In this document: positions 1 to 64,000 of the stretch, in pieces
How the letters are laid out: each line of letters begins with the position of its first letter
Position numbering within the stretch: position 1 is the stretch's first letter
Source: Rhodococcus maanshanensis NBRC 100610
GTDB taxonomy: Bacteria; Actinomycetota; Actinomycetes; Mycobacteriales; Mycobacteriaceae
Reading direction: 5' to 3'
DNA length: 64,000 nucleotides
Assembly: GCF_001894865.1 (NCBI RefSeq)
Contig: NZ_BCXA01000002.1
Span: 186,001 to 250,000, forward strand
Notes under the pieces: model-generated
The model's input: the letters and a program-made list of their open reading frames with translations, nothing else
Database searches by the model: none
What the model was told of the DNA's origin: nothing
Position numbers and translations under genes: made by a program

Positions 1-59
1 CAGCGCCTGCAGTCGACGAGCTCGCCGTCCATCTCGGCGAGGGTGGCATGGGCTTCCAC
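1..59 (-). CDS. Possible 5' end of a gene leaving the window
   Basis: On the minus strand an open frame from a GTG at 59 runs off the left edge. It reads VEAHATLAEMDGELVDCRR with strongly GC-biased third codon positions, as in the confirmed genes here. No clear ribosome binding site precedes the GTG, and 19 codons are too few for any family assignment. The plus strand of this stretch is also open, so this is only a weak call. Confidence 0.2.
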   Translation of the reverse strand, partial: MEAHATLAEMDGELVDCRR

Positions 60-99
60 AGATCCGACGGTACCCGCGCGGTGGGCCCGCAGTCCGGAT

Positions 100-1101
100 C
101 TAACCGGAGCAGGGGACGGTGCCGGCGAGCGTCGGGTCGAGGGCCTTGCGGGCGAGGAAGATCGGAGCCGAGTAATCGAGGAGCCCGGCCTGGGGATTCG
201 GGCCGGTGTCGAAACTCTTCCGAGAGTGCCCGACAAAGAGGTCCTGGTTCTGGCACTCGTCCTGTACGTACATGTTCTGGACGGACGTTCCGGGGGCGGC
301 ATTGAGGAACGAGCCCGTGTACGGGGTGATGGTCCTGTCGGTTCTCGTCGCGATGACGGTGTAGTCGATCCCCGGGAAGGTCTCCTGTCCGGCGTTGAGC
401 TTGGTAAGGAACGCCGATCCGATGATCTGCTGCTGCGACGCAATCGAGGCACCCGCAGCCTTGGCCGCGTCGACGGACAGGTATTGATCGCGGTAGTTCG
501 ATCCATGGGTGGACGGCGCGAGCATGACAAGGGTGTGCACCTTGTTGTTCGCGGGGTTCTCCTGGTCCGTGCCGCCTGCGAACCGGAGGTACTGCCGGGT
601 CACCGTGGCGCCCTGCGAGTGCCCGACGACGTCGACCTGCGCGGAGCCGGTTTCCGCCCGAACCTTCTCGATGAACCCGTTCAGCTCGACCGCCGCGTCC
701 TCGATCGCCGCGTGTCCCCACCAGTCCCGGCCCGCCGGGATGGGTATCGGACCAAGGAAGAGGGAGGGGGCGAAGCCATAGTTCAACGCGAAGACGCAGT
801 ACCCATCGTCCTTGAGCGGTTTGATCAGCGGGCCCTGGTCATTCGGGTTCTCCGCGTTGCCCCAGCTCTCCTGCATGCTCCTCCCGGTACCGTGCACCAG
901 CACCACCGGTCGAGGGTGCTGCGGCGACGGCTCGCACTCCCAGTCGTTCGCGCCGGCGAGAGTGCCCTGTTCGGGCGCCCCGGCAGAACCGGTCACAGAT
1001 GACTGGGCTGACGCGGTGGCCGGCGGGAGGGTCGCGGTGGTGAGGGCGAACAGTGCGATGGTCGCGACGCTCGTCGCGATCGCGCGGAGCCGGTCGTTCA
1101 C
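100..1101 (-). CDS. Secreted lipase/esterase, alpha/beta hydrolase fold
   Basis: A 333-residue exported hydrolase. Residues 1-32 form a typical Sec signal peptide (basic start, hydrophobic stretch, Ala-rich cleavage site before SAQSS). The oxyanion-hole motif VLVHGTG lies near 67-73 and the nucleophile elbow GHSQG at 160-164 (Ser162), as in class 2 triacylglycerol lipases and related esterases. Asp and His candidates follow in the C-terminal third. It should hydrolyse ester lipids outside the cell or at the mycomembrane; the substrate cannot be read from sequence. It lies downstream of the alpha-mannosidase on the same strand but is separated by 99 bp, so it probably has its own promoter. Confidence 0.85.
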   Translation of the reverse strand: MNDRLRAIATSVATIALFALTTATLPPATASAQSSVTGSAGAPEQGTLAGANDWECEPSPQHPRPVVLVHGTGRSMQESWGNAENPNDQGPLIKPLKDDGYCVFALNYGFAPSLFLGPIPIPAGRDWWGHAAIEDAAVELNGFIEKVRAETGSAQVDVVGHSQGATVTRQYLRFAGGTDQENPANNKVHTLVMLAPSTHGSNYRDQYLSVDAAKAAGASIASQQQIIGSAFLTKLNAGQETFPGIDYTVIATRTDRTITPYTGSFLNAAPGTSVQNMYVQDECQNQDLFVGHSRKSFDTGPNPQAGLLDYSAPIFLARKALDPTLAGTVPCSG

Positions 1102-1200
1102 GTGAGTAACTCCTGAGGCTGGGTCCGGGAAGTACGAAACAGTGCAGCCGTCATCTGTAACACCTCGGAGTGGGGCGGCGCAGCAGAATGCCCTGTTCGG

Positions 1201-4200
1201 TCAGTCCGATGCCGCGTGCACCCGCAACGTCAGCACCTGGAACGGCCTCAACGTCACGGTGATCGCGTCGCCGTCGAGGACGATGCCGGTGGGGTCGTCG
1301 ACCGGTCGCTCGAGCAGGTCCACGAACTCGGCGCCCGTGTGGGGGAGGTCGAGGTCGATCCTCGCGGTCGACCTGGCGCCGGTGGATTCGTACAGCCGGA
1401 CCACGACGTCGCCGCTGCGGTCCTCGGCGAGCTTGACCGCCTCGACCACCACCGCTGGATTCGACACCCGCAGCAGCGGTTCGACCGGCGCGCCACCCGT
1501 GATCGTGCGCGGCGGCAGGTTGATCCGATAGCCCTCGGTGACCGCATCGCCGATCGTGGCACCCGGACGTACGGAGACCCGCAGCGTGTGCGTGCCCTGA
1601 TCGGAGGTCGGGTCCGGGTACAGCGGCGCGCGCAACAGCGACAGGCGAACGGTGGTGGTGCTGCCGCCGTCCGGCCGGGCGGAGCGTGCGATGTCGTGGC
1701 CGTAGGTGGAGTCGTTGGCCACCGCGACGCCGTACCCGGGCTCGCCGACGTGCACCCAGCGGTGCGCACAGATCTCGAACTTCGCGAAGTCCCAGGAGGT
1801 GTTGGAGTGCGTCGGACGGAAGACGTGCCCGAACTGTGTCTCCGCGGCGCTGCGATCGGCGTGCACGTCGAACGGGAAGGCCAGCTTGAGCAGCTTCTGC
1901 CGCTCGTGCCAGTCGATCACGTTGCTGATCTCCAGCGCACGGGCTCCGGGGGCGAGCTCGAGCCGTTGCACGACCGTCGAGTCGCCGAACGACCTGCGCA
2001 CCACCACGGCGTCGCCGTCACGATCGACGGAGTCGGCGTCGCGCAGGTCGGTCACCGTGCGGCGGTAGAACTCGTCGATGTCCCAGGCGTCCCACTGGTT
2101 CGGCACGTCCCGGTGCAGCTGCAGCAGGTTGCCGACCGTGCCGGGCGCGATGGCCTCTCGTCCGGTGTCGGCATCGGTCAGCGAGGTGACAAGCCCGTCG
2201 CCGTTGATCGTGACCCGGACCAGGCCGTTGTCGAGGACGAAGCCCTTGCCGCGCTCGGTGATCCGGGTGGGCCGGGCCTCGCGGTCGGCCGTCGCGATGC
2301 CGAGCGCGGGCACGCCGTCGCGAGCGAGGGGGCCCGCGTTGAGGGTGAGTGTCGCCGAGCCCTCTCCGGTCAGTGCCAGCGCCGCGTCGGCGATGATCGC
2401 CTCCAGGCCCGCGGCGACGGCGGCGTAGTTGCGTTCGGCGTCGCGATGCACCCACGCGATCGAGCTGCCGGGCAGGATGTCGTGGAACTGCTGCAGCAGC
2501 ACCAGATGCCAGAGCCGCTCGAGCTCGTCGTACGGATAGTGCGCCCCCGCCCGCACGGCGGCCGTGGCCGCCCACAGTTCCGCCTCGCGCAGGAGGTGTT
2601 CGCTGCGCCGGTTGCCCTGCTTGGTCCTGGCCTGCGAGGTGTAGGTCCCGCGGTGCAGCTCCAGGTACAGCTCACCGGACCACACGGGCGGACAGGGGTA
2701 CTCGGCCTCGGCCCGGCGGAAGAAGTTCGCGGGCGTGTCCAGCGTCACGGTTGGTGAGCCCTCGAGCGAGCGGGTGCGCTCGGCCGCGGCCAGCATCTCG
2801 CGGGTCGGTCCGCCGCCGCCGTCGCCCCACCCGAACGGGACAAGGGACACGGTGCCCGCGCCCTGCTCCCGGTAGTTGCGCTGGGCATGACCGAGGTCGT
2901 GGCCGGACAGGTCCGAGTTGTACTTGTCGACCGGAGGGAAATGGGTGAAGACCTGGGTGCCGTCGATGCCCTCCCACCGAAAGGTGTGGTGCGGCATCCG
3001 GTTCGTCTTGTTCCATGAGATCTTCTGGGTGAGGAAGTACCGCGACCCCGACAGGCGCACCAACTGGGGCAGCGCGGCGGAGTAGCCGAACGAATCGGGC
3101 AGCCAGACCTCGGGGGTGTCGACGCCGAACTCGTCGAGGAAGAACCGCTTGCCCGCCACGAACTGCCGCGCCATCGCCTCACCGCCGGGCATGTTGGTGT
3201 CGGCCTCCACCCACATGCCGCCGACCGGGATGAACTGGCCCGCCGCGACCTTGTCCCGGATCCGCTCGAACAGTTCCGGGTAGCCGTCCCTGATCCAGGC
3301 GAGCTGCTGCGCGGACGAGCAGGCGAACCGGAAGTCCGGGTGATCATCCATCAGCGCAACGACATTGGCGAAGGTACGGGCGCACTTCCTGACGGTCTCG
3401 CGCACCGGCCACAGCCAGGCTGAGTCGATGTGCGCGTGCCCGACCGCGACCAGGTTGTGTGCGCTGGCGTAGGCCGGCCGCGAGAGCACCTCGCGAAGTT
3501 CCTTGCGCCCGGCGGCGGCGGTGCCTGCGATGTCGTCCGGGTCGACGGCGTCGAGCATCCGCTCGAGGGCGCGCAGGATCTCGTGCCTGCGCGGCAGGTC
3601 GAAAGGCAGCGCGTGCATCAGGCCGCTGAGCGCCGCGATGTCCTGCGTCAGCTCCCACACCGTGCGGTCGCGAAGCGCGAAGTCGACCTGGCGGAGCTGG
3701 TAGATCGGATCCTCGCCCGCGGTGCCCAGGTCACCTAGCGGGGTGGGCTGGAAGCCGAAACTCCGTGCCACATCGGGATTCGCGGCCAGCTCGAGATAGA
3801 GGTCGACCGGTCGGTGCGGATCCACGGGGAGGTAGGTGTTGAACGGGGAGATCGCCTTGATGACGGTGCCGTCGGGGCGATACGCGAGCGCCTCGGCGTT
3901 GAAACCGGGGCCGCCGGTGAATCCGGGATCGACCACCAGTTCCACCTCGACGCCGTCGCCGAGGTCCGCGAGCCAGCGTTCCGGCACGCGGCCGGTCACG
4001 TGCAGCCACATCGTCCCCCACGGCCTGCCCCAGCGGGTCCCGATCGCGATGGGTGCGAACTCCTGACGCAGTGCCTCCGCCGCCGGCACCGGCTCGCCCG
4101 GCACCTGCCACGCGCCGAGCTCGGCAGGCGCGGTGTCCCGGTAGAGCGCCGCGCCGAGCCGCTGATCGACGAACCGCCGCAGCCGCTCCTCCACGATTTC

Positions 4201-4215
4201 GCGATCGTCGTGCAT
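1201..4215 (-). CDS. Alpha-mannosidase, glycoside hydrolase family 38
   Basis: A 1004-residue GH38 enzyme, the usual length for bacterial and mycobacterial alpha-mannosidases (compare Rv0648). The Zn-binding start of the catalytic domain is GHAHIDSAWLWPV (residues 259-271; H260, D264 and neighbours). The candidate nucleophile is Asp339 in MWVEADTNMPGGE. The middle and C-terminal beta domains of the family are present, ending in FQVLTLRVHAASD. No signal peptide is seen, so it is probably cytosolic, removing alpha-mannose residues from mannosides or glycan fragments. ATG at 4215 gives an N-terminus typical of the family. The next gene on this strand (bacterial-PH protein) ends 36 bp upstream, so the two could be cotranscribed. 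Confidence 0.92.
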   Translation of the reverse strand: MHDDREIVEERLRRFVDQRLGAALYRDTAPAELGAWQVPGEPVPAAEALRQEFAPIAIGTRWGRPWGTMWLHVTGRVPERWLADLGDGVEVELVVDPGFTGGPGFNAEALAYRPDGTVIKAISPFNTYLPVDPHRPVDLYLELAANPDVARSFGFQPTPLGDLGTAGEDPIYQLRQVDFALRDRTVWELTQDIAALSGLMHALPFDLPRRHEILRALERMLDAVDPDDIAGTAAAGRKELREVLSRPAYASAHNLVAVGHAHIDSAWLWPVRETVRKCARTFANVVALMDDHPDFRFACSSAQQLAWIRDGYPELFERIRDKVAAGQFIPVGGMWVEADTNMPGGEAMARQFVAGKRFFLDEFGVDTPEVWLPDSFGYSAALPQLVRLSGSRYFLTQKISWNKTNRMPHHTFRWEGIDGTQVFTHFPPVDKYNSDLSGHDLGHAQRNYREQGAGTVSLVPFGWGDGGGGPTREMLAAAERTRSLEGSPTVTLDTPANFFRRAEAEYPCPPVWSGELYLELHRGTYTSQARTKQGNRRSEHLLREAELWAATAAVRAGAHYPYDELERLWHLVLLQQFHDILPGSSIAWVHRDAERNYAAVAAGLEAIIADAALALTGEGSATLTLNAGPLARDGVPALGIATADREARPTRITERGKGFVLDNGLVRVTINGDGLVTSLTDADTGREAIAPGTVGNLLQLHRDVPNQWDAWDIDEFYRRTVTDLRDADSVDRDGDAVVVRRSFGDSTVVQRLELAPGARALEISNVIDWHERQKLLKLAFPFDVHADRSAAETQFGHVFRPTHSNTSWDFAKFEICAHRWVHVGEPGYGVAVANDSTYGHDIARSARPDGGSTTTVRLSLLRAPLYPDPTSDQGTHTLRVSVRPGATIGDAVTEGYRINLPPRTITGGAPVEPLLRVSNPAVVVEAVKLAEDRSGDVVVRLYESTGARSTARIDLDLPHTGAEFVDLLERPVDDPTGIVLDGDAITVTLRPFQVLTLRVHAASD

Positions 4216-4251
4216 CGGTGTCCTCCGTGCGTCGATGAGGGATGGGTCGGA

Positions 4252-5847
4252 TCAGACGGTGCGGCTCCAGATGTCGCCTGCGCCAGGGGTCACCGTCTCG
4301 ATCAGAGCCCAGGCGCGGTCGGCGGGCAGGTCGAGCACCTCGTAGTGGCCGGCGCCTGCCGGGGTGGCCGCCACCACGGTGGCGACCCCGGCACGCCGCT
4401 GGAAGTAGGTCTGCCGCACGGTCCATCCGATGATGCCGTCGGCCTCGAGGCTGGCCCGGCTGCGGTCCAGTGAGCCGCTGCGGGTGATGAGCCATCCCGG
4501 CGGCGTGGCGTGGCCGAGGCCCCGACAGCGGTCCCAGGCCAGCGCGGTGGCGGCAACGGCCAGGGCCGCGAGCCCGGCCCACAGTGGCCACCGCAGCGTC
4601 ACGCCGAGCGCGGACGCGACCGCGGCCGCGACGCCGAGCGTCGCCACCGGGATCAGCGCCCGCGTGTACCGGCGGCGCCTGGCCGCGGGGCCGTGCTGGG
4701 TGAGCGGCACGGGGGAGTGGGCGCCGCCGAGGACCACGGCCGCCACCCGCTCGGCCTCGGCCCGCGGTGACTGCGGCATCAGCAGGGTGGACTGTCCCTT
4801 CCCGGCGCTGATCCCGGTCATGATCGCGTCGAGGTGCGCACCACCAGCGGCCCGCAGCAGCAGCGGTTCGCGCAGCGAGGTGCCGCGCAGGCGGGCCCGG
4901 TCCAGGGTGGTCTGCCTGGTCTTGAGCAGGCCGTGGCTGACGTGCAGCACCTTGCCGTTGTCGGTGACCAGGAGGTTGCCGAACGCGATGAGGTAGCGCA
5001 CGCAGGCGAGCCCGCTCGCCACGACCAGGAGCACGACCAGCGCGAGCGCGACGGCGGCCGCGATGCCGAGGTGCTGCATGGAGTCGACCCCCCGGCTCAC
5101 CGCCGAGGAGTCGGCGATCCGTTTGCCGAGCCCGTATTGGAAGGCGAGTCCGACGGCCGCGGCCACCGTCAGCACCCCGGTGACGGAGAACGGTGCGTAG
5201 CGGACCCAGGCGGGCGTCCAGTGCGCGATCTCCGTTTCCCGGTTCGGTGCGCCAGCGGCCGCTCCCACCTGTGCCGTCTCGGCATCGGCGGCCGCCGGTT
5301 CCCGGTGCCCGGCCAGCAGGGCCGCGCGCAGCGCGGGGACAAGAGCGGAATCGAGCGCGTTTAGCTCGAACCTCTTGGAGTCGCCGTGTCCGGACTGCTG
5401 CCCGGTGCCGATCCGGACGACGGACAGGCCCAGGAACCTGTGCAGCACACCGGATTCCACGTCGACCGACCGGATCCGGTTGCGCGGCACCGAGAGCAGG
5501 TTCTTCTGGAACACCCCGGTGCGCAGCTGCACGTGGACCGGGCCGATCCGGTAGCTGGTGGTGAACCAGCGCAGCAGCGCGTATGCCACCAGGACGGCGA
5601 CGAAGATCAGACCGAACGTGTGGTTGCCGCTCTGGGTGCCGACGACCAGCGAGATCAGCAGCACCGGGAGCAGTTTGACGACCTCGTCGACCGGATGGAC
5701 GAGCAGCATTCGCTTGTCGAGCCGCAGCCACGGCTGTTCCTGCTCGGCCGCCAACGCGGCGGCGCCGGAGGCCTCCGGCGGGGCTGTGCCCGGCGCGGGG
5801 TACCGCGTCGCGTAGTCCGGCGGGGCCGGGTGCCCTGGCGAGCTCAT
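4252..5847 (-). CDS. Bacterial PH-domain membrane protein (YdbT-like)
   Basis: 531 residues. I take the ATG at 5847 because its ATGA overlaps the stop of the preceding gene, a typical translationally coupled pair. The long open frame upstream of it is out-of-frame noise. The protein has an Ala/Pro-rich cytoplasmic head, then repeated units of paired hydrophobic segments (about residues 60-100, 215-245, 270-300, 390-430) each followed by a beta-rich bacterial PH (bPH2, formerly DUF304) domain. This is the YdbT architecture of Firmicutes and actinobacteria. The family's biochemical role is not established; in Bacillus the ydbST pair confers resistance to certain bacteriocins. It is likely a partner of the adjacent shorter PH protein. 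Confidence 0.85.
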   Translation of the reverse strand: MSSPGHPAPPDYATRYPAPGTAPPEASGAAALAAEQEQPWLRLDKRMLLVHPVDEVVKLLPVLLISLVVGTQSGNHTFGLIFVAVLVAYALLRWFTTSYRIGPVHVQLRTGVFQKNLLSVPRNRIRSVDVESGVLHRFLGLSVVRIGTGQQSGHGDSKRFELNALDSALVPALRAALLAGHREPAAADAETAQVGAAAGAPNRETEIAHWTPAWVRYAPFSVTGVLTVAAAVGLAFQYGLGKRIADSSAVSRGVDSMQHLGIAAAVALALVVLLVVASGLACVRYLIAFGNLLVTDNGKVLHVSHGLLKTRQTTLDRARLRGTSLREPLLLRAAGGAHLDAIMTGISAGKGQSTLLMPQSPRAEAERVAAVVLGGAHSPVPLTQHGPAARRRRYTRALIPVATLGVAAAVASALGVTLRWPLWAGLAALAVAATALAWDRCRGLGHATPPGWLITRSGSLDRSRASLEADGIIGWTVRQTYFQRRAGVATVVAATPAGAGHYEVLDLPADRAWALIETVTPGAGDIWSRTV

Positions 5848-6353
5848 GTCGCGTCCCCGACGTTGCGGCCCGCGATCTCGGTGAGCTGCGCGACCGTCCG
5901 GTCCGCGACCTCGCGGTCGAGCGCGGTGATGGTGACCGCGCCCGCGGACGAGGCGGTGGTGACGGTGACCGTGGCGAGGCCGAGCATCCGGTCGATCGGT
6001 CCCCGCTCGGTGTCGACCGTCTGCACCCTGGAGATGGGGGCGATGCGGCGCTCCTGGGTGAACCATCCGGTCTTCGTGTACACCGCGTCGGCGCTGATCT
6101 CCCAGCGGTGCACGCGGTAGCGCCACTGCGGGACGACCAGGACGTGCGTCAGCGCGACCGCGAGGCAGACGACGAACACCGCGATGTGCGGCCACGTGGT
6201 CCAGCGCCCGTCGACGAATCCCCAGACGATCTGCGCGATGAAGACCGGGATCCACATCAGTGCGGCGTTGATCGCCCACAACTGCGGGGCGCGGGTGCTG
6301 GGTCGCCACTGGGGGTCGGCCATGGTGACGACGGGGGGCGGGGGAGTGCTCAC
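5844..6353 (-). CDS. Bacterial PH-domain membrane protein (YdbS-like)
   Basis: 169 residues with two transmembrane helices near 30-75, then a bPH2 domain with the signature of YdbS-like proteins (RWEISADAVYTKTG, then RRIAPISRVQTVDTERGP at about 110-127). The small single-domain protein followed by the multi-domain one, with a 4-bp ATGA overlap, reproduces the ydbS-ydbT operon layout. The GTG start lies 6 nt after CAGGCT on the minus strand, which could be a weak -10 of a leaderless transcript. Function beyond membrane association is unknown. Confidence 0.85.
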   Translation of the reverse strand: MSTPPPPVVTMADPQWRPSTRAPQLWAINAALMWIPVFIAQIVWGFVDGRWTTWPHIAVFVVCLAVALTHVLVVPQWRYRVHRWEISADAVYTKTGWFTQERRIAPISRVQTVDTERGPIDRMLGLATVTVTTASSAGAVTITALDREVADRTVAQLTEIAGRNVGDAT

Positions 6354-6474
6354 CTCTCCAGCCTGCCCGATCCGGTGCCGTCACCGCGTGATCATCCGCC
6401 GGTTTCGGTGGATGTGGCGCCCTCCCGTGGGTCCGCAGGAGGGTTAGCCTGAGAGAGCGAGGGAAGGAACGACC

Positions 6475-6681
6475 ATGGACCGATTCGATCCCGCCTCCAA
6501 GCCCGAGGTCCCCGAGGCCGACCGGGTAGAGCAGGAGACACCGGTGGGTGGACCGGACGACGCCGAAACCAACGACGAGTCCGCGCAGAAATCGGCCGCA
6601 GGCTCGCTCGAGGTCAACGACGCGGACGCGGCCGAACAGGCGCGCGTCGTGCCGGACGAGGACGAGTATCCGCACGAGTGA
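6475..6681 (+). CDS. Small acidic disordered protein
   Basis: A 68-residue protein, highly acidic, without hydrophobic segments or cysteines, therefore probably cytosolic and disordered. A GAAGGAA ribosome binding site stands 7 nt before ATG and a TAGCCT -10 element lies at 6445-6450, so it has a plausible promoter of its own, divergent from the bPH operon. It ends 60 bp before fbiC. I do not recognise the family. The good start signals and tidy spacing make it more likely real than chance. Confidence 0.6.
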   Translation: MDRFDPASKPEVPEADRVEQETPVGGPDDAETNDESAQKSAAGSLEVNDADAAEQARVVPDEDEYPHE

Positions 6682-6740
6682 TCGAGCGCGCACGCCGCGA
6701 CCGGAGGCCTCCCCCTGGCAGGTCCCACGGGTGATGGCGC

Positions 6741-9374
6741 ATGATCGAACGCGTGAGCCCTGACGACGCCCCCTCGACCACGCCCGCGATGCTGCCCGAT
6801 CCCGCGATGCCGTCGGGATCCGCGAAGGCGGCCGCCCCGGCTCCGCCGGACGGGTTGGCGGCCCCGTCGCCGTCCGCGATGCGCCGGGCGCTGCGCCGCG
6901 CCCGCGACGGCGCCACCCTCAACGTCGACGAGGCAACGGTGCTGCTGCACGCGCGCGGCGCCGATCTCGACGACCTGGCCGCCTCCGCCGCGCGGGTTCG
7001 GGACGCGGGGCTGGAGGCGGCGGGCCGGCCGTTGACGGTCAGCTATTCGCGGAAGGTCTTCATCCCGCTGACCCGGCTCTGCCGGGACAAGTGCCACTAC
7101 TGCACCTTCGTCACGGTGCCGGGGAAGTTGCGGGCCGAGGGGCACGGGATGTTCCTCGACCCGGACGAGGTGCTCGACATCGCCCGGCGCGGCGCGGAGC
7201 TCGGCTGCAAGGAGGCGCTGTTCACCCTCGGTGACCGGCCGGAGGACCGCTGGCCCGAGGCGCAGGAATGGCTCGACTCGCGCGGCTACGACTCCACGCT
7301 CGACTACGTGCGGGCGATGGCGATCCGGGTCCTCGAGGAGACCGGACTGCTGCCGCACCTGAATCCGGGCGTGATGAGCTGGGAGGAGATCTCGCGGCTC
7401 AAGCCGGTGGCGCCGTCGATGGGGATGATGCTCGAGACCACCTCGACCCGGCTGTTCACCGAGAAGGGTGAATGCCACTACGGCAGCCCCGACAAGGATC
7501 CGGCCGTTCGGCTGCGCACCCTCACCGACGCGGGCAGGCTCTCGGTTCCGTTCACCACCGGCATCCTGGTGGGCATCGGCGAGACGGTGGCCGAACGCGC
7601 CGAGTCCATTCTCGCGATCCGCAAGTCCCACAAGGCGTTCGGTCACGTCCAGGAAGTCATCATCCAGAACTTCCTTGCCAAGGACGACACCGCGATGCGC
7701 GACGCGCCGGACGCGGGAATCGAGGAGTTCCGGGCCACCATCGCCGTCGCCCGGCTGCTGCTCGGTCCCGGCATGCGGATCCAGTCACCGCCGAACCTGG
7801 TGTCCGCGGACGAGTGCCTCGCCCTGATCGCCGCGGGCGTCGACGACTGGGGCGGGGTCTCGCCGCTCACCCCTGACCACGTCAACCCGGAGCGGCCGTG
7901 GCCGAACCTCGACACGCTGGCCACGATCACCGCGGAGGCGGGTTACACGCTCATCGAGCGGACGGCCGCGCAGCCGCCGTACGTGCTCGCGGGCTCGCCG
8001 TGGATCGACCCCCGGATCTCCGCGCACGTGCAGGCCCTCGCGGACCCGGTGACCGGGCTGGCCAGGCCGGACACCCGGCCGACCGGTCTGCCCTGGCAGG
8101 AACCTGACGAGGCGTGGGAGTCGGCGGGGCGTGTCGACCTGAACACCGCGATCGACACCGAGGGCCGCAACACCGAGACCCGCAGCGACCTCGGCAGCGC
8201 GTTCGGCGACTGGGACTCGGTCCGCGAGCAGGTCCTCGAGCTGTCCAACCAGGGCGCGCCCGTGCGGCTCGACTCCGAGGTGCTGGCGGCGCTGCGCAGC
8301 GCCGAGCGTGACCCCGGTGCCTGCACCGACGACGAGTACCGGGCCCTGGCCACCGCCGAAGGCGAGGGCCTCGAGGCGATGGTCGCGTTGGCCGACGCCC
8401 TGCGCCGCGACGCCGTGGGCGACGACGTCACCTACGTGGTGAACCGGAACATCAACTTCACCAACATCTGCTACACCGGCTGCCGGTTCTGCGCCTTCGC
8501 GCAGCGCAAGGGCGACGCCGACGCGTTCACCCTGTCCACGGCCGAGGTGGCGGACAGGGCCTGGGAGGCGCATGTCGCAGGGGCCACCGAGGTCTGCATG
8601 CAGGGCGGCATCGATCCCGAGCTGCCCGTCACCGGCTACGCGGACCTGGTCCGCGCGGTCAAGGCCAGGGTGCCCTCGATGCACGTGCACGCCTTCAGCC
8701 CGATGGAGATCGTGAACGGCGCCTCCCGCGGTGGCCAGAGCGTGCGGGACTGGCTCACCGACCTGCGCGCCGCGGGCCTGGACTCGATCCCCGGCACCGC
8801 GGCGGAGATCCTCGACGACGAGGTGCGTTGGGTGCTCACCAAGGGCAAGCTGCCGACGAGTACCTGGGTCGACGTGGTCACCACCGCGCACGAGGTGGGC
8901 CTGCGGTCCAGCTCGACGATGATGTACGGGCACGTCGATCAGCCGCACCACTGGGTGGGGCACCTCAACGTGCTGCGCGGAATCCAGGACCGCACCGGCG
9001 GATTCACCGAGTTCGTGCTGCTGCCGTTCGTGCACCAGAGTTCCCCGCTGTACCTGGCAGGCGCGTCGCGGCCGGGACCGACCCAGCGCGACAACCGGGC
9101 CGCGCACGCGCTGGCGCGGATCATGCTGCACGGGCGGATCCACAACATCCAGACCAGCTGGGTCAAGCTCGGGGTCGCGGGGACCCAGGCGATGCTCCAG
9201 GGCGGCGCCAACGACCTGGGCGGCACCTTGATGGAGGAGACCATCTCGCGGATGGCCGGTTCGCAGCACGGATCGGAGATGACGGTGGCGGAGCTGCGGG
9301 CGATCGCCGAGGGGATCGGACGCCCGGCCCGCCAGCGCACGACGGGATATGCCGAAAGGGTGGGAGTGGCATGA
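6741..9374 (+). CDS. fbiC: FO synthase, bifunctional CofG/CofH radical SAM enzyme
   Basis: 877 residues. FbiC makes 7,8-didemethyl-8-hydroxy-5-deazariboflavin (FO), the chromophore of coenzyme F420, from tyrosine and the pyrimidine intermediate of riboflavin synthesis. Actinobacteria fuse the two archaeal subunits: the CofG half carries the radical SAM cluster motif CRDKCHYC (C114, C118, C121) and the CofH half carries CYTGCRFC (C577, C581, C584). Length and order match mycobacterial FbiC (Rv1173). The first ~60 residues are Pro/Ala-rich, so the true start could be slightly later than the ATG at 6741. The stop overlaps the start of the next gene (ATGA), indicating coexpression. Confidence 0.97.
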
Positions 9375-10153
9375 GCGAGAAGGATCCGATCGGCGACGGC
9401 AGGGTCGTCGCGGTGCTCGACCGCGCGGCCTGGGGGATCAACCCGGTGCTCGACCTGATGAGCACCGACCCGCTGCGGATCAAGGCTCGTACGTTCACGC
9501 CGACCGCCGAGCAGCGCTCGCTTCTCGAGAAGGCGCTCGACGCGGCGGCCTGGCTGCTCGATGTCGCCGAGGTGCCCGGCACCGCCGCGTGGGAGCGGGC
9601 GAGCGACGAGCGCCGCGCCCGGTGGTGGGTGACCCGCCTCGGCGCGCTGAACACCATCGCGGTGGCGTTTCCCGGCGTGTTCGGGCCGCTGGCCCGGCGG
9701 CTGCCGATCCAGGACCTGCTGGCGTTCGCGAATCAGACGCTGGTGCTGGTCGCGGTCGCAAGGGAGCTCGGCGTCACCGATCGCAGCGCCCAGGTGGATC
9801 TGCTCGCCTCGGTGCTCTGTCGCAGGCAGACCGACGCCAGGACGCTGCTCGCACACCCGGATGCGACGCCGCCCGAGGCCGGGTCGTCCTGGCGGCCGTT
9901 CGCCCTGCTCGGCGCGATGTGGACCACCTCCCGGATGCTGCGGGCGATCCCCGGTGAGCTGGGGAAGCGTCCGAAGCCGGGCCAGCCCTATCGGACCATC
10001 GGGAAGCTGCCCCTGGTCGGCGCGGTGGCGGACTACTTCGGTGAGCGGGGCGCCCTCGCCAGGGCGGCAGCGCAGGGTCAGCGCTGGATCGACGGCCACA
10101 CGGTGCGGACAGCGGCGGGCCGATCGGGCGTGCAGGGCCTCTCGAGCGTCTGA
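9371..10153 (+). CDS. Conserved protein of unknown function coupled to fbiC
   Basis: 260 residues, starting at the ATG that overlaps the fbiC stop codon (ATGA). No signal peptide and no clear transmembrane helix; the middle (about 85-140) is helical and rich in hydrophobic residues ([18 protein letters not shown]). A distinctive C-terminal stretch reads [20 protein letters not shown] do not recognise a domain. The translational coupling suggests a role connected with F420 or with an F420-using process, but the sequence alone does not prove it. Confidence 0.75.
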
Positions 10154-10340
10154 CTTTCGACCCGGTGCTGCGGCCCGCTGCCCAGTAGTCTGTGAGAGCT
10201 CCCCGGTTTCGCACCGAATCCGACGGTCAGGGCACCCTAAGCGGGTGTGCCCGGCTCGGGGAGGAGATACTGGTAACTCCTGGGCGGACATGGGGGTTCG
10301 CCCGGCGTAATGGTCTTTACGAAAGGCAGGGAGAGCAGCA

Positions 10341-10664
10341 GTGCCCTACACGATTGCTGAACCGTGCGTGGATGTTCTCGACAAGGCGTGCATCGAGGAA
10401 TGCCCTGTCGACTGTATCTACGAGGGGGGCCGCATGCTCTACATCCACCCCGATGAGTGCGTGGACTGCGGCGCCTGCGAGCCCGTCTGCCCCGTCGAGG
10501 CGATCTTCTACGAAGACGACGTGCCCGACCAGTGGAACGCCTACGTCAGCGCGAATGTCGATTTCTTCGTGGATCTCGGATCGCCCGGTGGCGCCGCCAA
10601 GCTCGGCAAGGTCGACTACGACCCGCCGTTCATCAAGGCGCTGCCGCCGATGGGCGAGCACTGA
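10341..10664 (+). CDS. fdxA: Seven-iron ferredoxin
   Basis: 107 residues, the standard length of actinobacterial 7Fe ferredoxins (FdxA/FdxC; Rv1177 is the positional equivalent). It is a low-potential electron carrier with one 3Fe-4S and one 4Fe-4S cluster. The N-terminal set is C9...C17...C21 in PCVDVLDKACIEECPVDCIY, and the second cluster motif is CVDCGACEPVCP. A C-terminal extension ends in FIKALPPMGEH, typical of the mycobacterial form. A GGCAGGGAGAG ribosome binding site lies upstream of ATG. In this order it serves general redox supply; partners such as cytochromes P450 are encoded elsewhere. Confidence 0.96.
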   Translation: MPYTIAEPCVDVLDKACIEECPVDCIYEGGRMLYIHPDECVDCGACEPVCPVEAIFYEDDVPDQWNAYVSANVDFFVDLGSPGGAAKLGKVDYDPPFIKALPPMGEH

Positions 10665-10680
10665 GTTGCTCGGTACCGCC

Positions 10681-11793
10681 GTGACCGCTCGCACCCGGGT
10701 CCCCGTGTCCGCGGGTTTGCCCGACTTCCCGTGGGACTCGTTGGCAGGAGCCAAGGCCAAGGCCGAGTCCCATCCCGACGGGATCGTCAACCTCTCGGTC
10801 GGCACGCCGGTCGATCCGGTGGACCCGCTGATCCGCGAGGCGCTGGCCTCCGTTTCGGAGGTGCCGGGATACCCGACCACGCACGGCACCCCCGAGCTGC
10901 GCGCGGCCGCGGTCGGTGCGCTGGCCCGGCGGTACGGGGTCACCGGGCTCGATCCGGCGGCCGTGCTGCCCGCGCTCGGCACCAAGGAGGCGATCGCCTG
11001 GCTGCCGCGGCTGCTCGGGCTCGGCGCCGATGACCTGGTCGTCATCCCCGAGGTCGCATACCCCACCTACGAGGTCGGCGCGCTGCTCGCCGGTGCCAGG
11101 GTGCTGCGCGCCGACGGCACCATGCGGCTCGGCCCCGAGAGCCCGTCGCTGATCTTCATCAATTCGCCGTCGAACCCGACCGGCAAGGTGCTCGGCATCG
11201 ACCACCTGCGCAAGGTCGTCGACTTCGCGCGGCAGCGTGGAGCGATCGTCGTCTCCGACGAGTGCTACCTGGGCCTGACCTGGGAGGCCGAGGCGTACTC
11301 GATCCTCGACCCCCGCGTCTGCGACGGCGACCACACCGGCCTGCTGGCCGTGCACTCGTTGTCGAAGACCTCGAACCTGGCCAGCTACCGGGCCGGCTTC
11401 ATCACCGGCGATGCCGCCCTGGTCGCGGAGCTGCTGGAGGTGCGCAAGCACGCCGGGATGATCATGCCGTTCCCCGTGCAGGCCGCGATGACCGCGGCGC
11501 TGAACGACGACGCGCACGAGAACGAGCAGCGGGAGCGGTACCGCGCCCGCCGCGAGGTGTTGCTGCCCGCCGTCCGCGCCGCCGGCTTCACCGTCGACAA
11601 CTCCGAGGCAGGCCTGTACCTGTGGGCCACCCGCGAGGAGGCCTGCCGGGACACGGTTGACTGGTTCGCGGACCGGGGCATCCTGGTCGCGCCGGGCGAC
11701 TTCTACGGTCCCGGTAGCAGGCGGCACGTGCGGATCGCGCTCACCGCGACCGACGAGCGGATCGCGGCCGCCGCCGTACGGCTCGCCGCCTGA
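10681..11793 (+). CDS. dapC: N-succinyldiaminopimelate aminotransferase
   Basis: 370 residues from GTG 10681; a TTG at 10666 and a GTG at 10705 are in-frame alternatives, and the mycobacterial protein begins at the position of the last (VSAGLPDFPW). Fold-type I PLP aminotransferase: the substrate loop NSPSNPTGKV is near 160 and the PLP lysine is Lys229 in SLSKTSNLASYRAGF. The protein follows Rv1178 (DapC) along its length, including DFYGPG and the C-terminal ALTATDERIAAA. It converts N-succinyl-2-amino-6-ketopimelate to N-succinyl-LL-diaminopimelate in the lysine/peptidoglycan pathway. dapD and dapE of the same pathway are also in this window. It starts 16 bp after the ferredoxin stop, as in mycobacteria. 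Confidence 0.95.
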   Translation: MTARTRVPVSAGLPDFPWDSLAGAKAKAESHPDGIVNLSVGTPVDPVDPLIREALASVSEVPGYPTTHGTPELRAAAVGALARRYGVTGLDPAAVLPALGTKEAIAWLPRLLGLGADDLVVIPEVAYPTYEVGALLAGARVLRADGTMRLGPESPSLIFINSPSNPTGKVLGIDHLRKVVDFARQRGAIVVSDECYLGLTWEAEAYSILDPRVCDGDHTGLLAVHSLSKTSNLASYRAGFITGDAALVAELLEVRKHAGMIMPFPVQAAMTAALNDDAHENEQRERYRARREVLLPAVRAAGFTVDNSEAGLYLWATREEACRDTVDWFADRGILVAPGDFYGPGSRRHVRIALTATDERIAAAAVRLAA

Positions 11794-11900
11794 TCGCTGT
11801 TACCTGGCCGGGGACCCCGCCACGGCGCTAGCCTGGGGGCGGAGTTCCTCGTTGCCGGGGTACCGCCCCTGCAGCGTTCCCCTCGCGGGCAGGAGGCAGC

Positions 11901-13544
11901 ATGGACGCCGTCACTCGGGTTCCCTCGCCCAGCAACGAACCGGTGTACTCGTACGCCCCTGGCAGCCGCGAGCGGCTGTTGCTCACCGCCAAGCTCACCG
12001 TGCTGGCCTCGGAGCCGGTCGAGCTGCCGCACGTGATCGGGGGTGTGCACCGGCAGGGCTCGGGTGAGCGGGTGGACGTCGTTCAACCGCATCGTCATTC
12101 GGCCGTGCTGGGGACGCTCACAAACGCCACCCACGAGGACGCGGACGCGGCCGTCGAGGCCGCGATCGCCGCCGCACCCGGCTGGCGGGCCCTGTCCTTC
12201 GACGACCGGGCCGCCGTGCTGCTGCGGGCCGCGGACCTGCTCTCCGGACCCTGGCGGGAGACGCTGGCCGCCGCGACCATGCTCGGTCAGTCCAAGTCGG
12301 TCCAGCAGGCCGAGATCGATGCGCCGTGCGAGCTGATCGACTTCTGGCGGTTCAACGTGCACTTCGCCCGGCAGATCCTGGCCGATCAGCCGGTCTCCGG
12401 ACCGGGGGTGTGGAACCGGCTCGAGTACCGGCCGCTCGAGGGATTCGTCTACGCGATCACGCCGTTCAATTTCTCCGCCATCGCGGGCAACCTGCCGACC
12501 GCGCCCGCGCTGATGGGCAACACCGTGGTCTGGAAACCGTCGACCACGCAGACCGTCGCCGCGTACTGGACCATGAAACTGCTCGAGGAGGCCGGGCTGC
12601 CACCGGGGGTCATCAACCTCGTCACCGGCTCGGGTGCCGCGGTTTCCGATGTGGCGCTGGGTGATCCGCGCCTGGCCGGCATTCACTTCACCGGCTCCAC
12701 CAGGACTTTCCAGCATCTCTGGCGGGAGGTGGGGGCCAACATCGACTCGTATCGCGGTTACCCACGGTTGGTCGGCGAGACCGGCGGCAAGGACTTCGTG
12801 GTCGCGCATGCCTCGGCGAATCCCGAGGTGCTGAGCACCGCGCTGGTGCGTGGTGCCTTCGAGTACCAGGGCCAGAAGTGCTCGGCAGCCTCCCGTGCCT
12901 ACGTCCCGAAGTCGGTGTGGCACAGGATGGGAGAGGCCTTCCTGGCCCAGGTCGATCAGCTCACCTATGGCGACGTGACCGACCTCTCGAACTTCGGCGG
13001 GGCCCTCATCGACCGCGCGGCTTACGACAAGAACGTCGCCGCGATCGAGCGGGCGCGCGACGCCGCAGGCGTCCAGATCGCCGTCGGTGGGAAATACGAC
13101 GACAGCGAGGGGTACTTCGTCCGGCCGACGGTGCTGCTCGCCGAGGATCCGCGCGACGAGTCCTTCGCCACCGAGTACTTCGGGCCGATCCTGTCGGTGC
13201 ACGTCTACGACGACGACAAGCCGGGAGCCTTCGAGGACCTGCTGGCGGTGGTGGACTCGAGCGCCCCCTATGCGCTCACCGGGTCGATCATCGCGGACGA
13301 CCGGGTCGCGGTCGACAAGGCGGCCGCGGCACTGCGATTCGCGGCGGGCAACTTCTACGTCAACGACAAACCGACCGGTGCCGTTGTCGGACAGCAACCC
13401 TTCGGAGGGGCCCGCGCCTCGGGCACCAACGACAAGGCGGGCTCGCCGATCAACCTGCTGCGCTGGACCTCCGCCCGGACCATCAAGGAGACCTTCGTCC
13501 CGCCGACGGACCACCGCTATCCGCACATGGAGCCGGAAGAGTAG
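11901..13544 (+). CDS. pruA: L-glutamate gamma-semialdehyde dehydrogenase (P5C dehydrogenase)
   Basis: 547 residues, the second step of proline catabolism: glutamate semialdehyde to glutamate with NAD+. Aldehyde dehydrogenase superfamily: the NAD-binding stretch ITPFNFSAIAGNLP is near 192-205, the general-base region GETGGKDFVVAH near 293-304, and the catalytic cysteine is Cys327 in GQKCSAASRAY. A -10-like TAGCCT lies at 11829-11834. The next gene, putA, starts 2 bp after the stop, so both proline enzymes are made together (Rv1187-Rv1188 order). Confidence 0.97.
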   Translation: MDAVTRVPSPSNEPVYSYAPGSRERLLLTAKLTVLASEPVELPHVIGGVHRQGSGERVDVVQPHRHSAVLGTLTNATHEDADAAVEAAIAAAPGWRALSFDDRAAVLLRAADLLSGPWRETLAAATMLGQSKSVQQAEIDAPCELIDFWRFNVHFARQILADQPVSGPGVWNRLEYRPLEGFVYAITPFNFSAIAGNLPTAPALMGNTVVWKPSTTQTVAAYWTMKLLEEAGLPPGVINLVTGSGAAVSDVALGDPRLAGIHFTGSTRTFQHLWREVGANIDSYRGYPRLVGETGGKDFVVAHASANPEVLSTALVRGAFEYQGQKCSAASRAYVPKSVWHRMGEAFLAQVDQLTYGDVTDLSNFGGALIDRAAYDKNVAAIERARDAAGVQIAVGGKYDDSEGYFVRPTVLLAEDPRDESFATEYFGPILSVHVYDDDKPGAFEDLLAVVDSSAPYALTGSIIADDRVAVDKAAAALRFAAGNFYVNDKPTGAVVGQQPFGGARASGTNDKAGSPINLLRWTSARTIKETFVPPTDHRYPHMEPEE

Positions 13545-13546
13545 CC

Positions 13547-14518
13547 GTGGTGGCGCAGGTGTTCGAGAACCCGCTGCGACCCGCGATCCTGGCCGCCGCG
13601 CGATCGACGGCGCTCAAGGCGGCGATCACCAAGGCGCCGGTGACCCGATCCATCGTCACCCGGTTCATCGCGGGGGAGACCAGGGCGGCGGCCTTGACCG
13701 CCGCGCGCGCGATCCTCGACACCGGCAGGCTGATCAGCATCGACCACCTGGGGGAGGACACCACCGACGAGGCCAAGGCCCGGGCCGCCGTCGCCGAATA
13801 TCTGGCACTGCTCGCCGACCTTGCGGAGCTGCCGGAGGCGAAGGTGCCCGGCGATGTGCGCCCACTCGAGGTGTCGGTGAAGCTGTCCGCGCTGGGGCAG
13901 GCGCTGCCCGTCGACGGCCGCGACATCGCGCTGGCGAACGCGCGGACGCTCTGCGCCGCGGCCGAGAGTGCCGGGATCTGGATCACCGTTGACGCCGAGG
14001 ACCACACCACCACCGACTCGACCCTGTCGATCGTCCGCGAACTGCGGGCCGACTACCCGTGGCTGGGCGCCGTGCTGCAGTCGTACCTGCGTCGTGCCGA
14101 GGCGGACTGCCGCGAACTGGCAGGCCAGGGTTCGCGGATCCGGCTGTGCAAGGGCGCCTACCGGGAACCGGAATCGGTCGCCTTCCAGGCCAGGGCGGAC
14201 GTGGACGCGTCCTACCTGCGTTGCCTGCGGGTGCTGATGGAGGGCGCCGGCTACCCGATGGTGGCCTCCCACGACCCGGCGATCATCGCGGAGGCGGACT
14301 CGATGGCGGCGGGCTCGGGGCGGGGCGCGGCGGACTTCGAGAACCAGATGCTCTACGGGATCAGGGACGGCGAACAGCTCCGCCTTGCCGGGCTCGGCGC
14401 CCAGATGCGGGTCTATCTGCCGTACGGCGGCCAGTGGTACGGCTACTTCATGCGCCGGCTCGCGGAGCGGCCCGCCAACCTCGGCTTCTTCGTGCGCTCA
14501 ATTCTCACGAGGGACTGA
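13547..14518 (+). CDS. putA: Proline dehydrogenase
   Basis: 323 residues from GTG 13547 (GTG 13550 is equally possible). It is the FAD enzyme that oxidises proline to pyrroline-5-carboxylate and passes electrons to the respiratory chain. The TIM-barrel signatures of the monofunctional PRODH family are visible: EVSVKLSALGQALP, ITVDAEDHTTTDSTL, RLCKGAYREPESVAFQ and the C-terminal YGGQWYGYFMRRLAERPANL. Short, single-domain PRODH next to separate pruA is the usual actinobacterial arrangement. Confidence 0.96.
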   Translation: MVAQVFENPLRPAILAAARSTALKAAITKAPVTRSIVTRFIAGETRAAALTAARAILDTGRLISIDHLGEDTTDEAKARAAVAEYLALLADLAELPEAKVPGDVRPLEVSVKLSALGQALPVDGRDIALANARTLCAAAESAGIWITVDAEDHTTTDSTLSIVRELRADYPWLGAVLQSYLRRAEADCRELAGQGSRIRLCKGAYREPESVAFQARADVDASYLRCLRVLMEGAGYPMVASHDPAIIAEADSMAAGSGRGAADFENQMLYGIRDGEQLRLAGLGAQMRVYLPYGGQWYGYFMRRLAERPANLGFFVRSILTRD

Positions 14519-14573
14519 ACCCATGTGATCGCGGTCGAAACGGGTAACCGCCCGCTGGGTGGGAACAGTCCTG

Positions 14574-14587
14574 GAGAACACGTTCTA
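14574..14587. promoter_or_regulatory. KstR-type operator upstream of kshA
   Basis: The stretch GAGAACACGTTCTA fits the KstR consensus TNNAACNNGTTNNA at every fixed position except the first (G for T). Its arms AGAAC/GTTCT are perfectly inverted. It lies 75 bp before the kshA start, where the TetR repressor of cholesterol catabolism would be expected to act. Binding itself is inferred. Confidence 0.75.
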
Positions 14588-14661
14588 GTGCAAGGAGATT
14601 GAGAAGAGCTGTGATCGGCATCACCGCGGCCCAGCCCGGCCGCTGAACGAGGAGACGCTTC

Positions 14662-15816
14662 ATGACCAACGTGGACACCGAGATCACCGACGAGGTTCGC
14701 ATCATCGACCAGGGCACGCCGCCCGCCCGCTTCGCGCGCGGCTGGCACTGCCTGGGCCTGGTGGAGGAGTTCCGGGACGGTAAGCCGCACTCGGTGGAGG
14801 CGTTCGGGACCAAGCTCGTGGTGTTCGCCGACAGCAACGGCGACATCAAGATCCTCGATGCCTACTGCAGGCACATGGGTGGCGACCTGAGTCAGGGCAC
14901 CGTCAAGGGCGACTCGATCGCCTGCCCGTTCCACGACTGGCGCTGGGGCGGCAATGGCAAGTGCACCGGCATCCCCTACGCCCGCCGGGTTCCGCCGTTG
15001 GCCCGCACCCGCACCTGGCAGACCATGGAGCAGGACGAGCTGCTGTTCGTGTGGAACGACCCGGAGGGCAACCCGCCGCCGGCGGACGTGACGATCCCGC
15101 AGATGTGCCCCGAGGGCACGGAGTGGACCGACTGGGTGTGGAAGTCGATCGTCATCGACACCAACTGCCGCGAGATCATCGACAACGTCGTCGACATGGC
15201 GCACTTCTTCTACGTGCACTACTCGTTCCCCACGTACTTCAAGAACATCTTCGAGGGCCACGTCGCGATCCAGGAGTACGAGGGCGTCGGCCGCGAGGAC
15301 ATCACCGAGTGGGACGACCCGGACGTGCCGCAGCTGGTGTCGACCACCTCGACGGCGGCGTACCACGGTCCGTCGTTCATGATCGACGACCTGACGTACC
15401 ACTACGAGCACTTCAAGGCCGAGTCGATCCTCATCAACTGCCACTACCCGGTTGGCCCGGACCAGTTCGTGCTGATGTACGGCATCAAGGTCAAGAAGAC
15501 CGAGGAGGTCCCCGCGGAGATCGCCGACCAGATGGTGCAGGCGATGATCGGCTACATCGGCATCGGCTTCGAGCAGGACATCGAGATCTGGAAGAACAAG
15601 ACCCGGATCGACAACCCGCTGCTCACCAACGAGGACGGCCCCGTCTACCAGCTGCGTCGCTGGTACGAGCAGTTCTACGTCGACGTCGCGGACGTCAAGC
15701 CGGAGATGGTGGACCGCTTCGAGTTCGAGCTCGACACAACAAGGCCGGTCGAGGCGTGGAAGCAGGAAGTCGCCGACAACATCGCCCGCAAGGCCGACGC
15801 GGAGGCCTCGGCCTGA
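14662..15816 (+). CDS. kshA: 3-ketosteroid 9-alpha-monooxygenase, oxygenase component
   Basis: 384 residues, the standard KshA size. It is a Rieske non-haem iron oxygenase that hydroxylates C9 of 4-androstene-3,17-dione and related 3-ketosteroids, opening ring B together with KstD. The Rieske ligands are C69-x-H71 and C88-x2-H91 (CRHMGG, CPFHDW). Mononuclear-iron ligands are H181 and H186 in DMAHFFYVHYSF, with a distal Asp in the C-terminal part. A GAGGAGA ribosome binding site precedes ATG. The reductase KshB is not in this window. Rhodococci carry several kshA paralogues, and this one lies between putA and fadD36, away from the usual cholesterol cluster, so it may be one of several with a distinct substrate range. 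Confidence 0.95.
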   Translation: MTNVDTEITDEVRIIDQGTPPARFARGWHCLGLVEEFRDGKPHSVEAFGTKLVVFADSNGDIKILDAYCRHMGGDLSQGTVKGDSIACPFHDWRWGGNGKCTGIPYARRVPPLARTRTWQTMEQDELLFVWNDPEGNPPPADVTIPQMCPEGTEWTDWVWKSIVIDTNCREIIDNVVDMAHFFYVHYSFPTYFKNIFEGHVAIQEYEGVGREDITEWDDPDVPQLVSTTSTAAYHGPSFMIDDLTYHYEHFKAESILINCHYPVGPDQFVLMYGIKVKKTEEVPAEIADQMVQAMIGYIGIGFEQDIEIWKNKTRIDNPLLTNEDGPVYQLRRWYEQFYVDVADVKPEMVDRFEFELDTTRPVEAWKQEVADNIARKADAEASA

Positions 15817-16043
15817 TGCAGCCGGTCGATTGCGAACGCTGCGGCAACCGGGTCCTCGTCGAGAAGGCCAGCTGGCAGCAGACGACGGTCCAGTGGAGCA
15901 CCGACCACCCCGAGGTCATCTGCGAGGAGTACCAGCAGGACCCGTCGCTGACCCAGCGCGGTGCGCGGATCGGCCGCTGTTCGGCGTTGCGCGAATCGAT
16001 CCGCAAGGCCGTCCTGGACGGGCGCATCACCGTCCCGGACTGA
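15816..16043 (+). CDS. Small four-cysteine protein coupled to kshA
   Basis: 75 residues; its ATG shares one base with the kshA stop (TGATG), so it is translated with KshA. It starts MQPVDCERCGNRVLVEK and has two further cysteines (VICEEY, GRCSAL). This suggests a zinc-ribbon or iron-binding treble, although the spacing is irregular. It has no signal peptide. I do not recognise the family. Position suggests an accessory to the steroid oxygenase, for example a metallochaperone or stability factor, but that is inference. Confidence 0.75.
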   Translation: MQPVDCERCGNRVLVEKASWQQTTVQWSTDHPEVICEEYQQDPSLTQRGARIGRCSALRESIRKAVLDGRITVPD

Positions 16044-16053
16044 CCCTTCCCTC

Positions 16054-16084
16054 CCGGCCCGGTACGCCAAGCGTGCCGGGCCGG
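16054..16084. terminator. Stem-loop terminator after the kshA operon
   Basis: Two 14-nt arms (CCGGCCCGGTACGC and GCGTGCCGGGCCGG) pair with one G-U wobble around a 3-nt loop, 10 bp after the last stop codon of the kshA operon. There is no long T-run, as is usual for actinobacterial terminators. Confidence 0.7.
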
Positions 16085-16237
16085 AGTCAGGTCCCGTCGC
16101 CTACCGGCCGCGCGTCGCCGGTAGCGGCGACGATCAGCGCCAGCGCAACGGCGATCGCCGTGGTCCAATTCATCGTTGCGGCTCGGGTGCCGACGTGTTG
16201 GCCTTTTGGTGAACCGTCCGTGTGAGACGCTGGGCTG

Positions 16238-17635
16238 GTGCTGCTTCGATCGCTAGACGCCATCGCCGTCGCCCGAGGTGACGATCTCCCCGACGCCGTC
16301 CGGATCGGCGACACCACGCTCTCGCGCAGCGACATCCTCGGCGCTGCCGGCGCGCTCGCCAAGCGCATCGGCGGCGCCGAGCGGGTCGCCGTCCTCGCCA
16401 CGCCGACCGCGTCGACGGTGATCGCGGTGGTCGGTTGCCTGCTCGCGGGCGTCACGGTCGTGCCGGTGCCGCCCGACGCCGGATCCGCCGAGCTCGACCA
16501 CATCCTGCGCGATTCGGGTGCGCAGGCGTGGCTGGGTGCGGCGCCCGACGGGACGGATCTGCCGGTGGTGCCGGTGCGGTTGCACACCCGCGACTGGCAC
16601 TCTCACCCCGAACCGCCCCCGTCCTCGATCGCCTTCGTGCTGTACACCTCCGGCACCACGGGGCCGCCGAAGGGCGTGCTGCTGAGCAGGGGTGCCATCG
16701 CGGCCGGCCTCGACGCGCTCGCGGATGCCTGGAAGTGGACCGCGAACGACACTCTGGTGCACGGACTTCCGCTGTTCCACGTGCACGGCCTGATCCTGGG
16801 TCTGCTCGGCCCGCTGCGGGTCGGCAGCAGGCTGATCCACACCGTGCGTCCCACCCCAGCGGCCTATGCGCAGGCCAACGGATCGCTCTATTTCGGTGTG
16901 CCGACGGTGTGGTCGCGGGTGGTCGAGGACGAGGTGTCGGCCAAGGCGCTGAGCGGGGCCCGGCTGCTGGTCTCCGGCAGCGCCCCGCTCCCGGTTCCGG
17001 TGTTCGAGCGGCTGGCGGACCTGACCGGGCTGGTGCCGATCGAGCGCTACGGCATGAGCGAGACCATGATCACGGTCAGCACCCGGGTGGGCGGTGAGCA
17101 CCGACCGGGTTGGGTGGGGCTGCCGGTGGCGGGTGTGGAGACCAGGCTGATCGACGAGGACGGCACCCCGGTCCCGCACGACGGCGAGAGCATCGGCGAA
17201 CTGCAGGTGCGCGGCCCGATGCTGTTCGACGGTTACCTGGGTCGCCCGGACGCGACCGCGGCGTCGTGGACCGAGGACGGCTGGTTCAAGACAGGGGACG
17301 TCGCGGTGATCGACGAGCACGGATTCCATCGGATCGTGGGCCGTGAATCGACCGACCTCATCAAGTCCGGCGGCTACCGGATCGGGGCGGGCGAGGTGGA
17401 AACCTCGCTGTTGGGCCACCCGGCGGTCCGCGAGGTCGCGGTGGTCGGGGTGCCGGACGACGACCTGGGACAGCGGCTGGTCGCCTATGTGGTCGGCGAT
17501 GTGCCCTCGCCCGAGGACCTGATCGAGCACGTGGTCGCGGAGCTGTCCGCGCACAAGCGGCCTCGCGAGATCCGGGTGGTGGATTCGTTGCCGCGCAACG
17601 CACTCGGCAAGGTACAGAAGAACAAGCTCGGCTGA
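16238..17635 (+). CDS. fadD36: Fatty-acid/acyl-CoA synthetase, FadD36-like
   Basis: 465 residues of the ANL adenylating superfamily; activates a carboxylic acid to acyl-AMP and then acyl-CoA. The P-loop motif YTSGTTGPPKGV is at 136-147, the A5-type motif ERYGMSET near 268-275, TGDVAVIDEHGF near 351, and the A10 lysine lies in NALGKVQKNKLG at the C-terminus. The N-terminus (LSRSDILGAAGAL, VAVLATPTASTVIAVVGCLLAG) follows M. tuberculosis FadD36 (Rv1193) closely, which also lies in this chromosomal segment. The true substrate is unknown. Being next to kshA it could serve steroid side-chain or propionate-type acids, which is inference. Confidence 0.9.
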   Translation: MLLRSLDAIAVARGDDLPDAVRIGDTTLSRSDILGAAGALAKRIGGAERVAVLATPTASTVIAVVGCLLAGVTVVPVPPDAGSAELDHILRDSGAQAWLGAAPDGTDLPVVPVRLHTRDWHSHPEPPPSSIAFVLYTSGTTGPPKGVLLSRGAIAAGLDALADAWKWTANDTLVHGLPLFHVHGLILGLLGPLRVGSRLIHTVRPTPAAYAQANGSLYFGVPTVWSRVVEDEVSAKALSGARLLVSGSAPLPVPVFERLADLTGLVPIERYGMSETMITVSTRVGGEHRPGWVGLPVAGVETRLIDEDGTPVPHDGESIGELQVRGPMLFDGYLGRPDATAASWTEDGWFKTGDVAVIDEHGFHRIVGRESTDLIKSGGYRIGAGEVETSLLGHPAVREVAVVGVPDDDLGQRLVAYVVGDVPSPEDLIEHVVAELSAHKRPREIRVVDSLPRNALGKVQKNKLG

Positions 17636-17646
17636 ATCCGCTGGGC

Positions 17647-18534
17647 CTAGGCCAATGCGCCCGCGCCGCTGAGCGTGACGAACTCGTGTCCCTGCTCGCG
17701 CAGCGCGGGCAGGGCTGCGGCCAGTCCCTCCGCGGTGTCTCCCGCGGGGCGGTTCATGTGCGCGATCACGATCGATCCGGGTGCCGCTGAGGTGAGCGCA
17801 CCCCGGACCTTCGCGGCGGGCATGGTCGCGCCGGAATCGCCGTTCACCGTGAAACCGACGACCTCCTCGCCGAGATCCCGGACGATGGCGGCCGCGACCT
17901 CGTCGCAGTGGGCTGTGCCCGGCCGGAACCAGCGCGGCGCCACGCCGGTGATCTCCTGCAGCCGTCGGTGATTGACGAGCACCTCGTCGATGACCTCCGC
18001 CACGGAACGGGTGCCCGCGATCCCGTAGGCCGATCGTCCGGTCACCGACAGCGGCAGGTGGTGGGTCCCGTGGTTGCCGAGCTCGATCAACGGGTTGCCG
18101 GCCAGGCGGACGGCCAGCGTCGGATTGGCGTCGATCCAGCGGCCGTTGAGGAACAGGGTGGCGGGCAGCCTCTCCCGCTCCAGCAGTCCCAGCAGGTCGG
18201 CGTCCACCGCGGTACCCCCGTGGCCGCCGCAGGCGTCGAAGGTGAGGGCGAGCCTGCGGTCGGGCAGCGCGAGCCGGGTCCTGGTCCCGGTGACGGCCAG
18301 GCCCCATTCGTGGGGGACCGCGCCCGCGTACCTGGCCTGCACCGTCGCCACCGAGGGCGGGACCGGGCTCAACGGCGGGGTTTCGGGGAGGATCCCGGAC
18401 GGCCCGATCGGGAGTGGCTCGGAACCGGCGACGGTGGGCCCGCCGACCGTGACGCGGTGCGCGGCGAAGGCGAAGCCGCCTGCGAGGCCGAGGAGCAGGG
18501 ACCGGCGGGTGAGGGGCGCGCGCACGGCGGTCAC
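17647..18534 (-). CDS. Secreted polysaccharide deacetylase (CE4/NodB-type)
   Basis: 295 residues. The N-terminus has a twin-arginine-like signal (TRRSLLLGLAGGFAFAA), so Tat export is likely. The NodB-type domain spans about 80-290: motif 1 is LALTFDACGG (Asp ligand), motif 2 is GNHGTHHLPL (the two metal histidines), and motif 3 is WFRPGTAHCDEV. These are the metal-binding and catalytic elements of carbohydrate esterase family 4; the Ala-Cys after the first Asp deviates from the common TFDDG. Likely acts on cell-wall or extracellular glycan. It is convergent with fadD36, with only 11 bp between stops. Confidence 0.88.
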   Translation of the reverse strand: MTAVRAPLTRRSLLLGLAGGFAFAAHRVTVGGPTVAGSEPLPIGPSGILPETPPLSPVPPSVATVQARYAGAVPHEWGLAVTGTRTRLALPDRRLALTFDACGGHGGTAVDADLLGLLERERLPATLFLNGRWIDANPTLAVRLAGNPLIELGNHGTHHLPLSVTGRSAYGIAGTRSVAEVIDEVLVNHRRLQEITGVAPRWFRPGTAHCDEVAAAIVRDLGEEVVGFTVNGDSGATMPAAKVRGALTSAAPGSIVIAHMNRPAGDTAEGLAAALPALREQGHEFVTLSGAGALA

Positions 18535-18624
18535 GCTATGACACCCGGCGCGATCTCGCGCGTCGAGGCGAACCGTGGGCGGAGACGGCTCCTTTTGAGC
18601 CCGACACGACTAACCTCGATAACC

Positions 18625-19647
18625 ATGACCATGCCAGCCGAGAACACCCGTATCGTGCTCGCGTCACGCCCCGTCGGCGAACCCCGGCCATCCGATTTCC
18701 GGCTCGAGACCGTCCCGGTCCCCGCTCCGGGCGACGGGCAGTTGCTGCTCAAGACCCTCTACCTCTCGCTCGATCCTTACATGCGGGGCCGGATGAGCGC
18801 GGCGAAGTCGTACGCCGATCCGGTCGAGCTCGGCGACGTCATGGTCGGCGGCACCGTGTGCGAGGTGATCGAGTCGAGGGACCCGGCCTTCCACGCGGGC
18901 GATGTGGTCTTGTCCTTCTCGGGCTGGCAGACGCACTCGGTGATCGACGCGCACCACGTGCGCAAGCTCGACCCGCATGCCGCGCCGGTGCAGAGCTGGT
19001 TGGGTGTGTTGGGGATGCCCGGCTTCACCGGCTACGCGGGACTGCTGCGCATCGGCGATCCCAAGCCGGGTGAGACGGTGGTGGTCGCCGCCGCGACCGG
19101 GCCGGTCGGATCGGCCGTCGGGCAGATCGCGAAGATCAAGGGCGCCAGGGCGGTCGGCATCGGGGGCGGGCCGGAGAAGGTTGCCTACCTGCGCGAGATC
19201 GGCTTCGACGCCGCGATCGACCACCGCGCCCCCGACTTCGCCGACCAACTCGCGGCGGCCTGCCCCGACGGAATCGACGTGTACTTCGAGAATGTCGGCG
19301 GCGCCGTGTGGGCCGCGGTGTTCCCGCTTCTGAACGACTTCGCGCGGGTTCCTGTGTGCGGGCTGGTCTCGCACTACAACGACACCGCGGCTCCGGCGGG
19401 CCCGGATCGGTTGCCCGGCTTCATGAGTGACGTGCTGAAGAAGAGCCTGACGATCCGCGGCTTCATCCAGAGCGAGTTCGTCAAGAGCGACTTCAAGCAC
19501 TTCGTCGGCGACATGTCCGGCTGGATCCACGCAGGCCGCATCGCGCACCGCGAGGACATCGTCGAGGGGCTGGAGAACGCGCCCGCCGCCTTCAACGGGA
19601 TGCTCGCCGGGCGCAACTTCGGCAAGCTGATCATCAAGGTGGCGTGA
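18625..19647 (+). CDS. NADP-dependent oxidoreductase of the MDR (leukotriene B4 dehydrogenase-like) family
   Basis: 340 residues. The N-terminal GroES-like domain carries the family hallmark LYLSLDPYMRGRMS (about 47-60). The Rossmann domain carries VVVAAATGPVGSAVGQIAKIKGARAVGI (around 150-177), where the AxxGxxG dinucleotide motif binds NADPH. No zinc-ligand pattern is present, so this is the zinc-free branch that reduces alpha,beta-unsaturated ketones (quinone/enone reductases, PTGR-like). The TAACCT element 8 nt before the ATG suggests a nearly leaderless mRNA. The next gene follows after 1 bp. Confidence 0.9.
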   Translation: MTMPAENTRIVLASRPVGEPRPSDFRLETVPVPAPGDGQLLLKTLYLSLDPYMRGRMSAAKSYADPVELGDVMVGGTVCEVIESRDPAFHAGDVVLSFSGWQTHSVIDAHHVRKLDPHAAPVQSWLGVLGMPGFTGYAGLLRIGDPKPGETVVVAAATGPVGSAVGQIAKIKGARAVGIGGGPEKVAYLREIGFDAAIDHRAPDFADQLAAACPDGIDVYFENVGGAVWAAVFPLLNDFARVPVCGLVSHYNDTAAPAGPDRLPGFMSDVLKKSLTIRGFIQSEFVKSDFKHFVGDMSGWIHAGRIAHREDIVEGLENAPAAFNGMLAGRNFGKLIIKVA

Positions 19648-19648
19648 G

Positions 19649-20026
19649 GTGGGCGGGGTGAAAGAGTTGGGTGAACGGCCGCAGGAGAAGGTCGGGCCGC
19701 TCGAACTGATCGCGTTCCTGTGCGAGCTGGCGATGCTTGTTCTTCTCGCCGTGGCCGGGATCGCGATGATGGATTCACTGCTCGGTCGGGTGCTCGTTGC
19801 GATCGCGTTGCCTGTCGCCGCGGCGGGGATCTGGTCGGTGTGGATGGCGCCGACGTCCCGCAGGAGGCTCCCCAATCCGTCCCGACTGTATGCGCAGGTC
19901 GCACTGTTCGCGGCGGTCGGGCTGGTCGTCGGGCCGACCACCGGCTGGCTCGTCGGCGCTGCATTCTTCGTGGTGTCCGCGGTCGTGTTCGCGGAGCGGT
20001 ACAGGCGGGAGTTGCGTACCACGTAG
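19649..20026 (+). CDS. Four-helix membrane protein, YrdB/DUF2568 family
   Basis: 125 residues from a GTG one base after the preceding stop. About four transmembrane helices (near 20-40, 46-64, 82-100, 102-118) with the DUF2568 pattern: an acidic residue in the first helix (LIAFLCELAML), a short loop WSVWMAPTSRRRLPNPSRL, and two closing helices. Function of the family is unknown. Tight spacing implies cotranscription with the oxidoreductase. Confidence 0.75.
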   Translation: MGGVKELGERPQEKVGPLELIAFLCELAMLVLLAVAGIAMMDSLLGRVLVAIALPVAAAGIWSVWMAPTSRRRLPNPSRLYAQVALFAAVGLVVGPTTGWLVGAAFFVVSAVVFAERYRRELRTT

Positions 20027-20126
20027 CGAACTGCCGCCGGGTTCCCCGGCGTGGCGTGGCTCCTGCTGATCATCACGGTGGCGTGAGCACGCAACCCCGA
20101 CAAGGGTGAACATTCCCACCTCCCGA

Positions 20127-20145
20127 GGGTGCTTCTCGAGCACCC
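20127..20145. terminator. Hairpin after the oxidoreductase/YrdB operon
   Basis: Inverted arms GGGTGCT and AGCACCC separated by a 5-nt loop, 100 bp after the YrdB-like gene and 75 bp before the next start. It is a plausible short terminator without a T-run. Confidence 0.4.
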
Positions 20146-20220
20146 CTGGGCGCCTACTGAAAAATGTTGGTGCAGATGACGATTGATGGGCAAACCCCAT
20201 CCCAGGTCATTGGAGGCCAG

Positions 20221-20541
20221 ATGTCCAACTCGAAGATCCGCACCGCGATCGCGGTCGTCGCCGCCAGTTTCGCCGTCGCCGCGGCCGCAGCCGGTCCGGC
20301 CTACGCCGTCACGGCCGCAAGCGCCGTCAAGCCCGCCGAACCCGTTCCGGGTCCCACGGCTCCGAATCCCTGCCCGCCGCCTGTCGTTGCCGCGTCCTAC
20401 GTCGCCGCGCCGGCAGGAGGCGGCACCGGACCCACCGTTCCCAAGCCCTGCCCGGGCCGACCCGGTGGTGGCACCGGCGGCGGTGGCGGCACCGGTGGCG
20501 GAACGGGCGGTGGCACCGGCGGAGGCGGTGGCCCCAAGTAG
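20221..20541 (+). CDS. Small secreted Pro/Gly-rich protein
   Basis: 106 residues. I prefer ATG 20221 over an earlier in-frame ATG at 20164 because TTGGAGGCC sits at the right distance before it and a clean signal peptide follows (hydrophobic [19 protein letters not shown]). The mature part has two PNPCPPP/PKPCPG segments, each with one cysteine, and ends in a low-complexity Gly/Thr tail (GGTGGGTGG repeats) ending in PK. It is probably a cell-wall-associated or secreted structural peptide; no domain is recognised. Strongly skewed composition, but the start and signal sequence argue that it is real. Confidence 0.7.
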
Positions 20542-20621
20542 AGCCGGACATCAGCTGCCCGCCGTCAGCTCGACGGCGGGCAGCTGCTTGACGGATCCAT
20601 CGTGGATGTCATGTCCGGCTC
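20541..20621. terminator. Nested stem-loops between convergent genes
   Basis: An inner hairpin has perfect 15-nt arms (20552-20566 and 20572-20586) around a 5-nt loop. An outer pair of 11-nt arms, GAGCCGGACAT (20541-20551) and ATGTCCGGCTC (20611-20621), is also perfect. The structure lies between two convergent genes and can work as a bidirectional terminator. Confidence 0.8.
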
Positions 20622-20635
20622 GAGGGCAATCGCGG

Positions 20636-21445
20636 CTACCTGCTGTCCCGGAACACCGGCTCGCGCTTTTCGCGCCGCGCCAGGGTGGCCTCCTCGAAGT
20701 TGTCGGTCATCAGCCGGATCATCAACTGGCCAAGGCCTTCCTGGTTCATGTGCTGGGCCATCGAGGAGGCGTCCAGGCTCGACCACAGGGTCCGCTTGGT
20801 GAGCTCGACGCCGGGCCGGGAGAAGGCCGCGATCCGCTCGGCCAGGGTGAACGACTCCTCGAGCAGGTCGTCGCCGGACACCAGGCGCGAGACCAGGCCG
20901 ATCCGCTCGGCCTCCACGGCGTCGATGTCCCGGCCGGACAGCATGATCTCGAAGGCCCGGGAGGACCCGATCGCGCGCGGCAGCAGGTAGCTCAGCCCCA
21001 GCTCGCTCGCGGTCAGTCCGTTGTTGATGCCCGCCGCGCGGAAGTAGGCGTCGGTGGAGGCCAGCCGGATGTCCGCGGCCAGCGACAGGCAGAAGCCGCC
21101 GCCGATCGCGGCGCCGTTGACCGCGGCGATCACCGGCTGGTGCATCCGGCGAACCGCCAGCACCACGTCGTCGAGGATCTCCATGGCGCGCAACGCGATC
21201 GACGGGCGGGTCAGGCCGTCGATGTGCGGGGGACTGCCGGCGGAGGCCTGGTCGGCGCCCGAGCAGAACCCGCGGCCCGCTCCCGTGAGGACGACCGCCC
21301 GCACGGAGTTGTCGTTGCTGATCGCCTCGAGGGATTCCTTGAGCGGAACCATCACGTCGAACGCCATCGCGTTCATCCGCTCGGGTCGGTTCAGCGTCAC
21401 CAGGGCCACGTTCTCTCGCGGCCGCTCGACGAGGATGAAGCTCAC
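20636..21445 (-). CDS. Enoyl-CoA hydratase/isomerase family protein
   Basis: 269 residues from the GTG at 21445, which has an AGGAG ribosome binding site at 6-nt spacing; an in-frame GTG at 21466 would add seven residues but lacks this. Crotonase fold: the oxyanion-hole motifs are [12 protein letters not shown] (near 68-79) and [21 protein letters not shown] (near 115-135). Closest in feel to EchA12-type mycobacterial proteins. Likely hydrates an enoyl-CoA in fatty-acid or steroid-ring beta-oxidation; the exact substrate is not readable. A 26-bp palindrome lies just upstream. Confidence 0.9.
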
Positions 21446-21466
21446 GAAGGACTCCTGTTCGGTCAC

Positions 21467-21492
21467 GGACGTAGGTCGCTGACACTACGTCC
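21467..21492. promoter_or_regulatory. Palindromic operator candidate before the enoyl-CoA hydratase gene
   Basis: Arms GGACGTAG (21467-21474) and CTACGTCC (21485-21492) are perfectly inverted around a 10-nt centre that is itself partly inverted (GTC-GCT-GAC). It lies 21-47 bp before the chosen start codon, where a repressor would block the promoter. The regulator is unknown. Confidence 0.5.
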
Positions 21493-21670
21493 TGCCCGGC
21501 CGCCGCGGGGCGATTTCTGGCACCAGGTGCAGGATGCGCGGGGGTGCCGCACCGACCCGATTCGCCCGAAACGCGTCGTCCGATTCCCGCCAGCATCGAG
21601 TGCAGGGATTCCGCAATCTGATTCAGGCGAACATCGCGCCACTCTCAGCAGATCTCCGAAAGGACTCATC

Positions 21671-22429
21671 ATGTCTTCGCGCCTGGATTCCAAGGTCTTC
21701 ATCGTCACCGGCGGCACCTCCGGCATCGGCCTCGCGGTTGCCCGTCGGCTCACGGCGGAGGGCGCGGCTGTTGTGCTCGGTGCTCGCCGCAAGGACGTCG
21801 GCGAGGAGGCTGCCGCGAGCATCCGGGCCGCGGGCGGCACCGCGACCTTCGTGCCGGCGGATGTGTCGGTCGAGGCGGACGCCGCCGCGCTCGTCGCCGC
21901 CGCGGTCGCCGAGTTCGGGCGCCTGGACGGGGCCTTCAACAACGCGGGCGGCGTCAACGCGTCCGGCCCGGTGTCCGGCATCGCCGGGGCTGACTGGGAC
22001 GCGGAGATGTCGCAGAACGTCACCAGCGTCTTCAACTGCCTCAAGCACCAGATTCCCGCCGTCCTCGAGACCCGCGGGGCCATCGTCAACAATGCGTCGA
22101 ACCTGGGGGTCGTCGCGCTGCCCGAGGTCGCGCCCTACGTCGCGGCCAAGCACGCCGTGGTCGGCCTGACCCGGTCCGTCGCGCTTGAGGTCGCCGAGCG
22201 GGGAGTCCGGGTCAACGCCATCACCACCGGCGGGGTCGACACGCCGCTCTCGCGCGGGTCCATGGCCCCCACCGACGAGGCGATGGCGCGGATCGGCGCC
22301 TTGCACCCGGTGAACCGGGTCGCCCAGCCGGAGGAGATCGCGCCGTTCGTCGCGTTCCTGCTCAGCGACGAGGCGTCGTTCGTCACCGGCGCCGCACTCT
22401 CGATCGACGGTGGCTTCACGGCGCGCTGA
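21671..22429 (+). CDS. Short-chain dehydrogenase/reductase
   Basis: 252 residues, classical SDR length. Cofactor motif TGGTSGIG (near 12-19), the structural NNAG (near 88-91), and the catalytic YxxxK as YVAAKHA with the upstream serine in NNASNLGVV. The PG-type motif is replaced by [13 protein letters not shown], and the C-terminus ends [16 protein letters not shown] as in FabG-like members. The absence of a clear acidic residue after the second beta strand (GARR) favours NADP(H). Substrate unknown. It is divergent from the enoyl-CoA hydratase gene and may share its control region. Confidence 0.9.
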
Positions 22430-22455
22430 GCGGAGCCGGACGCGCGTGCGGCTGC

Positions 22456-23859
22456 CTAGGCGGCCGCACGCCGCCGGCGCGCGTTGAGCACCGAGAGGCC
22501 GGCGATCACCGCGAACAGCACCGCGGTGGAGATCAGCTGCTTGCGGGCGTCGGCGTCCGTCAGCATCAGCAGGATCAGGCCGCCGAGCGCGGCAAGGGTG
22601 AACCAGCTCAGGTAGGGGAAACCCCACATCCGGAGGCTGAGCTTGCCCTCGGCCTCCAATCGCGGGCGCAGCCGCAGCTGCGAGACCACGATGAAGATCC
22701 AGATCACCAGCAGCGCGGCGCCGACCGCGTTGAGCAGGATCGACAGCAGCGAATCCGGCAGCAGCCAGTTCAGCAGCACGCTGACGAAACCGAAGAACAC
22801 CGAGAGCAGCACAGCGTTGGTCGGCACCCCGGTCTTGGACAGGCCTGCCAGCAGCGCCGGACCGTCGCCGCGCCGGGCGAGCGAGTAGGCCATCCGGGAG
22901 GTGCCGTAGACGTTGGCGTTGAAGGCGGACAGCAGGGCCACCACGACCACCAGCTCCATGAAACCGGCCACGTAGGAGATGTGGGCCTGGTTCAGGACGG
23001 CCACGAAGGGGCCGCTCTGCAGCTGCGGCGAATCCCATGGCAGCACCAGCACCATGATCGCGATCGAGCCGATGTAGAACACGCTGATGCGCCACACCAC
23101 GCTGCGCACGGCGGTGGCGATCGAGTGCTCCGGGTCCTTCGACTCGGCCGCGGCGATGGTGACGATCTCGATGCCGCCGAACGCGAACGCGACCACGAGC
23201 AGGCCCGCGGCGATGCCCGCGAACCCGTTCGGCATGAAGCCGCCCTGGCCGAGCAGGTTCGTGAACCCGACCGGGTCGGTGTCCGGCAGCAGCCCGAACA
23301 CCAGCAGCACGCCGATCACCAGGAAGGCGACGATGACCGCGACCTTGATGGCGGCGAACCAGAACTCGAACTCGCCGAAGTTGCTCACCTTGGCCAGGTT
23401 CACCACCGCGAAGAAGGTGACGAAGACCAGCGCCACCACCCATTGCGGTACCCCTGGCAGCCATCCGTGCACGATTGCCGAGGCGCCGGTGATCTCGGCG
23501 CCGAGCACCATGATCAGCATGAACCAGTACAGCCAGCCCATCGTGAAGCCGGCCCACTCGCCGATGCCGATGCGGGCGTAATGGCTGAACGAGCCGCTGG
23601 CCGGGATCGCGGCGCCCATCTCGCCGAGCATCCGCATCACGAAGACCACGATGATGCCGGCGATGATGTACGAGATCAGCACGGCCGGGCCGGCCTTCGC
23701 GATCCCGACCCCGGTACCGAGGAACAACCCGGCGCCGATCGCGGAACCGAGGCCCATCATCGTGAGATGGCGGACCTTGAGCCCGTGCCCGAGGTGCGAG
23801 GTGTCGCCCTCCTCGGCGGGGGCCGTGGCGGTGTCCTTTGCCGGGTCGCTCGTCGTCAT
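22456..23859 (-). CDS. Amino-acid permease, APC superfamily
   Basis: 467 residues with twelve predicted membrane helices. The N-terminal consensus of the amino-acid transporter family is present (HLTMMGLGSAIGAGLFLGTG, about 29-48), with its unwound glycine-rich helix 1 that binds the amino-acid carboxylate. GGIEIVTIAAAESKDPE in the middle is typical of GABA/lysine/aromatic amino-acid permeases (AAT family). Start ATG 23859 lies 2 bp after the dapD stop, so it is the second gene of a dapD operon, which suggests uptake of a diaminopimelate- or lysine-related amino acid, though this is inference. Confidence 0.9.
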   Translation of the reverse strand: MTTSDPAKDTATAPAEEGDTSHLGHGLKVRHLTMMGLGSAIGAGLFLGTGVGIAKAGPAVLISYIIAGIIVVFVMRMLGEMGAAIPASGSFSHYARIGIGEWAGFTMGWLYWFMLIMVLGAEITGASAIVHGWLPGVPQWVVALVFVTFFAVVNLAKVSNFGEFEFWFAAIKVAVIVAFLVIGVLLVFGLLPDTDPVGFTNLLGQGGFMPNGFAGIAAGLLVVAFAFGGIEIVTIAAAESKDPEHSIATAVRSVVWRISVFYIGSIAIMVLVLPWDSPQLQSGPFVAVLNQAHISYVAGFMELVVVVALLSAFNANVYGTSRMAYSLARRGDGPALLAGLSKTGVPTNAVLLSVFFGFVSVLLNWLLPDSLLSILLNAVGAALLVIWIFIVVSQLRLRPRLEAEGKLSLRMWGFPYLSWFTLAALGGLILLMLTDADARKQLISTAVLFAVIAGLSVLNARRRRAAA

Positions 23860-23861
23860 CG

Positions 23862-24815
23862 TCAGTCGTTCTTGTGCAGCGCCGCGTTGAGCTCGACGCC
23901 GGTGCCCTTCCACGGGGTCACCTCGACGGCGCCGGACACGGAGTTGCGGCGGAACAGGATGTTGGACTGGCCGTTGAGCTCCTTGGCCTTGATCACCGTG
24001 CCGTCGGGGCCGGAGACCTTGGTGCCGGAGGTGATGTACAGGCCGGCCTCGACCACGCAGTCGTCGCCGAGGGAGATGCCGAGGCCGGAGTTCGCGCCGA
24101 GCAGGCAGCGCTTGCCAACCGAGATGACCTCCTTGCCGCCGCCGGAGAGGGTGCCCATGATCGAGGCGCCGCCGCCGACATCGGAACCGTCGTCGACGAC
24201 GACGCCTGCGGAGATGCGGCCCTCGACCATCGAGTTGCCGAGGGTGCCTGCGTTGAAGTTCACGAAGCCCTCGTGCATGACCGTGGTGCCGCTGGCCAGG
24301 TGCGCGCCGAGGCGGACCCGGTCCGCGTCGGCGATCCGGACGCCGGAGGGGACCACGTAGTCGACCAGGCGCGGGAACTTGTCGATGCCGTACACGGTGA
24401 CCTGGCCGCGGGCGCGCAGCTTGGCGCGCACCAGCTCGAAGCCCTCGACCGCGCAGGGGCCGAAGTTGGTCCACACCACGTTGGCGAGCAGGCCGAAGAC
24501 GCCGTCCAGGTTCGCGCCGTGCGGCTGGACGAGGCGGTGCGAGATCAGGTGCAGGCGCAGGTAGGCGTCGTGCGCGTCGACCGGCGCCGCGGCCAGGTCG
24601 GCGATCGTGGTGCGCACCGCGACGGTGCGGACACCGCGGGCCTCGTCGTCGCCGACCAGCACGGCCAGCTCGGCCGGGATGTCGGAACCCTCGAGCACGG
24701 CGGTGTCCGCCTGAGCGTGTTCGCCCAGCGTGGGCTCCGGGTACCAGGTGTCGAGGACGACCCCGCCCGTGGTCACGTTTGCGATACCGACTGCCGATGC
24801 TCCCTGAGTGCTCAC
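23862..24815 (-). CDS. dapD: 2,3,4,5-tetrahydropyridine-2,6-dicarboxylate N-succinyltransferase
   Basis: 317 residues, the actinobacterial DapD length (Rv1201c). It transfers succinyl from succinyl-CoA to tetrahydrodipicolinate in diaminopimelate/lysine synthesis. A left-handed beta-helix occupies the C-terminal half, seen as hexapeptide repeats ([39 protein letters not shown]). Family signatures [20 protein letters not shown] and [20 protein letters not shown] are present. GTG start at 24815. Confidence 0.96.
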
Positions 24816-24920
24816 GGGCAGTCAGGGTACCGGCTGGAGTAATTGAACCGTCACCCGAGCGCATCCCGTGGAAGGCTGTGCTCATCGACCGTCGTACCAG
24901 CCGGATGGATGTGGGGACGC

Positions 24921-25841
24921 ATGCGTGGAATCGGATTCGCTCGCTCGGTCAGGATCGCGGCGGCCGGGGCCGCGGTGGCCGCGGCGCTCTCGCTGTTGTC
25001 GACGCCGCAGGCGGGAGCCGCGCCGCTCTGCCCGGGCGCGGGGCGGGCGCCCGTGCTGGTCGGCCGGGTTCCCGGCGCCGCCATCGAGGGCGCGGCGGTC
25101 GACGGCGCCGGTCGGCTCTATCTCACCGACCTGCGCAGCAACCGGGTGCTCCGCATCGACAGGCCCGGCGCCCCTGCGGTGCCGTTCGCGACCCTGCCCG
25201 GTCCGATCGGTGGCGGCCTGGCCTTCGCGCCGGACGGCGGCCTGCTGGTCGGCTACGGCGACGCCCGCGTGTTCGTCGGCGATGTCGCGCGGCCGGCCGG
25301 CATCGTCAAGATCGACGTCGGGACCGGCGCGGTGCGCCCGTTCGCGTCCGGGCTCTCCGCGGCAAACGGCCTCGCGGTGACCCGAGACGGCACCGTGTAC
25401 GCGACCAACGACCTCGCGTCGCTGGTCGGGCGGGTGCTGCCGAATGGTGTCGTGCAGCCCGACTGGGCGGTGCTGCCCAGCGCGAACGGCGCCGCGCTCA
25501 GCGGCGACGACCGCTACCTCTACGTCTCGCGGACCTTCGCCAATCCGGGCGTGAGCCGGATCCCGCTGGCGAATCCGGCGGCGCCCGAGTCGCTGGTGGA
25601 CTTCGGCGGCGCCGACACGTTCGTCGCGCCGGACGGCCTGGTGCTGGACGCGGCGGGCCGCCCGATCGTGCCGACCGACGTCAGCGGGGAGATCCTGCGG
25701 GTGGACGGGCCGAACCGGTACTGCGCGCTCGCAGGCGGCTTGCCGGGGTCGAGCGTGCTGACCTTCGGCAACGGCGGCGCCGGGTTCTCCGCCGGACGGC
25801 TGTTCCGGGCTGGGTTCGACGGCGACATCTACGAGATCTAG
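24921..25841 (+). CDS. Secreted beta-propeller protein, SMP-30/NHL-like
   Basis: 306 residues from ATG 24921 (ATG 24909 would add four residues). Residues 1-32 are a Sec signal peptide ending around GAAPLCPG. The mature part has repeated blades of the type DGAGRLYLTDLRSNRVLRID, FAPDGGLLVGYGDARVFVG, RDGTVYATNDLASLVG and DAAGRPIVPTDVSGEILRV, the pattern of SMP-30/gluconolactonase and NHL six-bladed propellers. It could be a lactonase or a ligand-binding scaffold; catalytic metal residues cannot be assigned with certainty. A strong hairpin follows the stop. Confidence 0.8.
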   Translation: MRGIGFARSVRIAAAGAAVAAALSLLSTPQAGAAPLCPGAGRAPVLVGRVPGAAIEGAAVDGAGRLYLTDLRSNRVLRIDRPGAPAVPFATLPGPIGGGLAFAPDGGLLVGYGDARVFVGDVARPAGIVKIDVGTGAVRPFASGLSAANGLAVTRDGTVYATNDLASLVGRVLPNGVVQPDWAVLPSANGAALSGDDRYLYVSRTFANPGVSRIPLANPAAPESLVDFGGADTFVAPDGLVLDAAGRPIVPTDVSGEILRVDGPNRYCALAGGLPGSSVLTFGNGGAGFSAGRLFRAGFDGDIYEI

Positions 25842-25850
25842 GCGCTTCGC

Positions 25851-25898
25851 GCCCGTGCGCGGTTGACGAGTCTGTGGACCCGCTAACCGCGCACGGGC
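25851..25898. terminator. Stem-loop after the beta-propeller gene
   Basis: Perfect 14-nt arms (GCCCGTGCGCGGTT and AACCGCGCACGGGC) with a 20-nt loop, 9 bp past the stop codon. Confidence 0.65.
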
Positions 25899-25991
25899 GG
25901 CGGAGCCGTCTGGGCCGTTTCCTGATGCAAACCGACCGGATGGTTTAGCGTCCGCGGTTGTCAAGTCCGCGAGAACCATCAGGAGCTCTAC

Positions 25992-26942
25992 ATGAAACGT
26001 ACGACCCGGTATCTCACCGGCCTGCTCACCGCAACCACGCTGATCGTCGGCCTCGGCGCGGGCACAGCCCAGGCGGAATCGGTGCAAATTCCCGCCCCAG
26101 CCGTCCCGCCCGCCAAGACGGTCGCAGCAGGTATGAGGCTCGCCTTCGACGACTACACGGAAAAGGGCAACATGTGCACCCTCGGTGCAGTCGGCACCGA
26201 CTCCGGCAACAGGAAAGTTGGTATCACCGCCGGACACTGCAACCCGTGGGAGACCGAGGGGCCTCTGAAGCGGATCTACGTCGGTCCGATGACGCAGGTT
26301 CACACCCTCGACAACACCCACCCCGTCTGGGACTGGCGTGACGTCGCTGCGGGACCCATCGGCTGGATCCGCTGGGTATCGGACGATGAGCGCGATGGAC
26401 CCCTCCGAGGGCCGCTCGACTACATGGTGATCGAGTTCGCCGAAAACGTCACCCTCTCCAGCCAGTTGATGACGACCCCCAAGTACGGACCCAATGCGAA
26501 CGGGACGCCCTACGATCCCAATACGAGCCTGGACCCCGGTCCGATCGAAGTTCCTTCCCAGCCTTGGTGGAAGATGAACGAGATCTACGCCGACGCCGCC
26601 GGGAATCCGATGAACCCGGGGTGGAATCAGACCCTCTGCAATGCTGGTTCCACCACCACCCAGTTCTTCGCCCAGGCGGGTGATCCCAGGAACGTTCGGT
26701 GCGGCCCCATTGGGTACAGCAGCGGCGGACTTCTCTATTCCCAAGCAGGTATGAAGCCGGGCGACTCGGGTGGTCCCGCCTTTGTTCAGGGCCAGAGCAA
26801 CAAGTGGGCTGGCATCTCGTCGTGGATTTGGCCGGGAGGAAACCTCTTCTACCAGCACGTTTACACCTCTGCCAAGAGGATTCTCGACGACCTGAACCCG
26901 CGCGGCATCACCGGCAGCGGCTTCAAGATCACCAACAACTAA
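25992..26942 (+). CDS. Secreted trypsin-like serine protease
   Basis: 316 residues. An AGGAGCT ribosome binding site precedes the ATG and residues 1-28 form a signal peptide ending ...GTAQA. The S1-type triad is His82 (GITAGHC), Asp143 (LDYMVIEF) and Ser259 (PGDSGGPAF). Cys62/Cys83 and Cys216/Cys237 are placed for disulfides. Resembles the chymotrypsin-fold proteases of nocardiae and streptomycetes rather than HtrA: no PDZ domain and no membrane anchor. Its codon third positions are visibly less GC-biased than its neighbours, consistent with a more recent arrival or relaxed selection. It is flanked on both sides by strong hairpins. Confidence 0.88.
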   Translation: MKRTTRYLTGLLTATTLIVGLGAGTAQAESVQIPAPAVPPAKTVAAGMRLAFDDYTEKGNMCTLGAVGTDSGNRKVGITAGHCNPWETEGPLKRIYVGPMTQVHTLDNTHPVWDWRDVAAGPIGWIRWVSDDERDGPLRGPLDYMVIEFAENVTLSSQLMTTPKYGPNANGTPYDPNTSLDPGPIEVPSQPWWKMNEIYADAAGNPMNPGWNQTLCNAGSTTTQFFAQAGDPRNVRCGPIGYSSGGLLYSQAGMKPGDSGGPAFVQGQSNKWAGISSWIWPGGNLFYQHVYTSAKRILDDLNPRGITGSGFKITNN

Positions 26943-27049
26943 CGTCCCACCGAACGACTGCCTCGGAACACGCATTCCAGCGTCCGGCTATTTCGTTCGC
27001 GGTCACCGGTCCGTGGAGTTCGCCACCACCGGACGCCTTTGCACATGGT

Positions 27050-27096
27050 GCCCTGGTGTCCTATTGGTCCGCCCTGGACCAATAGGACACCAGGGC
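27050..27096. terminator. Perfect 21-bp inverted repeat between protease and dapE
   Basis: Arms 27050-27070 and 27076-27096 are exactly complementary over 21 nt with a 5-nt loop. It can end transcription of the protease gene. Its right arm also covers the expected -35 region of the dapE promoter (-10 TAATCT at 27109-27114), so it might also work as an operator. A short GGCGGC/GCCGCC hairpin follows directly at 27094-27108. Confidence 0.75.
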
Positions 27097-27108
27097 GGCG
27101 GAGCCGCC

Positions 27109-27120
27109 TAATCTGGGACG
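27109..27120 (+). promoter_or_regulatory. Leaderless-type promoter element of dapE
   Basis: TAATCT at 27109-27114, then six bases, then the GTG start. This spacing places the transcription start on the start codon, as in leaderless actinobacterial mRNAs; no ribosome binding site is visible. Confidence 0.65.
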
Positions 27121-28215
27121 GTGACCTCACTGCCGCGCCTTGACCTGCACGCCGACCCGATCGACCTGACCGCAGCCCTGGTCGACATCCCGAGCGTCTC
27201 GCACGACGAGGCGCTGATCGCGGATGCCGTGGAGGCGGCGCTGCGCGAGCAGACCATCGGCTTCGAGGTGATCCGCAACGGCAACGCGGTGCTCGCGCGC
27301 ACGGATCTGGGACTGCCGAGCCGGGTGATGCTGGCCGGCCACCTGGACACGGTGCCGATCGCCGACAACGTGCCGAGCACGCGCACCGTCGACCCCGAGC
27401 GGGGCGAGCTGCTGCACGGCTGCGGCACCGTCGACATGAAGTCCGGCGATGCGGTGTTCCTGCACCTGGCCGCGACGATCGAGGAACTCGCGCACGACCT
27501 GACGCTGGTGTTCTACGACTGCGAGGAGATCGCGGCCGTGCACAACGGGCTCGGCCGCATCGAACGCGAGCTGCCGCAGTGGCTGCAGGCCGACGTCGCG
27601 GTGCTGGGGGAACCATCGGGCGGGTTCATCGAGGCCGGCTGCCAGGGCACCCTGCGGGTGCGACTGACGACCTCGGGAACCCGCGCGCACTCGGCGCGAT
27701 CCTGGCTGGGGGACAACGCGATCCACAAGTTCGGACCGCTGCTGGCCCGGCTCGCCGACTACCAGGCGCGGTCGGTGGACATCGACGGCTGTGTCTACCG
27801 CGAGGGCCTGTCCGCGGTGCGCATCGCCGGGGGAGTGGCGGGGAACGTGGTGCCCGACGCCGCCGAGGTGGACGTGAACTTCCGGTTCGCGCCCGACCGC
27901 AGCGTTGACCAGGCGATCGAACACGTCCGTGAGGTGGTGGACGGTCTCGGCCTCGGCTTCGAGGTGACGGACAGTTCGGCCGGGGCGCTGCCGGGCCTGG
28001 GCGCACCGGCCGCCGCCGCGCTGATCGGCGCGGCGGGCGGACAGTTCCGCGCGAAGTACGGCTGGACCGACGTCGCCCGGTTCTCGGCGCTCGGCATCCC
28101 GGCCGTCAATTACGGACCCGGAGACCCGAACCTCGCGCACAAGCGGGACGAGCACGTGCCGGTCTCGCAGATCACCGAGGTCACCCGGGTGCTGCGCGGC
28201 TACCTCAGCGCATGA
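27121..28215 (+). CDS. dapE: Succinyl-diaminopimelate desuccinylase
   Basis: 364 residues; M20-family dinuclear zinc peptidase that removes succinate from N-succinyl-LL-diaminopimelate. Metal ligands are visible: His in LAGHLDTVP (near 79), the bridging Asp in DMKSGDAVF (near 105), the catalytic/metal Glu pair in FYDCEEIAA (near 140), and His in [16 protein letters not shown] near the C-terminus. The sequence follows Rv1202 along its length. With dapC and dapD in this window, three steps of the succinylase route lie close together. Confidence 0.96.
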
Positions 28216-28225
28216 CCGGAACGGG

Positions 28226-28260
28226 TCCGGCCCCACCACGGCGGTCGTGGTGGGGCCGGA
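28226..28260. terminator. Bidirectional stem-loop between dapE and the porin operon
   Basis: Perfect 15-nt arms (TCCGGCCCCACCACG and its complement) around a 5-nt loop, 10 bp past the dapE stop and 15 bp past the stop of the convergent porin gene. Confidence 0.8.
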
Positions 28261-28275
28261 GTCGTCGGGCGGTGG

Positions 28276-28953
28276 CTAGCCGATGCTGAACGGCTGTCCC
28301 CAAAGCGTGGTGCTGCTGGTGATGTTGTCCGTGCTCACCGAGACGGTGGCGTAAGAGCGGGCCTGCGCGTAGCCGGCGCAGCCCTCGACGCCGATCGTGG
28401 AGTCGGCATAGGTGACCGAGCCGGACCTGCCCTTGAACGAGTTCGCGCCGGAGTGGGATTCGTTGCCGTAGCTGTCCTCCTTCTCCAGGTCGAGGAGCCG
28501 GATGTTCTTGGCCTGGCCGGGGCCGATGCTGACGGTGCCGGAGCCCTTGGCGGTCTGCTTGACGCTCTCGCCCTCCCAGCTCGAGGACATCCCGGTGTCG
28601 GCGCCGCCCTTGCCGCCGAGGGTCAGCTGGCAGGCCACCACATAGCCCGCAGTGATGCTGCCGCCCTTGGCATTCGGCCCGGTGACCTCGGCGCCGATTC
28701 GGCCGGACACCCACACGTTGCGGTGCAGCGGGGTCGCGCCCATCGACGGCGAGATGTTGGCGGTCTCGCCGGTACGGGTGATCGTGACGACGGTGCCGTC
28801 GGCGAGGGTCTTGCTGATGGTGCCGTCAGGCAGGGGGACGAAGGTGTCGGCGTTCGCGGCGCCCGCGGACAGGAAGCCGACCGCGACGGCGGTGGCGGCG
28901 CCGACGGCCGAGATCTGCAGCCCGCGACGCAGGCCGGTGGTGCTGGAGTTCAT
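28276..28953 (-). CDS. MspA-family porin
   Basis: 225 residues. The signal peptide ends ...AGAANA, and the mature protein starts DTFVPLPDG, the near-universal N-terminus of MspA porins. Further hallmarks are ANISPSMGATPLHRNVWVSGR, AGYVVACQLTLGG, and the C-terminal ARSYATVSVSTDN...LWGQPFSIG. Octameric mycomembrane channel for small hydrophilic solutes. It sits 12 bp after a second porin gene and is presumably cotranscribed with it. Presence of MspA proteins supports a mycolic-acid outer membrane in the host. Confidence 0.93.
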   Translation of the reverse strand: MNSSTTGLRRGLQISAVGAATAVAVGFLSAGAANADTFVPLPDGTISKTLADGTVVTITRTGETANISPSMGATPLHRNVWVSGRIGAEVTGPNAKGGSITAGYVVACQLTLGGKGGADTGMSSSWEGESVKQTAKGSGTVSIGPGQAKNIRLLDLEKEDSYGNESHSGANSFKGRSGSVTYADSTIGVEGCAGYAQARSYATVSVSTDNITSSTTLWGQPFSIG

Positions 28954-28965
28954 GATTTCGTCTTC

Positions 28966-29631
28966 CTATCCGATGCTGAACGGCTGGCCGTACAGGGTGG
29001 TCTTGGAGTAGTTGTCGCCGACGATCTCGACCACCGTGTAGGAACGGGCCTGGGCGAAGCCGCCGCAGTTCTGGATCTCGAGCTGGGTGTCCTGGTACTG
29101 GACCGAGTACTTGCCGTTCTTCTTGATGTCCTTTCCGGAGACGCCGACGAACTTGACCTGGCCTGCGGAGACCGGGACGGTCAGCGAACCTGAGATCGAT
29201 GGGCCGGAGAGGTCGATGCCCGCGCCGATGGAGCCGCCGAGGCCGGTGATGTCGACCTGGCAGCCGACGATGTAGCCGGTGCTGATCCGCGAGACCCCGT
29301 GCGTCGAGGAGTTGTTGGTGCCCTTGTCGTTGGTCGCGCCGTTCCAGGGGCCGGCCTCGGTCTCCTTGGTGACGCCGGTGACGTCGGCGGTGACCGTGCC
29401 CGAGACCCACGCCGTGCGGCCGGCGCCGTTGGCGGCGAGCGACGGGGAGATCAGGGCGCTCTCGCCGGTGCGGGAGACGACCGCTCCCGGTCCGGCCTTC
29501 TGCCCGTCGGGCAGCGGCACGAAGGTGTCGGCGTGGGCCGCACCGGTGGACATCAGGCCGATCGCCATCGCGGCGGCGGCGACGCCTCCGATGCGGGCGC
29601 CCCGCACCCCGGACACGCTCTTCACACTCAA
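28966..29631 (-). CDS. MspA-family porin (first of a tandem pair)
   Basis: 221 residues. I choose the TTG at 29631, which has a GAGGGG ribosome binding site at 6-nt spacing; a GTG at 29625 is the alternative and a longer frame to 29742 has no signal-like start. The signal peptide is GARIGGVAAAAMAIGLMSTGAAHA and the mature protein begins DTFVPLPDGQ. It shares ISPSLAANGAGRTAWVSG, GYIVGCQVDITGLGG and C-terminal LYGQPFSIG with the downstream porin, so the two are paralogues with different central regions, possibly forming channels of different selectivity or hetero-oligomers. Confidence 0.9.
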   Translation of the reverse strand: MSVKSVSGVRGARIGGVAAAAMAIGLMSTGAAHADTFVPLPDGQKAGPGAVVSRTGESALISPSLAANGAGRTAWVSGTVTADVTGVTKETEAGPWNGATNDKGTNNSSTHGVSRISTGYIVGCQVDITGLGGSIGAGIDLSGPSISGSLTVPVSAGQVKFVGVSGKDIKKNGKYSVQYQDTQLEIQNCGGFAQARSYTVVEIVGDNYSKTTLYGQPFSIG

Positions 29632-29716
29632 TGCAATCCCCTCACAAGGAATCTCGACCGGGCAACTCGGACAACCGAGGCGGGCGGGGCATGTCGTTGC
29701 CACCGCGAACAAGAAG

Positions 29717-29735
29717 TTAGCGAAGGCTAAGCTAC
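29717..29735. promoter_or_regulatory. Weak IdeR/DtxR-like box in a divergent promoter
   Basis: TTAGCGAAGGCTAAGCTAC matches 14 of 19 positions of the IdeR consensus TTAGGTTAGGCTAACCTAA and contains an inverted TTAGC-N4-GCTAA core. It lies between the divergent porin and LOG genes, 86 bp upstream of the porin start. Iron control is only a possibility. Confidence 0.3.
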
Positions 29736-29803
29736 TTTGCAATCGCTTGCTTTGGCGTTTACCCGGTGAAATGGGTCACCCCTGTCGGGATAGCCTTGCT
29801 CGC

Positions 29804-30628
29804 ATGGCACCCGACAAGACGCCCGGCCGGGCCGCGAAGCAGAACACCTCGAAGCGGGGCAGTGCCTCGGTCAAGCACCGCGGACCGATCCTGCTGCGAC
29901 GCGATCGCAAGGTGGGCACGAGCACCACCGATCAGCGGCTGCTCGACCAGCGTGGGCCGACCGACTGGGTGCACACCGATCCGTGGCGGGTGCTCCGGAT
30001 CCAGAGCGAGTTCGTCGAGGGTTTCGGTGCGCTGGCGGAGGTGCCGCGGGCGGTGACGGTGTTCGGTTCCGCCCGAACCGGGTCCGATCACCCCGAGTAC
30101 ACCGCGGGTCGCGAACTCGGCGCCGCGTTGGCCGAGGCCGGGTACGCCGTCATCACCGGCGGCGGCCCCGGCGTGATGGAGGCCGCGAACCGCGGCGCCA
30201 GCGAGTCGGGCGGCTACTCGATCGGGCTCGGGATCGAGCTGCCGTTCGAGCAGGGCCTGAACGAGTGGGTCGACCTCGGCATCAACTTCCGGTACTTCTT
30301 CGCCCGCAAGACCATGTTCGTCAAGTACTCGCAGGCCTTCATCTGTCTGCCTGGCGGGTTCGGCACCCTGGACGAGCTGTTCGAGGCGCTGACCCTCGTG
30401 CAGACCCGCAAGGTCACCCGGTTCCCGATCGTGCTGTTCGGCACGGAGTACTGGTCCGGCCTGGTCCAGTGGATCAAGACGACGCTGGTGGAGAGCGGCA
30501 AGATCTCCGAGGGTGACGTCGAACTGCTGCACGTGACCGACAGCGTCGAGGAGGCCGTGCGCATCGTCGTCGAGTCGCAGCACGGCGTCGACGCCGCCGA
30601 GCTGATGGGCACCGAGGAGGAGTGGTGA
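29804..30628 (+). CDS. LOG family protein (first of a tandem pair)
   Basis: 274 residues; the first 60 are a basic extension rich in Lys/Ser/Arg not seen in short LOG proteins. The Rossmann-like LOG domain has GGGPGVMEAANRGA (near 126-139) and the phosphate/active-site motif PGGFGTLDE (near 184-192), the PGGxGTxxE signature of cytokinin-activating phosphoribohydrolases (family TIGR00730). It would cleave nucleoside 5'-monophosphates to base and ribose 5-phosphate. TAGCCT stands 7 nt before ATG, indicating a leaderless mRNA. It overlaps the next LOG gene. Confidence 0.88.
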   Translation: MAPDKTPGRAAKQNTSKRGSASVKHRGPILLRRDRKVGTSTTDQRLLDQRGPTDWVHTDPWRVLRIQSEFVEGFGALAEVPRAVTVFGSARTGSDHPEYTAGRELGAALAEAGYAVITGGGPGVMEAANRGASESGGYSIGLGIELPFEQGLNEWVDLGINFRYFFARKTMFVKYSQAFICLPGGFGTLDELFEALTLVQTRKVTRFPIVLFGTEYWSGLVQWIKTTLVESGKISEGDVELLHVTDSVEEAVRIVVESQHGVDAAELMGTEEEW

Positions 30629-31170
30629 GCCCGATGCGCACCATCTGTGTGTATTGCGCCTCCGGGCCGGTCGACGATTCTTACCTGGCGCTCGCGGCGG
30701 AACTGGGTACCGAGATCGGCCGACGCGGGCTGCGGCTGGTCTCCGGCGGCGGCAATGTCTCGATGATGGGGGCGGTGGCCGAGGCCACCCGCGACGCAGG
30801 CGGCTGGACCATCGGTGTCATCCCGAAGGCGTTGGTGCACAGGGAGGTTGCCGATACCGATGCCGACGAACTGATCGTCACCGACACCATGCGCCAGCGC
30901 AAGCAGGTCATGGAGGACCGCGCCGATGCCTTCATCACCCTGCCGGGTGGGATCGGCACGCTCGAGGAACTCTTCGAGACCTGGACGGCGGGCTACCTGG
31001 GCATGCATGCCAAGCCGGTGGTCCTGCTCGACCCGGTCGGGCACTACTCCGGGCTGTTGAACTGGCTGGACGGATTGCGCGACGGCGGCTTCGTGCAGCA
31101 GCGGGCCCTCGACGGGCTGCTCGTGACGTCCGGGGTCGGCGAGGCGCTCGACGCCTGCACCACCCCGTGA
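30625..31170 (+). CDS. LOG family protein, cytokinin riboside phosphate phosphoribohydrolase type
   Basis: 181 residues from the GTG at 30625 that overlaps the previous stop (GTGA) 4 nt after a GAGGAGG ribosome binding site; ATG 30634 is also possible. Single LOG domain: VSGGGNVSMMGAVAEA, MRQRKQVMEDRADAF and PGGIGTLEELFE. This is the orthologue of Rv1205, the mycobacterial LOG enzyme linked to cytokinin and aldehyde release. Active-site Arg and Glu residues of the family are present. Confidence 0.92.
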   Translation: MSPMRTICVYCASGPVDDSYLALAAELGTEIGRRGLRLVSGGGNVSMMGAVAEATRDAGGWTIGVIPKALVHREVADTDADELIVTDTMRQRKQVMEDRADAFITLPGGIGTLEELFETWTAGYLGMHAKPVVLLDPVGHYSGLLNWLDGLRDGGFVQQRALDGLLVTSGVGEALDACTTP

Positions 31171-31192
31171 TCGCCGGTGCCTGGATGCCACT

Positions 31193-32086
31193 ATGAAGCC
31201 CATGACCGAACCCCACCTCGCGGCCTCGCCGACCCTGTGCGGCAAGCCGGTGGCGACCGATCGGGCCCTGGTGATGGCGATCGTCAACCGCACCCCGGAT
31301 TCGTTCTACGACAAGGGCGCCACCTTCACCGATGAGGCGGCCATGGCGGCCGTCCACCGGGCGGTCGACGAGGGCGCGGACCTGGTCGACATCGGCGGCG
31401 TCAAGGCGGGGCCAGGCGACGAGGTGGACACTGCCGAGGAGATCCGCCGGGTGGTGCCGTTCGTCGAGGCGATCCGCGCTCGGTACCCGGACCTGCTGAT
31501 CTCCGTGGACACCTGGCGCGGCCCCGTCGCCCGGCTGGCGTGCGGTGCGGGCGCCGACCTGATCAACGACACCTGGGCCGGTGCCGATCCGACGTTGGTC
31601 GAGGTGGCGGCCGAGCTGGGCGCCGGATATGTCTGCTCGCACACCGGCGGCGCCGTGCCCCGGACCCGGCCGCACCGGGTCCGCTACACGGACGTCGTCG
31701 CGGACGTGGTCGACGAGGTGGTGACGGCGGCGCAGCGGGCGCGCGATCTCGGCGTCCCCGCCGACGGGATCCTCATCGATCCGACCCACGATTTCGGCAA
31801 AAACACCTTCCACGGGCTCGAGTTGTTGCGGCGCGTGGACGTTCTTGTAAACACCGGGTGGCCTGTCCTGATGGCACTGAGCAACAAGGATTTTATCGGG
31901 GAGACTCTAGGTGTAGAACTCGCCGAGCGGTTGGAGGGTACGTTGGCAGCGACAGCATTGGCAGCCGCAGAAGGTGCCCGGGTCTTCAGGGTCCACGAGG
32001 TCGCGTCCACCAGACGAGTGGTCGACATGGTCGCCGCGATCATCGGCACCAGGGCGCCGGCCCGCACGGTTCGGGGGCTGGCATGA
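31193..32086 (+). CDS. folP2: Dihydropteroate synthase homologue FolP2
   Basis: 297 residues (ATG 31193; ATG 31202 is possible). TIM-barrel pterin-binding family: VMAIVNRTPDSFYDKG at the N-terminal pterin loop, DIGGVKAGPGDEVDTAEE, ISVDTWRGPVARLA, DLINDTWAG, IDPTHDFGKN and the C-terminal FRVHEVAS. It matches mycobacterial FolP2 (Rv1207), which keeps the fold but, in M. leprae, was reported not to act as a dihydropteroate synthase, so the reaction here is uncertain. Its stop overlaps the gpgS start, an arrangement shared with Mycobacterium. Confidence 0.93.
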   Translation: MKPMTEPHLAASPTLCGKPVATDRALVMAIVNRTPDSFYDKGATFTDEAAMAAVHRAVDEGADLVDIGGVKAGPGDEVDTAEEIRRVVPFVEAIRARYPDLLISVDTWRGPVARLACGAGADLINDTWAGADPTLVEVAAELGAGYVCSHTGGAVPRTRPHRVRYTDVVADVVDEVVTAAQRARDLGVPADGILIDPTHDFGKNTFHGLELLRRVDVLVNTGWPVLMALSNKDFIGETLGVELAERLEGTLAATALAAAEGARVFRVHEVASTRRVVDMVAAIIGTRAPARTVRGLA

Positions 32087-33009
32087 GGGCGAGCACGAGC
32101 GGTGAGCGCGTCTGGTCAGAGGCGAACAGTTGGGACCACCCGGCCTGGAGCATCGCCGACCTGATCGCGGCGAAGGCAGGCCGGACGGTGTCGGTGGTGT
32201 TGCCCGCGCTGAACGAGGAGAAGACGGTCTCCGCGGTGGTGGACACCATCCATCCGCTGCTCGGCAGTCTGGTGGACGAGCTGATCGTGCTCGACTCCGG
32301 TTCCACCGACGAGACCGCGGAGCGGGCCGCGGCCGCGGGCGCAACCGTGGTCAGCCGTGAGCAGGCGGTGCCGGGACTCGCGCCGGTACCCGGCAAGGGC
32401 GAGGTGCTGTGGCGCTCGATCGCGGCGAGCACGGGCGACCTGATCGCCTTCGTCGATTCCGACCTGATCAACCCCGATCCGGAGTTCGTGCCGAAGCTGC
32501 TGGGGCCGCTGCTCACCGTCGACGGCATCCATCTCGTGAAGGGGTACTACCGGCGGCCGCTGCGGGTCAGCGGGACCGAGGATGCGAACGGCGGCGGCCG
32601 GGTCACGGAGTTGGTCGCGCGGCCGCTGCTCGCGGCGATGCGGCCCGAGCTGACCTCGGTGCTGCAACCTCTCGGTGGTGAGTACGCGGGGACACGGGAG
32701 CTGCTGTCCGCGGTGCCGTTCGCGCCCGGATACGGGGTGGAGATCGGGCTGCTGCTCGACACCTACGACCGGCTCGGGCTCAGCGCCATCGGCCAGGTGA
32801 ACCTGGGGGTGCGCAAGCACCGCAACCGGCCGCTGGTCGAGCTCGGCGTGATGAGCAGGCAGATCATCGGCACCATGCTCCGCCGGTGCGGTATCGAGGA
32901 TTCCGGAGCCGGGCTGACGCAGTTCCTCGCCGACGGCGACTCGTTCGTGCCGGTGACCACCGAGGTGTCGCTGGCGGACCGGCCGCCGATGAACACGCTC
33001 AGGCCGTAG
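32083..33009 (+). CDS. gpgS: Glucosyl-3-phosphoglycerate synthase
   Basis: 308 residues, GT-A fold, family GT81. It makes glucosyl-3-phosphoglycerate, the first intermediate of the methylglucose lipopolysaccharides that bind fatty acids in mycolata. VVLPALNEEKTV binds the nucleotide sugar, the metal motif is DSD at 125-127 (FVDSDLINP), and LKGYYRRP-like (VKGYYRRPL) and VLQPLGGEYAGTREL follow. Matches Rv1208. It sits directly upstream of a DivIVA-domain gene and near glgM/glgC, with which it draws on glucose-1-phosphate-derived donors. Confidence 0.95.
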   Translation: MRASTSGERVWSEANSWDHPAWSIADLIAAKAGRTVSVVLPALNEEKTVSAVVDTIHPLLGSLVDELIVLDSGSTDETAERAAAAGATVVSREQAVPGLAPVPGKGEVLWRSIAASTGDLIAFVDSDLINPDPEFVPKLLGPLLTVDGIHLVKGYYRRPLRVSGTEDANGGGRVTELVARPLLAAMRPELTSVLQPLGGEYAGTRELLSAVPFAPGYGVEIGLLLDTYDRLGLSAIGQVNLGVRKHRNRPLVELGVMSRQIIGTMLRRCGIEDSGAGLTQFLADGDSFVPVTTEVSLADRPPMNTLRP

Positions 33010-33064
33010 GGCGGCGGGTCACCACGTTGCGGCGCTTGTCGGACGGCCGTGACAGGATCGGATC

Positions 33065-33376
33065 ATGTTCACGGTGCTGCTCTATCTGCTGATCATGGCG
33101 CTGGTCGGAGGGCTGTTGTTCCTGGCGGCCTCGGCGGTGTTCGGGCGCGGTGAGGAGATGGCCCCGCTGCCGCCGGGGACCACCGCCACCATGCTCCCGG
33201 CAGAGGACGTCACAGGGGCGGACGTCCGCGCGCTGCGGTTCCAGCAGACCGTGCGTGGGTACAAGGCCGCCGAGGTGGACTGGGCATTGGATCGGTTGGG
33301 GCGCGAGATCGATTCGCTGCGGAGCGAATTGGCGAGCCTGCGCGAGGCGCCGGTCTCCGGGCAGGAGGAGTCATGA
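33065..33376 (+). CDS. Small DivIVA-domain membrane protein
   Basis: 103 residues (Rv1209-like). One N-terminal transmembrane helix (LLYLLIMALVGGLLFLAASAVFG), a short linker, and then a DivIVA N-terminal-type motif FQQTVRGYKAAEVDWALDRLGREIDSL that continues as a coiled coil. This suggests membrane-bound recruitment to curved membrane or an interaction with the polar growth machinery, which is inferred from the domain. CAGGAT lies 6 nt before ATG. It overlaps tagA by 4 bp. Confidence 0.85.
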   Translation: MFTVLLYLLIMALVGGLLFLAASAVFGRGEEMAPLPPGTTATMLPAEDVTGADVRALRFQQTVRGYKAAEVDWALDRLGREIDSLRSELASLREAPVSGQEES

Positions 33377-33957
33377 GCGCGGACGCGTCCTATGACGGCC
33401 GGACCCGGTGCCCGTGGGCGGTCGACGGGTCGGGATCGCGGATCTACCGCGACTACCACGACGAGGAATGGGGAGTGCCCCTGCGCGGTCGGGACGAGCT
33501 CTTCGAGCGGCTGTGCCTGGAGGCCTTCCAGTCCGGGCTGTCCTGGATCACCGTGCTCCGCAAGCGGGAGGCCTTCCGCTCCGCGTTCGCGGGCTTCGAC
33601 GTCGAGACGGTGGCCGGGTTCGGGGCCGACGATGTCGAGCGGCTGCTCGCCGATCCGGGAATCGTCCGCAATCGGGCGAAGATCGAGGCCTGCATCTCGA
33701 ATGCGCGGGCCGTTCTCGAGATGACGGACACCGATCTCGACGCGCTGCTCTGGTCGTTTGCACCCGAGCCACGCCCGGGCCGGTTGCGGACCGTCGACGA
33801 GGTGCCCGCGGTGACCGCGGAGTCGAAGGCGATGGCCAAGGAACTCAAGCGCAGGGGGTTCAAGTTTGTGGGTCCCACCACGGCATATGCCCTGATGCAG
33901 GCGACAGGGATGGTCGACGATCACGTGCTCGATTGCTGGGTCGAGGTGCGTCGCTGA
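33373..33957 (+). CDS. tagA: DNA-3-methyladenine glycosylase I
   Basis: 194 residues. Removes 3-methyladenine from alkylated DNA. TAG family signatures: RCPWAVDGS with the N-terminal zinc cysteine, YHDEEWGVPL, LCLEAFQSGLSWITVLRKREAFR (catalytic Glu and aromatic pocket), the helix-hairpin region PGIVRNRAKIEACI, FKFVGPTTAYALMQATGMVDDH with the zinc histidine and C-terminal Cys. Starts inside the end of the DivIVA-domain gene (ATGA). Orthologue of Rv1210. Confidence 0.95.
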   Translation: MSADASYDGRTRCPWAVDGSGSRIYRDYHDEEWGVPLRGRDELFERLCLEAFQSGLSWITVLRKREAFRSAFAGFDVETVAGFGADDVERLLADPGIVRNRAKIEACISNARAVLEMTDTDLDALLWSFAPEPRPGRLRTVDEVPAVTAESKAMAKELKRRGFKFVGPTTAYALMQATGMVDDHVLDCWVEVRR

Positions 33958-34041
33958 GCCTGGTTTCCGGTCCGCATTCGATCGGAAACGAGACTCAGGT
34001 TCCCGGCATTCCTTGCAATAGGGAAGAATGGCACATGTGAT

Positions 34042-34062
34042 CCCCGACAACAGCTGTCGGGG
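34042..34062. terminator. Stem-loop after tagA
   Basis: CCCCGACA and TGTCGGGG pair perfectly around ACAGC, 84 bp past tagA and 58 bp before the next start. A smaller GTTTCCG/CGGAAAC inverted pair lies at 33963-33989. Confidence 0.5.
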
Positions 34063-34119
34063 TACCGACGGTAAGCCTAGGCGCAGAGCTTGTCAGCGCA
34101 GATCTGGAGGGAGCAGGTA

Positions 34120-34287
34120 ATGGCGGCCATGAAGCCCCGGACCGGTGACGGTCCCCTCGAAGCCACCAAGGAAGGGCGAGGAATCGTCATGCGGGTTCCG
34201 CTCGAGGGTGGAGGTCGGCTCGTCGTCGAGCTGACCCCGGAAGAAGCCGCCGCGCTCGGAGACGAGCTGAAGGGCGTCACCAGCTAA
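34120..34287 (+). CDS. Conserved 55-residue protein, DUF3117
   Basis: Starts MAAMKPRTGDGPLEATKEGR and continues VMRVPLEGGGRLVVELTPEE, the nearly invariant sequence of actinobacterial DUF3117 proteins (positional equivalent of Rv1211). A GGAGGGAGCAGG ribosome binding site fixes the ATG at 34120. Function unknown; extreme conservation of a tiny basic/acidic protein suggests binding to a core cellular component. Confidence 0.92.
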   Translation: MAAMKPRTGDGPLEATKEGRGIVMRVPLEGGGRLVVELTPEEAAALGDELKGVTS

Positions 34288-34403
34288 CTCCTGGAATGGT
34301 TCGATACGGCGACCTTGCCGGACTCGAACCCTCAGGCATACGGCCCCGCTTGCCACCTCGGCTCGCGGGGTCTTTGCGGTGCAATCGACAGAGAGGCGGA
34401 CCG

Positions 34404-35261
34404 ATGCTGGCCGATGTCGTCGGGCTGCTCGCCTGCCCGCATTGCGGCGGTGGGCTCGACGTCGCCGACCGCACCCTGCTGTGTGAACAGGGACACAGCT
34501 TCGACATCGCCAGGCAGGGCTACGTCAGCCTGTTGTCCGGGGCCGCGAAGTTCACCGGCGACAGCGCCGAGATGATCGCGGCCCGTGCCCGATTCCTCGA
34601 CGGCCACCATTTCGACCCGCTGATGGACGCGGTGGCCCGCGCCTGCGCCACCGATGCCCCTGCCGACCCGGCGGTGCTCGAGGTCGGCGCGGGTACGGGC
34701 CACTACCTCGCGGCCGTCCTCGACGCCCTGCCCGCCGCGCAGGGCATCGGCGTCGACGTCTCCAAGCCCGCCGCGCGATGGCTCGCTCGCAGCCATCCGC
34801 GGGCGGCGTCGGTGGTCGCCGACATCTGGACCCAGCTGCCGGTCCGCGCTCACGCCCTCAGTCATGTGCTGTCGATCTTCGCCCCGCGCAACGCCGCGGA
34901 GCTGCGCCGGGTGCTGCGGCAGGACGGAACGCTGATCGTGCTCACCCCGACGGATCGGCACCTGCGTGAACTCGTGGACCTGCTCGGCCTGGTCCGGGTG
35001 GACGAGAACAAGACGGTGCGCCTCGGCGCCAGCATGGCCGGGCACTTCGAGAGGGTGGACCGGGTTGCGGTCGAGTACCCGATGACGCTCGCGCGCACCG
35101 ATGTCGACAGCCTGATCGCGATGGGTCCGTCCGCGCGTCACCTCGGCGACGAGGCGAGGGCGCAGCGCATTGCCAGCTTGCCCGAGTCCTCGACGGTGAC
35201 GGCCTCCGTCACGATCAGCAGCTACCGCCCGGTCCCGGAGGCGGGCGCAGACCCGGTGTAG
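34404..35261 (+). CDS. Putative rRNA (guanine-N1) methyltransferase, RlmA/TlrB-like
   Basis: 285 residues. The N-terminal zinc finger CPHCGGGL...CEQGHSFD (Cys11, Cys14, Cys28, His32) and AKFTGDSAEMIAARARFLDGHHFDPL are hallmarks of RlmA(I)/RlmA(II), which methylate G745/G748 of 23S rRNA helix 35. A SAM-binding motif VLEVGAGTGHYLAAV follows (near 93-107), then the VLSIFAPRNAAELRRVL region. In actinobacteria, TlrB-type members give resistance to mycinosylated macrolides. Its 3' end overlaps that of glgM on the other strand by 40 bp. Confidence 0.87.
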   Translation: MLADVVGLLACPHCGGGLDVADRTLLCEQGHSFDIARQGYVSLLSGAAKFTGDSAEMIAARARFLDGHHFDPLMDAVARACATDAPADPAVLEVGAGTGHYLAAVLDALPAAQGIGVDVSKPAARWLARSHPRAASVVADIWTQLPVRAHALSHVLSIFAPRNAAELRRVLRQDGTLIVLTPTDRHLRELVDLLGLVRVDENKTVRLGASMAGHFERVDRVAVEYPMTLARTDVDSLIAMGPSARHLGDEARAQRIASLPESSTVTASVTISSYRPVPEAGADPV

Positions 35262-36427
35262 CCCTCGACCGCGGCCTGGTAGACGGCGAGGGTCTGCCTG
35301 GCGATCTGCTCCCAGGAGAATTCCGCGATCGCCCGCGCCCGGCCGGCCCTGCCCATCGCGGCCGCGCCCGCGCGGTCGGCGGTGACCGTGTTGACCGCCG
35401 CCGCCAGCGCGTGCTCGAACGCCTCCGGCTCGTAGGAGTTGTAGTGCACCAGACTCCCGGTGACGCCGTCCTCGACCACCTCGGGAATGCCGCCGACGTC
35501 GGAGGCCACCACCGCGGTCTCGGTGGCCATCGCCTCCAGGTTCACGATGCCGAGCGGCTCGTAGACCGAGGGACACACGAACACCGTTGCGGCGGAGAGG
35601 ATCTCCCGGACCTGCGCGGTGGGCAGCATCTCCCTGACCCAGAACACGTTGCGTCGCGCCTCGGACAGCTTCGCGACCGCCCGCTCGGTCTCCTCGGCGA
35701 TCTCCGCGGTGTCGGGGGCGCCTGCGCACAGCACCAGCTGCACATCCGGGTCGAAGTCGTGGGCCGCCGCGATCAGGTGGCCGACGCCCTTCTGTCGGGT
35801 GATCCGGCCGACGAAGGCCGCGATGGGGGCGTCCGGGTCGACGCCCAGGTCGCGCAGCACCGAGGTCGGGCGTTCGCCGCCGAAATCCGGGTACCAGACA
35901 TCGGTGTCAATCCCGTTGCGCACCACATGCACTCGATCCGGGTTGACGAACGGATAGGCGTCGAGCAGGTCGAGGCGCATGCCCGCGCTGACCGCGATGA
36001 CGGCGTCGGCGTACTCGACCGCGTTGCGCTCGGACCAGGAGGAGATGCGGTATCCACCGCCGAGCTGCTCGGCCTTCCACGGTCGGCGGGGCTCGAGCGA
36101 GTGGGCGGTCATGATGTGGGGCACCCCGTACAGCTCGCCCGCGAGGTGCCCGGCCAGGCCGGTGTACCAGGTGTGCGAATGCACCACGTCGGCCGCGCAT
36201 GCCGCCTGCGCCATCCGCAGCTGCGCCGACAACATGGTCAACGCGGGATTGGCGCCTGCCAGAGCGGGATCGGGCCCGTGCACGATCGCGCCCTCGCGGG
36301 GCTCGCCCATGCAGTGCACCTCGACGTCGCAGAGCCGCGTGAGCTGGGCCACGAGCTCGGTGACGTGGACCCCCGCGCCACCGTAGATCTCCGGGGGGTA
36401 CTCCCTGGTCATCATCGCAACCCGCAC
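35222..36427 (-). CDS. glgM: Alpha-maltose-1-phosphate synthase / glycogen synthase
   Basis: 401 residues, the orthologue of Rv1212c (called glgA or glgM). Transfers glucose from ADP-glucose to glucose-1-phosphate, making maltose-1-phosphate for alpha-glucan synthesis through GlgE. GT-B fold: MTREYPPEIYGGAGVHVTEL at the N-terminus, the ADP-glucose-binding region IAAFVGRITRQKGVGHLI, and the C-terminal FVCPSVYEPLGIVNLEAMA with the conserved glutamates. GTG start 36427 follows TACGTT with 6-nt spacing (leaderless type). Divergent from glgC, which supplies its ADP-glucose. Confidence 0.95.
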   Translation of the reverse strand: MRVAMMTREYPPEIYGGAGVHVTELVAQLTRLCDVEVHCMGEPREGAIVHGPDPALAGANPALTMLSAQLRMAQAACAADVVHSHTWYTGLAGHLAGELYGVPHIMTAHSLEPRRPWKAEQLGGGYRISSWSERNAVEYADAVIAVSAGMRLDLLDAYPFVNPDRVHVVRNGIDTDVWYPDFGGERPTSVLRDLGVDPDAPIAAFVGRITRQKGVGHLIAAAHDFDPDVQLVLCAGAPDTAEIAEETERAVAKLSEARRNVFWVREMLPTAQVREILSAATVFVCPSVYEPLGIVNLEAMATETAVVASDVGGIPEVVEDGVTGSLVHYNSYEPEAFEHALAAAVNTVTADRAGAAAMGRAGRARAIAEFSWEQIARQTLAVYQAAVEGYTGSAPASGTGR

Positions 36428-36501
36428 GCGATAAACGTAGCCGCCGAGCCGACTTGGGGCTACCGCTGGCGGGGGTAATGCCCGACCGATAGGTTGGCAG
36501 G
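36428..36501. promoter_or_regulatory. Divergent glgM/glgC promoter region with two leaderless-type -10 elements
   Basis: On the minus strand TACGTT (36439-36434) precedes the glgM GTG by 6 nt; on the plus strand TAGGTT (36490-36495) precedes the glgC GTG by 6 nt. The 74-bp gap has no ribosome binding site for either gene, so both mRNAs are probably leaderless. Confidence 0.6.
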
Positions 36502-37716
36502 GTGAGGAGCCAGCCGCATGTGCTCGGAATCGTGCTCGCCGGAGGCGAAGGGAAACGTCTGTACCCCTTGACCGCGGACCGGGCCAAGCCGGCGGTGCCG
36601 TTCGGCGGGGCCTACCGCCTGATCGACTTCGTGCTGAGCAACCTGGTCAACGCCGGCTATCTCCGGATCTGTGTGCTGACCCAGTACAAGTCGCATTCCC
36701 TCGACCGCCACATCTCGCAGACGTGGCGGCTGTCGGGTTTCGCGGGCGAGTACATCACCCCGGTCCCGGCGCAGCAGCGGCTCGGCCCGCGCTGGTACAC
36801 CGGCAGCGCGGATGCGATCTTCCAGTCGCTCAACCTGGTCTACGACGAGGACCCCGAGTACATCGTGGTGTTCGGCGCCGACCACGTGTACCGGATGGAT
36901 CCCGAGCAGATGGTCCAGCACCACATCGACTCGGGGGCGGGGGTCACCGTGGCCGGGATCCGTGTGCCACGCAGCGAGGCGTTCGCGTTCGGCTGCATCG
37001 ACAGCGACGAGTCGGGCCGCATCACCCAGTTCCTGGAGAAGCCGGCGCATCCGCCCGGCACCCCGGACGACCCGAACGTGACGTTCGCGTCGATGGGGAA
37101 CTATGTGTTCACCACGAAGGTACTGGTGGACGCCATCCGCGCCGACTCGGAGAACTCCGACTCCGACCACGACATGGGCGGGGACATCATCCCGGCGCTG
37201 GTCGCCGCCGGGATGGCCAACGTCTACGACTTCAAGGACAACGTGGTGCCCGGCGCAACCGACCGCGACCGCGGGTACTGGCGGGACGTCGGCACCATCG
37301 ACGCGTTCTACGAGGCGCACATGGACCTGGTGTCCGTCCACCCGGTGTTCAACCTCTACAACCGGCGCTGGCCGATCCGTGGCGCGGCCGAGAACCTGGC
37401 GCCGGCCAAGTTCGTGCAGGGCGGGCTCGCCCAGGAATCGGTGGTGGGCGCCGGCTGCATCCTGTCCGCCGCGACCGTCCGCAACTCCGTGCTCAGCTCC
37501 AACGTGATGGTCGACGACGGCGCCACCGTCGAGGGCAGCGTGCTGATGCCGGGCGTGCGCGTCGGCAAGGGCGCGGTGGTGCGGCACGCGATCCTGGACA
37601 AGAACGTGGTGGTCGGCGAGGGCGAGATCATCGGCGTCGACCTCGAGCGTGACCGGCAGCGGTTCGCGGTCAGCCCTGGCGGCGTGGTCGCGATCGGCAA
37701 GGGCGTCTGGATCTGA
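36502..37716 (+). CDS. glgC: Glucose-1-phosphate adenylyltransferase
   Basis: 404 residues. Makes ADP-glucose for GlgM and glycogen synthase. N-terminal nucleotidyltransferase with [37 protein letters not shown] and [10 protein letters not shown]; the substrate region is [17 protein letters not shown]. The C-terminal beta-helix has hexapeptide turns ([19 protein letters not shown]). Length and sequence match Rv1213. Confidence 0.97.
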
Positions 37717-37951
37717 GCCCCCTGTCCGCGGCCGGTCGGGTAACGGTTCGATGTGCGGGTTCGCCGAGGCGTCTCGGATGAGTAACGAGATCTTCGTTCC
37801 GCAATCCCTGATCCTCGTTTCCCTGGTCTAATGGAATGCTCAGAGACAGAATGGATTTCGACAGCGAGTAAGCCCTAACCCAAGGTCAGCCGGCCACCCG
37901 TACCGGTCAGTCGCACACGCGCGCGGGGGCCCCAGAGTTTCGGGATGCGCG

Positions 37952-39220
37952 ATGATCGAAGCAGTGCTGGGGCTCTCCACGAGCACAAGCGAGCCGGCGC
38001 AACCCCGACCCGAGTCGGCGCAACCCCGACCCGAGCCGGCGGAGCGAATCGACGACGCACGTGGCGGTCGTGTGGTTCTCCACGGGTTGCTCGCGATTGC
38101 GACGTTGACACCGGCGCAGGCCGCGCTGCTCGTCACCGATGTGGTCGATCAGCTCGAGCTGGTGCGGAGCCGGGACGGCTACCCGATCATCCGGGACCAC
38201 GGGGTGACGGTGTCCGAGCGGGGACAGCTCACGATCGAGTGCACCGGGAGCGCGGCGTCCTGGCACGACATGGACGAGGCGGTGGCGAGTCTGCTGCGGA
38301 GTATCGCGACGAGCTGTCGGGATCGTGCGCTCGCCGACCGGTTGGACGAATCGATCGCCCGAACAACAGATCTGGCAGACCTGGCGCAACGGGTTCGCGG
38401 TGCGGTCGCGACGGAGCTCGACCCGTCCACGGTTGGCAGGACGCGGTGCCAGCTCGCGGAGCTCGTCTCGGCGACGAGGGGGCTGGCACACTCGGACGAT
38501 CGGGTCGTGACGGACCGCGCGAACTCGCAGGGCCCACCGACCCCGCCGACCCCGGCCGCCGCATCGTCGCTCGCCCCGAAGGGCTGGTATCCACCCGTCG
38601 AGAATCCGTGGCATCGCAAGCGGCGGCGGCTGTCGCGTCGTGGGGGTGTACTCGGCCTGATCTCGATCCTGCTGTTCGTCGGGGTGGTGTGGGCGGCTCC
38701 CGGTGCGTGGTCGGAGCTGCGTCGGGGCTGGGATGCCCTTCTGCATCCGGTGAATCCGTCGGAGCAGAATCAGATCAGTCCGGTCTCGCCGCCGCCGCCG
38801 CTCGCGCCCGAAGCCGCCCAGGCGAACTCACCGACCGCGCAGGGCACCGCCGAGGCTGGGCCGGTCCATACCGGACTTCCCGGCAGCGCGGGGCCGATCA
38901 CCCTGGTCACCGCCACCTTCGCCAACGGGGAATGCGCGACGGGACAACCGTGCACCATGCGGGTCGACGTCCACGTCGATCCTGCTGCGAATGTCGGCGC
39001 GGTGACCTGGCATGTGGTCGTGTACGACCGATGCTCGGGAGCCGTTCATCCGGGCACTGACGTGACGACGCCCGTGCCGCCGGGTGGGCAGCAGGTGTAC
39101 GGCATCGCCAGGGTCGTCCTGCCGCCCGCCCCCGCGCTCGCCGTCGCCGCGCTGACCAACGCCCCTGCGGCAGCCGCGTCGGAGCCGGCATTCGTGCCCG
39201 CCGAGAACGCAAAGTGCTGA
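37952..39220 (+). CDS. Bitopic membrane protein with RodZ-like topology
   Basis: 422 residues, not recognised as a known family. Order: an N-terminal Pro-rich stretch with the heptapeptide [E(P/S)AQPRP] repeated; a cytoplasmic mostly helical region (about 40-185); a basic patch HRKRRRLSRR (221-230); one transmembrane helix (about 232-250); a Pro/Ala linker; and an extracytoplasmic beta-rich domain (about 313-405) with a probable disulfide (Cys328, Cys334). Cytoplasmic domain, one helix, outer beta domain is the RodZ plan, but I see no convincing HTH in the N-terminal part. Residues 52-98 faintly recall a degraded kinase C-lobe. It ends 13 bp before the SEDS-PBP gene, so they form an operon, and it may anchor or regulate that synthase. 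Confidence 0.7.
   Translation: MIEAVLGLSTSTSEPAQPRPESAQPRPEPAERIDDARGGRVVLHGLLAIATLTPAQAALLVTDVVDQLELVRSRDGYPIIRDHGVTVSERGQLTIECTGSAASWHDMDEAVASLLRSIATSCRDRALADRLDESIARTTDLADLAQRVRGAVATELDPSTVGRTRCQLAELVSATRGLAHSDDRVVTDRANSQGPPTPPTPAAASSLAPKGWYPPVENPWHRKRRRLSRRGGVLGLISILLFVGVVWAAPGAWSELRRGWDALLHPVNPSEQNQISPVSPPPPLAPEAAQANSPTAQGTAEAGPVHTGLPGSAGPITLVTATFANGECATGQPCTMRVDVHVDPAANVGAVTWHVVVYDRCSGAVHPGTDVTTPVPPGGQQVYGIARVVLPPAPALAVAALTNAPAAAASEPAFVPAENAKC
37991..38040. repeat. 21-bp tandem repeat in coding sequence
   Basis: Two full copies of a 21-bp unit (37991-38011, 38012-38032; one T/C difference) and a third partial copy. It encodes the heptapeptide repeat EPAQPRP/ESAQPRP near the N-terminus of the bitopic protein, and may vary in copy number. 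Confidence 0.8.
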
Positions 39221-39233
39221 GGGGTGGGGTCGC

Positions 39234-42059
39234 ATGCAGGCGCACAAGCGAGAATCCGACCCCTGGCTCGTAGCGGCGGCGATCACCCTCGTCGTCCTCG
39301 GCCTGCTCAACCTGGTCTCGACGGGGAAGACCACGGATGCCGTCCGTCACGCACTCTTCGCTGCCATCGGCCTCGGTGCGATGTACGCGATATCGCGACT
39401 GCGGACCGGCACCCTCCGACGATTCGGCTGGACGTTGTATGCCGCTGCGGTCGTCCTGCTCGCTGCGGTGCCACTCATCGGGATCGCGACCAAGGGTGCG
39501 CAGCGATGGCTGAACTTCGGCCTGTTCACCGTTCAACCGTCCGAACTCGCCAAGCTGGCGCTGGTCATGGTCCCCGCGGCGATCCTGGCGGGTGGGTACA
39601 CCCTCGGCCGGTTCGCGGCGACCCTGCTGATCTCGAGTGTGCCGATCGGTCTCGTGGCGCTGCAGCCCGACCTGTCGACCGCCGTGGTGCTCGCCTCGAC
39701 CGTGATACTCATGCTGATCCTGGCCAGGGTGCCGCTGCTGCCCCTGCTGCCGCTGTTCGCGCTCGGGATCGCATCGTTGCCCCTTGCCGTGCTGTTCCTC
39801 CGGCCCTATCAGCTCGAGCGCATTCACGTGTTCCTGTCGAGCAACGCCGACCCGCAGGGGTCGGGTTGGGCGGCGCTGCAGGCCGACATCGCGATCGGCA
39901 GCGGCGGGTGGTTCGGTCTCGGGCGTGAGCCGTTTTACGACCTGAGGGCCGAGTACCTTCCCGAATCGGAGCACGATCTCGCCTTCGCGAGCCTCGTGTA
40001 CGGATGGGGGTTGTTCGCCGGCCTGGCAGTCGTGGTCGCCACGATGATCATCGTGTGGCGGGCCGCGCTGGCCGCCCGAACGGCACGCACCAGGGAAGCC
40101 GCCCTCGTCGCGGCCGGGATCGGTGGGCTGTTCGGAGTGCAGGCCGTGGTCTCCATTGCGCAGAGCCTGTCGCTCCTCCCGCACACCGGCATGCCGATCC
40201 CCCTCTTCAGTTACGGGGGCACGGCGGCAATCGTCGGATTCGTCGCGATCGGGCTGGTGCTCGCGATCCGCCGCGACGGCGTCACGCGTCCCCTGTGGGC
40301 CACCGAGTCCAGGCGGCGCCGCCTGCCCCGAGGAGTGTCAACAGGCGCCGTCACGGTCACAGCGATGCTCCTCGCGCTGTCGGTGTTCGCGTGGCAGCTG
40401 CAGACCGGTCGGGGTACGGAGTTGCGCACGATGAGCGACGTGCAGATGGAGCGTTGCATCCGTCTACCCGCCGAGCGGGGTCACATCCTCGACCGAAACG
40501 GCGAGCCGCTCGCGTACAACGTCCCCGAGTACGCCGTCGCGGTGGTTGCCCGGATGTTCGACCGTGACGACGGGCCCGTGCGCGCCGAACTGGCCGCGCT
40601 GCTCGGCGTCACGCCCGAACAGCTGGCGGCGACCCTGGAGAGCGGCGGCCAGGAGTTGGAGGTCGTACTGGGCCGGGTCACCGCCGAGCAGGCTCGGCGG
40701 GTCGTGGACGCCCAACTCCCGTGGGTGCTCGTGTACCCGACCGGGCGCAGGCACTACCCGCACGGGGCATCGCTGGCATCCGTCCTCGGGTACGTCGGGC
40801 TCGCGGATCCGCATGACATGGAACGCTGGCCCCACCTCGCCCTCGGATCACGGGTCGGCAAGGCGGGTACCGAGAAGCAGTACGACGCGCTGCTCCGCGG
40901 CACCGACGGCAAGCAGTGCATGTTCGTCGATCCGTCCGGGCGTCTGGTGGCCACCGGCGAGCGGGTGGACCCGGTGCGGGGACACGACCTGAAGTTGCAC
41001 CTCGACATGGGGATGCAGCAGCTCGCGACCGATGCGCTCACCGATGCGGTGCGCAGCAGTGGGGGCGATATGGGCGCGGCGATCGTGATGGACGCCCGCA
41101 CCGGGGCGGTGCTGACGCTGGCCAGCGTGCCCGGATACGACAACAACGTCTACGGCCCCCCGGTCGACGCGGTCGCGCTGGCGGCACAGACCGAGGGGCC
41201 AGGGCCGGGACGGATGCTCAACCACGCCGACCAGTCCGCGGCACCGCCCGGCTCGACCTTCAAGATCGTCGTCGCGGCGGCCAACGCGAAGTACAACGTG
41301 CTGTCGCCGGACGCCCAGCTCGCGGGCGGTGCGTCGTACACCTATGGAGGGCACACATTCGCGAACTGGCAACCGATGGGGCCGAACAGCTTGATCGGGG
41401 CGATCCAGTGGTCGGACAACGTCTACTTCTACCAGCTCGCCGAACTCCTCGGCCCCGAGCGAATCGCGGCAACCGCCGCGGAGTTGGGCGTTGGCGAGGA
41501 ATCGGGGATCGACCTGCCGGGCGAGGCCGTGGGCTTCCTCGGCACCCCGGAGAACGTCGGCAGCATCGGGGGAACCTGGTATCCGGGGTCGACGCTGCTG
41601 ATGGGCATCGGTCAGGGCACCGTCAGCGCGACGCCTGTGCAGTTGGCGCGCTGGACGTCGGGCATCGCCACCGGCTCGACGGTGACCCCCCAGCTCGCCG
41701 CGGCGTACGGGCCGGACGCCCTGCCCATTCCCACCGCTGACCCTCGGCGACTGTCCTTCGCGGACCAACTCGGCCCCGTCCGAGCAGGGATGCGAGCATC
41801 TGCCGCTGCCGGAACGGCCGGGCAGTTGGCCACCTTGCCGGTCGCGGCGGGCGCCAAGACCGGAACGGCGGAGGATCCGTCGGCACCAGGAAAAGGCCTC
41901 AATGCCTGGTTCTCGGCGGTGGTGCCCTTCGACGCTCCCGAGATCGTGGTCTCGGTGCTGGTCCGTGGCGGTGGATTCGGGTCGGCAACGTCCGGGCCCG
42001 TCGCCAAGAAACTCCTCGAGCGCTACCTCGCACAACCACGGGCCGTGCCGAACCGCTGA
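39234..42059 (+). CDS. Fused SEDS glycosyltransferase and class B penicillin-binding protein
   Basis: 941 residues, one frame without break. Residues 10-350 are a RodA/FtsW (SEDS) polymerase with about ten helices: KGAQRWLNFGLFTVQPSELAK (88-108), LQPDLSTAV (143-151), ESEHDLAFA with the catalytic-type Asp248, and TGMPIPLFSYGG (318-329). A further helix (about 370-388) leads into a class B PBP: pedestal motif ERGHILDRNGEPLAYN (414-429), then a transpeptidase domain with SxxK at S674-K677 (STFK), SxN at 727-729 (SDN) and KTG at 875-877. Both active sites are intact, so one chain should polymerise lipid II and cross-link the glycan. SEDS proteins normally act with a separate class B PBP (RodA-PBP2, FtsW-FtsI). 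Preceded by a RodZ-like gene and convergent with mreB; whether it serves elongation, sporulation-like or stress growth is unknown. Confidence 0.93.
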   Translation: MQAHKRESDPWLVAAAITLVVLGLLNLVSTGKTTDAVRHALFAAIGLGAMYAISRLRTGTLRRFGWTLYAAAVVLLAAVPLIGIATKGAQRWLNFGLFTVQPSELAKLALVMVPAAILAGGYTLGRFAATLLISSVPIGLVALQPDLSTAVVLASTVILMLILARVPLLPLLPLFALGIASLPLAVLFLRPYQLERIHVFLSSNADPQGSGWAALQADIAIGSGGWFGLGREPFYDLRAEYLPESEHDLAFASLVYGWGLFAGLAVVVATMIIVWRAALAARTARTREAALVAAGIGGLFGVQAVVSIAQSLSLLPHTGMPIPLFSYGGTAAIVGFVAIGLVLAIRRDGVTRPLWATESRRRRLPRGVSTGAVTVTAMLLALSVFAWQLQTGRGTELRTMSDVQMERCIRLPAERGHILDRNGEPLAYNVPEYAVAVVARMFDRDDGPVRAELAALLGVTPEQLAATLESGGQELEVVLGRVTAEQARRVVDAQLPWVLVYPTGRRHYPHGASLASVLGYVGLADPHDMERWPHLALGSRVGKAGTEKQYDALLRGTDGKQCMFVDPSGRLVATGERVDPVRGHDLKLHLDMGMQQLATDALTDAVRSSGGDMGAAIVMDARTGAVLTLASVPGYDNNVYGPPVDAVALAAQTEGPGPGRMLNHADQSAAPPGSTFKIVVAAANAKYNVLSPDAQLAGGASYTYGGHTFANWQPMGPNSLIGAIQWSDNVYFYQLAELLGPERIAATAAELGVGEESGIDLPGEAVGFLGTPENVGSIGGTWYPGSTLLMGIGQGTVSATPVQLARWTSGIATGSTVTPQLAAAYGPDALPIPTADPRRLSFADQLGPVRAGMRASAAAGTAGQLATLPVAAGAKTGTAEDPSAPGKGLNAWFSAVVPFDAPEIVVSVLVRGGGFGSATSGPVAKKLLERYLAQPRAVPNR

Positions 42060-42064
42060 TCCCC

Positions 42065-42084
42065 GATCCACCGCGGGGTGGATC
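42065..42084. terminator. Short stem-loop between SEDS-PBP and mreB
   Basis: GATCCACC and GGTGGATC pair perfectly around GCGG, in the 33-bp gap between the convergent stops. Confidence 0.5.
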
Positions 42085-42092
42085 AGGGCCGA

Positions 42093-43082
42093 TCAGTCGC
42101 TGTAAGCGGCAACCACTTCGGGGTGATCGAGGCAGGCGGTCGCACCTTCGGCGACACAGGTCAGCGGGCGCTCGGCCGTCTTCACAGGGAGCCCGAAGGT
42201 CTCTTCGAGCAGCTGCGACAGACCGTGCAGCAGCGACCCACCGCCGAGCGTCAGGAGCCCCTCGGACATCACGTCACCGATCGCCTGCGCGGGGATGTCC
42301 TCCAGGCATGCGGCCAGCGTCTGCACGATCCCGGTCGTGGTCGGCCGCAACGCATCCACGATCTCCTCGGTCTCGAGCGTGACCAGACGTGCCCGTCCGG
42401 TCACGGCGTCGCGGCCCTCGACGACGAGCGACTGCCCCTCGCCGGTCTCGGGCGCGCCGACCTTCACCCGCTCGGCGGTGAGCTCGCCGACGATGATGTT
42501 GTGCTCGGTCCGCAGGTAGTGATACAGCGCGTTGGTCAGTTCATCACCTGCGAGCCGGCAACTGCGATGCGAGAGCATGCCGCCATAACAGAACGCGGTG
42601 ACTTCCGAAGTGCCGCCGCCGATGTCGACGACGAGGTGGGCGCGGGGTTCGAGCGGGTTGATCCCGCAGCCGAGTGCCCCCGCGACCGGCTCCGGTATCA
42701 GCCCGACCTTTCGCAGACCGGCCTCGTGTCCGACCTCGAGCAGAGCCCGACGCTCGAGCGAGGTGGCGCCTGCGGGAACCGAGATGACGCCCTTCGGCCG
42801 CACGCCGTACCGCCTGCTCGGGGCCGCGCGTTTGATGACGGCCGTGACGAAGGCCTGGGCCGACTCGAGGTCGACGATCACCCCGTCGTGCATCGGACGA
42901 ACGGGCGTGACTCCCATGGGATTGCGGCCGACCAGGTCTCGCGCTTCCGTGCCGATCGCGAGGGCGTGGTGCGGATCCTTCTCTCGCACCAGCATGAACG
43001 ATGGCTCGTTCAGGACGATGCCGTCTTCGGGGGTCCCGACGACAGTGTTGGTGGTTCCGAGATCGATACCAAGTCCGCTCAC
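42093..43082 (-). CDS. mreB: MreB-family actin homologue
   Basis: 329 residues with the full MreB/Hsp70-actin ATPase pattern: phosphate-1 GIDLGTTNTVV (5-15), GIVLNEPSF (21-29), RPMHDGVIVD (62-71), VPAGATSLERRAL (102-114), catalytic-type Glu131 in LIPEPVAGALG, phosphate-2 VVDIGGGTSEV (151-161), GELTAERVKV (199-208), adenosine motif LLTLGGGSLLHGL (276-288) and PLTCVAEGA (306-314). These places match MreB rather than DnaK. It lacks the N-terminal amphipathic helix of E. coli MreB and is slightly short. GGAGG stands 5 nt before the GTG start. MreB guides RodA/PBP2-type synthases, and here it lies beside a fused one. Mycobacteria and corynebacteria have no MreB. Confidence 0.93.
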   Translation of the reverse strand: MSGLGIDLGTTNTVVGTPEDGIVLNEPSFMLVREKDPHHALAIGTEARDLVGRNPMGVTPVRPMHDGVIVDLESAQAFVTAVIKRAAPSRRYGVRPKGVISVPAGATSLERRALLEVGHEAGLRKVGLIPEPVAGALGCGINPLEPRAHLVVDIGGGTSEVTAFCYGGMLSHRSCRLAGDELTNALYHYLRTEHNIIVGELTAERVKVGAPETGEGQSLVVEGRDAVTGRARLVTLETEEIVDALRPTTTGIVQTLAACLEDIPAQAIGDVMSEGLLTLGGGSLLHGLSQLLEETFGLPVKTAERPLTCVAEGATACLDHPEVVAAYSD

Positions 43083-43213
43083 GTCGGCCTCCGAGAGGTG
43101 TTCCAGCGAGATGGTTCGATGGTACGCAGCGGCTCCGGCGTTCGGTCGAGATCGCGGTGACTCGTCACAGATCCGCGCTCAACCGTTATCGACCTCACCG
43201 TTCGGTTGATCGC

Positions 43214-43543
43214 TCAGTGGACCTCCATCAGCTCGGCCCACGACTCGACGTTGGGGTGACGCTTGAGCAACGCCCGGCGCTGGCGCTCGGTCATCCCGCC
43301 CCAGACGCCGAACTCGACTCGGTTGTCGAGGGCCTCGGCCCCGCACTGGATGATGACGGGGCACTGGCGGCACGCGGCGGCCGCCTCGCGTTGGGCTGCG
43401 CCGCGAACGAACATCTGATCGGGGTTCTGCGCACGGCACAGCGCACGCTCCACCCAGGCGTGCGGCATGGCGAGGAGGGGGTAGTCGCATTCCGCGGGGG
43501 CATAGCTCCCGGACTCCGGTCGGGGGCGGCTTGAGCACATCAC
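43214..43543 (-). CDS. WhiB-family iron-sulfur regulator, WhiB4-like
   Basis: 109 residues (GTG 43543; ATG 43540 is equally possible). Four cluster cysteines Cys36, Cys58, Cys61, Cys67 (C-x21-C-x2-C-x5-C) and the WhiB turn VWGGMTERQRR (80-90). MFVRGAAQREAAAACRQCP and EFGVWGGMTERQRRALLKRHP resemble mycobacterial WhiB4, a redox-sensing DNA-binding protein. It lies 131 bp upstream of mreB on the same strand, in a separate or shared transcript; no terminator is seen between them. Confidence 0.93.
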   Translation of the reverse strand: MMCSSRPRPESGSYAPAECDYPLLAMPHAWVERALCRAQNPDQMFVRGAAQREAAAACRQCPVIIQCGAEALDNRVEFGVWGGMTERQRRALLKRHPNVESWAELMEVH

Positions 43544-43662
43544 GAGACCCCATGGTGCCCCGGATCGAGCCTGCCCGACAGCCGTTTTGGCGGAAGTTGG
43601 TCAACTGTCCATCTCGGGGTAACGGCGCGTTTCGGCCGTACATGGGGAGCCGGGCGAACCGG

Positions 43663-45306
43663 CTATCGGAGGTCCCGCCGCCGGAACGCGACAAGGCCGG
43701 CGACGAGCAGCCCCGCATCGATCACCAGGAGCCACACGACAGGGGCGGCCTCGAAGCCCGCGCCTGGCAACTTGGGCGTGTGGCTGAAGGGTTGGAGGTC
43801 GAGCACCCACTGCGGGACGCCCGAGATGGAACCGAGCAGGAACAGGGCCACGAACGTCACCAGCACGCCCCACGCCACCGGGGTGAAACGCGGAACCAGT
43901 CCGAAGAGCAGCACCGTCACCGCCGCCAGCATCCAGACGGCAGGCAGCTGCACGAGCCCGGTGGCAAGCACCCCTGGGAGCTTGCCCCCGACATCGCCTG
44001 CCGCGACACCGTAGGTCACCCCGGCAACCAGCCCGGCGGCGAGCATGGCGACGGCAGGGCCGACGAACGCGAAGACGACATGGCTTGCGGCCCATCGGAT
44101 CCGGCCGACCGCACCGGAGGTCACGGACTCGGCGCGCTGCGCGGTCTCCTCGCCGTGCAGGCGCAGCGCCGAGGAGATCGCGAGCGCAGCGGCGCCGACG
44201 GCGAGCATGGTGAACGCGATCGTGATGAACGCGTCCTCGAGGGCCTGCGTTCCGCCCATCCGGCTGACGATCTCCCGGATCGTGTCGCCGCCGCCGAGCT
44301 CGTCGCCGATCCCGTGCACGACGCTGCCGATCAGCAGTGCGTACAGGCTGATCCCGATGGTCCACGCGATGAGCGTGCCCCGCTGCAGTCGCCAGGACAG
44401 GCCGAACGGGCCGCTCAGCACCCGCGCCGCTGTCGGCGCACCGAGGCGCTCCGCGATCACCCCCGCACCGACGTCCCGCCTGCGCAGCAACGCATACGCC
44501 GCCACGGTGAGCGCGATCGCCGTGGCCAGGTGCAGCAGGAGCACCCACCAGCGGTCGCCCGCGTACGGCCGCACCTGCAGCGACCAGCCCAGCGGCGACA
44601 GCCAGGACAGTGCGGCCGGACCGGCGTCGCCGACGGCACGGAGCGCGAATGCGGTCCCGAGGACGGCGAAGGCGATGCCGCGGGCGGTGCGGGCACTGGT
44701 GCTCAGCTGCGCCGCGACGGCGGCGACCGCCGTGAACACGATGCCGGATGCCGCCAGCGCGAGTCCGAACGCGATCGAGCCCGCGCGCGGCACGTCGGTG
44801 CCGAGCAGTCCCGCCGCGCCGATCGCCCCGGTCGCGATGGACGCGCCGAAGGCGACCAGCAACGCGGCGGTCAGGCCCGCGTACCGGCCGACGACGGTCG
44901 AGTCGAGCAGCTCCGTCCGACCGCTCTCCTCCTCCGCCCTTGTGTGCCGGATGACGGTGAGGATCACCGCGATCGCGATCAGCGTGTAGAAGATCCCGGC
45001 TTTCCAGATGCCGACGGCGCCGAGGCTGTCGTTGTAGATCTCGCCGTACATGGCGCGTTGAGCCGGGCTCCCCATGATGGTGGCGGCGAATGCCGCACGC
45101 TCCGCCTCGTCGGGGTAGATGCTCTCGATGCTGCCCATGTAGACGGGAGCAAGCGGCAGCGAGAGGAGCAGCACCCAGAGCGGTAGCACGATCCGGTCGC
45201 GCCGCAGGAAGAGCCGGACGAAGCCGAGCGTGCCGGTGAGGTTCGACGCCCCGCGCGGAGCCGCCGCGGCCGGATACCGTGGCCCCGCGACTGTCACGGT
45301 GCTCAT
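43663..45306 (-). CDS. ABC exporter permease (tetronasin/polyketide type)
   Basis: 547 residues with about twelve membrane helices, no ATPase motif. Starts with [26 protein letters not shown] and contains [13 protein letters not shown], signatures of the anibiotic exporter permeases related to TnrB3 and M. tuberculosis Rv1217c. Its GTP-independent partner ATPase overlaps it by 4 bp upstream. Such systems export antibiotics or lipophilic drugs; Rv1217c-Rv1218c has been tied to drug efflux. Confidence 0.9.
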
Positions 45307-46220
45307 GCCGTCACCTTCTCTCCGGTGGGCTCGGGTCCCTCGACCTGGTAGTGGCGAAGGAACAGTTCCTCGAGCGTCGGCGGCTTGCTGACCAGGCTGC
45401 GCACCCCGGCGTCGCCGAGCACGCGGATCAGCTCGCCCAGGTGTTCGCTGTCGACCTGGCAGTGCAGCGTGTGATCGTCGATCGAGATGTCATCGACGCC
45501 CGCGAGCCGGCTGAGGTCGCCTGGGTCGCCCGTCAACTCGGCACTGATCGAGGTGCGGCTCAGGTGTCGCATCGAGGACAGCGAGCCGCTCTCCACGGTC
45601 TTGCCCAACCGGATGATGGTCACCCGGTCGCACAGCGCCTCCACCTCGGACAGGATGTGGCTGGACAGCAGCACGGTGACACCGCGGCGGGCCGCCTCGG
45701 CGACGCAGTCGCGGAAGACCTGTTCCATCAGCGGGTCGAGGCCGGAGGTCGGCTCGTCGAGCAGGAGCAGTCGGGCGTTCGACGACAACGCCGAGATCAG
45801 GGACACCTTCTGCCGGTTGCCCTTCGAGTACGTGCGCGACTTCTTGCGTGGATCGAGGTCGAAGCGCTCGATGAGCTCGGAACGCCTGGCCTCGTCGATG
45901 CCGCCGCGCATCCGGGCCAACAGGTCGATGGTCTCGCCGCCGGTCAGCGACGGCCACAGCGTGACGTCGCCAGGAACGTAGGCCAGGTCGCGGTGCAGGG
46001 CGACGGCGTCACGCCACGGGTCGCGGCCGAGGACAGTGGCGCTGCCCGCGGTCGCGCGCAGGCTGCCGAGCAGCACCCGGATGGTGGTCGACTTGCCCGC
46101 GCCGTTGGGGCCGAGGAAGCCGTGCACCTCGCCGGGCGCGACCTGTAGGTCGAGGCCGTCGAGGGCCCGGGTCTGACCGAACGTCTTGACCAGGTCGCGA
46201 ACGTCGATGAGCGGGTTCAT
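45303..46220 (-). CDS. ABC exporter ATP-binding protein
   Basis: 305 residues (Rv1218c-like). Walker [10 protein letters not shown] (near 37-45), Q-loop, signature [14 protein letters not shown] (with the LSGGQ position as YSKGNRQK), Walker [14 protein letters not shown] and the switch histidine in [15 protein letters not shown]. The C-terminal ~80 residues are the extension of DrrA-type drug exporters. Overlaps both its permease and the TetR gene by 4 bp, giving a three-gene operon. Confidence 0.95.
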
Positions 46221-46888
46221 GGCATCTCCTCGGTTGGGGCATCGGCGGCCAGGAAGGCGTCGAGCAGCGAGGAGTCGGTGAAGATCCCCTCGGCGTACAT
46301 CTCGAGAGCGGGCAGGGTGATCTCGTCCGACAGGTCGCGGATGGCCGTGGCGTAGTCGAGCGCTCCCTCCCGGTCCGCCCTTATCTGTAGGTAGAGCAGC
46401 AGCGCGCCGACGTTGTTCAGGGTGAGATACCGCGCCCGCGCCTTCGGGTCGCGGCTCGCTCGCAGCTTGCCGGAGCGCACTCCGATCGCGAGGTACTCCT
46501 CGGTGTCGGCCACCATGTGCTCGAAGAGGGACTCGGCGAGCCGGCCGCCTGCCTGGAAGCTGCGGACCATGTACGCGACGACCGGCGCGTACTGCTCGAG
46601 TTCGCTCAGCGCCGCGATCGCGCCCGCAGGCCCCGGCGTCGACATGGCCTGAGCCTTCTGTTCCCTGATGATCTCGAGAACGTGCGCGTCACATTCGGCG
46701 CGCAGTCCGTCCTTGGAGCCGAAATGGTGGTTCACCAGCCCGGGGGAGACCCCCGCCGCGGTCGCGATGGCGCGGACGCCGGTGACGAAGCCCTGCTCGC
46801 CGAAGACCCGGATCGCCGTGTCGCGGATCCGCGCACGGGTGGTCAGGTCCCGGTCGGGGGTGGTTGGCTCGGCTGGCATTGAACGCAT
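46217..46888 (-). CDS. TetR-family repressor of the ABC exporter operon
   Basis: 223 residues from ATG 46888, chosen because TAATCT ends 7 nt upstream on the minus strand, giving a leaderless start; ATG 46879 is the alternative. The N-terminal HTH reads [44 protein letters not shown], and the C-terminal ligand domain has a hydrophobic core as in Rv1219c. It presumably represses its own operon through the palindrome that covers its promoter, with the exporter's drug substrate as inducer. Confidence 0.92.
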
Positions 46889-46913
46889 GTTTAGAAGATT
46901 AAACACTCGTTCA
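46880..46913. promoter_or_regulatory. TetR operator with two nested inverted repeats
   Basis: TGAACGNNTGTTTA-N6-TAAACANNCGTTCA: inner TGTTTA/TAAACA arms and outer TGAACG/CGTTCA arms are perfect, with 12 of 14 positions in each half symmetric. The centre includes the -10 element (TAATCT on the minus strand, 46901-46896) and the transcription start, so occupancy would block the tetR-ABC operon directly. Confidence 0.75.
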
Positions 46914-46982
46914 GTCGCTCGGCAACGGTTCTCCCGTCAAGAGGCCGTAAAAATTCGCCGACGAAGGCGGCAGTCGGTGCCG

Positions 46983-47666
46983 CTACTCCGAACGCGACGC
47001 GCAGAGCAGGCCGTCGCCCACCGGCAGCAGCACCTTCGTCAGGCGGTCGTCCTCCGCGATCGCCCGTGCTGCCGCACGCACGGCGAGGGTGGTCGCGTCG
47101 CGCTGGTTGGGGTCGGCGACCCGACCGCCGAGCAGCGCGTTGTGCAGGACGATCACCCCTCCTGGCCGGAGCAGCCGGACCCCCTCGGCGACGAACTGCG
47201 GGTGGTCGGCGGGCGAGGTGTCCACGAACACCAGGTCGTAGGCGGCGTCGGCGAGACGGGGCAGCACGTCCAGTCCCCAGCCGTTGATCAGCCGGGTGCG
47301 GCCGGGCGCGATCTCGCCGGACCGGAACGCGTCCTTGGCGGCCCGCTGGTGCTCGGGTTCGGTGTCGATGGTGGTCAGGACCCCGTCGGCACGCATGCCG
47401 TCGAGCAACCACAGCCCGCTCACGCCTGCACCGGTCCCGATCTCGACCACGGTCTTGGCGTCGAGCATCTGGGTGAACAGGCTCAACAGCGCGCCGACGG
47501 ACGGCGGAACCGGGGTCGCGCCGAGATCCTCCGCCCGTTCGCGTGCGAGCGTGAGGACCGCGTCCTCGAGGACCGATTCCTCGGTGTGAGCCAGCAGCTG
47601 CTCGGCGTTGTTGTGCACGAATCCGAGGTTATAGCCGACACGCTGTGGTGGAGTCGAGGCGCGCAC
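46983..47666 (-). CDS. O-methyltransferase, COMT-like
   Basis: 227 residues (Rv1220c-like). SAM-binding motif [16 protein letters not shown] (near 94-109), acidic residue in [13 protein letters not shown], and the metal-site region [13 protein letters not shown], where the family often has D-A-D; the first Asp is kept but the second is replaced. It lacks a clear N-terminal extension; start GTG 47666 is tentative. Catechol-type or small-molecule methylation is likely; substrate unknown. It lies between the TetR gene and divergent sigE, as in Mycobacterium. Confidence 0.88.
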
Positions 47667-47693
47667 GTGATATTGGCCGCTGACCCGCAGATT

Positions 47694-47727
47694 CTCAGCT
47701 GAACCTCAGGTTGCTCACACATCTCAC
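47694..47727 (+). promoter_or_regulatory. Run of four CTCA(G/C) direct repeats upstream of sigE
   Basis: CTCAG at 47694 and 47705, then CTCAC at 47714 and 47723, with spacings of 11, 9 and 9 bp. This resembles the loosely conserved direct octamers bound by the response regulator MprA, known to activate sigE in M. tuberculosis. It lies about 175-205 bp before the sigE start. Confidence 0.4.
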
Positions 47728-47900
47728 ACATTTGGATCAGAAAAGGTGGGTCCACACGAGATCGCTGACCGCCCCGGAAGGGGGTACCGGACGAAACCGT
47801 CGAGGGGAACAAACCCGACACTTCGGGGGTTGTGCCTTTTGTCCAGATCGTCCTGTGCTCGCTCACCAGCTGTCCTTAGCAGGAGGTTTCCACAATCTCG

Positions 47901-48515
47901 ATGGTCAACGCCGTTCCCGCCTTCGATGCGGAATTCACCGAGTCGGCTGATCTGAGCGGTACCGCCGCCTTCGACGCCACCGGCGATCAGACCGCCATGC
48001 CCTCATGGGACGAGCTCGTCCGTGAGCACGGCGACCGGGTGTATCGGCTGGCCTACCGGCTCTCGGGCAACGCCCAGGACGCCGAGGACCTCACCCAGGA
48101 GACCTTCATCCGGGTGTTCCGGTCGCTCTCGAACTACCAGGCGGGCACCTTCGAGGGGTGGCTGCACCGGATCACCACGAACCTGTTCCTCGACATGGTG
48201 CGGCGCCGCAACCGGATCAAGATGGAGGCACTGCCCGAGGACTACGAGCGGGTCCCGTCCGACCGCCCGAACCCCGAGCAGATCTACCACGATGCCCGGC
48301 TCGATCCCGAGTTGCAGTCCGCGCTGGACTCGCTGGCGCCCGAGTTCCGCGCCGCGGTGGTGCTCTGTGACGTCGAAGGCCTGTCATACGAGGAGATCGG
48401 TGCCACACTGGGAGTCAAGCTCGGTACCGTACGCAGCCGAATCCACCGTGGGCGGCAGGCGCTCAAGGAGTATCTGACCGCGGTGTCGGGGACAGGGAAG
48501 ATGACATTCGCATGA
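47901..48515 (+). CDS. sigE: ECF sigma factor SigE
   Basis: 204 residues; ATG 47901 is the only in-frame start after an upstream stop at 47878-47880. AGGAGG lies 15 nt upstream, longer than ideal. Region 2 ([30 protein letters not shown], near 51-80) and region 4 ([47 protein letters not shown]) are complete. Orthologue of Rv1221 SigE, the envelope-stress sigma factor, shorter at the N-terminus than the longest mycobacterial form. It forms the sigE-rseA-htrA-tatB block with tight spacing. Confidence 0.95.
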
Positions 48516-48934
48516 CCGTGCAGGAGGGTTGGATGACGCAGGCCAGGAAACCGCGCCGCTTCAGCTCTACCGAGCACCTGGCCAGCGAGGCGATCGCGGC
48601 GTACGTCGATGGCGAACTGCAGATGAACGCCTACCTGCGGGCCGCGCAGCACCTGTCGATGTGCCCCGAGTGCGCGGCCGAGGTCGACGCCCAGCACCAT
48701 GCGCGCGGCGCGCTCCGGCAGGCCTCCGAGATCAGCATGCCCAGTTCGCTTCTCGGGATACTCAGCCAGATCCCGATGTGCACCCCGCTCCCGGACGCCG
48801 ACAGCACGACGCTGGACCGCGGTCGTCGCTTCGCCGAGCGGTCCGGCTTCCGGCGCCCCGACGGCAAGGCAGGCGCCGTGCTCGCGGCCATGGTCACGTC
48901 GTACTCGTTCGCGTCGTGGCGCAAGCGGCGGTAG
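48512..48934 (+). CDS. rseA: Anti-sigma-E factor RseA
   Basis: 140 residues, overlapping the sigE stop by 4 bp. It carries the zinc anti-sigma motif H-x3-C-x2-C ([11 protein letters not shown], near 46-57), which binds and inactivates SigE and releases it on oxidation or phosphorylation. No membrane helix, as in Rv1222. C-terminal tail is basic (SFASWRKRR). Confidence 0.93.
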
Positions 48935-48940
48935 GCGCCG

Positions 48941-49012
48941 CCGCGTCGGTGACCGCGCGACGCACCGCGTCGGTGACTGCTGGTCCCGCCGCGTCGGTGA
49001 TACTGGGATCCG
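48941..49012. repeat. Three 24-bp direct repeats between rseA and htrA
   Basis: CCGCGTCGGTGA recurs at 48941, 48965 and 48989, exactly 24 bp apart, with diverged remainder. It lies between rseA (stop 48934) and htrA (start 49044). It may be a leftover of coding expansion or a spacer; no function is evident. Confidence 0.6.
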
Positions 49013-49019
49013 TGACTGA

Positions 49020-50543
<1,524 letters not shown>

Positions 50544-50617
50544 GCGGCGCCATCGGAGGGCAAGCGGTATGCGATGTGAATTCGGCACTGATAGCGGCGC
50601 GGATCGCCGCGGGCACG

Positions 50618-50629
50618 TAGGCTGACCCG
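50618..50629 (+). promoter_or_regulatory. Leaderless-type -10 of tatB
   Basis: TAGGCT at 50618-50623, six bases, then GTG 50630. No ribosome binding site is present in between. Confidence 0.55.
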
Positions 50630-51040
50630 GTGTTTGGCAACATTGGCTGGGGCGAGTTCATGGTCCTACTCGTCGCGGCGCTCGTGATCCTCGGACCCGA
50701 GCGGTTGCCCGGTGCCGTCTCCTGGGTGACGAAGTCGCTGCGCCAGGTCCGTGACTACGCGGGCGGCGCGACGCAGCAGCTCAAGGACGAGCTCGGTCCC
50801 GAGTTCGAGGATCTGCGCAAGCCGCTCTCCGATCTGCAGCAGCTGCGGGGGATGACGCCCCGCTCGGTGATCACCAAGCATCTGCTCGACGGGGACGACT
50901 CGATCCTGACCGGCAACTTCGACGCGAAGCCGAAGAGCAGCGGTGGGCCAGGCGGCCCCGCCCTGCCCTCCTCGCCGCAACGCGATTCGACACCGCTCGC
51001 CTCCGGTGAGCGCCCGCCGTACGACGCCGACGCCACCTAG
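50630..51040 (+). CDS. tatB: Sec-independent translocase subunit TatB
   Basis: 136 residues. N-terminal [28 protein letters not shown] is the TatB hairpin: short helix, membrane helix, then the conserved GPERLP hinge and an amphipathic helix ([27 protein letters not shown]). A disordered tail follows. With TatA and TatC elsewhere it forms the receptor for twin-arginine signal peptides, which in this window would include the deacetylase. Rv1224 is the positional orthologue. Its stop shares CTAG with that of the convergent gene. Confidence 0.95.
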
Positions 51041-51981
51041 GGCCAGTCGAACGGAATCCAGTCGCTGGTCGCCGGATTCCGGTGGAAAGCAACGAATATC
51101 GAACTCTCCTCGCCCGGGCGTTCCGGGTCGAACAGGACCTGTGTCGTGCCCTGGTCCGGTACCCGGTGCAGGCTGGGAACCCGCCGAGTGACCCACCGCG
51201 TGACGCCCTTGGTGTCGGTGAAGGTCACCGTCGCGTCGATGCCCGCGATCGACACCGTGCCGTCCTCCTGAGGACTGTCGACGAGCACGTTGACGTCGGC
51301 GATCGTGCCCGGCACCCGTAGCCCGCGGACCAACAGGCGGTCACGCTCCTCGAGTTGGGCGGACTGCCTGCGGAACCGGAACACAGTCCGCGACACCGCC
51401 GCCCCGGTGGTCGCCAGCAGGAGCAGGGGAATCCAGACTTTCGTGTAGTAGCCCACCCAGGCGAGCGGGCTCCACGGCGTCTCGGTCATGGTGATCGGGT
51501 CGATGGCCGCGCCGACCTGCGACGGTGGCCACCAGTTCATGGTGGACACCACGAAGCCGAGGGAGACACCAGCCCAGCCGGCCGCGGCCATGATGCCGGG
51601 GCAGCGGTGCCGTCCGAGGAAGGTCGCGAGATCGTCGGACATCCCGACACCGAACAGGACGTAGCCGAAGGCCGCCCCGAACGGCCACCAGAGCCACGTC
51701 GGCGCCTCGTCGAACCTCGCCTCGTCGGCGAACGTGGTGTCGATGACGGCGTGCCGGAAGATGTCGGCGACACAGGCCAGGCCGTATCCCAGCAGGGCCG
51801 CGCAGGCCACGAACACCGCGAACCGGAAACAGAGCCACAGCAGGAAGGAGGGGCTGCCGCGCCTGGACTCGAGTTCGTCGTGCCGTCGCCTGGCCGGATC
51901 CAGTGTGCTCAATGCCCCCGCCTCGTCCACCGTCAAGGAAGCCACACTGTAGCGCCGTTCCTGCTTCGGTGATCCGCGCAT
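51037..51981 (-). CDS. Four-helix membrane protein with a C-terminal beta domain
   Basis: 314 residues, not firmly assigned. Four likely membrane helices (near 46-70, 95-112, 130-150, 182-198), then a soluble C-terminal beta domain with [20 protein letters not shown] and [21 protein letters not shown], the DUF3592-like pattern found in many actinobacterial membrane proteins. Start uncertain: ATG 51981 or a later GTG. It overlaps the tatB stop by 4 bp and is divergent from the CO dehydrogenase cluster. Confidence 0.7.
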
Positions 51982-52055
51982 TCGGCGTAGCGTCCAGCCA
52001 TGGGAACCACCCGGGGCGCCCGCAACCAGTCGGTCGACGCGGAGGGTGACGTCTG

Positions 52056-53183
52056 ATGCGCGATGTCCTCGCCGAGCTGTTGGCGATCTGGCGTGCGGGC
52101 GGGACGGCGGGCGTCGGCACGGTGGTGCAGACCTTCAGGTCCGCGCCGAGGCCCCCTGGCGCGGCGATGGTGGTCGCCCCCGACGGCACCGTGGCCGGCT
52201 CGGTCTCGGGTGGCTGTGTGGAGGGGGCCGTCTACGAGCTGGCCCTTGAGGTGGTCGAGTCCGGCAGGCCGGAGCTCGAGCGGTACGGAGTCACCGATGA
52301 CGATGCCTTTGCGGTGGGGCTGACCTGCGGAGGCATTCTCGACGTCTACGTCGAGCCGATCTCCCGCCACACCTTTCCCGAGCTCGCCGAGGTGGCCGAG
52401 GACATCGAGCGCGAACGCCCGGTGGCAGTGGCGACGGTGATCGAACACCCCCGGTCCGCCTGGGTCGGTCGCCGGATGATCGTGCGGCCGGACGGGATCG
52501 GTGGAACGGTCGGGTCCGCGCGGGCCGATACCGCGATCGCCGATGACGCCCGTGGTCTGCTCGCGGCGGGACGGACCGGGGTGCTCACCTACGGCCCCGA
52601 CGGGCAGCGGAGGGGAGAGGGGATGCGCGTGTTCGTCGCGAGTCATGCCCCGAGTCCGCGCATGCTCGTGTTCGGCGCCATCGACTTCGCCGCGGCGGTG
52701 GCCCATCAGGGGGCCTTCCTCGGCTACCGCGTCACGGTGTGCGACGCCAGGGCGGTGTTCGCAACGCACACCCGTTTCCCGACCGCGGACGAGGTCGTCG
52801 TGGACTGGCCGCACCGCTACCTGCAGTCGCAGATCGACGCCGACGCGATCGACGGCCGCACGGTGATCTGTGTGCTCACCCACGACCCCAAGTTCGATGT
52901 CCCGTTGCTGGCCCTCGCGCTCCGGCTGCCCGAGGTCGGCTTTGTCGGGGCGATGGGGTCGCGGCGTACCCACCGCGACCGGCTGCAGCGCCTGCGCGAG
53001 GCGGGGCTCACCGAGGCGGAGCTGGCACGGCTGTCCAGCCCGATCGGACTCGACATCGGGGCCCGCACGCCCGAGGAGACCGCGGTGTCCATCGCCGCCG
53101 AGATCATCGAGTTGCGATGGGGTGGGGGCGGCGAGCGGCTGACCGCGATCGAGGGCCGGATCCACCACGACGAATCCCTTTGA
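52056..53183 (+). CDS. XdhC/CoxI-family molybdenum enzyme maturation factor
   Basis: 375 residues. N-terminal XdhC domain (GTVVQTFRSAPRPPGAAMVV, DGTVAGSVSGGCVEGAVYE) and C-terminal Rossmann domain with the C-terminal XdhC_C motif (FVGAMGSRRTHRDRLQRLREAG, IGLDIGARTPEETAVSIAAEI). XdhC/CoxI proteins bind molybdopterin cofactor and help sulfurate it before insertion into the large subunit. GGAGGG lies upstream of the ATG. It is the first gene of the CO dehydrogenase region, with 115 bp before coxM. Confidence 0.85.
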   Translation: MRDVLAELLAIWRAGGTAGVGTVVQTFRSAPRPPGAAMVVAPDGTVAGSVSGGCVEGAVYELALEVVESGRPELERYGVTDDDAFAVGLTCGGILDVYVEPISRHTFPELAEVAEDIERERPVAVATVIEHPRSAWVGRRMIVRPDGIGGTVGSARADTAIADDARGLLAAGRTGVLTYGPDGQRRGEGMRVFVASHAPSPRMLVFGAIDFAAAVAHQGAFLGYRVTVCDARAVFATHTRFPTADEVVVDWPHRYLQSQIDADAIDGRTVICVLTHDPKFDVPLLALALRLPEVGFVGAMGSRRTHRDRLQRLREAGLTEAELARLSSPIGLDIGARTPEETAVSIAAEIIELRWGGGGERLTAIEGRIHHDESL

Positions 53184-53236
53184 CGCCCGCCCGCGCGAGC
53201 CGTTTGCGGACAGGTCGCGGTGATCGCACGGGGCGC

Positions 53237-53265
53237 TTGACACCCCCGGTGGACCGGTCGAGTCT
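53237..53265 (+). promoter_or_regulatory. Putative sigma-A-type promoter before coxM
   Basis: TTGACA at 53237-53242, a 17-bp spacer, then GAGTCT at 53260-53265, 33 bp before the coxM start. The -35 is consensus, the -10 weak. Confidence 0.4.
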
Positions 53266-53298
53266 GGATTTGTCCCCATGCGATGCGAGGTGGATCAG

Positions 53299-54165
53299 AT
53301 GCAGGTCCCTGGACCTTTTGAATACGAGCGAGCGACGAGCGTCGACGAGGCGATCGGACTGCTCGAACGGCTGGGGAGCGAGGCTCGACTGGTGGCCGGC
53401 GGCCACAGCCTGCTCCCGATGATGAAGCTGCGGCTGGCGAACCCCGAGTACCTCATCGACATCAACCCGCTGCACGACGAGCTCGGTCACATCACGGTCG
53501 AGCCGTCGGGCGTGCGGATCGGTGCGATGGTGCGACACCGGGAGTTGCTCGAGTCAGCGGAGCTGGCCGCGCTGTGGCCGATCTTCCGGGACGCCGAGCG
53601 GGTGATCGCCGACCCGGTGGTGCGCAACCGAGGCACGATCGGCGGATCGCTCTGTCAGGCGGACCCGGCCGAGGACCTCAGCACGGTGTGCGAGGTGCTC
53701 GACGCGACCTGCGTGCTGCGCGGGCCGGGCGGCGAGCGCACGATCGGCATGTCCGAGTTCCACCTCGGGCCGTACGAGACCGCCGCGGCGGACGACGAGA
53801 TCCTCACCGAGATCCGCATCCCCTTCCGCGATCACGGGTCGAATGCTTACGCGAAAGTGGAAAGACGCGTGGGGGATTGGGCGATCGCCGCGGCGGGAGC
53901 CGCGGTGTGGCTGGACGGCCCGATCATCGTCGAGGCGAGGATCGGTCTCACCGCGGTGAACGCCGACCGGTCCGGGTTCGGTGAGGTGTACGAGTTCCTC
54001 CTCGGCAAGCCGTGCACCGACGAGGTGGCCCTCTATGCGGGTGATCTGGCGTCGCGGCACTGCGAACCGGTCACCGACATGCGTGGGACCGCGGAGTACA
54101 AGCGGCACCTGGCCAAGGAACTCACCCGTCGCGCGTTGCGCACGGCGGCCGGACGGGTCCACTAG
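53299..54165 (+). CDS. coxM: Aerobic CO dehydrogenase FAD subunit
   Basis: 288 residues from ATG 53299, which has GAGGTGG before it; an in-frame ATG at 53278 is less well placed. FAD-binding type-2 domain: [24 protein letters not shown] (near 35-58) and the second FAD motif [23 protein letters not shown] (near 97-119). It passes electrons from the Fe-S subunit via FAD to the quinone pool. The xanthine oxidase-type MSL order (medium, small, large) is intact. Confidence 0.95.
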
Positions 54166-54203
54166 CGAGGGCAGGTCGGGGGACCAGGGAAGGACGAGAA
54201 GAC

Positions 54204-54770
54204 ATGCAGGTGACGATGACCGTCAACGGCAGCGAGGTCACGGAGGACGTCGAGCCCCGAATGCTCCTTGTGCACTTCCTGCGAGATCAGCTGGGACTGA
54301 CCGGAACCCATTGGGGCTGCGACACCAGCAACTGCGGCACCTGCGTGGTGCTGGTGGACGGCGAGCCGGTGAAGTCCTGCACGATGTTGGCCGCGATGGC
54401 CGCCGGGCACGAGGTGCGGACCGTCGAGGGCCTCGAACGGGACGGCGAGCTCGACCCGGTCCAGCAGGGCTTCATGGAATGTCACGGCCTGCAGTGCGGC
54501 TTCTGCACCCCCGGCATGATGATGACCGCCAGGGCCCTGCTCGACAGCACCCCGCACCCGGACGAGCAGGCCATTCGCGAGGCGATCTCCGGGCAGATCT
54601 GCCGGTGTACCGGGTACACCACGATCGTCCGCTCCGTGCAGTGGGCCGCGGCGCACGAGGAGGGCGCGGCCCGCGAACCGGAACCGGAGCGCGGCACCGG
54701 TCCCACCGCGGCGCAGCCCGAGGCGAGCTCACAGCCGCGCGTCACCGAGCACGTCGGAGGTGCATCATGA
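54204..54770 (+). CDS. coxS: Aerobic CO dehydrogenase iron-sulfur subunit
   Basis: 188 residues, with a ~25-residue Pro/Glu-rich tail beyond the family's usual length. Two [2Fe-2S] clusters: plant-type C39, C44, C47, C59 ([11 protein letters not shown]...SC) and the helical pair C98, C101, C133, C135 ([16 protein letters not shown]). Relays electrons from the Mo centre to FAD. Stop overlaps the coxL start. Confidence 0.96.
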
Positions 54771-57184
54771 CCACCGTCGAACATCCACCGACCGGACCAC
54801 TGACGGACGAGTCGGACAACGAACACTTCGACAACAACAAAAAGCCGGTCGGGTACGGGCGGATGCTCCGCAAGGAGGATCCCCGCTTCATCCGCGGTCG
54901 CGGGAACTATGTCGACGACATCGTGCTCCCCGGCATGCTGCACATGGCCATCCTGCGATCACCCGTCGCGCACGCACGCATCGTCGGCGTGGACACGACG
55001 GCGGCGCAGGCCCACCCGAAGGTGAAGGCGGTCATCACCGGCGCCGACCTGGCCGAGCAGGGCCTGGCCTGGATGCCGACCCTCTCCAACGACGTGCAGG
55101 CGGTCCTCGCCACCGACAAGGTGCGTTTCCAGGGGCAAGAGGTGGCGTGTGTCATCGCCGAGGACCGGTACTCGGCTCGTGACGCGCTCGAGCTGATCGA
55201 GGTCGAATACGACATCCTCGATCCGGTGATCGACGCTCGCAAGGCGCTCGCTCCCGATGCCCCGGTGATCCGCACGGACCTCGAAGGCAAGTCCGACAAC
55301 CACGTCTTCGACTGGGAGGCGGGCGATTCGAAGGCGACCGAGGAGGCCTTCGCCAGGGCGGAGGTGATCACCACCCAGGAGATCGTCTACCCGAGGGTGC
55401 ACCCGGCTCCGATGGAAACCTGTGGTGCCGTAGCGGATTACGACGCGGTCAACGGCAAACTGACGCTCTGGTCCACCTCCCAGGCACCGCATGCCCACCG
55501 GACCCTGTACGCACTGGTGGCGGGGCTGCCCGAGCACAAGATCCGGGTCGTCTCGCCTGACATCGGTGGTGGGTTCGGCAACAAGGTGCCGATCTACCCC
55601 GGATACGTGTGCGCCATCGTCGCCTCGCTGGTGACGGGGAAGCCGGTCAAATGGATGGAGGACCGCAGCGAGAACCTGATGAGCACGGGGTTCGCGCGGG
55701 ACTACATCATGCAGGGCGAGATCGCCGCCACCCGGGACGGCAAGATCCTCGCGATCCGGACGAACGTGCTCGCCGACCACGGCGCGTTCAACGGCACCGC
55801 GGCTCCTGTGAAGTACCCGGCCGGGTTCTTCGGGGTGTTCACCGGTAGCTACGACCTCGAGGCGGCCTACTGCAAGATGACCGCGGTCTACACAGACAAG
55901 GCTCCTGGCGGGGTGGCGTATGCCTGCTCGTTCCGGATCACCGAGGCGGTGTACCTCGTCGAGCGACTGGTCGATTGCCTCGCCTACGACCTCGACATGG
56001 ATCCGGCCGAGCTGCGGCTGAAGAACCTCCTCAAGCCGGAGCAGTTCCCCTACACCTCGAAGACCGGCTGGGTCTACGACTCGGGCGACTACGAGGTGAC
56101 CATGCGCAAGGCCATGGACATGATCGGCTATGCCGACCTGCGCCGAGAGCAGGCCGAGAAGCGTGAGCGGGGCGAGCTGATGGGCATCGGCATGTCCTTC
56201 TTCACGGAGGCGGTCGGCGCCGGGCCCCGCAAGCACATGGACATCCTCGGGCTCGGCATGGCGGACGGTTGCGAGCTGCGGGTGCACCCCACCGGCAAGG
56301 CCGTGGTGCGGCTGTCGGTGCAGACCCAGGGCCAGGGGCACGAGACGACCTTCGCGCAGATCGTCGCCGAGGAGCTCGGCATCCCGCCGGACGACATCGA
56401 GGTGGTGCACGGCGACACCGACAACACCCCGTTCGGCCTCGGCACCTACGGCAGCCGGTCGACGCCGGTGTCGGGGGCGGCCGCGGCGCTTGTCGCGCGG
56501 AAGGTGCGGGACAAGGCGAAGATCATCGCGTCGGGGATGCTCGAGGTGTCGGTGGCCGATCTCGAATGGGAGAAGGGCTCCTTCCACGTGAAGGGCGATC
56601 CGACGACGGCGGTGACGATCCAGGACATCGCGATGCGCTCGTACGGTGCAGGCGACCTGCCCGAGGGGCTCGAGGGCGGGCTCGAGGCCCAGATCTGTTA
56701 CAACCCAGAGAATCTCACCTACCCGTACGGATCGTATTTCTGCGTCGTCGACATCGATCCCGGCACCGCCGAGGTGAAGGTGCGCAGATTCCTCGCGGTC
56801 GACGACTGCGGTACCCGGATCAACCCGATGATCATCGAGGGACAGGTGCACGGTGGCATCACCGACGGGATCGGGATGGCGCTGATGGAGATCATGGCCT
56901 TCGACGAGGACGGGAACTGCCTTGGCGGCTCGCTGATGGACTACCTGATCCCGACCGCGCTCGAGGTGCCCCACCTCGAGACCGGTTTCACGGTGACGCC
57001 CTCGCCGCACCATCCGATCGGCGCCAAGGGCGTCGGTGAGTCGGCAACCGTTGGTTCGCCGCCCGCCGTCGTGAACGCCGTGGTCGACGCGCTTAAGCCG
57101 TTCGGCGTGCGGCACGCCGACATGCCGCTGACACCCTCGCGGGTGTGGGAGGCGATGCAGGGCAGAGCGGCGCCACCGATCTAG
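54767..57184 (+). CDS. coxL: Form I aerobic CO dehydrogenase, molybdenum-copper large subunit
   Basis: 805 residues. The active-site loop reads AYACSFR at 384-390, with Cys387 as the ligand of the copper atom of the Mo-Cu centre; AYxCSFR defines form I (true CO-oxidising) enzymes, unlike AYRGAGR of form II. Molybdopterin regions [27 protein letters not shown] and the C-terminal catalytic Glu in [15 protein letters not shown] are present. With coxM and coxS it oxidises CO to CO2 and feeds the respiratory chain, allowing growth or survival on trace CO. Start overlaps coxS. Confidence 0.97.
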
Positions 57185-57235
57185 CCCGCGGCAGGAGACC
57201 GGGCAGGACCCAGCACAGCGCAGGAGGGTGCGGGC

Positions 57236-58132
57236 ATGGAGACGAACGCGCGGATCGCCGAGCTGATCGACCGCAGGCAACCGTTCGTGCACGCGACCGT
57301 GGTTCGCGCCGAGCCGCCGACCTCCGCGCGCACGGGCGACGAGGCGATCGTGTTGCCGGACGGCTCCATCGAGGGGTTCGTCGGCGGCCAGTGCGCCGAG
57401 AGTTCGGTGCGCAAGGCCGCGCTCGACGCGCTGCGGTCCGAGGAGAGCGTGCTGCTGCGGGTGCTGCCGGACGGCCAGGCGCAGTTCCCCGAGGCGCCGG
57501 GGGCGACGGTCGTCGTCAACCCGTGCCTGTCCGGTGGTGCACTGGAGATCTTTCTCGCGCCGCGACTGCCCGCCGCGCGGCTCTACCTGATGGGGACAAA
57601 CCCCGCCGCGGATGCGGTCGCCGACCTGGCGCGGATGCTGGGGTTCCAGATCGAGCGGGTCGAGGAGGGCGGCGGGCCCGACGGCGCGGTGGCGGCGGTG
57701 ATCGTCGGTCTCGGGGGGAACGAGTCGGAGTCCATCCGGGCCGCGCTCGACGCGGGTGTGGGATACATCGGGCTGGTCGCCAGCAGGATCCGCGGCGCGA
57801 GCGTGCTGGCGCAGCTCGAACTCGACGAGGCGGAGCGGGCCAGGATCCACACCCCGGCCGGGTTGCCCATCGGCGCGCGCACCCCTGCCGAGATCGCGTT
57901 GTCGATCCTCGCGCAGATCGTGCATGGCATCCGGCTCGGGGGACTGGCCGGCCGAAGCCCGGCACTGGACGCCGCGCTCGCCGCCGCAGCACGGGACACG
58001 GTCACCGATCCGATCTGCGGCATGGCGGTGACGGTCCGCGAAGGCACCCCTCGGGTCGAACTCGGCGGGCAGACGTACTGGTTCTGCAGCACGGGGTGCC
58101 GAGACCGGTTCGAGAGCGAGCGGTCCCCGTGA
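57236..58132 (+). CDS. XdhC-family protein fused to a YHS metal-binding domain (CoxF-like)
   Basis: 298 residues. XdhC N-domain (ARTGDEAIVLPDGSIEGFVGGQCAESS), Rossmann-type middle with the XdhC_C ending (GLPIGARTPAEIALSILAQI), and a C-terminal ~40-residue YHS domain DPICGMAV...YWFCSTGCRDRFES, whose cysteines can bind copper or iron. In cox clusters this position is CoxF. The YHS domain could bring copper to the Mo-Cu site, which is inference. Overlaps the next gene by 4 bp. Confidence 0.88.
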   Translation: METNARIAELIDRRQPFVHATVVRAEPPTSARTGDEAIVLPDGSIEGFVGGQCAESSVRKAALDALRSEESVLLRVLPDGQAQFPEAPGATVVVNPCLSGGALEIFLAPRLPAARLYLMGTNPAADAVADLARMLGFQIERVEEGGGPDGAVAAVIVGLGGNESESIRAALDAGVGYIGLVASRIRGASVLAQLELDEAERARIHTPAGLPIGARTPAEIALSILAQIVHGIRLGGLAGRSPALDAALAAAARDTVTDPICGMAVTVREGTPRVELGGQTYWFCSTGCRDRFESERSP

Positions 58133-58713
58133 CGGTCACCGGCATCGTCCTCGCGGCCGGGGGATCGACCCGCCTCGGCCGGCCGAAGCAGCTGTTGGAA
58201 TACCGGGGCGCCCCGCTGCTGACCGCGGTGCTGCGGGTCGCGCGCCGGTGCGACTTCGACGAGGTACTGGTGGCCCTCGGCGGCGGCGCCGCCGAGGTGG
58301 AGGCCGCCGTCGACCTGTCCGGGGTACAGGTCGTGCACAACCCCGACTTCGGTTCGGGCTGCGCGTCGACGATCTCGCGCGCGCTGGACGAGGTGGACCC
58401 GCACGCGCGGGGCGTCGTCCTGATGCTCGGCGACCAACCAGGGGTCGGATCGGCGACGATCGCGGCGCTGCTGGACGCGGCGACGCCGGACGCGAGCGCG
58501 GTCTGCCGGTACCGGGATGGACGCGGGCACCCGCTCTGGTTCGGCAGGAGCATGTTCCCCGAGCTGCGCACGCTGCACGGCGACAAGGGGGTGTGGAAAC
58601 TGCTCGAATCGGGCCGGATCCCGGTGCTGGAGGTGCCGATCGATGCCGAGATCCCTCTCGACGTCGACACCTGGGACGACTACGTGGCGCTGCGGGCACA
58701 GGATTCTCGGTGA
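58129..58713 (+). CDS. MobA-like nucleotidyltransferase (MocA type)
   Basis: 194 residues from a GTG overlapping the previous stop. GT-A-like nucleotidyltransferase: GIVLAAGGSTRLGRPKQLLE at the N-terminus, DQPGV metal site near 104, and GHPLWFGRSMFPELRTLHGDKG. It would attach CMP (MocA) or GMP (MobA) to molybdopterin; in CO dehydrogenases the cofactor is the cytosine dinucleotide, so a MocA role fits. Rv0371c holds the same place in the M. tuberculosis cox cluster. Confidence 0.9.
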   Translation: MTVTGIVLAAGGSTRLGRPKQLLEYRGAPLLTAVLRVARRCDFDEVLVALGGGAAEVEAAVDLSGVQVVHNPDFGSGCASTISRALDEVDPHARGVVLMLGDQPGVGSATIAALLDAATPDASAVCRYRDGRGHPLWFGRSMFPELRTLHGDKGVWKLLESGRIPVLEVPIDAEIPLDVDTWDDYVALRAQDSR

Positions 58714-58716
58714 GCC

Positions 58717-59631
58717 ATGGACCAGCACGGGTTCGCCGATCTCGCCGATGTCGTCGGGCGATTCGACGCGCAGGACTACCTGCTGGACGAGGGCACGGCG
58801 TCGGCGATCTACCTGGCACTGGCACTCGGGCGACCGCTGCTGCTCGAGGGCGAGCCGGGAGTGGGGAAGACGACCGCGGCCAAGGCGCTCGCGGCCGCCC
58901 TCGACACCACGCTGATCCGGCTTCAATGCTACGAGGGGCTCGGTGCCGGTGAGGCCCTGTACGACTGGAACTACCAGCGGCAGCTGCTCGCGATCCGGAT
59001 GGCCGAGTCGCGCGCAGGCAGGCTGGACGAGTCGGATCTGTTCACCGAGGAGTTCCTGCTGCCGCGCCCGATCCTGCAGTGCGTGCGGCACCGGGGCGCC
59101 GGGGCCCCCGTCCTCCTGGTCGACGAGATCGACCGTGCCGATGACGAATTCGAGGCCCTGCTGCTCGAGTTCCTCGGTGAGTCGTCCGTGACGGTGCCGG
59201 AGCTGGGCACGTTCTCCGCTGAGCGTCCGCCCGTGGTGGTCCTCACCTCGAACCGCAGCCGCGACCTGCACGACGCGCTCCGCAGGCGCTGCCTCTACCA
59301 CTGGATCGAGTATCCGAAACCCGAACGCGCGGTGGCGATCCTGCGGCGCACCGTGCCGGAGGCGAACACGGCCCTGATCAAGCAGGTCACCGAGTTCGTC
59401 GGCGATGCCCGCGGGCTCGACCTCGACAAGCCGCCTGGCCTGGCCGAGTCGATCGACTGGGTGTCGGCGCTCGCGGCACTGGGCGCGACCGAACTCGGCC
59501 GCGCCGAGGCGGTCACGAGCCTCGGTGCGATCGCCAAGACCCCGGACGACCGGGACTCGATCATCGCGCTGATCGACGACAACGAACGGGATCGGGCCAC
59601 GCCGTGCTCGGCGCCCGATGCAACCACATGA
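58717..59631 (+). CDS. coxD: MoxR-family AAA+ ATPase CoxD
   Basis: 304 residues. Walker A GEPGVGKT (45-52), Walker B VLLVDEIDRAD (near 130), sensor 1 VLTSNRSRDLHDALRRRC and the MoxR-specific helices. CoxD remodels CoxL for insertion of sulfur and copper into the Mo site, using ATP; its partner is the VWA protein CoxE. Order D-G-E follows. Confidence 0.95.
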   Translation: MDQHGFADLADVVGRFDAQDYLLDEGTASAIYLALALGRPLLLEGEPGVGKTTAAKALAAALDTTLIRLQCYEGLGAGEALYDWNYQRQLLAIRMAESRAGRLDESDLFTEEFLLPRPILQCVRHRGAGAPVLLVDEIDRADDEFEALLLEFLGESSVTVPELGTFSAERPPVVVLTSNRSRDLHDALRRRCLYHWIEYPKPERAVAILRRTVPEANTALIKQVTEFVGDARGLDLDKPPGLAESIDWVSALAALGATELGRAEAVTSLGAIAKTPDDRDSIIALIDDNERDRATPCSAPDATT

Positions 59632-59644
59632 GAGGCCAAGGGCG

Positions 59645-60310
59645 ATGAAACTGGAGAATCAGTTCACGGTGAACGCGCCGATCGAGACGGCATGGGACAC
59701 CCTGACCGATCTCGATGCGGTCGCGCCGCTGCTCCCGGGTGCGCAGCTGACGGGCCGCGACGGCGACGCGTACCTGGGCAAGATGAAGGTCAAGGTCGGC
59801 CCCGTGACGAGCGAGTTCTCCGGCCGGGCGGCGTTGACGGAAACCGACCGCGCGGCACACCGAGCCGTGATCGAGGCCAACGGACGGGATTCGCGGGGCG
59901 CAGGCAACGCCTCCGCCACCATCACCGCGCGCCTGGTCGAGGACGGCGCCGCGACGAGGGTGACCGTCGACACCGATATGCGGGTCGTCGGGAAGTTGGC
60001 GCAGTTCGGCAGCGGCGTCATCGCGCAGGTGTCGGAGAAGATGATGAACCAGTTCGCGGCCTCGCTCGAGGCCAAGCTGGCCGCGGGGGAGTCGGCGACC
60101 GAGCCGGAAACGGCTGTCCCCGCCGAGCAGGGTGCCCCGTCCGGAGCGCTCGTCGCGGCGCCCGAACCGGTCGAGGAACCCGAGCCGCTCGACCTGCTCG
60201 GGTTGGCCGGGCCTGCACTCGTGAGGCGGCTGCTCCCACTGGCGGCCGCGGTGCTGGCCGGTGTCGTGGCCGGGCTCGCGATCCGATTCCTGCGGCGACA
60301 CGAGAGGTGA
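59645..60310 (+). CDS. coxG: CoxG, SRPBCC-domain membrane-anchoring protein
   Basis: 221 residues. SRPBCC fold in residues 1-145 (MKLENQFTVNAPIETAWDTL, DLDAVAPLLPGAQLT, KVKVGPVTSEFSG), a Pro/Glu linker, and a C-terminal membrane helix (LLPLAAAVLAGVVAGLAIRFL, about 195-215). CoxG tethers CO dehydrogenase to the membrane and carries quinone to it in related actinobacteria. 14 bp after coxD. Confidence 0.93.
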   Translation: MKLENQFTVNAPIETAWDTLTDLDAVAPLLPGAQLTGRDGDAYLGKMKVKVGPVTSEFSGRAALTETDRAAHRAVIEANGRDSRGAGNASATITARLVEDGAATRVTVDTDMRVVGKLAQFGSGVIAQVSEKMMNQFAASLEAKLAAGESATEPETAVPAEQGAPSGALVAAPEPVEEPEPLDLLGLAGPALVRRLLPLAAAVLAGVVAGLAIRFLRRHER

Positions 60311-60312
60311 CG

Positions 60313-61524
60313 ATGGGCGATCCGGCACTGGCAAGGGGGATCGACCTGGCGGCCTTCTCCATCGCGCTGACGATGCGCCTGCGTGCCGCGCGGATCCCGG
60401 TGACCGAGGGCGGCGCGGCCGAATTCGCAAGGGCGTTGTCGTCCTTGCAGCCGACGTCGATGTCCCGCCTCTACTGGGCGGCGCGCCTGACGCTGGTGCG
60501 CAGGCAGGCCGATCTCGCCGGTTTCGACAGGGTGTTCATGGGCGTATTCGGTGCGTCGCTGTTGGCTAGGGATCCGAATGCGCGCCGCGCGCTTCGTGAT
60601 TCGCTGCCGGATTCACACATCGCGGCGTTGTTCTCGAGCGCGGGCAGTGAATCGATGGAAGCGCAGGGGGTGGGACTGCCATGGGCGACGATGGAGGCGG
60701 TCCGGGTCACGCGCGACCGTGGCGATGAGGGGCCGAGCCTGGAACTGCGATTGCCTGGCCGGCTCGAGGCGGTGGAGGGCAGGCCGTTCGGACAGTTCAG
60801 GGAGGACGAGCTGCGGGCCCTGCGCAGCTGGCTGGACCGGGCGTCGGTCGACTGGCCGCAACGACGCACGAGGCGCAGTCGACGTCACCCGGCAGGCAGG
60901 CGGATCGCGCTGCGGGAGACGATCGCCCGGTCTCGGCGCACCGGCTGGGAGGCCCTGACGATCGTGCGCACCCGACCGGTGATCCGACCGAGGCGGATGG
61001 TCGTGCTCTGCGACGTGAGCCAGTCCATGCAGCCGTATGCCGACGCCTACCTACACCTGATGCGTGCCGCCGCGACCCGTGGCAACGCGGAGGTCTTCGC
61101 CTTCTCGACGCGGCTGACCAGGCTCACCGCCGTGCTGGCGCACCGATCCGCCGAGGCCGCCCTCGCGCATGCCAACGACAGGGTGGTCGACCGGTTCGGC
61201 GGCACTCACATCGGCGGCAGTGTGCGTGACCTGCTCGCGTCGCACCACGGCAATGCGTTGCGCGGGGCGGTGGTGCTCATCGCCTCGGACGGCTGGGACA
61301 GCGACAGCCCAGAGGCGCTGGGTGCCGCGATGGCCCGCCTGCACCGCAGGGCGTACCGCGTGATCTGGCTCAACCCCCGCGCGGGGGCAACGGGGTTCGA
61401 GCCGCTGGTCGGGGCGATGGCAGCGGCGCTGCCGTACTGCGACCGGTTCCTGGCGGCCGACACCCTGATCGCGGTGCGCGAGGCGCTGGAGGTGATCGGT
61501 ACCGCCGCGTGGCAGGGCCGCTGA
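60313..61524 (+). CDS. coxE: VWA-domain protein CoxE
   Basis: 403 residues. N-terminal helical CoxE region (about 1-210) then a von Willebrand A domain with the MIDAS DVSQS at 234-238 (VLCDVSQSMQ), FGGTHIGGSVRDL and the second MIDAS Asp in IASDGWDSDS. Acts with the CoxD ATPase in Mo-Cu site assembly. It starts 2 bp after coxG and ends the operon. Confidence 0.94.
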   Translation: MGDPALARGIDLAAFSIALTMRLRAARIPVTEGGAAEFARALSSLQPTSMSRLYWAARLTLVRRQADLAGFDRVFMGVFGASLLARDPNARRALRDSLPDSHIAALFSSAGSESMEAQGVGLPWATMEAVRVTRDRGDEGPSLELRLPGRLEAVEGRPFGQFREDELRALRSWLDRASVDWPQRRTRRSRRHPAGRRIALRETIARSRRTGWEALTIVRTRPVIRPRRMVVLCDVSQSMQPYADAYLHLMRAAATRGNAEVFAFSTRLTRLTAVLAHRSAEAALAHANDRVVDRFGGTHIGGSVRDLLASHHGNALRGAVVLIASDGWDSDSPEALGAAMARLHRRAYRVIWLNPRAGATGFEPLVGAMAAALPYCDRFLAADTLIAVREALEVIGTAAWQGR

Positions 61525-61533
61525 GCGCCGGAC

Positions 61534-62670
61534 CTACAGGTGGCGCGTGGTGTCGATGCCGAGCGACATGCCCGCCAGGCCGCGCGAGCGGACCGACAGC
61601 TTCTCGGCGACCTCGCGCAGCGCCGTGCCTGCCGGGGAGTCGGGCGCACTGAGCACGATCGGGACGCCCTCGTCGCCGCCCTCGCGGACGGCCTGCTCGA
61701 GCGGGATCTGCCCGAGCAGCGGGACCTTCGCACCGACGGCCTTGGTGAGCCGGTCGGACACGGCCTGACCGCCGCCGGAGCCGAACACCTCCATCCGGGT
61801 GCCGTCGGGCAGCTCCATCCAGGACATGTTCTCCACGACCCCGACGATGCGCTGGCGGGTCTGCAGCGCGATCGCGCCCGCGCGTTCGGCCACCTCGGCC
61901 GCCGCCTGCTGCGGGGTGGTGACCACCAGGATCTCGGCGCCGGGGATCAGCTGGGCGACGGAGATCGCCACGTCGCCGGTGCCGGGCGGCAGGTCGAGCA
62001 GCAGCACGTCCAGGTCGCCCCAGAACACGTCCGCCAGGAACTGCTGGAGCGCGCGGTGCAGCATCGGCCCGCGCCAGACGACGGGGGTGTTGCCCTGGGT
62101 GAACTGCGCGATCGAGATGAGCTTCACGTCGTGCGACTGCGGCGGCATGATCATCCGCTCGACCTGCGTCGGCTTGGCATCGGTGCCGAGCATGCGGGGG
62201 ACGGAGTGACCGTAGATGTCCGCGTCGAGGACACCGACCGAGAGGCCGCGGGCGGCCATGGCGGCCGCGAGATTGACTGTGACGCTGGACTTTCCGACAC
62301 CACCCTTGCCGGATGCCACGGCGTACACGCGGGTCAGCGAGCCGGGCTGGGCGAACGGGATGACCGGCTCGGCCGAGTCGCCGCGCAGAGACTTGCGCAG
62401 CTCGGTGCGCTGCTCGTCGTTCATCACGTCGAGCTCGACGCGGATGGCGCCGATGCCGGAGACGTCGGCGACCGCCTTGGTGACCCGATCGGTGATCTCG
62501 GTCCGCATGGGGCAGCCCGCGGTCGTCAGGTAGATCTCGATGTCGACGCTGGCGTCGTCGGACAGCGCGACGCTCTTGACCATCCCCAGCTCGGTGATGG
62601 GTTTGCGGATCTCCGGATCGAGCACCCGGGACAGCGCGCTACGAACGTCGGACTCGGTCACTACTGGCAT
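61534..62670 (-). CDS. mrp: Mrp/NBP35-family Fe-S carrier ATPase
   Basis: 378 residues (Rv1229c orthologue). N-terminal MIP18/DUF59 domain (ALSRVLDPEIRKPITELGMV, 1-95), then a P-loop NTPase with deviant Walker A ASGKGGVGKSS (near 119-129), DLDVLLLDLPPGTGDV (Walker B region) and VVENMSW. The scaffold's C-terminal CxxC is not present, as in some actinobacterial Mrp. Likely carries or inserts Fe-S clusters. TAGGAT ends 6 nt before the ATG (leaderless type, -10 at 62682-62677). Convergent with coxE. Confidence 0.94.
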   Translation of the reverse strand: MPVVTESDVRSALSRVLDPEIRKPITELGMVKSVALSDDASVDIEIYLTTAGCPMRTEITDRVTKAVADVSGIGAIRVELDVMNDEQRTELRKSLRGDSAEPVIPFAQPGSLTRVYAVASGKGGVGKSSVTVNLAAAMAARGLSVGVLDADIYGHSVPRMLGTDAKPTQVERMIMPPQSHDVKLISIAQFTQGNTPVVWRGPMLHRALQQFLADVFWGDLDVLLLDLPPGTGDVAISVAQLIPGAEILVVTTPQQAAAEVAERAGAIALQTRQRIVGVVENMSWMELPDGTRMEVFGSGGGQAVSDRLTKAVGAKVPLLGQIPLEQAVREGGDEGVPIVLSAPDSPAGTALREVAEKLSVRSRGLAGMSLGIDTTRHL

Positions 62671-62694
62671 GCCCTAATCCTAGGTGGCCTGGAC

Positions 62695-63534
62695 TCAGTG
62701 GATACGCGGCAGGGCGTCCGCGGTGGGGGTGATGCCGGTCGAGTAGGCCAGCGCCCATGCGGTCACGTTGGCCACGTACGCCATCGAGTTGTTGTAACGG
62801 TGGATCGCCATGGTGGCCGAGCCGATGTCGCGCATGTTGGTCCCGCGGTCGCACAGGTACTTGGCGGTCGCGGCGGCGGAGTCGAAGAGGTTCTGCGGAT
62901 CGATCTTGCCGTCGCCGTTGCCGTCGGCGCCGAACTGCGCCCAGGTGGTCGGGATGAACTGGGTGGGGCCGACCGCACGGTCGTAGACGGTGTCGCCGTC
63001 GAGGGCGCCGCCGTCGGTGTCCATGATGACGGCCTGTCCCGGCAGGCTGCCGTTGAGGGGCAGGCCGATGACCGGCTCGAACACGTCGCCGTTGTCGTGG
63101 GCCTTGCCGCCGTTGGCGTGGTGCGACTCGACCATGCCGATGCCCGCGATCTGCATCCAGGTGATGCCGCAGCCGGGCAGGTCCTTGGCGAGCAGCTTCT
63201 CGGCGGCCTGGTAGGCGGCGAAGTTGACGCCGGGGATGCCGAGCGGCCCCTCGGGCAGGGGGGCGGGCGCGGGCGCCGGTGCGGGCTCGGGGGCGGGCGC
63301 GAGGGCAGGCGCGACCTCGGGGGCGGGCGTGGCCACGGCGATGGGTTCGGCCTCCGGCTGCGGGGCGGCGGGAACGTCGGCGATCGGAGCGGACTCGGCC
63401 GCGACCGTGAACGGGAGCGAGGGGGAGGCGCTCGCGGTGGTTCCGACGACCAGCCCGGCGGGGACCAGCCCGGCGAGCGCCACGACGGAGTTGCGGCGAA
63501 GGTTCGAGTCCTTCTTCTTGCTGTGGCGACCCAC
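62695..63534 (-). CDS. Secreted lytic transglycosylase (SLT domain)
   Basis: 279 residues with a GGAGGATCACC ribosome binding site before GTG 63534. Basic start MGRHSKKKD, a hydrophobic signal (VVALAGLVPAGLVVGTTASA), a Pro/Ala-rich linker of Pro-Ala-Pro repeats (80-120), and then a SLT/lysozyme-like domain: AGIGMVESHHANGG with the catalytic Glu, GLPLNGSLPGQAVI, VGPTQFIPTTWAQFGADGNGDGKIDPQNLFDSA and a final HRYNNSMAYVANV. Cleaves peptidoglycan with 1,6-anhydro ends. Positional equivalent of Rv1230c. Confidence 0.94.
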   Translation of the reverse strand: MGRHSKKKDSNLRRNSVVALAGLVPAGLVVGTTASASPSLPFTVAAESAPIADVPAAPQPEAEPIAVATPAPEVAPALAPAPEPAPAPAPAPLPEGPLGIPGVNFAAYQAAEKLLAKDLPGCGITWMQIAGIGMVESHHANGGKAHDNGDVFEPVIGLPLNGSLPGQAVIMDTDGGALDGDTVYDRAVGPTQFIPTTWAQFGADGNGDGKIDPQNLFDSAAATAKYLCDRGTNMRDIGSATMAIHRYNNSMAYVANVTAWALAYSTGITPTADALPRIH

Positions 63535-63779
63535 GGTGATCCTCCTGCGTCCCGGTCGGGGGCACTGATTCGTTATCGACCGGAGACGAGGCTACCCGAA
63601 TTCGAGATTGTTCCGTTACTCAACCGTGATTTGCGTTGTCGAAACTCGAGGATATTTGCAGGTCAAAAGGAGAAATTCAATAATTTCAGTTAGGTCACGC
63701 CGAGGCGGGTCGGGGTCGCCGATGATGACCGTTTCGAGACCTTCGGAGCGGGTCGGGTGCCGGGGTTCCTGCCGCGCGC

Positions 63780-64000
63780 TCAGGGCGCGGGCGGGGGAAC
63801 CGGTGCCGCGGGCGCGGCGGGCGCCGGCGCGGGCGGCGGGCAGAAGATCAGGCACGGCAGCTCGGGCAGGCCGGGGATCAACGGCGCGGGCGCCGGTGCG
63901 GCAGGCGCGGCAGGCGCCGCGGGCGCGGCCGCATCGACCGCGCGACCGCCGTCGACCTCGCGGCTCGGCTCGGGTGGCGAGGCCGACTCCGGCCGGACGT
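63780..64000 (-). CDS. C-terminal end of a Pro/Ala-rich protein, partial
   Basis: A minus-strand frame enters from the right edge and ends with TGA at 63782-63780, 246 bp before the transglycosylase start. The visible 73 residues are low-complexity Pro/Ala (DAAAPAAPAAPAAP) with an LPELPCLIFCPPP segment containing two cysteines and a final PAAPVPPPAP. The composition suggests an exported cell-wall protein. The catalytic part, if any, lies outside the window. Confidence 0.6.
   Translation of the reverse strand, partial: VRPESASPPEPSREVDGGRAVDAAAPAAPAAPAAPAPAPLIPGLPELPCLIFCPPPAPAPAAPAAPVPPPAP

What the first reader, a model, noticed from the sequence alone, without database searches (positions are those of the whole stretch)
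37952..43082. Compact accessory envelope-synthesis module: RodZ-like protein, fused SEDS-PBP and MreB in a mycolata genome
Three neighbouring genes encode a bitopic protein with RodZ-like topology, a single polypeptide holding both peptidoglycan polymerase and transpeptidase, and an MreB actin. Together they resemble a minimal Rod complex (MreB, RodZ, RodA, PBP2) but with RodA and PBP2 fused and without MreC/MreD. The block sits between glgC and the ABC-exporter genes, which are close neighbours in the mycobacterial order, so it looks inserted. Mycobacteria and corynebacteria have no MreB and elongate at the poles, so the purpose of such a set in this lineage (side-wall synthesis, rod-coccus change, branching, dormancy) is open.
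Basis: partly seen in the sequence, partly recalled or inferred. Interest (0 to 1): 0.88.

Follow-up and report, generated by a model that had tools for sequence, protein, structure and literature searches.

The report
Fused wall-building module with MreB
A three-gene set in Rhodococcus-like bacteria and some other actinobacteria encodes an actin-type filament protein, a cell-wall polymerase joined to its cross-linking enzyme, and a new membrane protein, which suggests that bacteria thought to grow only at their tips carry a second, compact wall-building machine.

Summary
Observation confirmed: three intact genes at the stated coordinates, P1 (422 aa, bitopic, no known family), a 941-aa RodA-PBP2 fusion with its catalytic residues, and a convergent MreB. 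They form a unit. Of 121 family genomes searched for each, the same 24 have all three, side by side. In 52 distinct loci, also from Geodermatophilaceae, Pseudonocardiaceae, Jiangellaceae and unnamed families, partners are missing only in three loci cut by contig ends; three gene orders occur. In the window's genome it is a third SEDS system beside RodA-PbpA and FtsW-FtsI, and the only MreB. MreC is over the cut-off in 2 of 20 module genomes searched, both with a canonical mre locus as well. Module MreBs and fusions each form one clade. P1 is not RodZ by the tests run: no HTH found; its cytoplasmic part distantly resembles a kinase C-lobe and is missing in some members, while the outer four-cysteine domain is the constant core. 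Best reading: a compact MreB-guided, non-polar peptidoglycan synthase, the fusion's cytosolic linker docking MreB and P1 activating from outside. Function is inferred, not shown. A new variant of the Rod complex; ten literature searches showed no description.

The parts
37952..39220 (+). P1: 422-aa bitopic protein (one TM at residues 232-251), new family
   Evidence: ORF; no family over cut-off; homologues in 50 of 52 module loci; TM by hydropathy
38102..38239 (+). P1 residues 51-96: stretch resembling the alpha-E / catalytic loop / beta7-8 part of a protein-kinase C-lobe, catalytic motifs lost
   Evidence: hhalign E 3.5e-5 against 18 kinase domains, best of 200 column shuffles 0.17; weak support elsewhere: PDB profile hits E 0.16, no kinase family in Pfam at E<=10
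38867..39217 (+). P1 residues 306-422: extracytoplasmic domain with four invariant cysteines (C328, C334, C361, C422)
   Evidence: 28 rows; best conserved region of P1 (mean 0.58 against 0.32-0.49 elsewhere)
39234..42059 (+). Fusion of RodA-type SEDS glycosyltransferase (19-347) and PBP2-type transpeptidase (411-929)
   Evidence: D248, S674xxK677, S727, K875-T-G conserved in 17 of 17 fusions aligned
40269..40334 (+). Fusion residues 346-367: cytosolic linker between SEDS and PBP TM, invariant L354-W355 and P365-R366; proposed MreB dock
   Evidence: E. coli RodA C-tail and PBP2 N-terminus bind MreB (PMC13327600)
42093..43082 (-). Module-type MreB, 329 aa, convergent to the fusion
   Evidence: module MreB clade 100/100 apart from canonical MreB and from MreB/Mbl of two Streptomyces-like genomes; nucleotide-site motifs kept
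43214..43543 (-). WhiB-like gene inside the inserted block; of 23 relative loci only L030 has it, so not part of the conserved module
   Evidence: Pfam Whib
37717..43662 (.). Block inserted between glgC (ends 37716) and the ABC permease (43663-45306)
   Evidence: empty sites in G047, G064, G095, G026
37870..37951 (+). 5' region of P1 conserved among loci with different neighbours (about TTTCGGGRTGCGCG just before ATG); possibly the module's own promoter or leader
   Evidence: 17 of 24 family loci aligned; consensus hairpin not supported (-0.4 kcal/mol)

Best explanation
A self-contained Rod-type machine that has changed genomic place over evolution. Inferred mechanism: module MreB forms ATP-dependent filaments under the membrane. 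The RodA half polymerises lipid II and the PBP2 half cross-links it. The fusion fixes their 1:1 pairing and joins the RodA C-tail to the PBP2 N-terminus as one cytosolic linker, the two segments that bind MreB in E. coli, so the linker docks the synthase on MreB without MreC (and perhaps without MreD and RodZ). P1 activates or anchors the synthase from outside through its four-cysteine domain, as MreC does for PBP2; its kinase-like cytoplasmic part is an optional regulatory add-on. Likely output: MreB-placed, non-polar wall synthesis (side-wall thickening or reshaping), probably in slow, fragmenting, coccoid or resting cells, since polar growth has its own RodA-PbpA. Shown: genes, co-occurrence, synteny, catalytic residues, phylogeny. 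Inferred: complex formation, linker dock, P1 role, timing.
For: Co-occurrence: same 24 of 121 genomes for all three; P1 and MreB each in 50 of 52 fusion loci, all misses at contig ends, three gene orders. No fourth gene recurs: in 35 of the 52 loci the only clusters shared by three or more lineage groups were the three module genes and shadow frames over them. PBP half on the side of canonical Rod PBP2, away from PbpA and FtsI (96/91); the fusion's SEDS profile scores canonical RodA at 189-242 bits, FtsW 127-168, polar RodA 66-97. Catalytic residues in 17 of 17. Linker LW and PR invariant in 17 of 17, between families about 46-55% identical apart from one closer pair; MreB binding of the matching E. 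coli segments is published. MreC over cut-off in 2 of 20 module genomes. Third SEDS in the window's genome. Streptomyces uses its elongasome-like complex for spore wall.
Against: No expression, interaction or phenotype data. The linker as a whole is no more conserved than the rest (0.67 against 0.66 for SEDS). E. coli MreB K89, needed for PBP2 binding, is not conserved even among canonical MreBs, so it tells nothing. MreD and RodZ were not searched genome-wide, and the MreC search may miss divergent MreC: it stayed silent in the control Thermotoga maritima, which rang for MreB; G081 has a sub-cut-off MreC match (E 0.0065). SEDS half: grouping with canonical RodA is weak (78/27), and both halves fall below the NCBIfam cut-offs for RodA and PBP2. 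In 6 of 27 module MreBs the residue at E. coli E143 (hydrolytic-Glu region) is changed. In L116 (Blastococcus) MreB is about 7 kb away and read in two frames, so perhaps broken. No structure of P1 could be predicted.
Confidence: 0.55

Rival explanations
1. Relic of a canonical vegetative elongasome that shrank by losing MreCD and RodZ.
For: PBP2-type half, RodA-like SEDS and MreB.
Against: G727 and G518 carry the module beside a canonical MreB-MreC-PBP2-RodA locus; module MreB and fusion form their own clades with long stems; gene order is reversed (SEDS before PBP; in the canonical loci examined PBP2 comes before RodA); catalytic residues kept.
Confidence: 0.12
2. Back-up or beta-lactam-tolerant peptidoglycan synthase, induced under wall stress, with MreB only as a spatial cue.
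For: Third SEDS-bPBP in the genome; patchy distribution and more than one site within a genus, as for accessory functions; WhiB-like gene next to it in two loci.
Against: No other gene recurs beside it; no low-affinity PBP signature was tested; MreB retained in 50 of 52 loci points to placement, not only rescue.
Confidence: 0.18
3. P1 is a RodZ analogue that links MreB to the synthase from the cytoplasmic side.
For: Same topology: N-terminal cytoplasmic domain, one TM, extracytoplasmic domain.
Against: No HTH; comparison with E. coli RodZ 0.3-2.5% probability (one RodZ sequence only); the P1 profile match begins behind the kinase-like region in L043, L135, L139 and L146, and late in L140, although MreB is present in all five.
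Confidence: 0.12
4. Accessory polar or branching synthase recruited by DivIVA/Wag31 rather than by MreB geometry.
For: A review states that all actinobacteria studied by then grow apically (PMC3296230, passages).
Against: Fusion is far from the polar RodA-PbpA pair; MreB kept in 50 of 52 loci, the two misses at contig ends.
Confidence: 0.1

Closest known systems
Rod complex / elongasome (MreB, MreC, MreD, RodZ, RodA, PBP2) of E. coli and B. subtilis
   Same: MreB plus RodA-like SEDS plus PBP2-type transpeptidase, catalytic residues kept
   Different: RodA and PBP2 are one protein in reversed order; MreC over cut-off in only 2 of 20 module genomes; P1 unrelated to RodZ by the tests run; own MreB clade
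[quoted passage not shown] members MreBCD, PBP2, Sfr, RodZ, Mbl partly recalled)
   Same: MreB-based wall synthesis in a tip-growing actinobacterium, with kinase control of MreC and PBP2 (PMC4416010 abstract); P1 has a kinase-like stretch
   Different: MreB and Mbl of two Streptomyces-like genomes lie outside the module clade; SSSC has separate canonical genes (recalled)
Minimal E. coli elongasome of MreB with RodA-PBP2 variants (PMC13327600)
   Same: MreB and RodA-PBP2 can act in part without MreCD and RodZ; MreB is bound by RodA C-tail and PBP2 N-terminus
   Different: That one is a laboratory mutant; here a natural fusion joins those two segments
Polar RodA-PbpA of Mycobacteriales
   Same: SEDS before bPBP gene order; present in the same genome
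   Different: Separate clade in both halves, no MreB partner beside it

Membership tests
Rod complex | MreB actin present | tested here: met
   PF06723 E 3.7e-92; nucleotide-site motifs kept
Rod complex | SEDS glycosyltransferase with catalytic Asp | tested here: met
   PF01098 217 bits vs 26.4; D248 in 17 of 17
Rod complex | SEDS of RodA subtype | tested here: inconclusive
   TIGR02210 247.8 bits, best SEDS model but below its 336.7 cut-off; tree placement weak (78/27); profile scores favour RodA
Rod complex | PBP2-type bPBP with SxxK, SxN/SxD, KTG | tested here: met
   Motifs in 17 of 17; tree 96/91; TIGR03423 388.3 bits is the best model but below its 455 cut-off
Rod complex | MreC | tested here: not met
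   No PF04085 match in the window's genome; over cut-off in 2 of 22 genomes searched, 20 of them with the module
Rod complex | MreD | not tested
   No genome-wide search; no recurrent extra neighbour in 35 loci
Rod complex | MreB-dependent side-wall synthesis | not testable with these tools
   Needs microscopy
RodZ | Cytoplasmic HTH that binds MreB | tested here: not met
   No HTH family; comparison with E. coli RodZ 0.3-2.5%
RodZ | Single TM, N-in | tested here: met
   Hydropathy and basic juxtamembrane stretch
MreB/Mbl family | PF06723 over gathering score; NF010539 over cut-off | tested here: met
   309.1 bits vs 27; 301.6 vs 293; TIGR00904 289.2 is below its 365.75 cut-off
Streptomyces Mbl | Groups with Streptomyces Mbl | tested here: not met
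   Module clade 100/100 without it; that G408 and G428 are Streptomyces, and which gene is Mbl, is my inference from size and scores
Ser/Thr protein kinase | Catalytic HRD, DFG, Lys | tested here: not met
   Not seen in alignments A4, A6; no Pfam kinase at E<=10; remote similarity only
MreC | Sequence match of P1 to PF04085 | tested here: not met
   No match

The most novel reading that the evidence does not exclude
A distinct class of MreB-guided peptidoglycan synthase, horizontally spread among polar-growing actinobacteria, in which fusion of RodA to PBP2 creates a built-in MreB dock and a new kinase-derived membrane protein replaces MreC, MreD and RodZ; it would give mycolata a hidden side-wall or resting-cell wall machine separate from polar growth.
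Probability: 0.45. Interest if true: 0.88.

Novelty: new variant of a known kind. Interest (0 to 1): 0.78.

Why it matters
Papers seen here in passages say that mycobacteria and corynebacteria lack MreB and that Mycobacterium tuberculosis and relatives lack Rod components other than RodA-PBP2. A compact MreB-SEDS-PBP set in Rhodococcus and kin makes it testable whether such cells make wall away from the poles and when. A natural one-chain RodA-PBP2 is also a ready tool for structure and for studying how MreB docks on the synthase, and P1 is a new family with clear partners.

Tried and rejected
RNA hairpin in front of P1: a CCCGC...GCGGG inverted repeat looked conserved, but the consensus fold has 5 pairs and -0.4 kcal/mol; dropped. 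No Rfam match over gathering score in 35000-48000. Sigma-70-type promoters and terminators: none found, uninformative for this GC-rich host. Flanking direct repeats of the insertion: 8 two-copy families (16 nt or longer), none pairing the two junctions; integrases were not searched for. Other recurrent neighbour genes: none shared by three or more groups (crude gene calls, group labels set by me; its first version, timed out). MreB K89 as a marker of PBP2 binding: not conserved among canonical MreBs either. Streptomyces Mbl as the origin of module MreB: rejected by tree. Kinase similarity: the first column-shuffle control held one outlier (E 1.7e-19 of 60) when gap-rich columns were permuted too; I cannot explain it; repeated on the 232 match columns only, best of 200 was 0.17 and the reversed alignment gave 0.22. 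Single P1 sequences score weakly against the kinase profile: of 41 rows (five of them second copies of the same genome) 38 had a score, and 8 beat the best of 820 shuffled sequences (3.4 bits); the window's own P1 does not. Rows dropped: eight long-branch or closely similar MreBs were left out of the second MreB tree; both trees give the one module clade.
Full report
What is there. P1 (37952-39220) has no family in Pfam or NCBIfam. The fusion (39234-42059) has a SEDS part, one further TM and a PBP2-type part; aligned to E. coli RodA and PBP2 it shows the catalytic Asp (D248), SxxK (S674, K677), S727 and KTG (K875) in 17 of 17 fusions. The MreB gene (42093-43082) is convergent. The fusion recurs in 52 loci, so it is not an assembly artefact.

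A real unit. In 121 family genomes (own plus 120 drawn by the tool from a larger group) MreB, fusion and P1, each searched on its own, were found in the same 24, from 6 of 31 genera. In all 23 relatives the order is P1, fusion, convergent MreB; in 21 of the 23 none of the window's flanking genes glgA and glgC lies nearby. Outside the family the fusion (E<=1e-120) was found in 10 genomes of the order sample (13 of 298 with three of the family), in 5 of the class sample (6 of 394 with the own genome) and in none but the own genome of the phylum sample (1 of 396); more distant fusions would be missed. All 15 of these loci were checked with profiles. Tally over 52 distinct loci: fusion 52, P1 50, MreB 50; the misses are L109, L119 and L137, all at contig ends. 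46 have P1, fusion, convergent MreB (in L116 MreB is about 7 kb away and split over two frames); L139 has MreB, P1, fusion in one direction; L141 and L142 have P1 beyond MreB. The loci outside the family were found through the fusion, so P1 or MreB without it was looked for only in the 121. Staying together through changes of order is strong evidence for joint function. In 35 of the loci nothing else recurs next to it in three or more groups.

Insertion. In the window 5.9 kb lie between glgC and the ABC permease. In G047, G064, G095 and G026 glgC is followed directly by the permease; in G009 and G023 by the methyltransferase gene that comes next; in G029 the two are 4.2 kb apart without the module. 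G064, G095, G026, G009 and G023 carry the module elsewhere, G047 not at all. G081, of the window's genus, has it at the glgC site as the window does. So it sits at more than one site within one genus. No flanking repeat marks the move; integrases were not searched for.

Relations. Trees of the SEDS half (52 rows), the PBP half (50 rows) and MreB (43 rows; 39 rows with two Streptomyces-like genomes) each give one module clade with 100/100 support. The names RodA-PbpA and FtsW-FtsI for the other pairs are mine, from gene context (kinases beside the first) and scores. The PBP half lies on the canonical Rod side (96/91), away from PbpA and FtsI. For SEDS the join to canonical RodA is weak (78/27), but profile scores favour canonical RodA (189-242 bits) over FtsW (127-168) and polar RodA (66-97). 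In the canonical loci examined PBP2 comes before RodA, in the module SEDS before PBP; only that order suits a fusion, since SEDS ends inside and a bPBP begins inside (inference from recalled topology; simple hydropathy found 8, not 10, helices in the SEDS part). In SEDS and MreB trees the window's family joins Jiangellaceae (100/98 in both), against families of its own order, whereas PbpA groups the order together (97/89); the PBP half leaves this open. This suggests transfer but is not a formal test.

Not the standard machine. The window's genome has one MreB at E<=1e-40, no MreC, and three SEDS: two standard ones and the fusion. Of 22 genomes searched for MreC, 20 with the module and 2 without, 2 had it over the cut-off: G727 and G518, which also have a second, canonical MreB beside MreC, PBP2 and RodA. 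G081 has a sub-cut-off match (E 0.0065). The MreC model was silent in the control Thermotoga maritima, which rang for MreB, so divergent MreC could be missed. In G727 the two MreBs are 37% identical. All 16 canonical MreBs have T after GGGT (or its equivalent), all 27 module ones S or A; the hydrolytic-Glu position is changed in 6 of 27.

P1. One TM after a basic stretch. The cytoplasmic part carries a stretch like the kinase C-lobe around alpha-E and beta7-8: hhalign E 3.5e-5 (probability 72%, one comparison) against 18 kinase domains, best of 200 shuffles 0.17. Other support is weak: of 13 PDB hits up to E 10, four of the first six are PknB chains, at a non-significant 0.16-0.19, beside a keratin and a ribosomal protein; Pfam shows no kinase at E<=10 in ten members. 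L138 and L141 look most kinase-like by eye. Catalytic motifs are gone. In L043 the start of P1 is kept but this region is missing, and in L135, L139 and L146 the profile match begins behind it. The outer domain, with C328, C334, C361 and C422 invariant in 28 rows, is the best conserved part. I therefore read P1 as an outside-acting partner that works like MreC, not as RodZ. This is inference.

Linker. Residues 346-367 join the RodA C-tail to the PBP2 N-terminus. In E. coli these two segments bind MreB, and MreB with a mutant RodA-PBP2 forms a minimal elongasome (PMC13327600: abstract, section list and two results sections read). In 17 fusions L354, W355, P365 and R366 are invariant, though mean linker conservation (0.67) equals that of the SEDS part (0.66). 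Prediction: the linker is the MreB dock.

Literature. Seen as passages: PMC4255298 ([quoted passage not shown] MreB annotated in all Geodermatophilaceae genomes studied), PMC8406291 (no hit for fused or fusion), PMC8262863, PMC3989709. Abstract and section list only: PMC4416010. I found no description of the fusion or module in the listings of ten searches; most subscription papers are not held.

Verdict. A real three-gene module in several actinobacterial families, undescribed as far as searched; most likely an MreB-guided fused RodA-PBP2 synthase with a new accessory protein. A role in side-wall or resting-cell wall is a hypothesis.

Noticed in passing
window 43214-43543 (-), L030: A WhiB-like gene lies directly upstream of mreB in the window and, of 23 relative loci, only in L030; it may add redox or stress control there.
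   Followed up: partly
window 37870-37951 and 16 family loci: About 80-90 nt in front of P1 are conserved among loci with different neighbours, ending about TTTCGGGRTGCGCG before ATG; the module may carry its own promoter or leader.
   Followed up: partly
L280 (G047) and L282 (G026): Extra polar-RodA-like SEDS genes without a bPBP found next to them.
   Followed up: no
L002-L005 (own genome): PF06723 also rings over its cut-off on four long frames (563-645 aa; E 3.3e-19 to 1e-6), probably DnaK-type proteins; the 'MreB-like domain' reported for mycobacterial DnaK_3 (PMC11946739, passages) may be this superfamily cross-match.
   Followed up: no
L277, L278 (G727, G518): Two genomes with both a canonical mre locus and the module.
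   Followed up: yes
L126, L127, L180, L116: About 0.9-1.2 kb (L126, L127, L180) or about 7 kb (L116) between fusion and MreB, content not identified; in L116/L144 the MreB match is split over two frames.
   Followed up: no
window 37990-38031: A 21-nt tandem repeat in the P1 frame duplicates seven residues; L030 has one copy.
   Followed up: no
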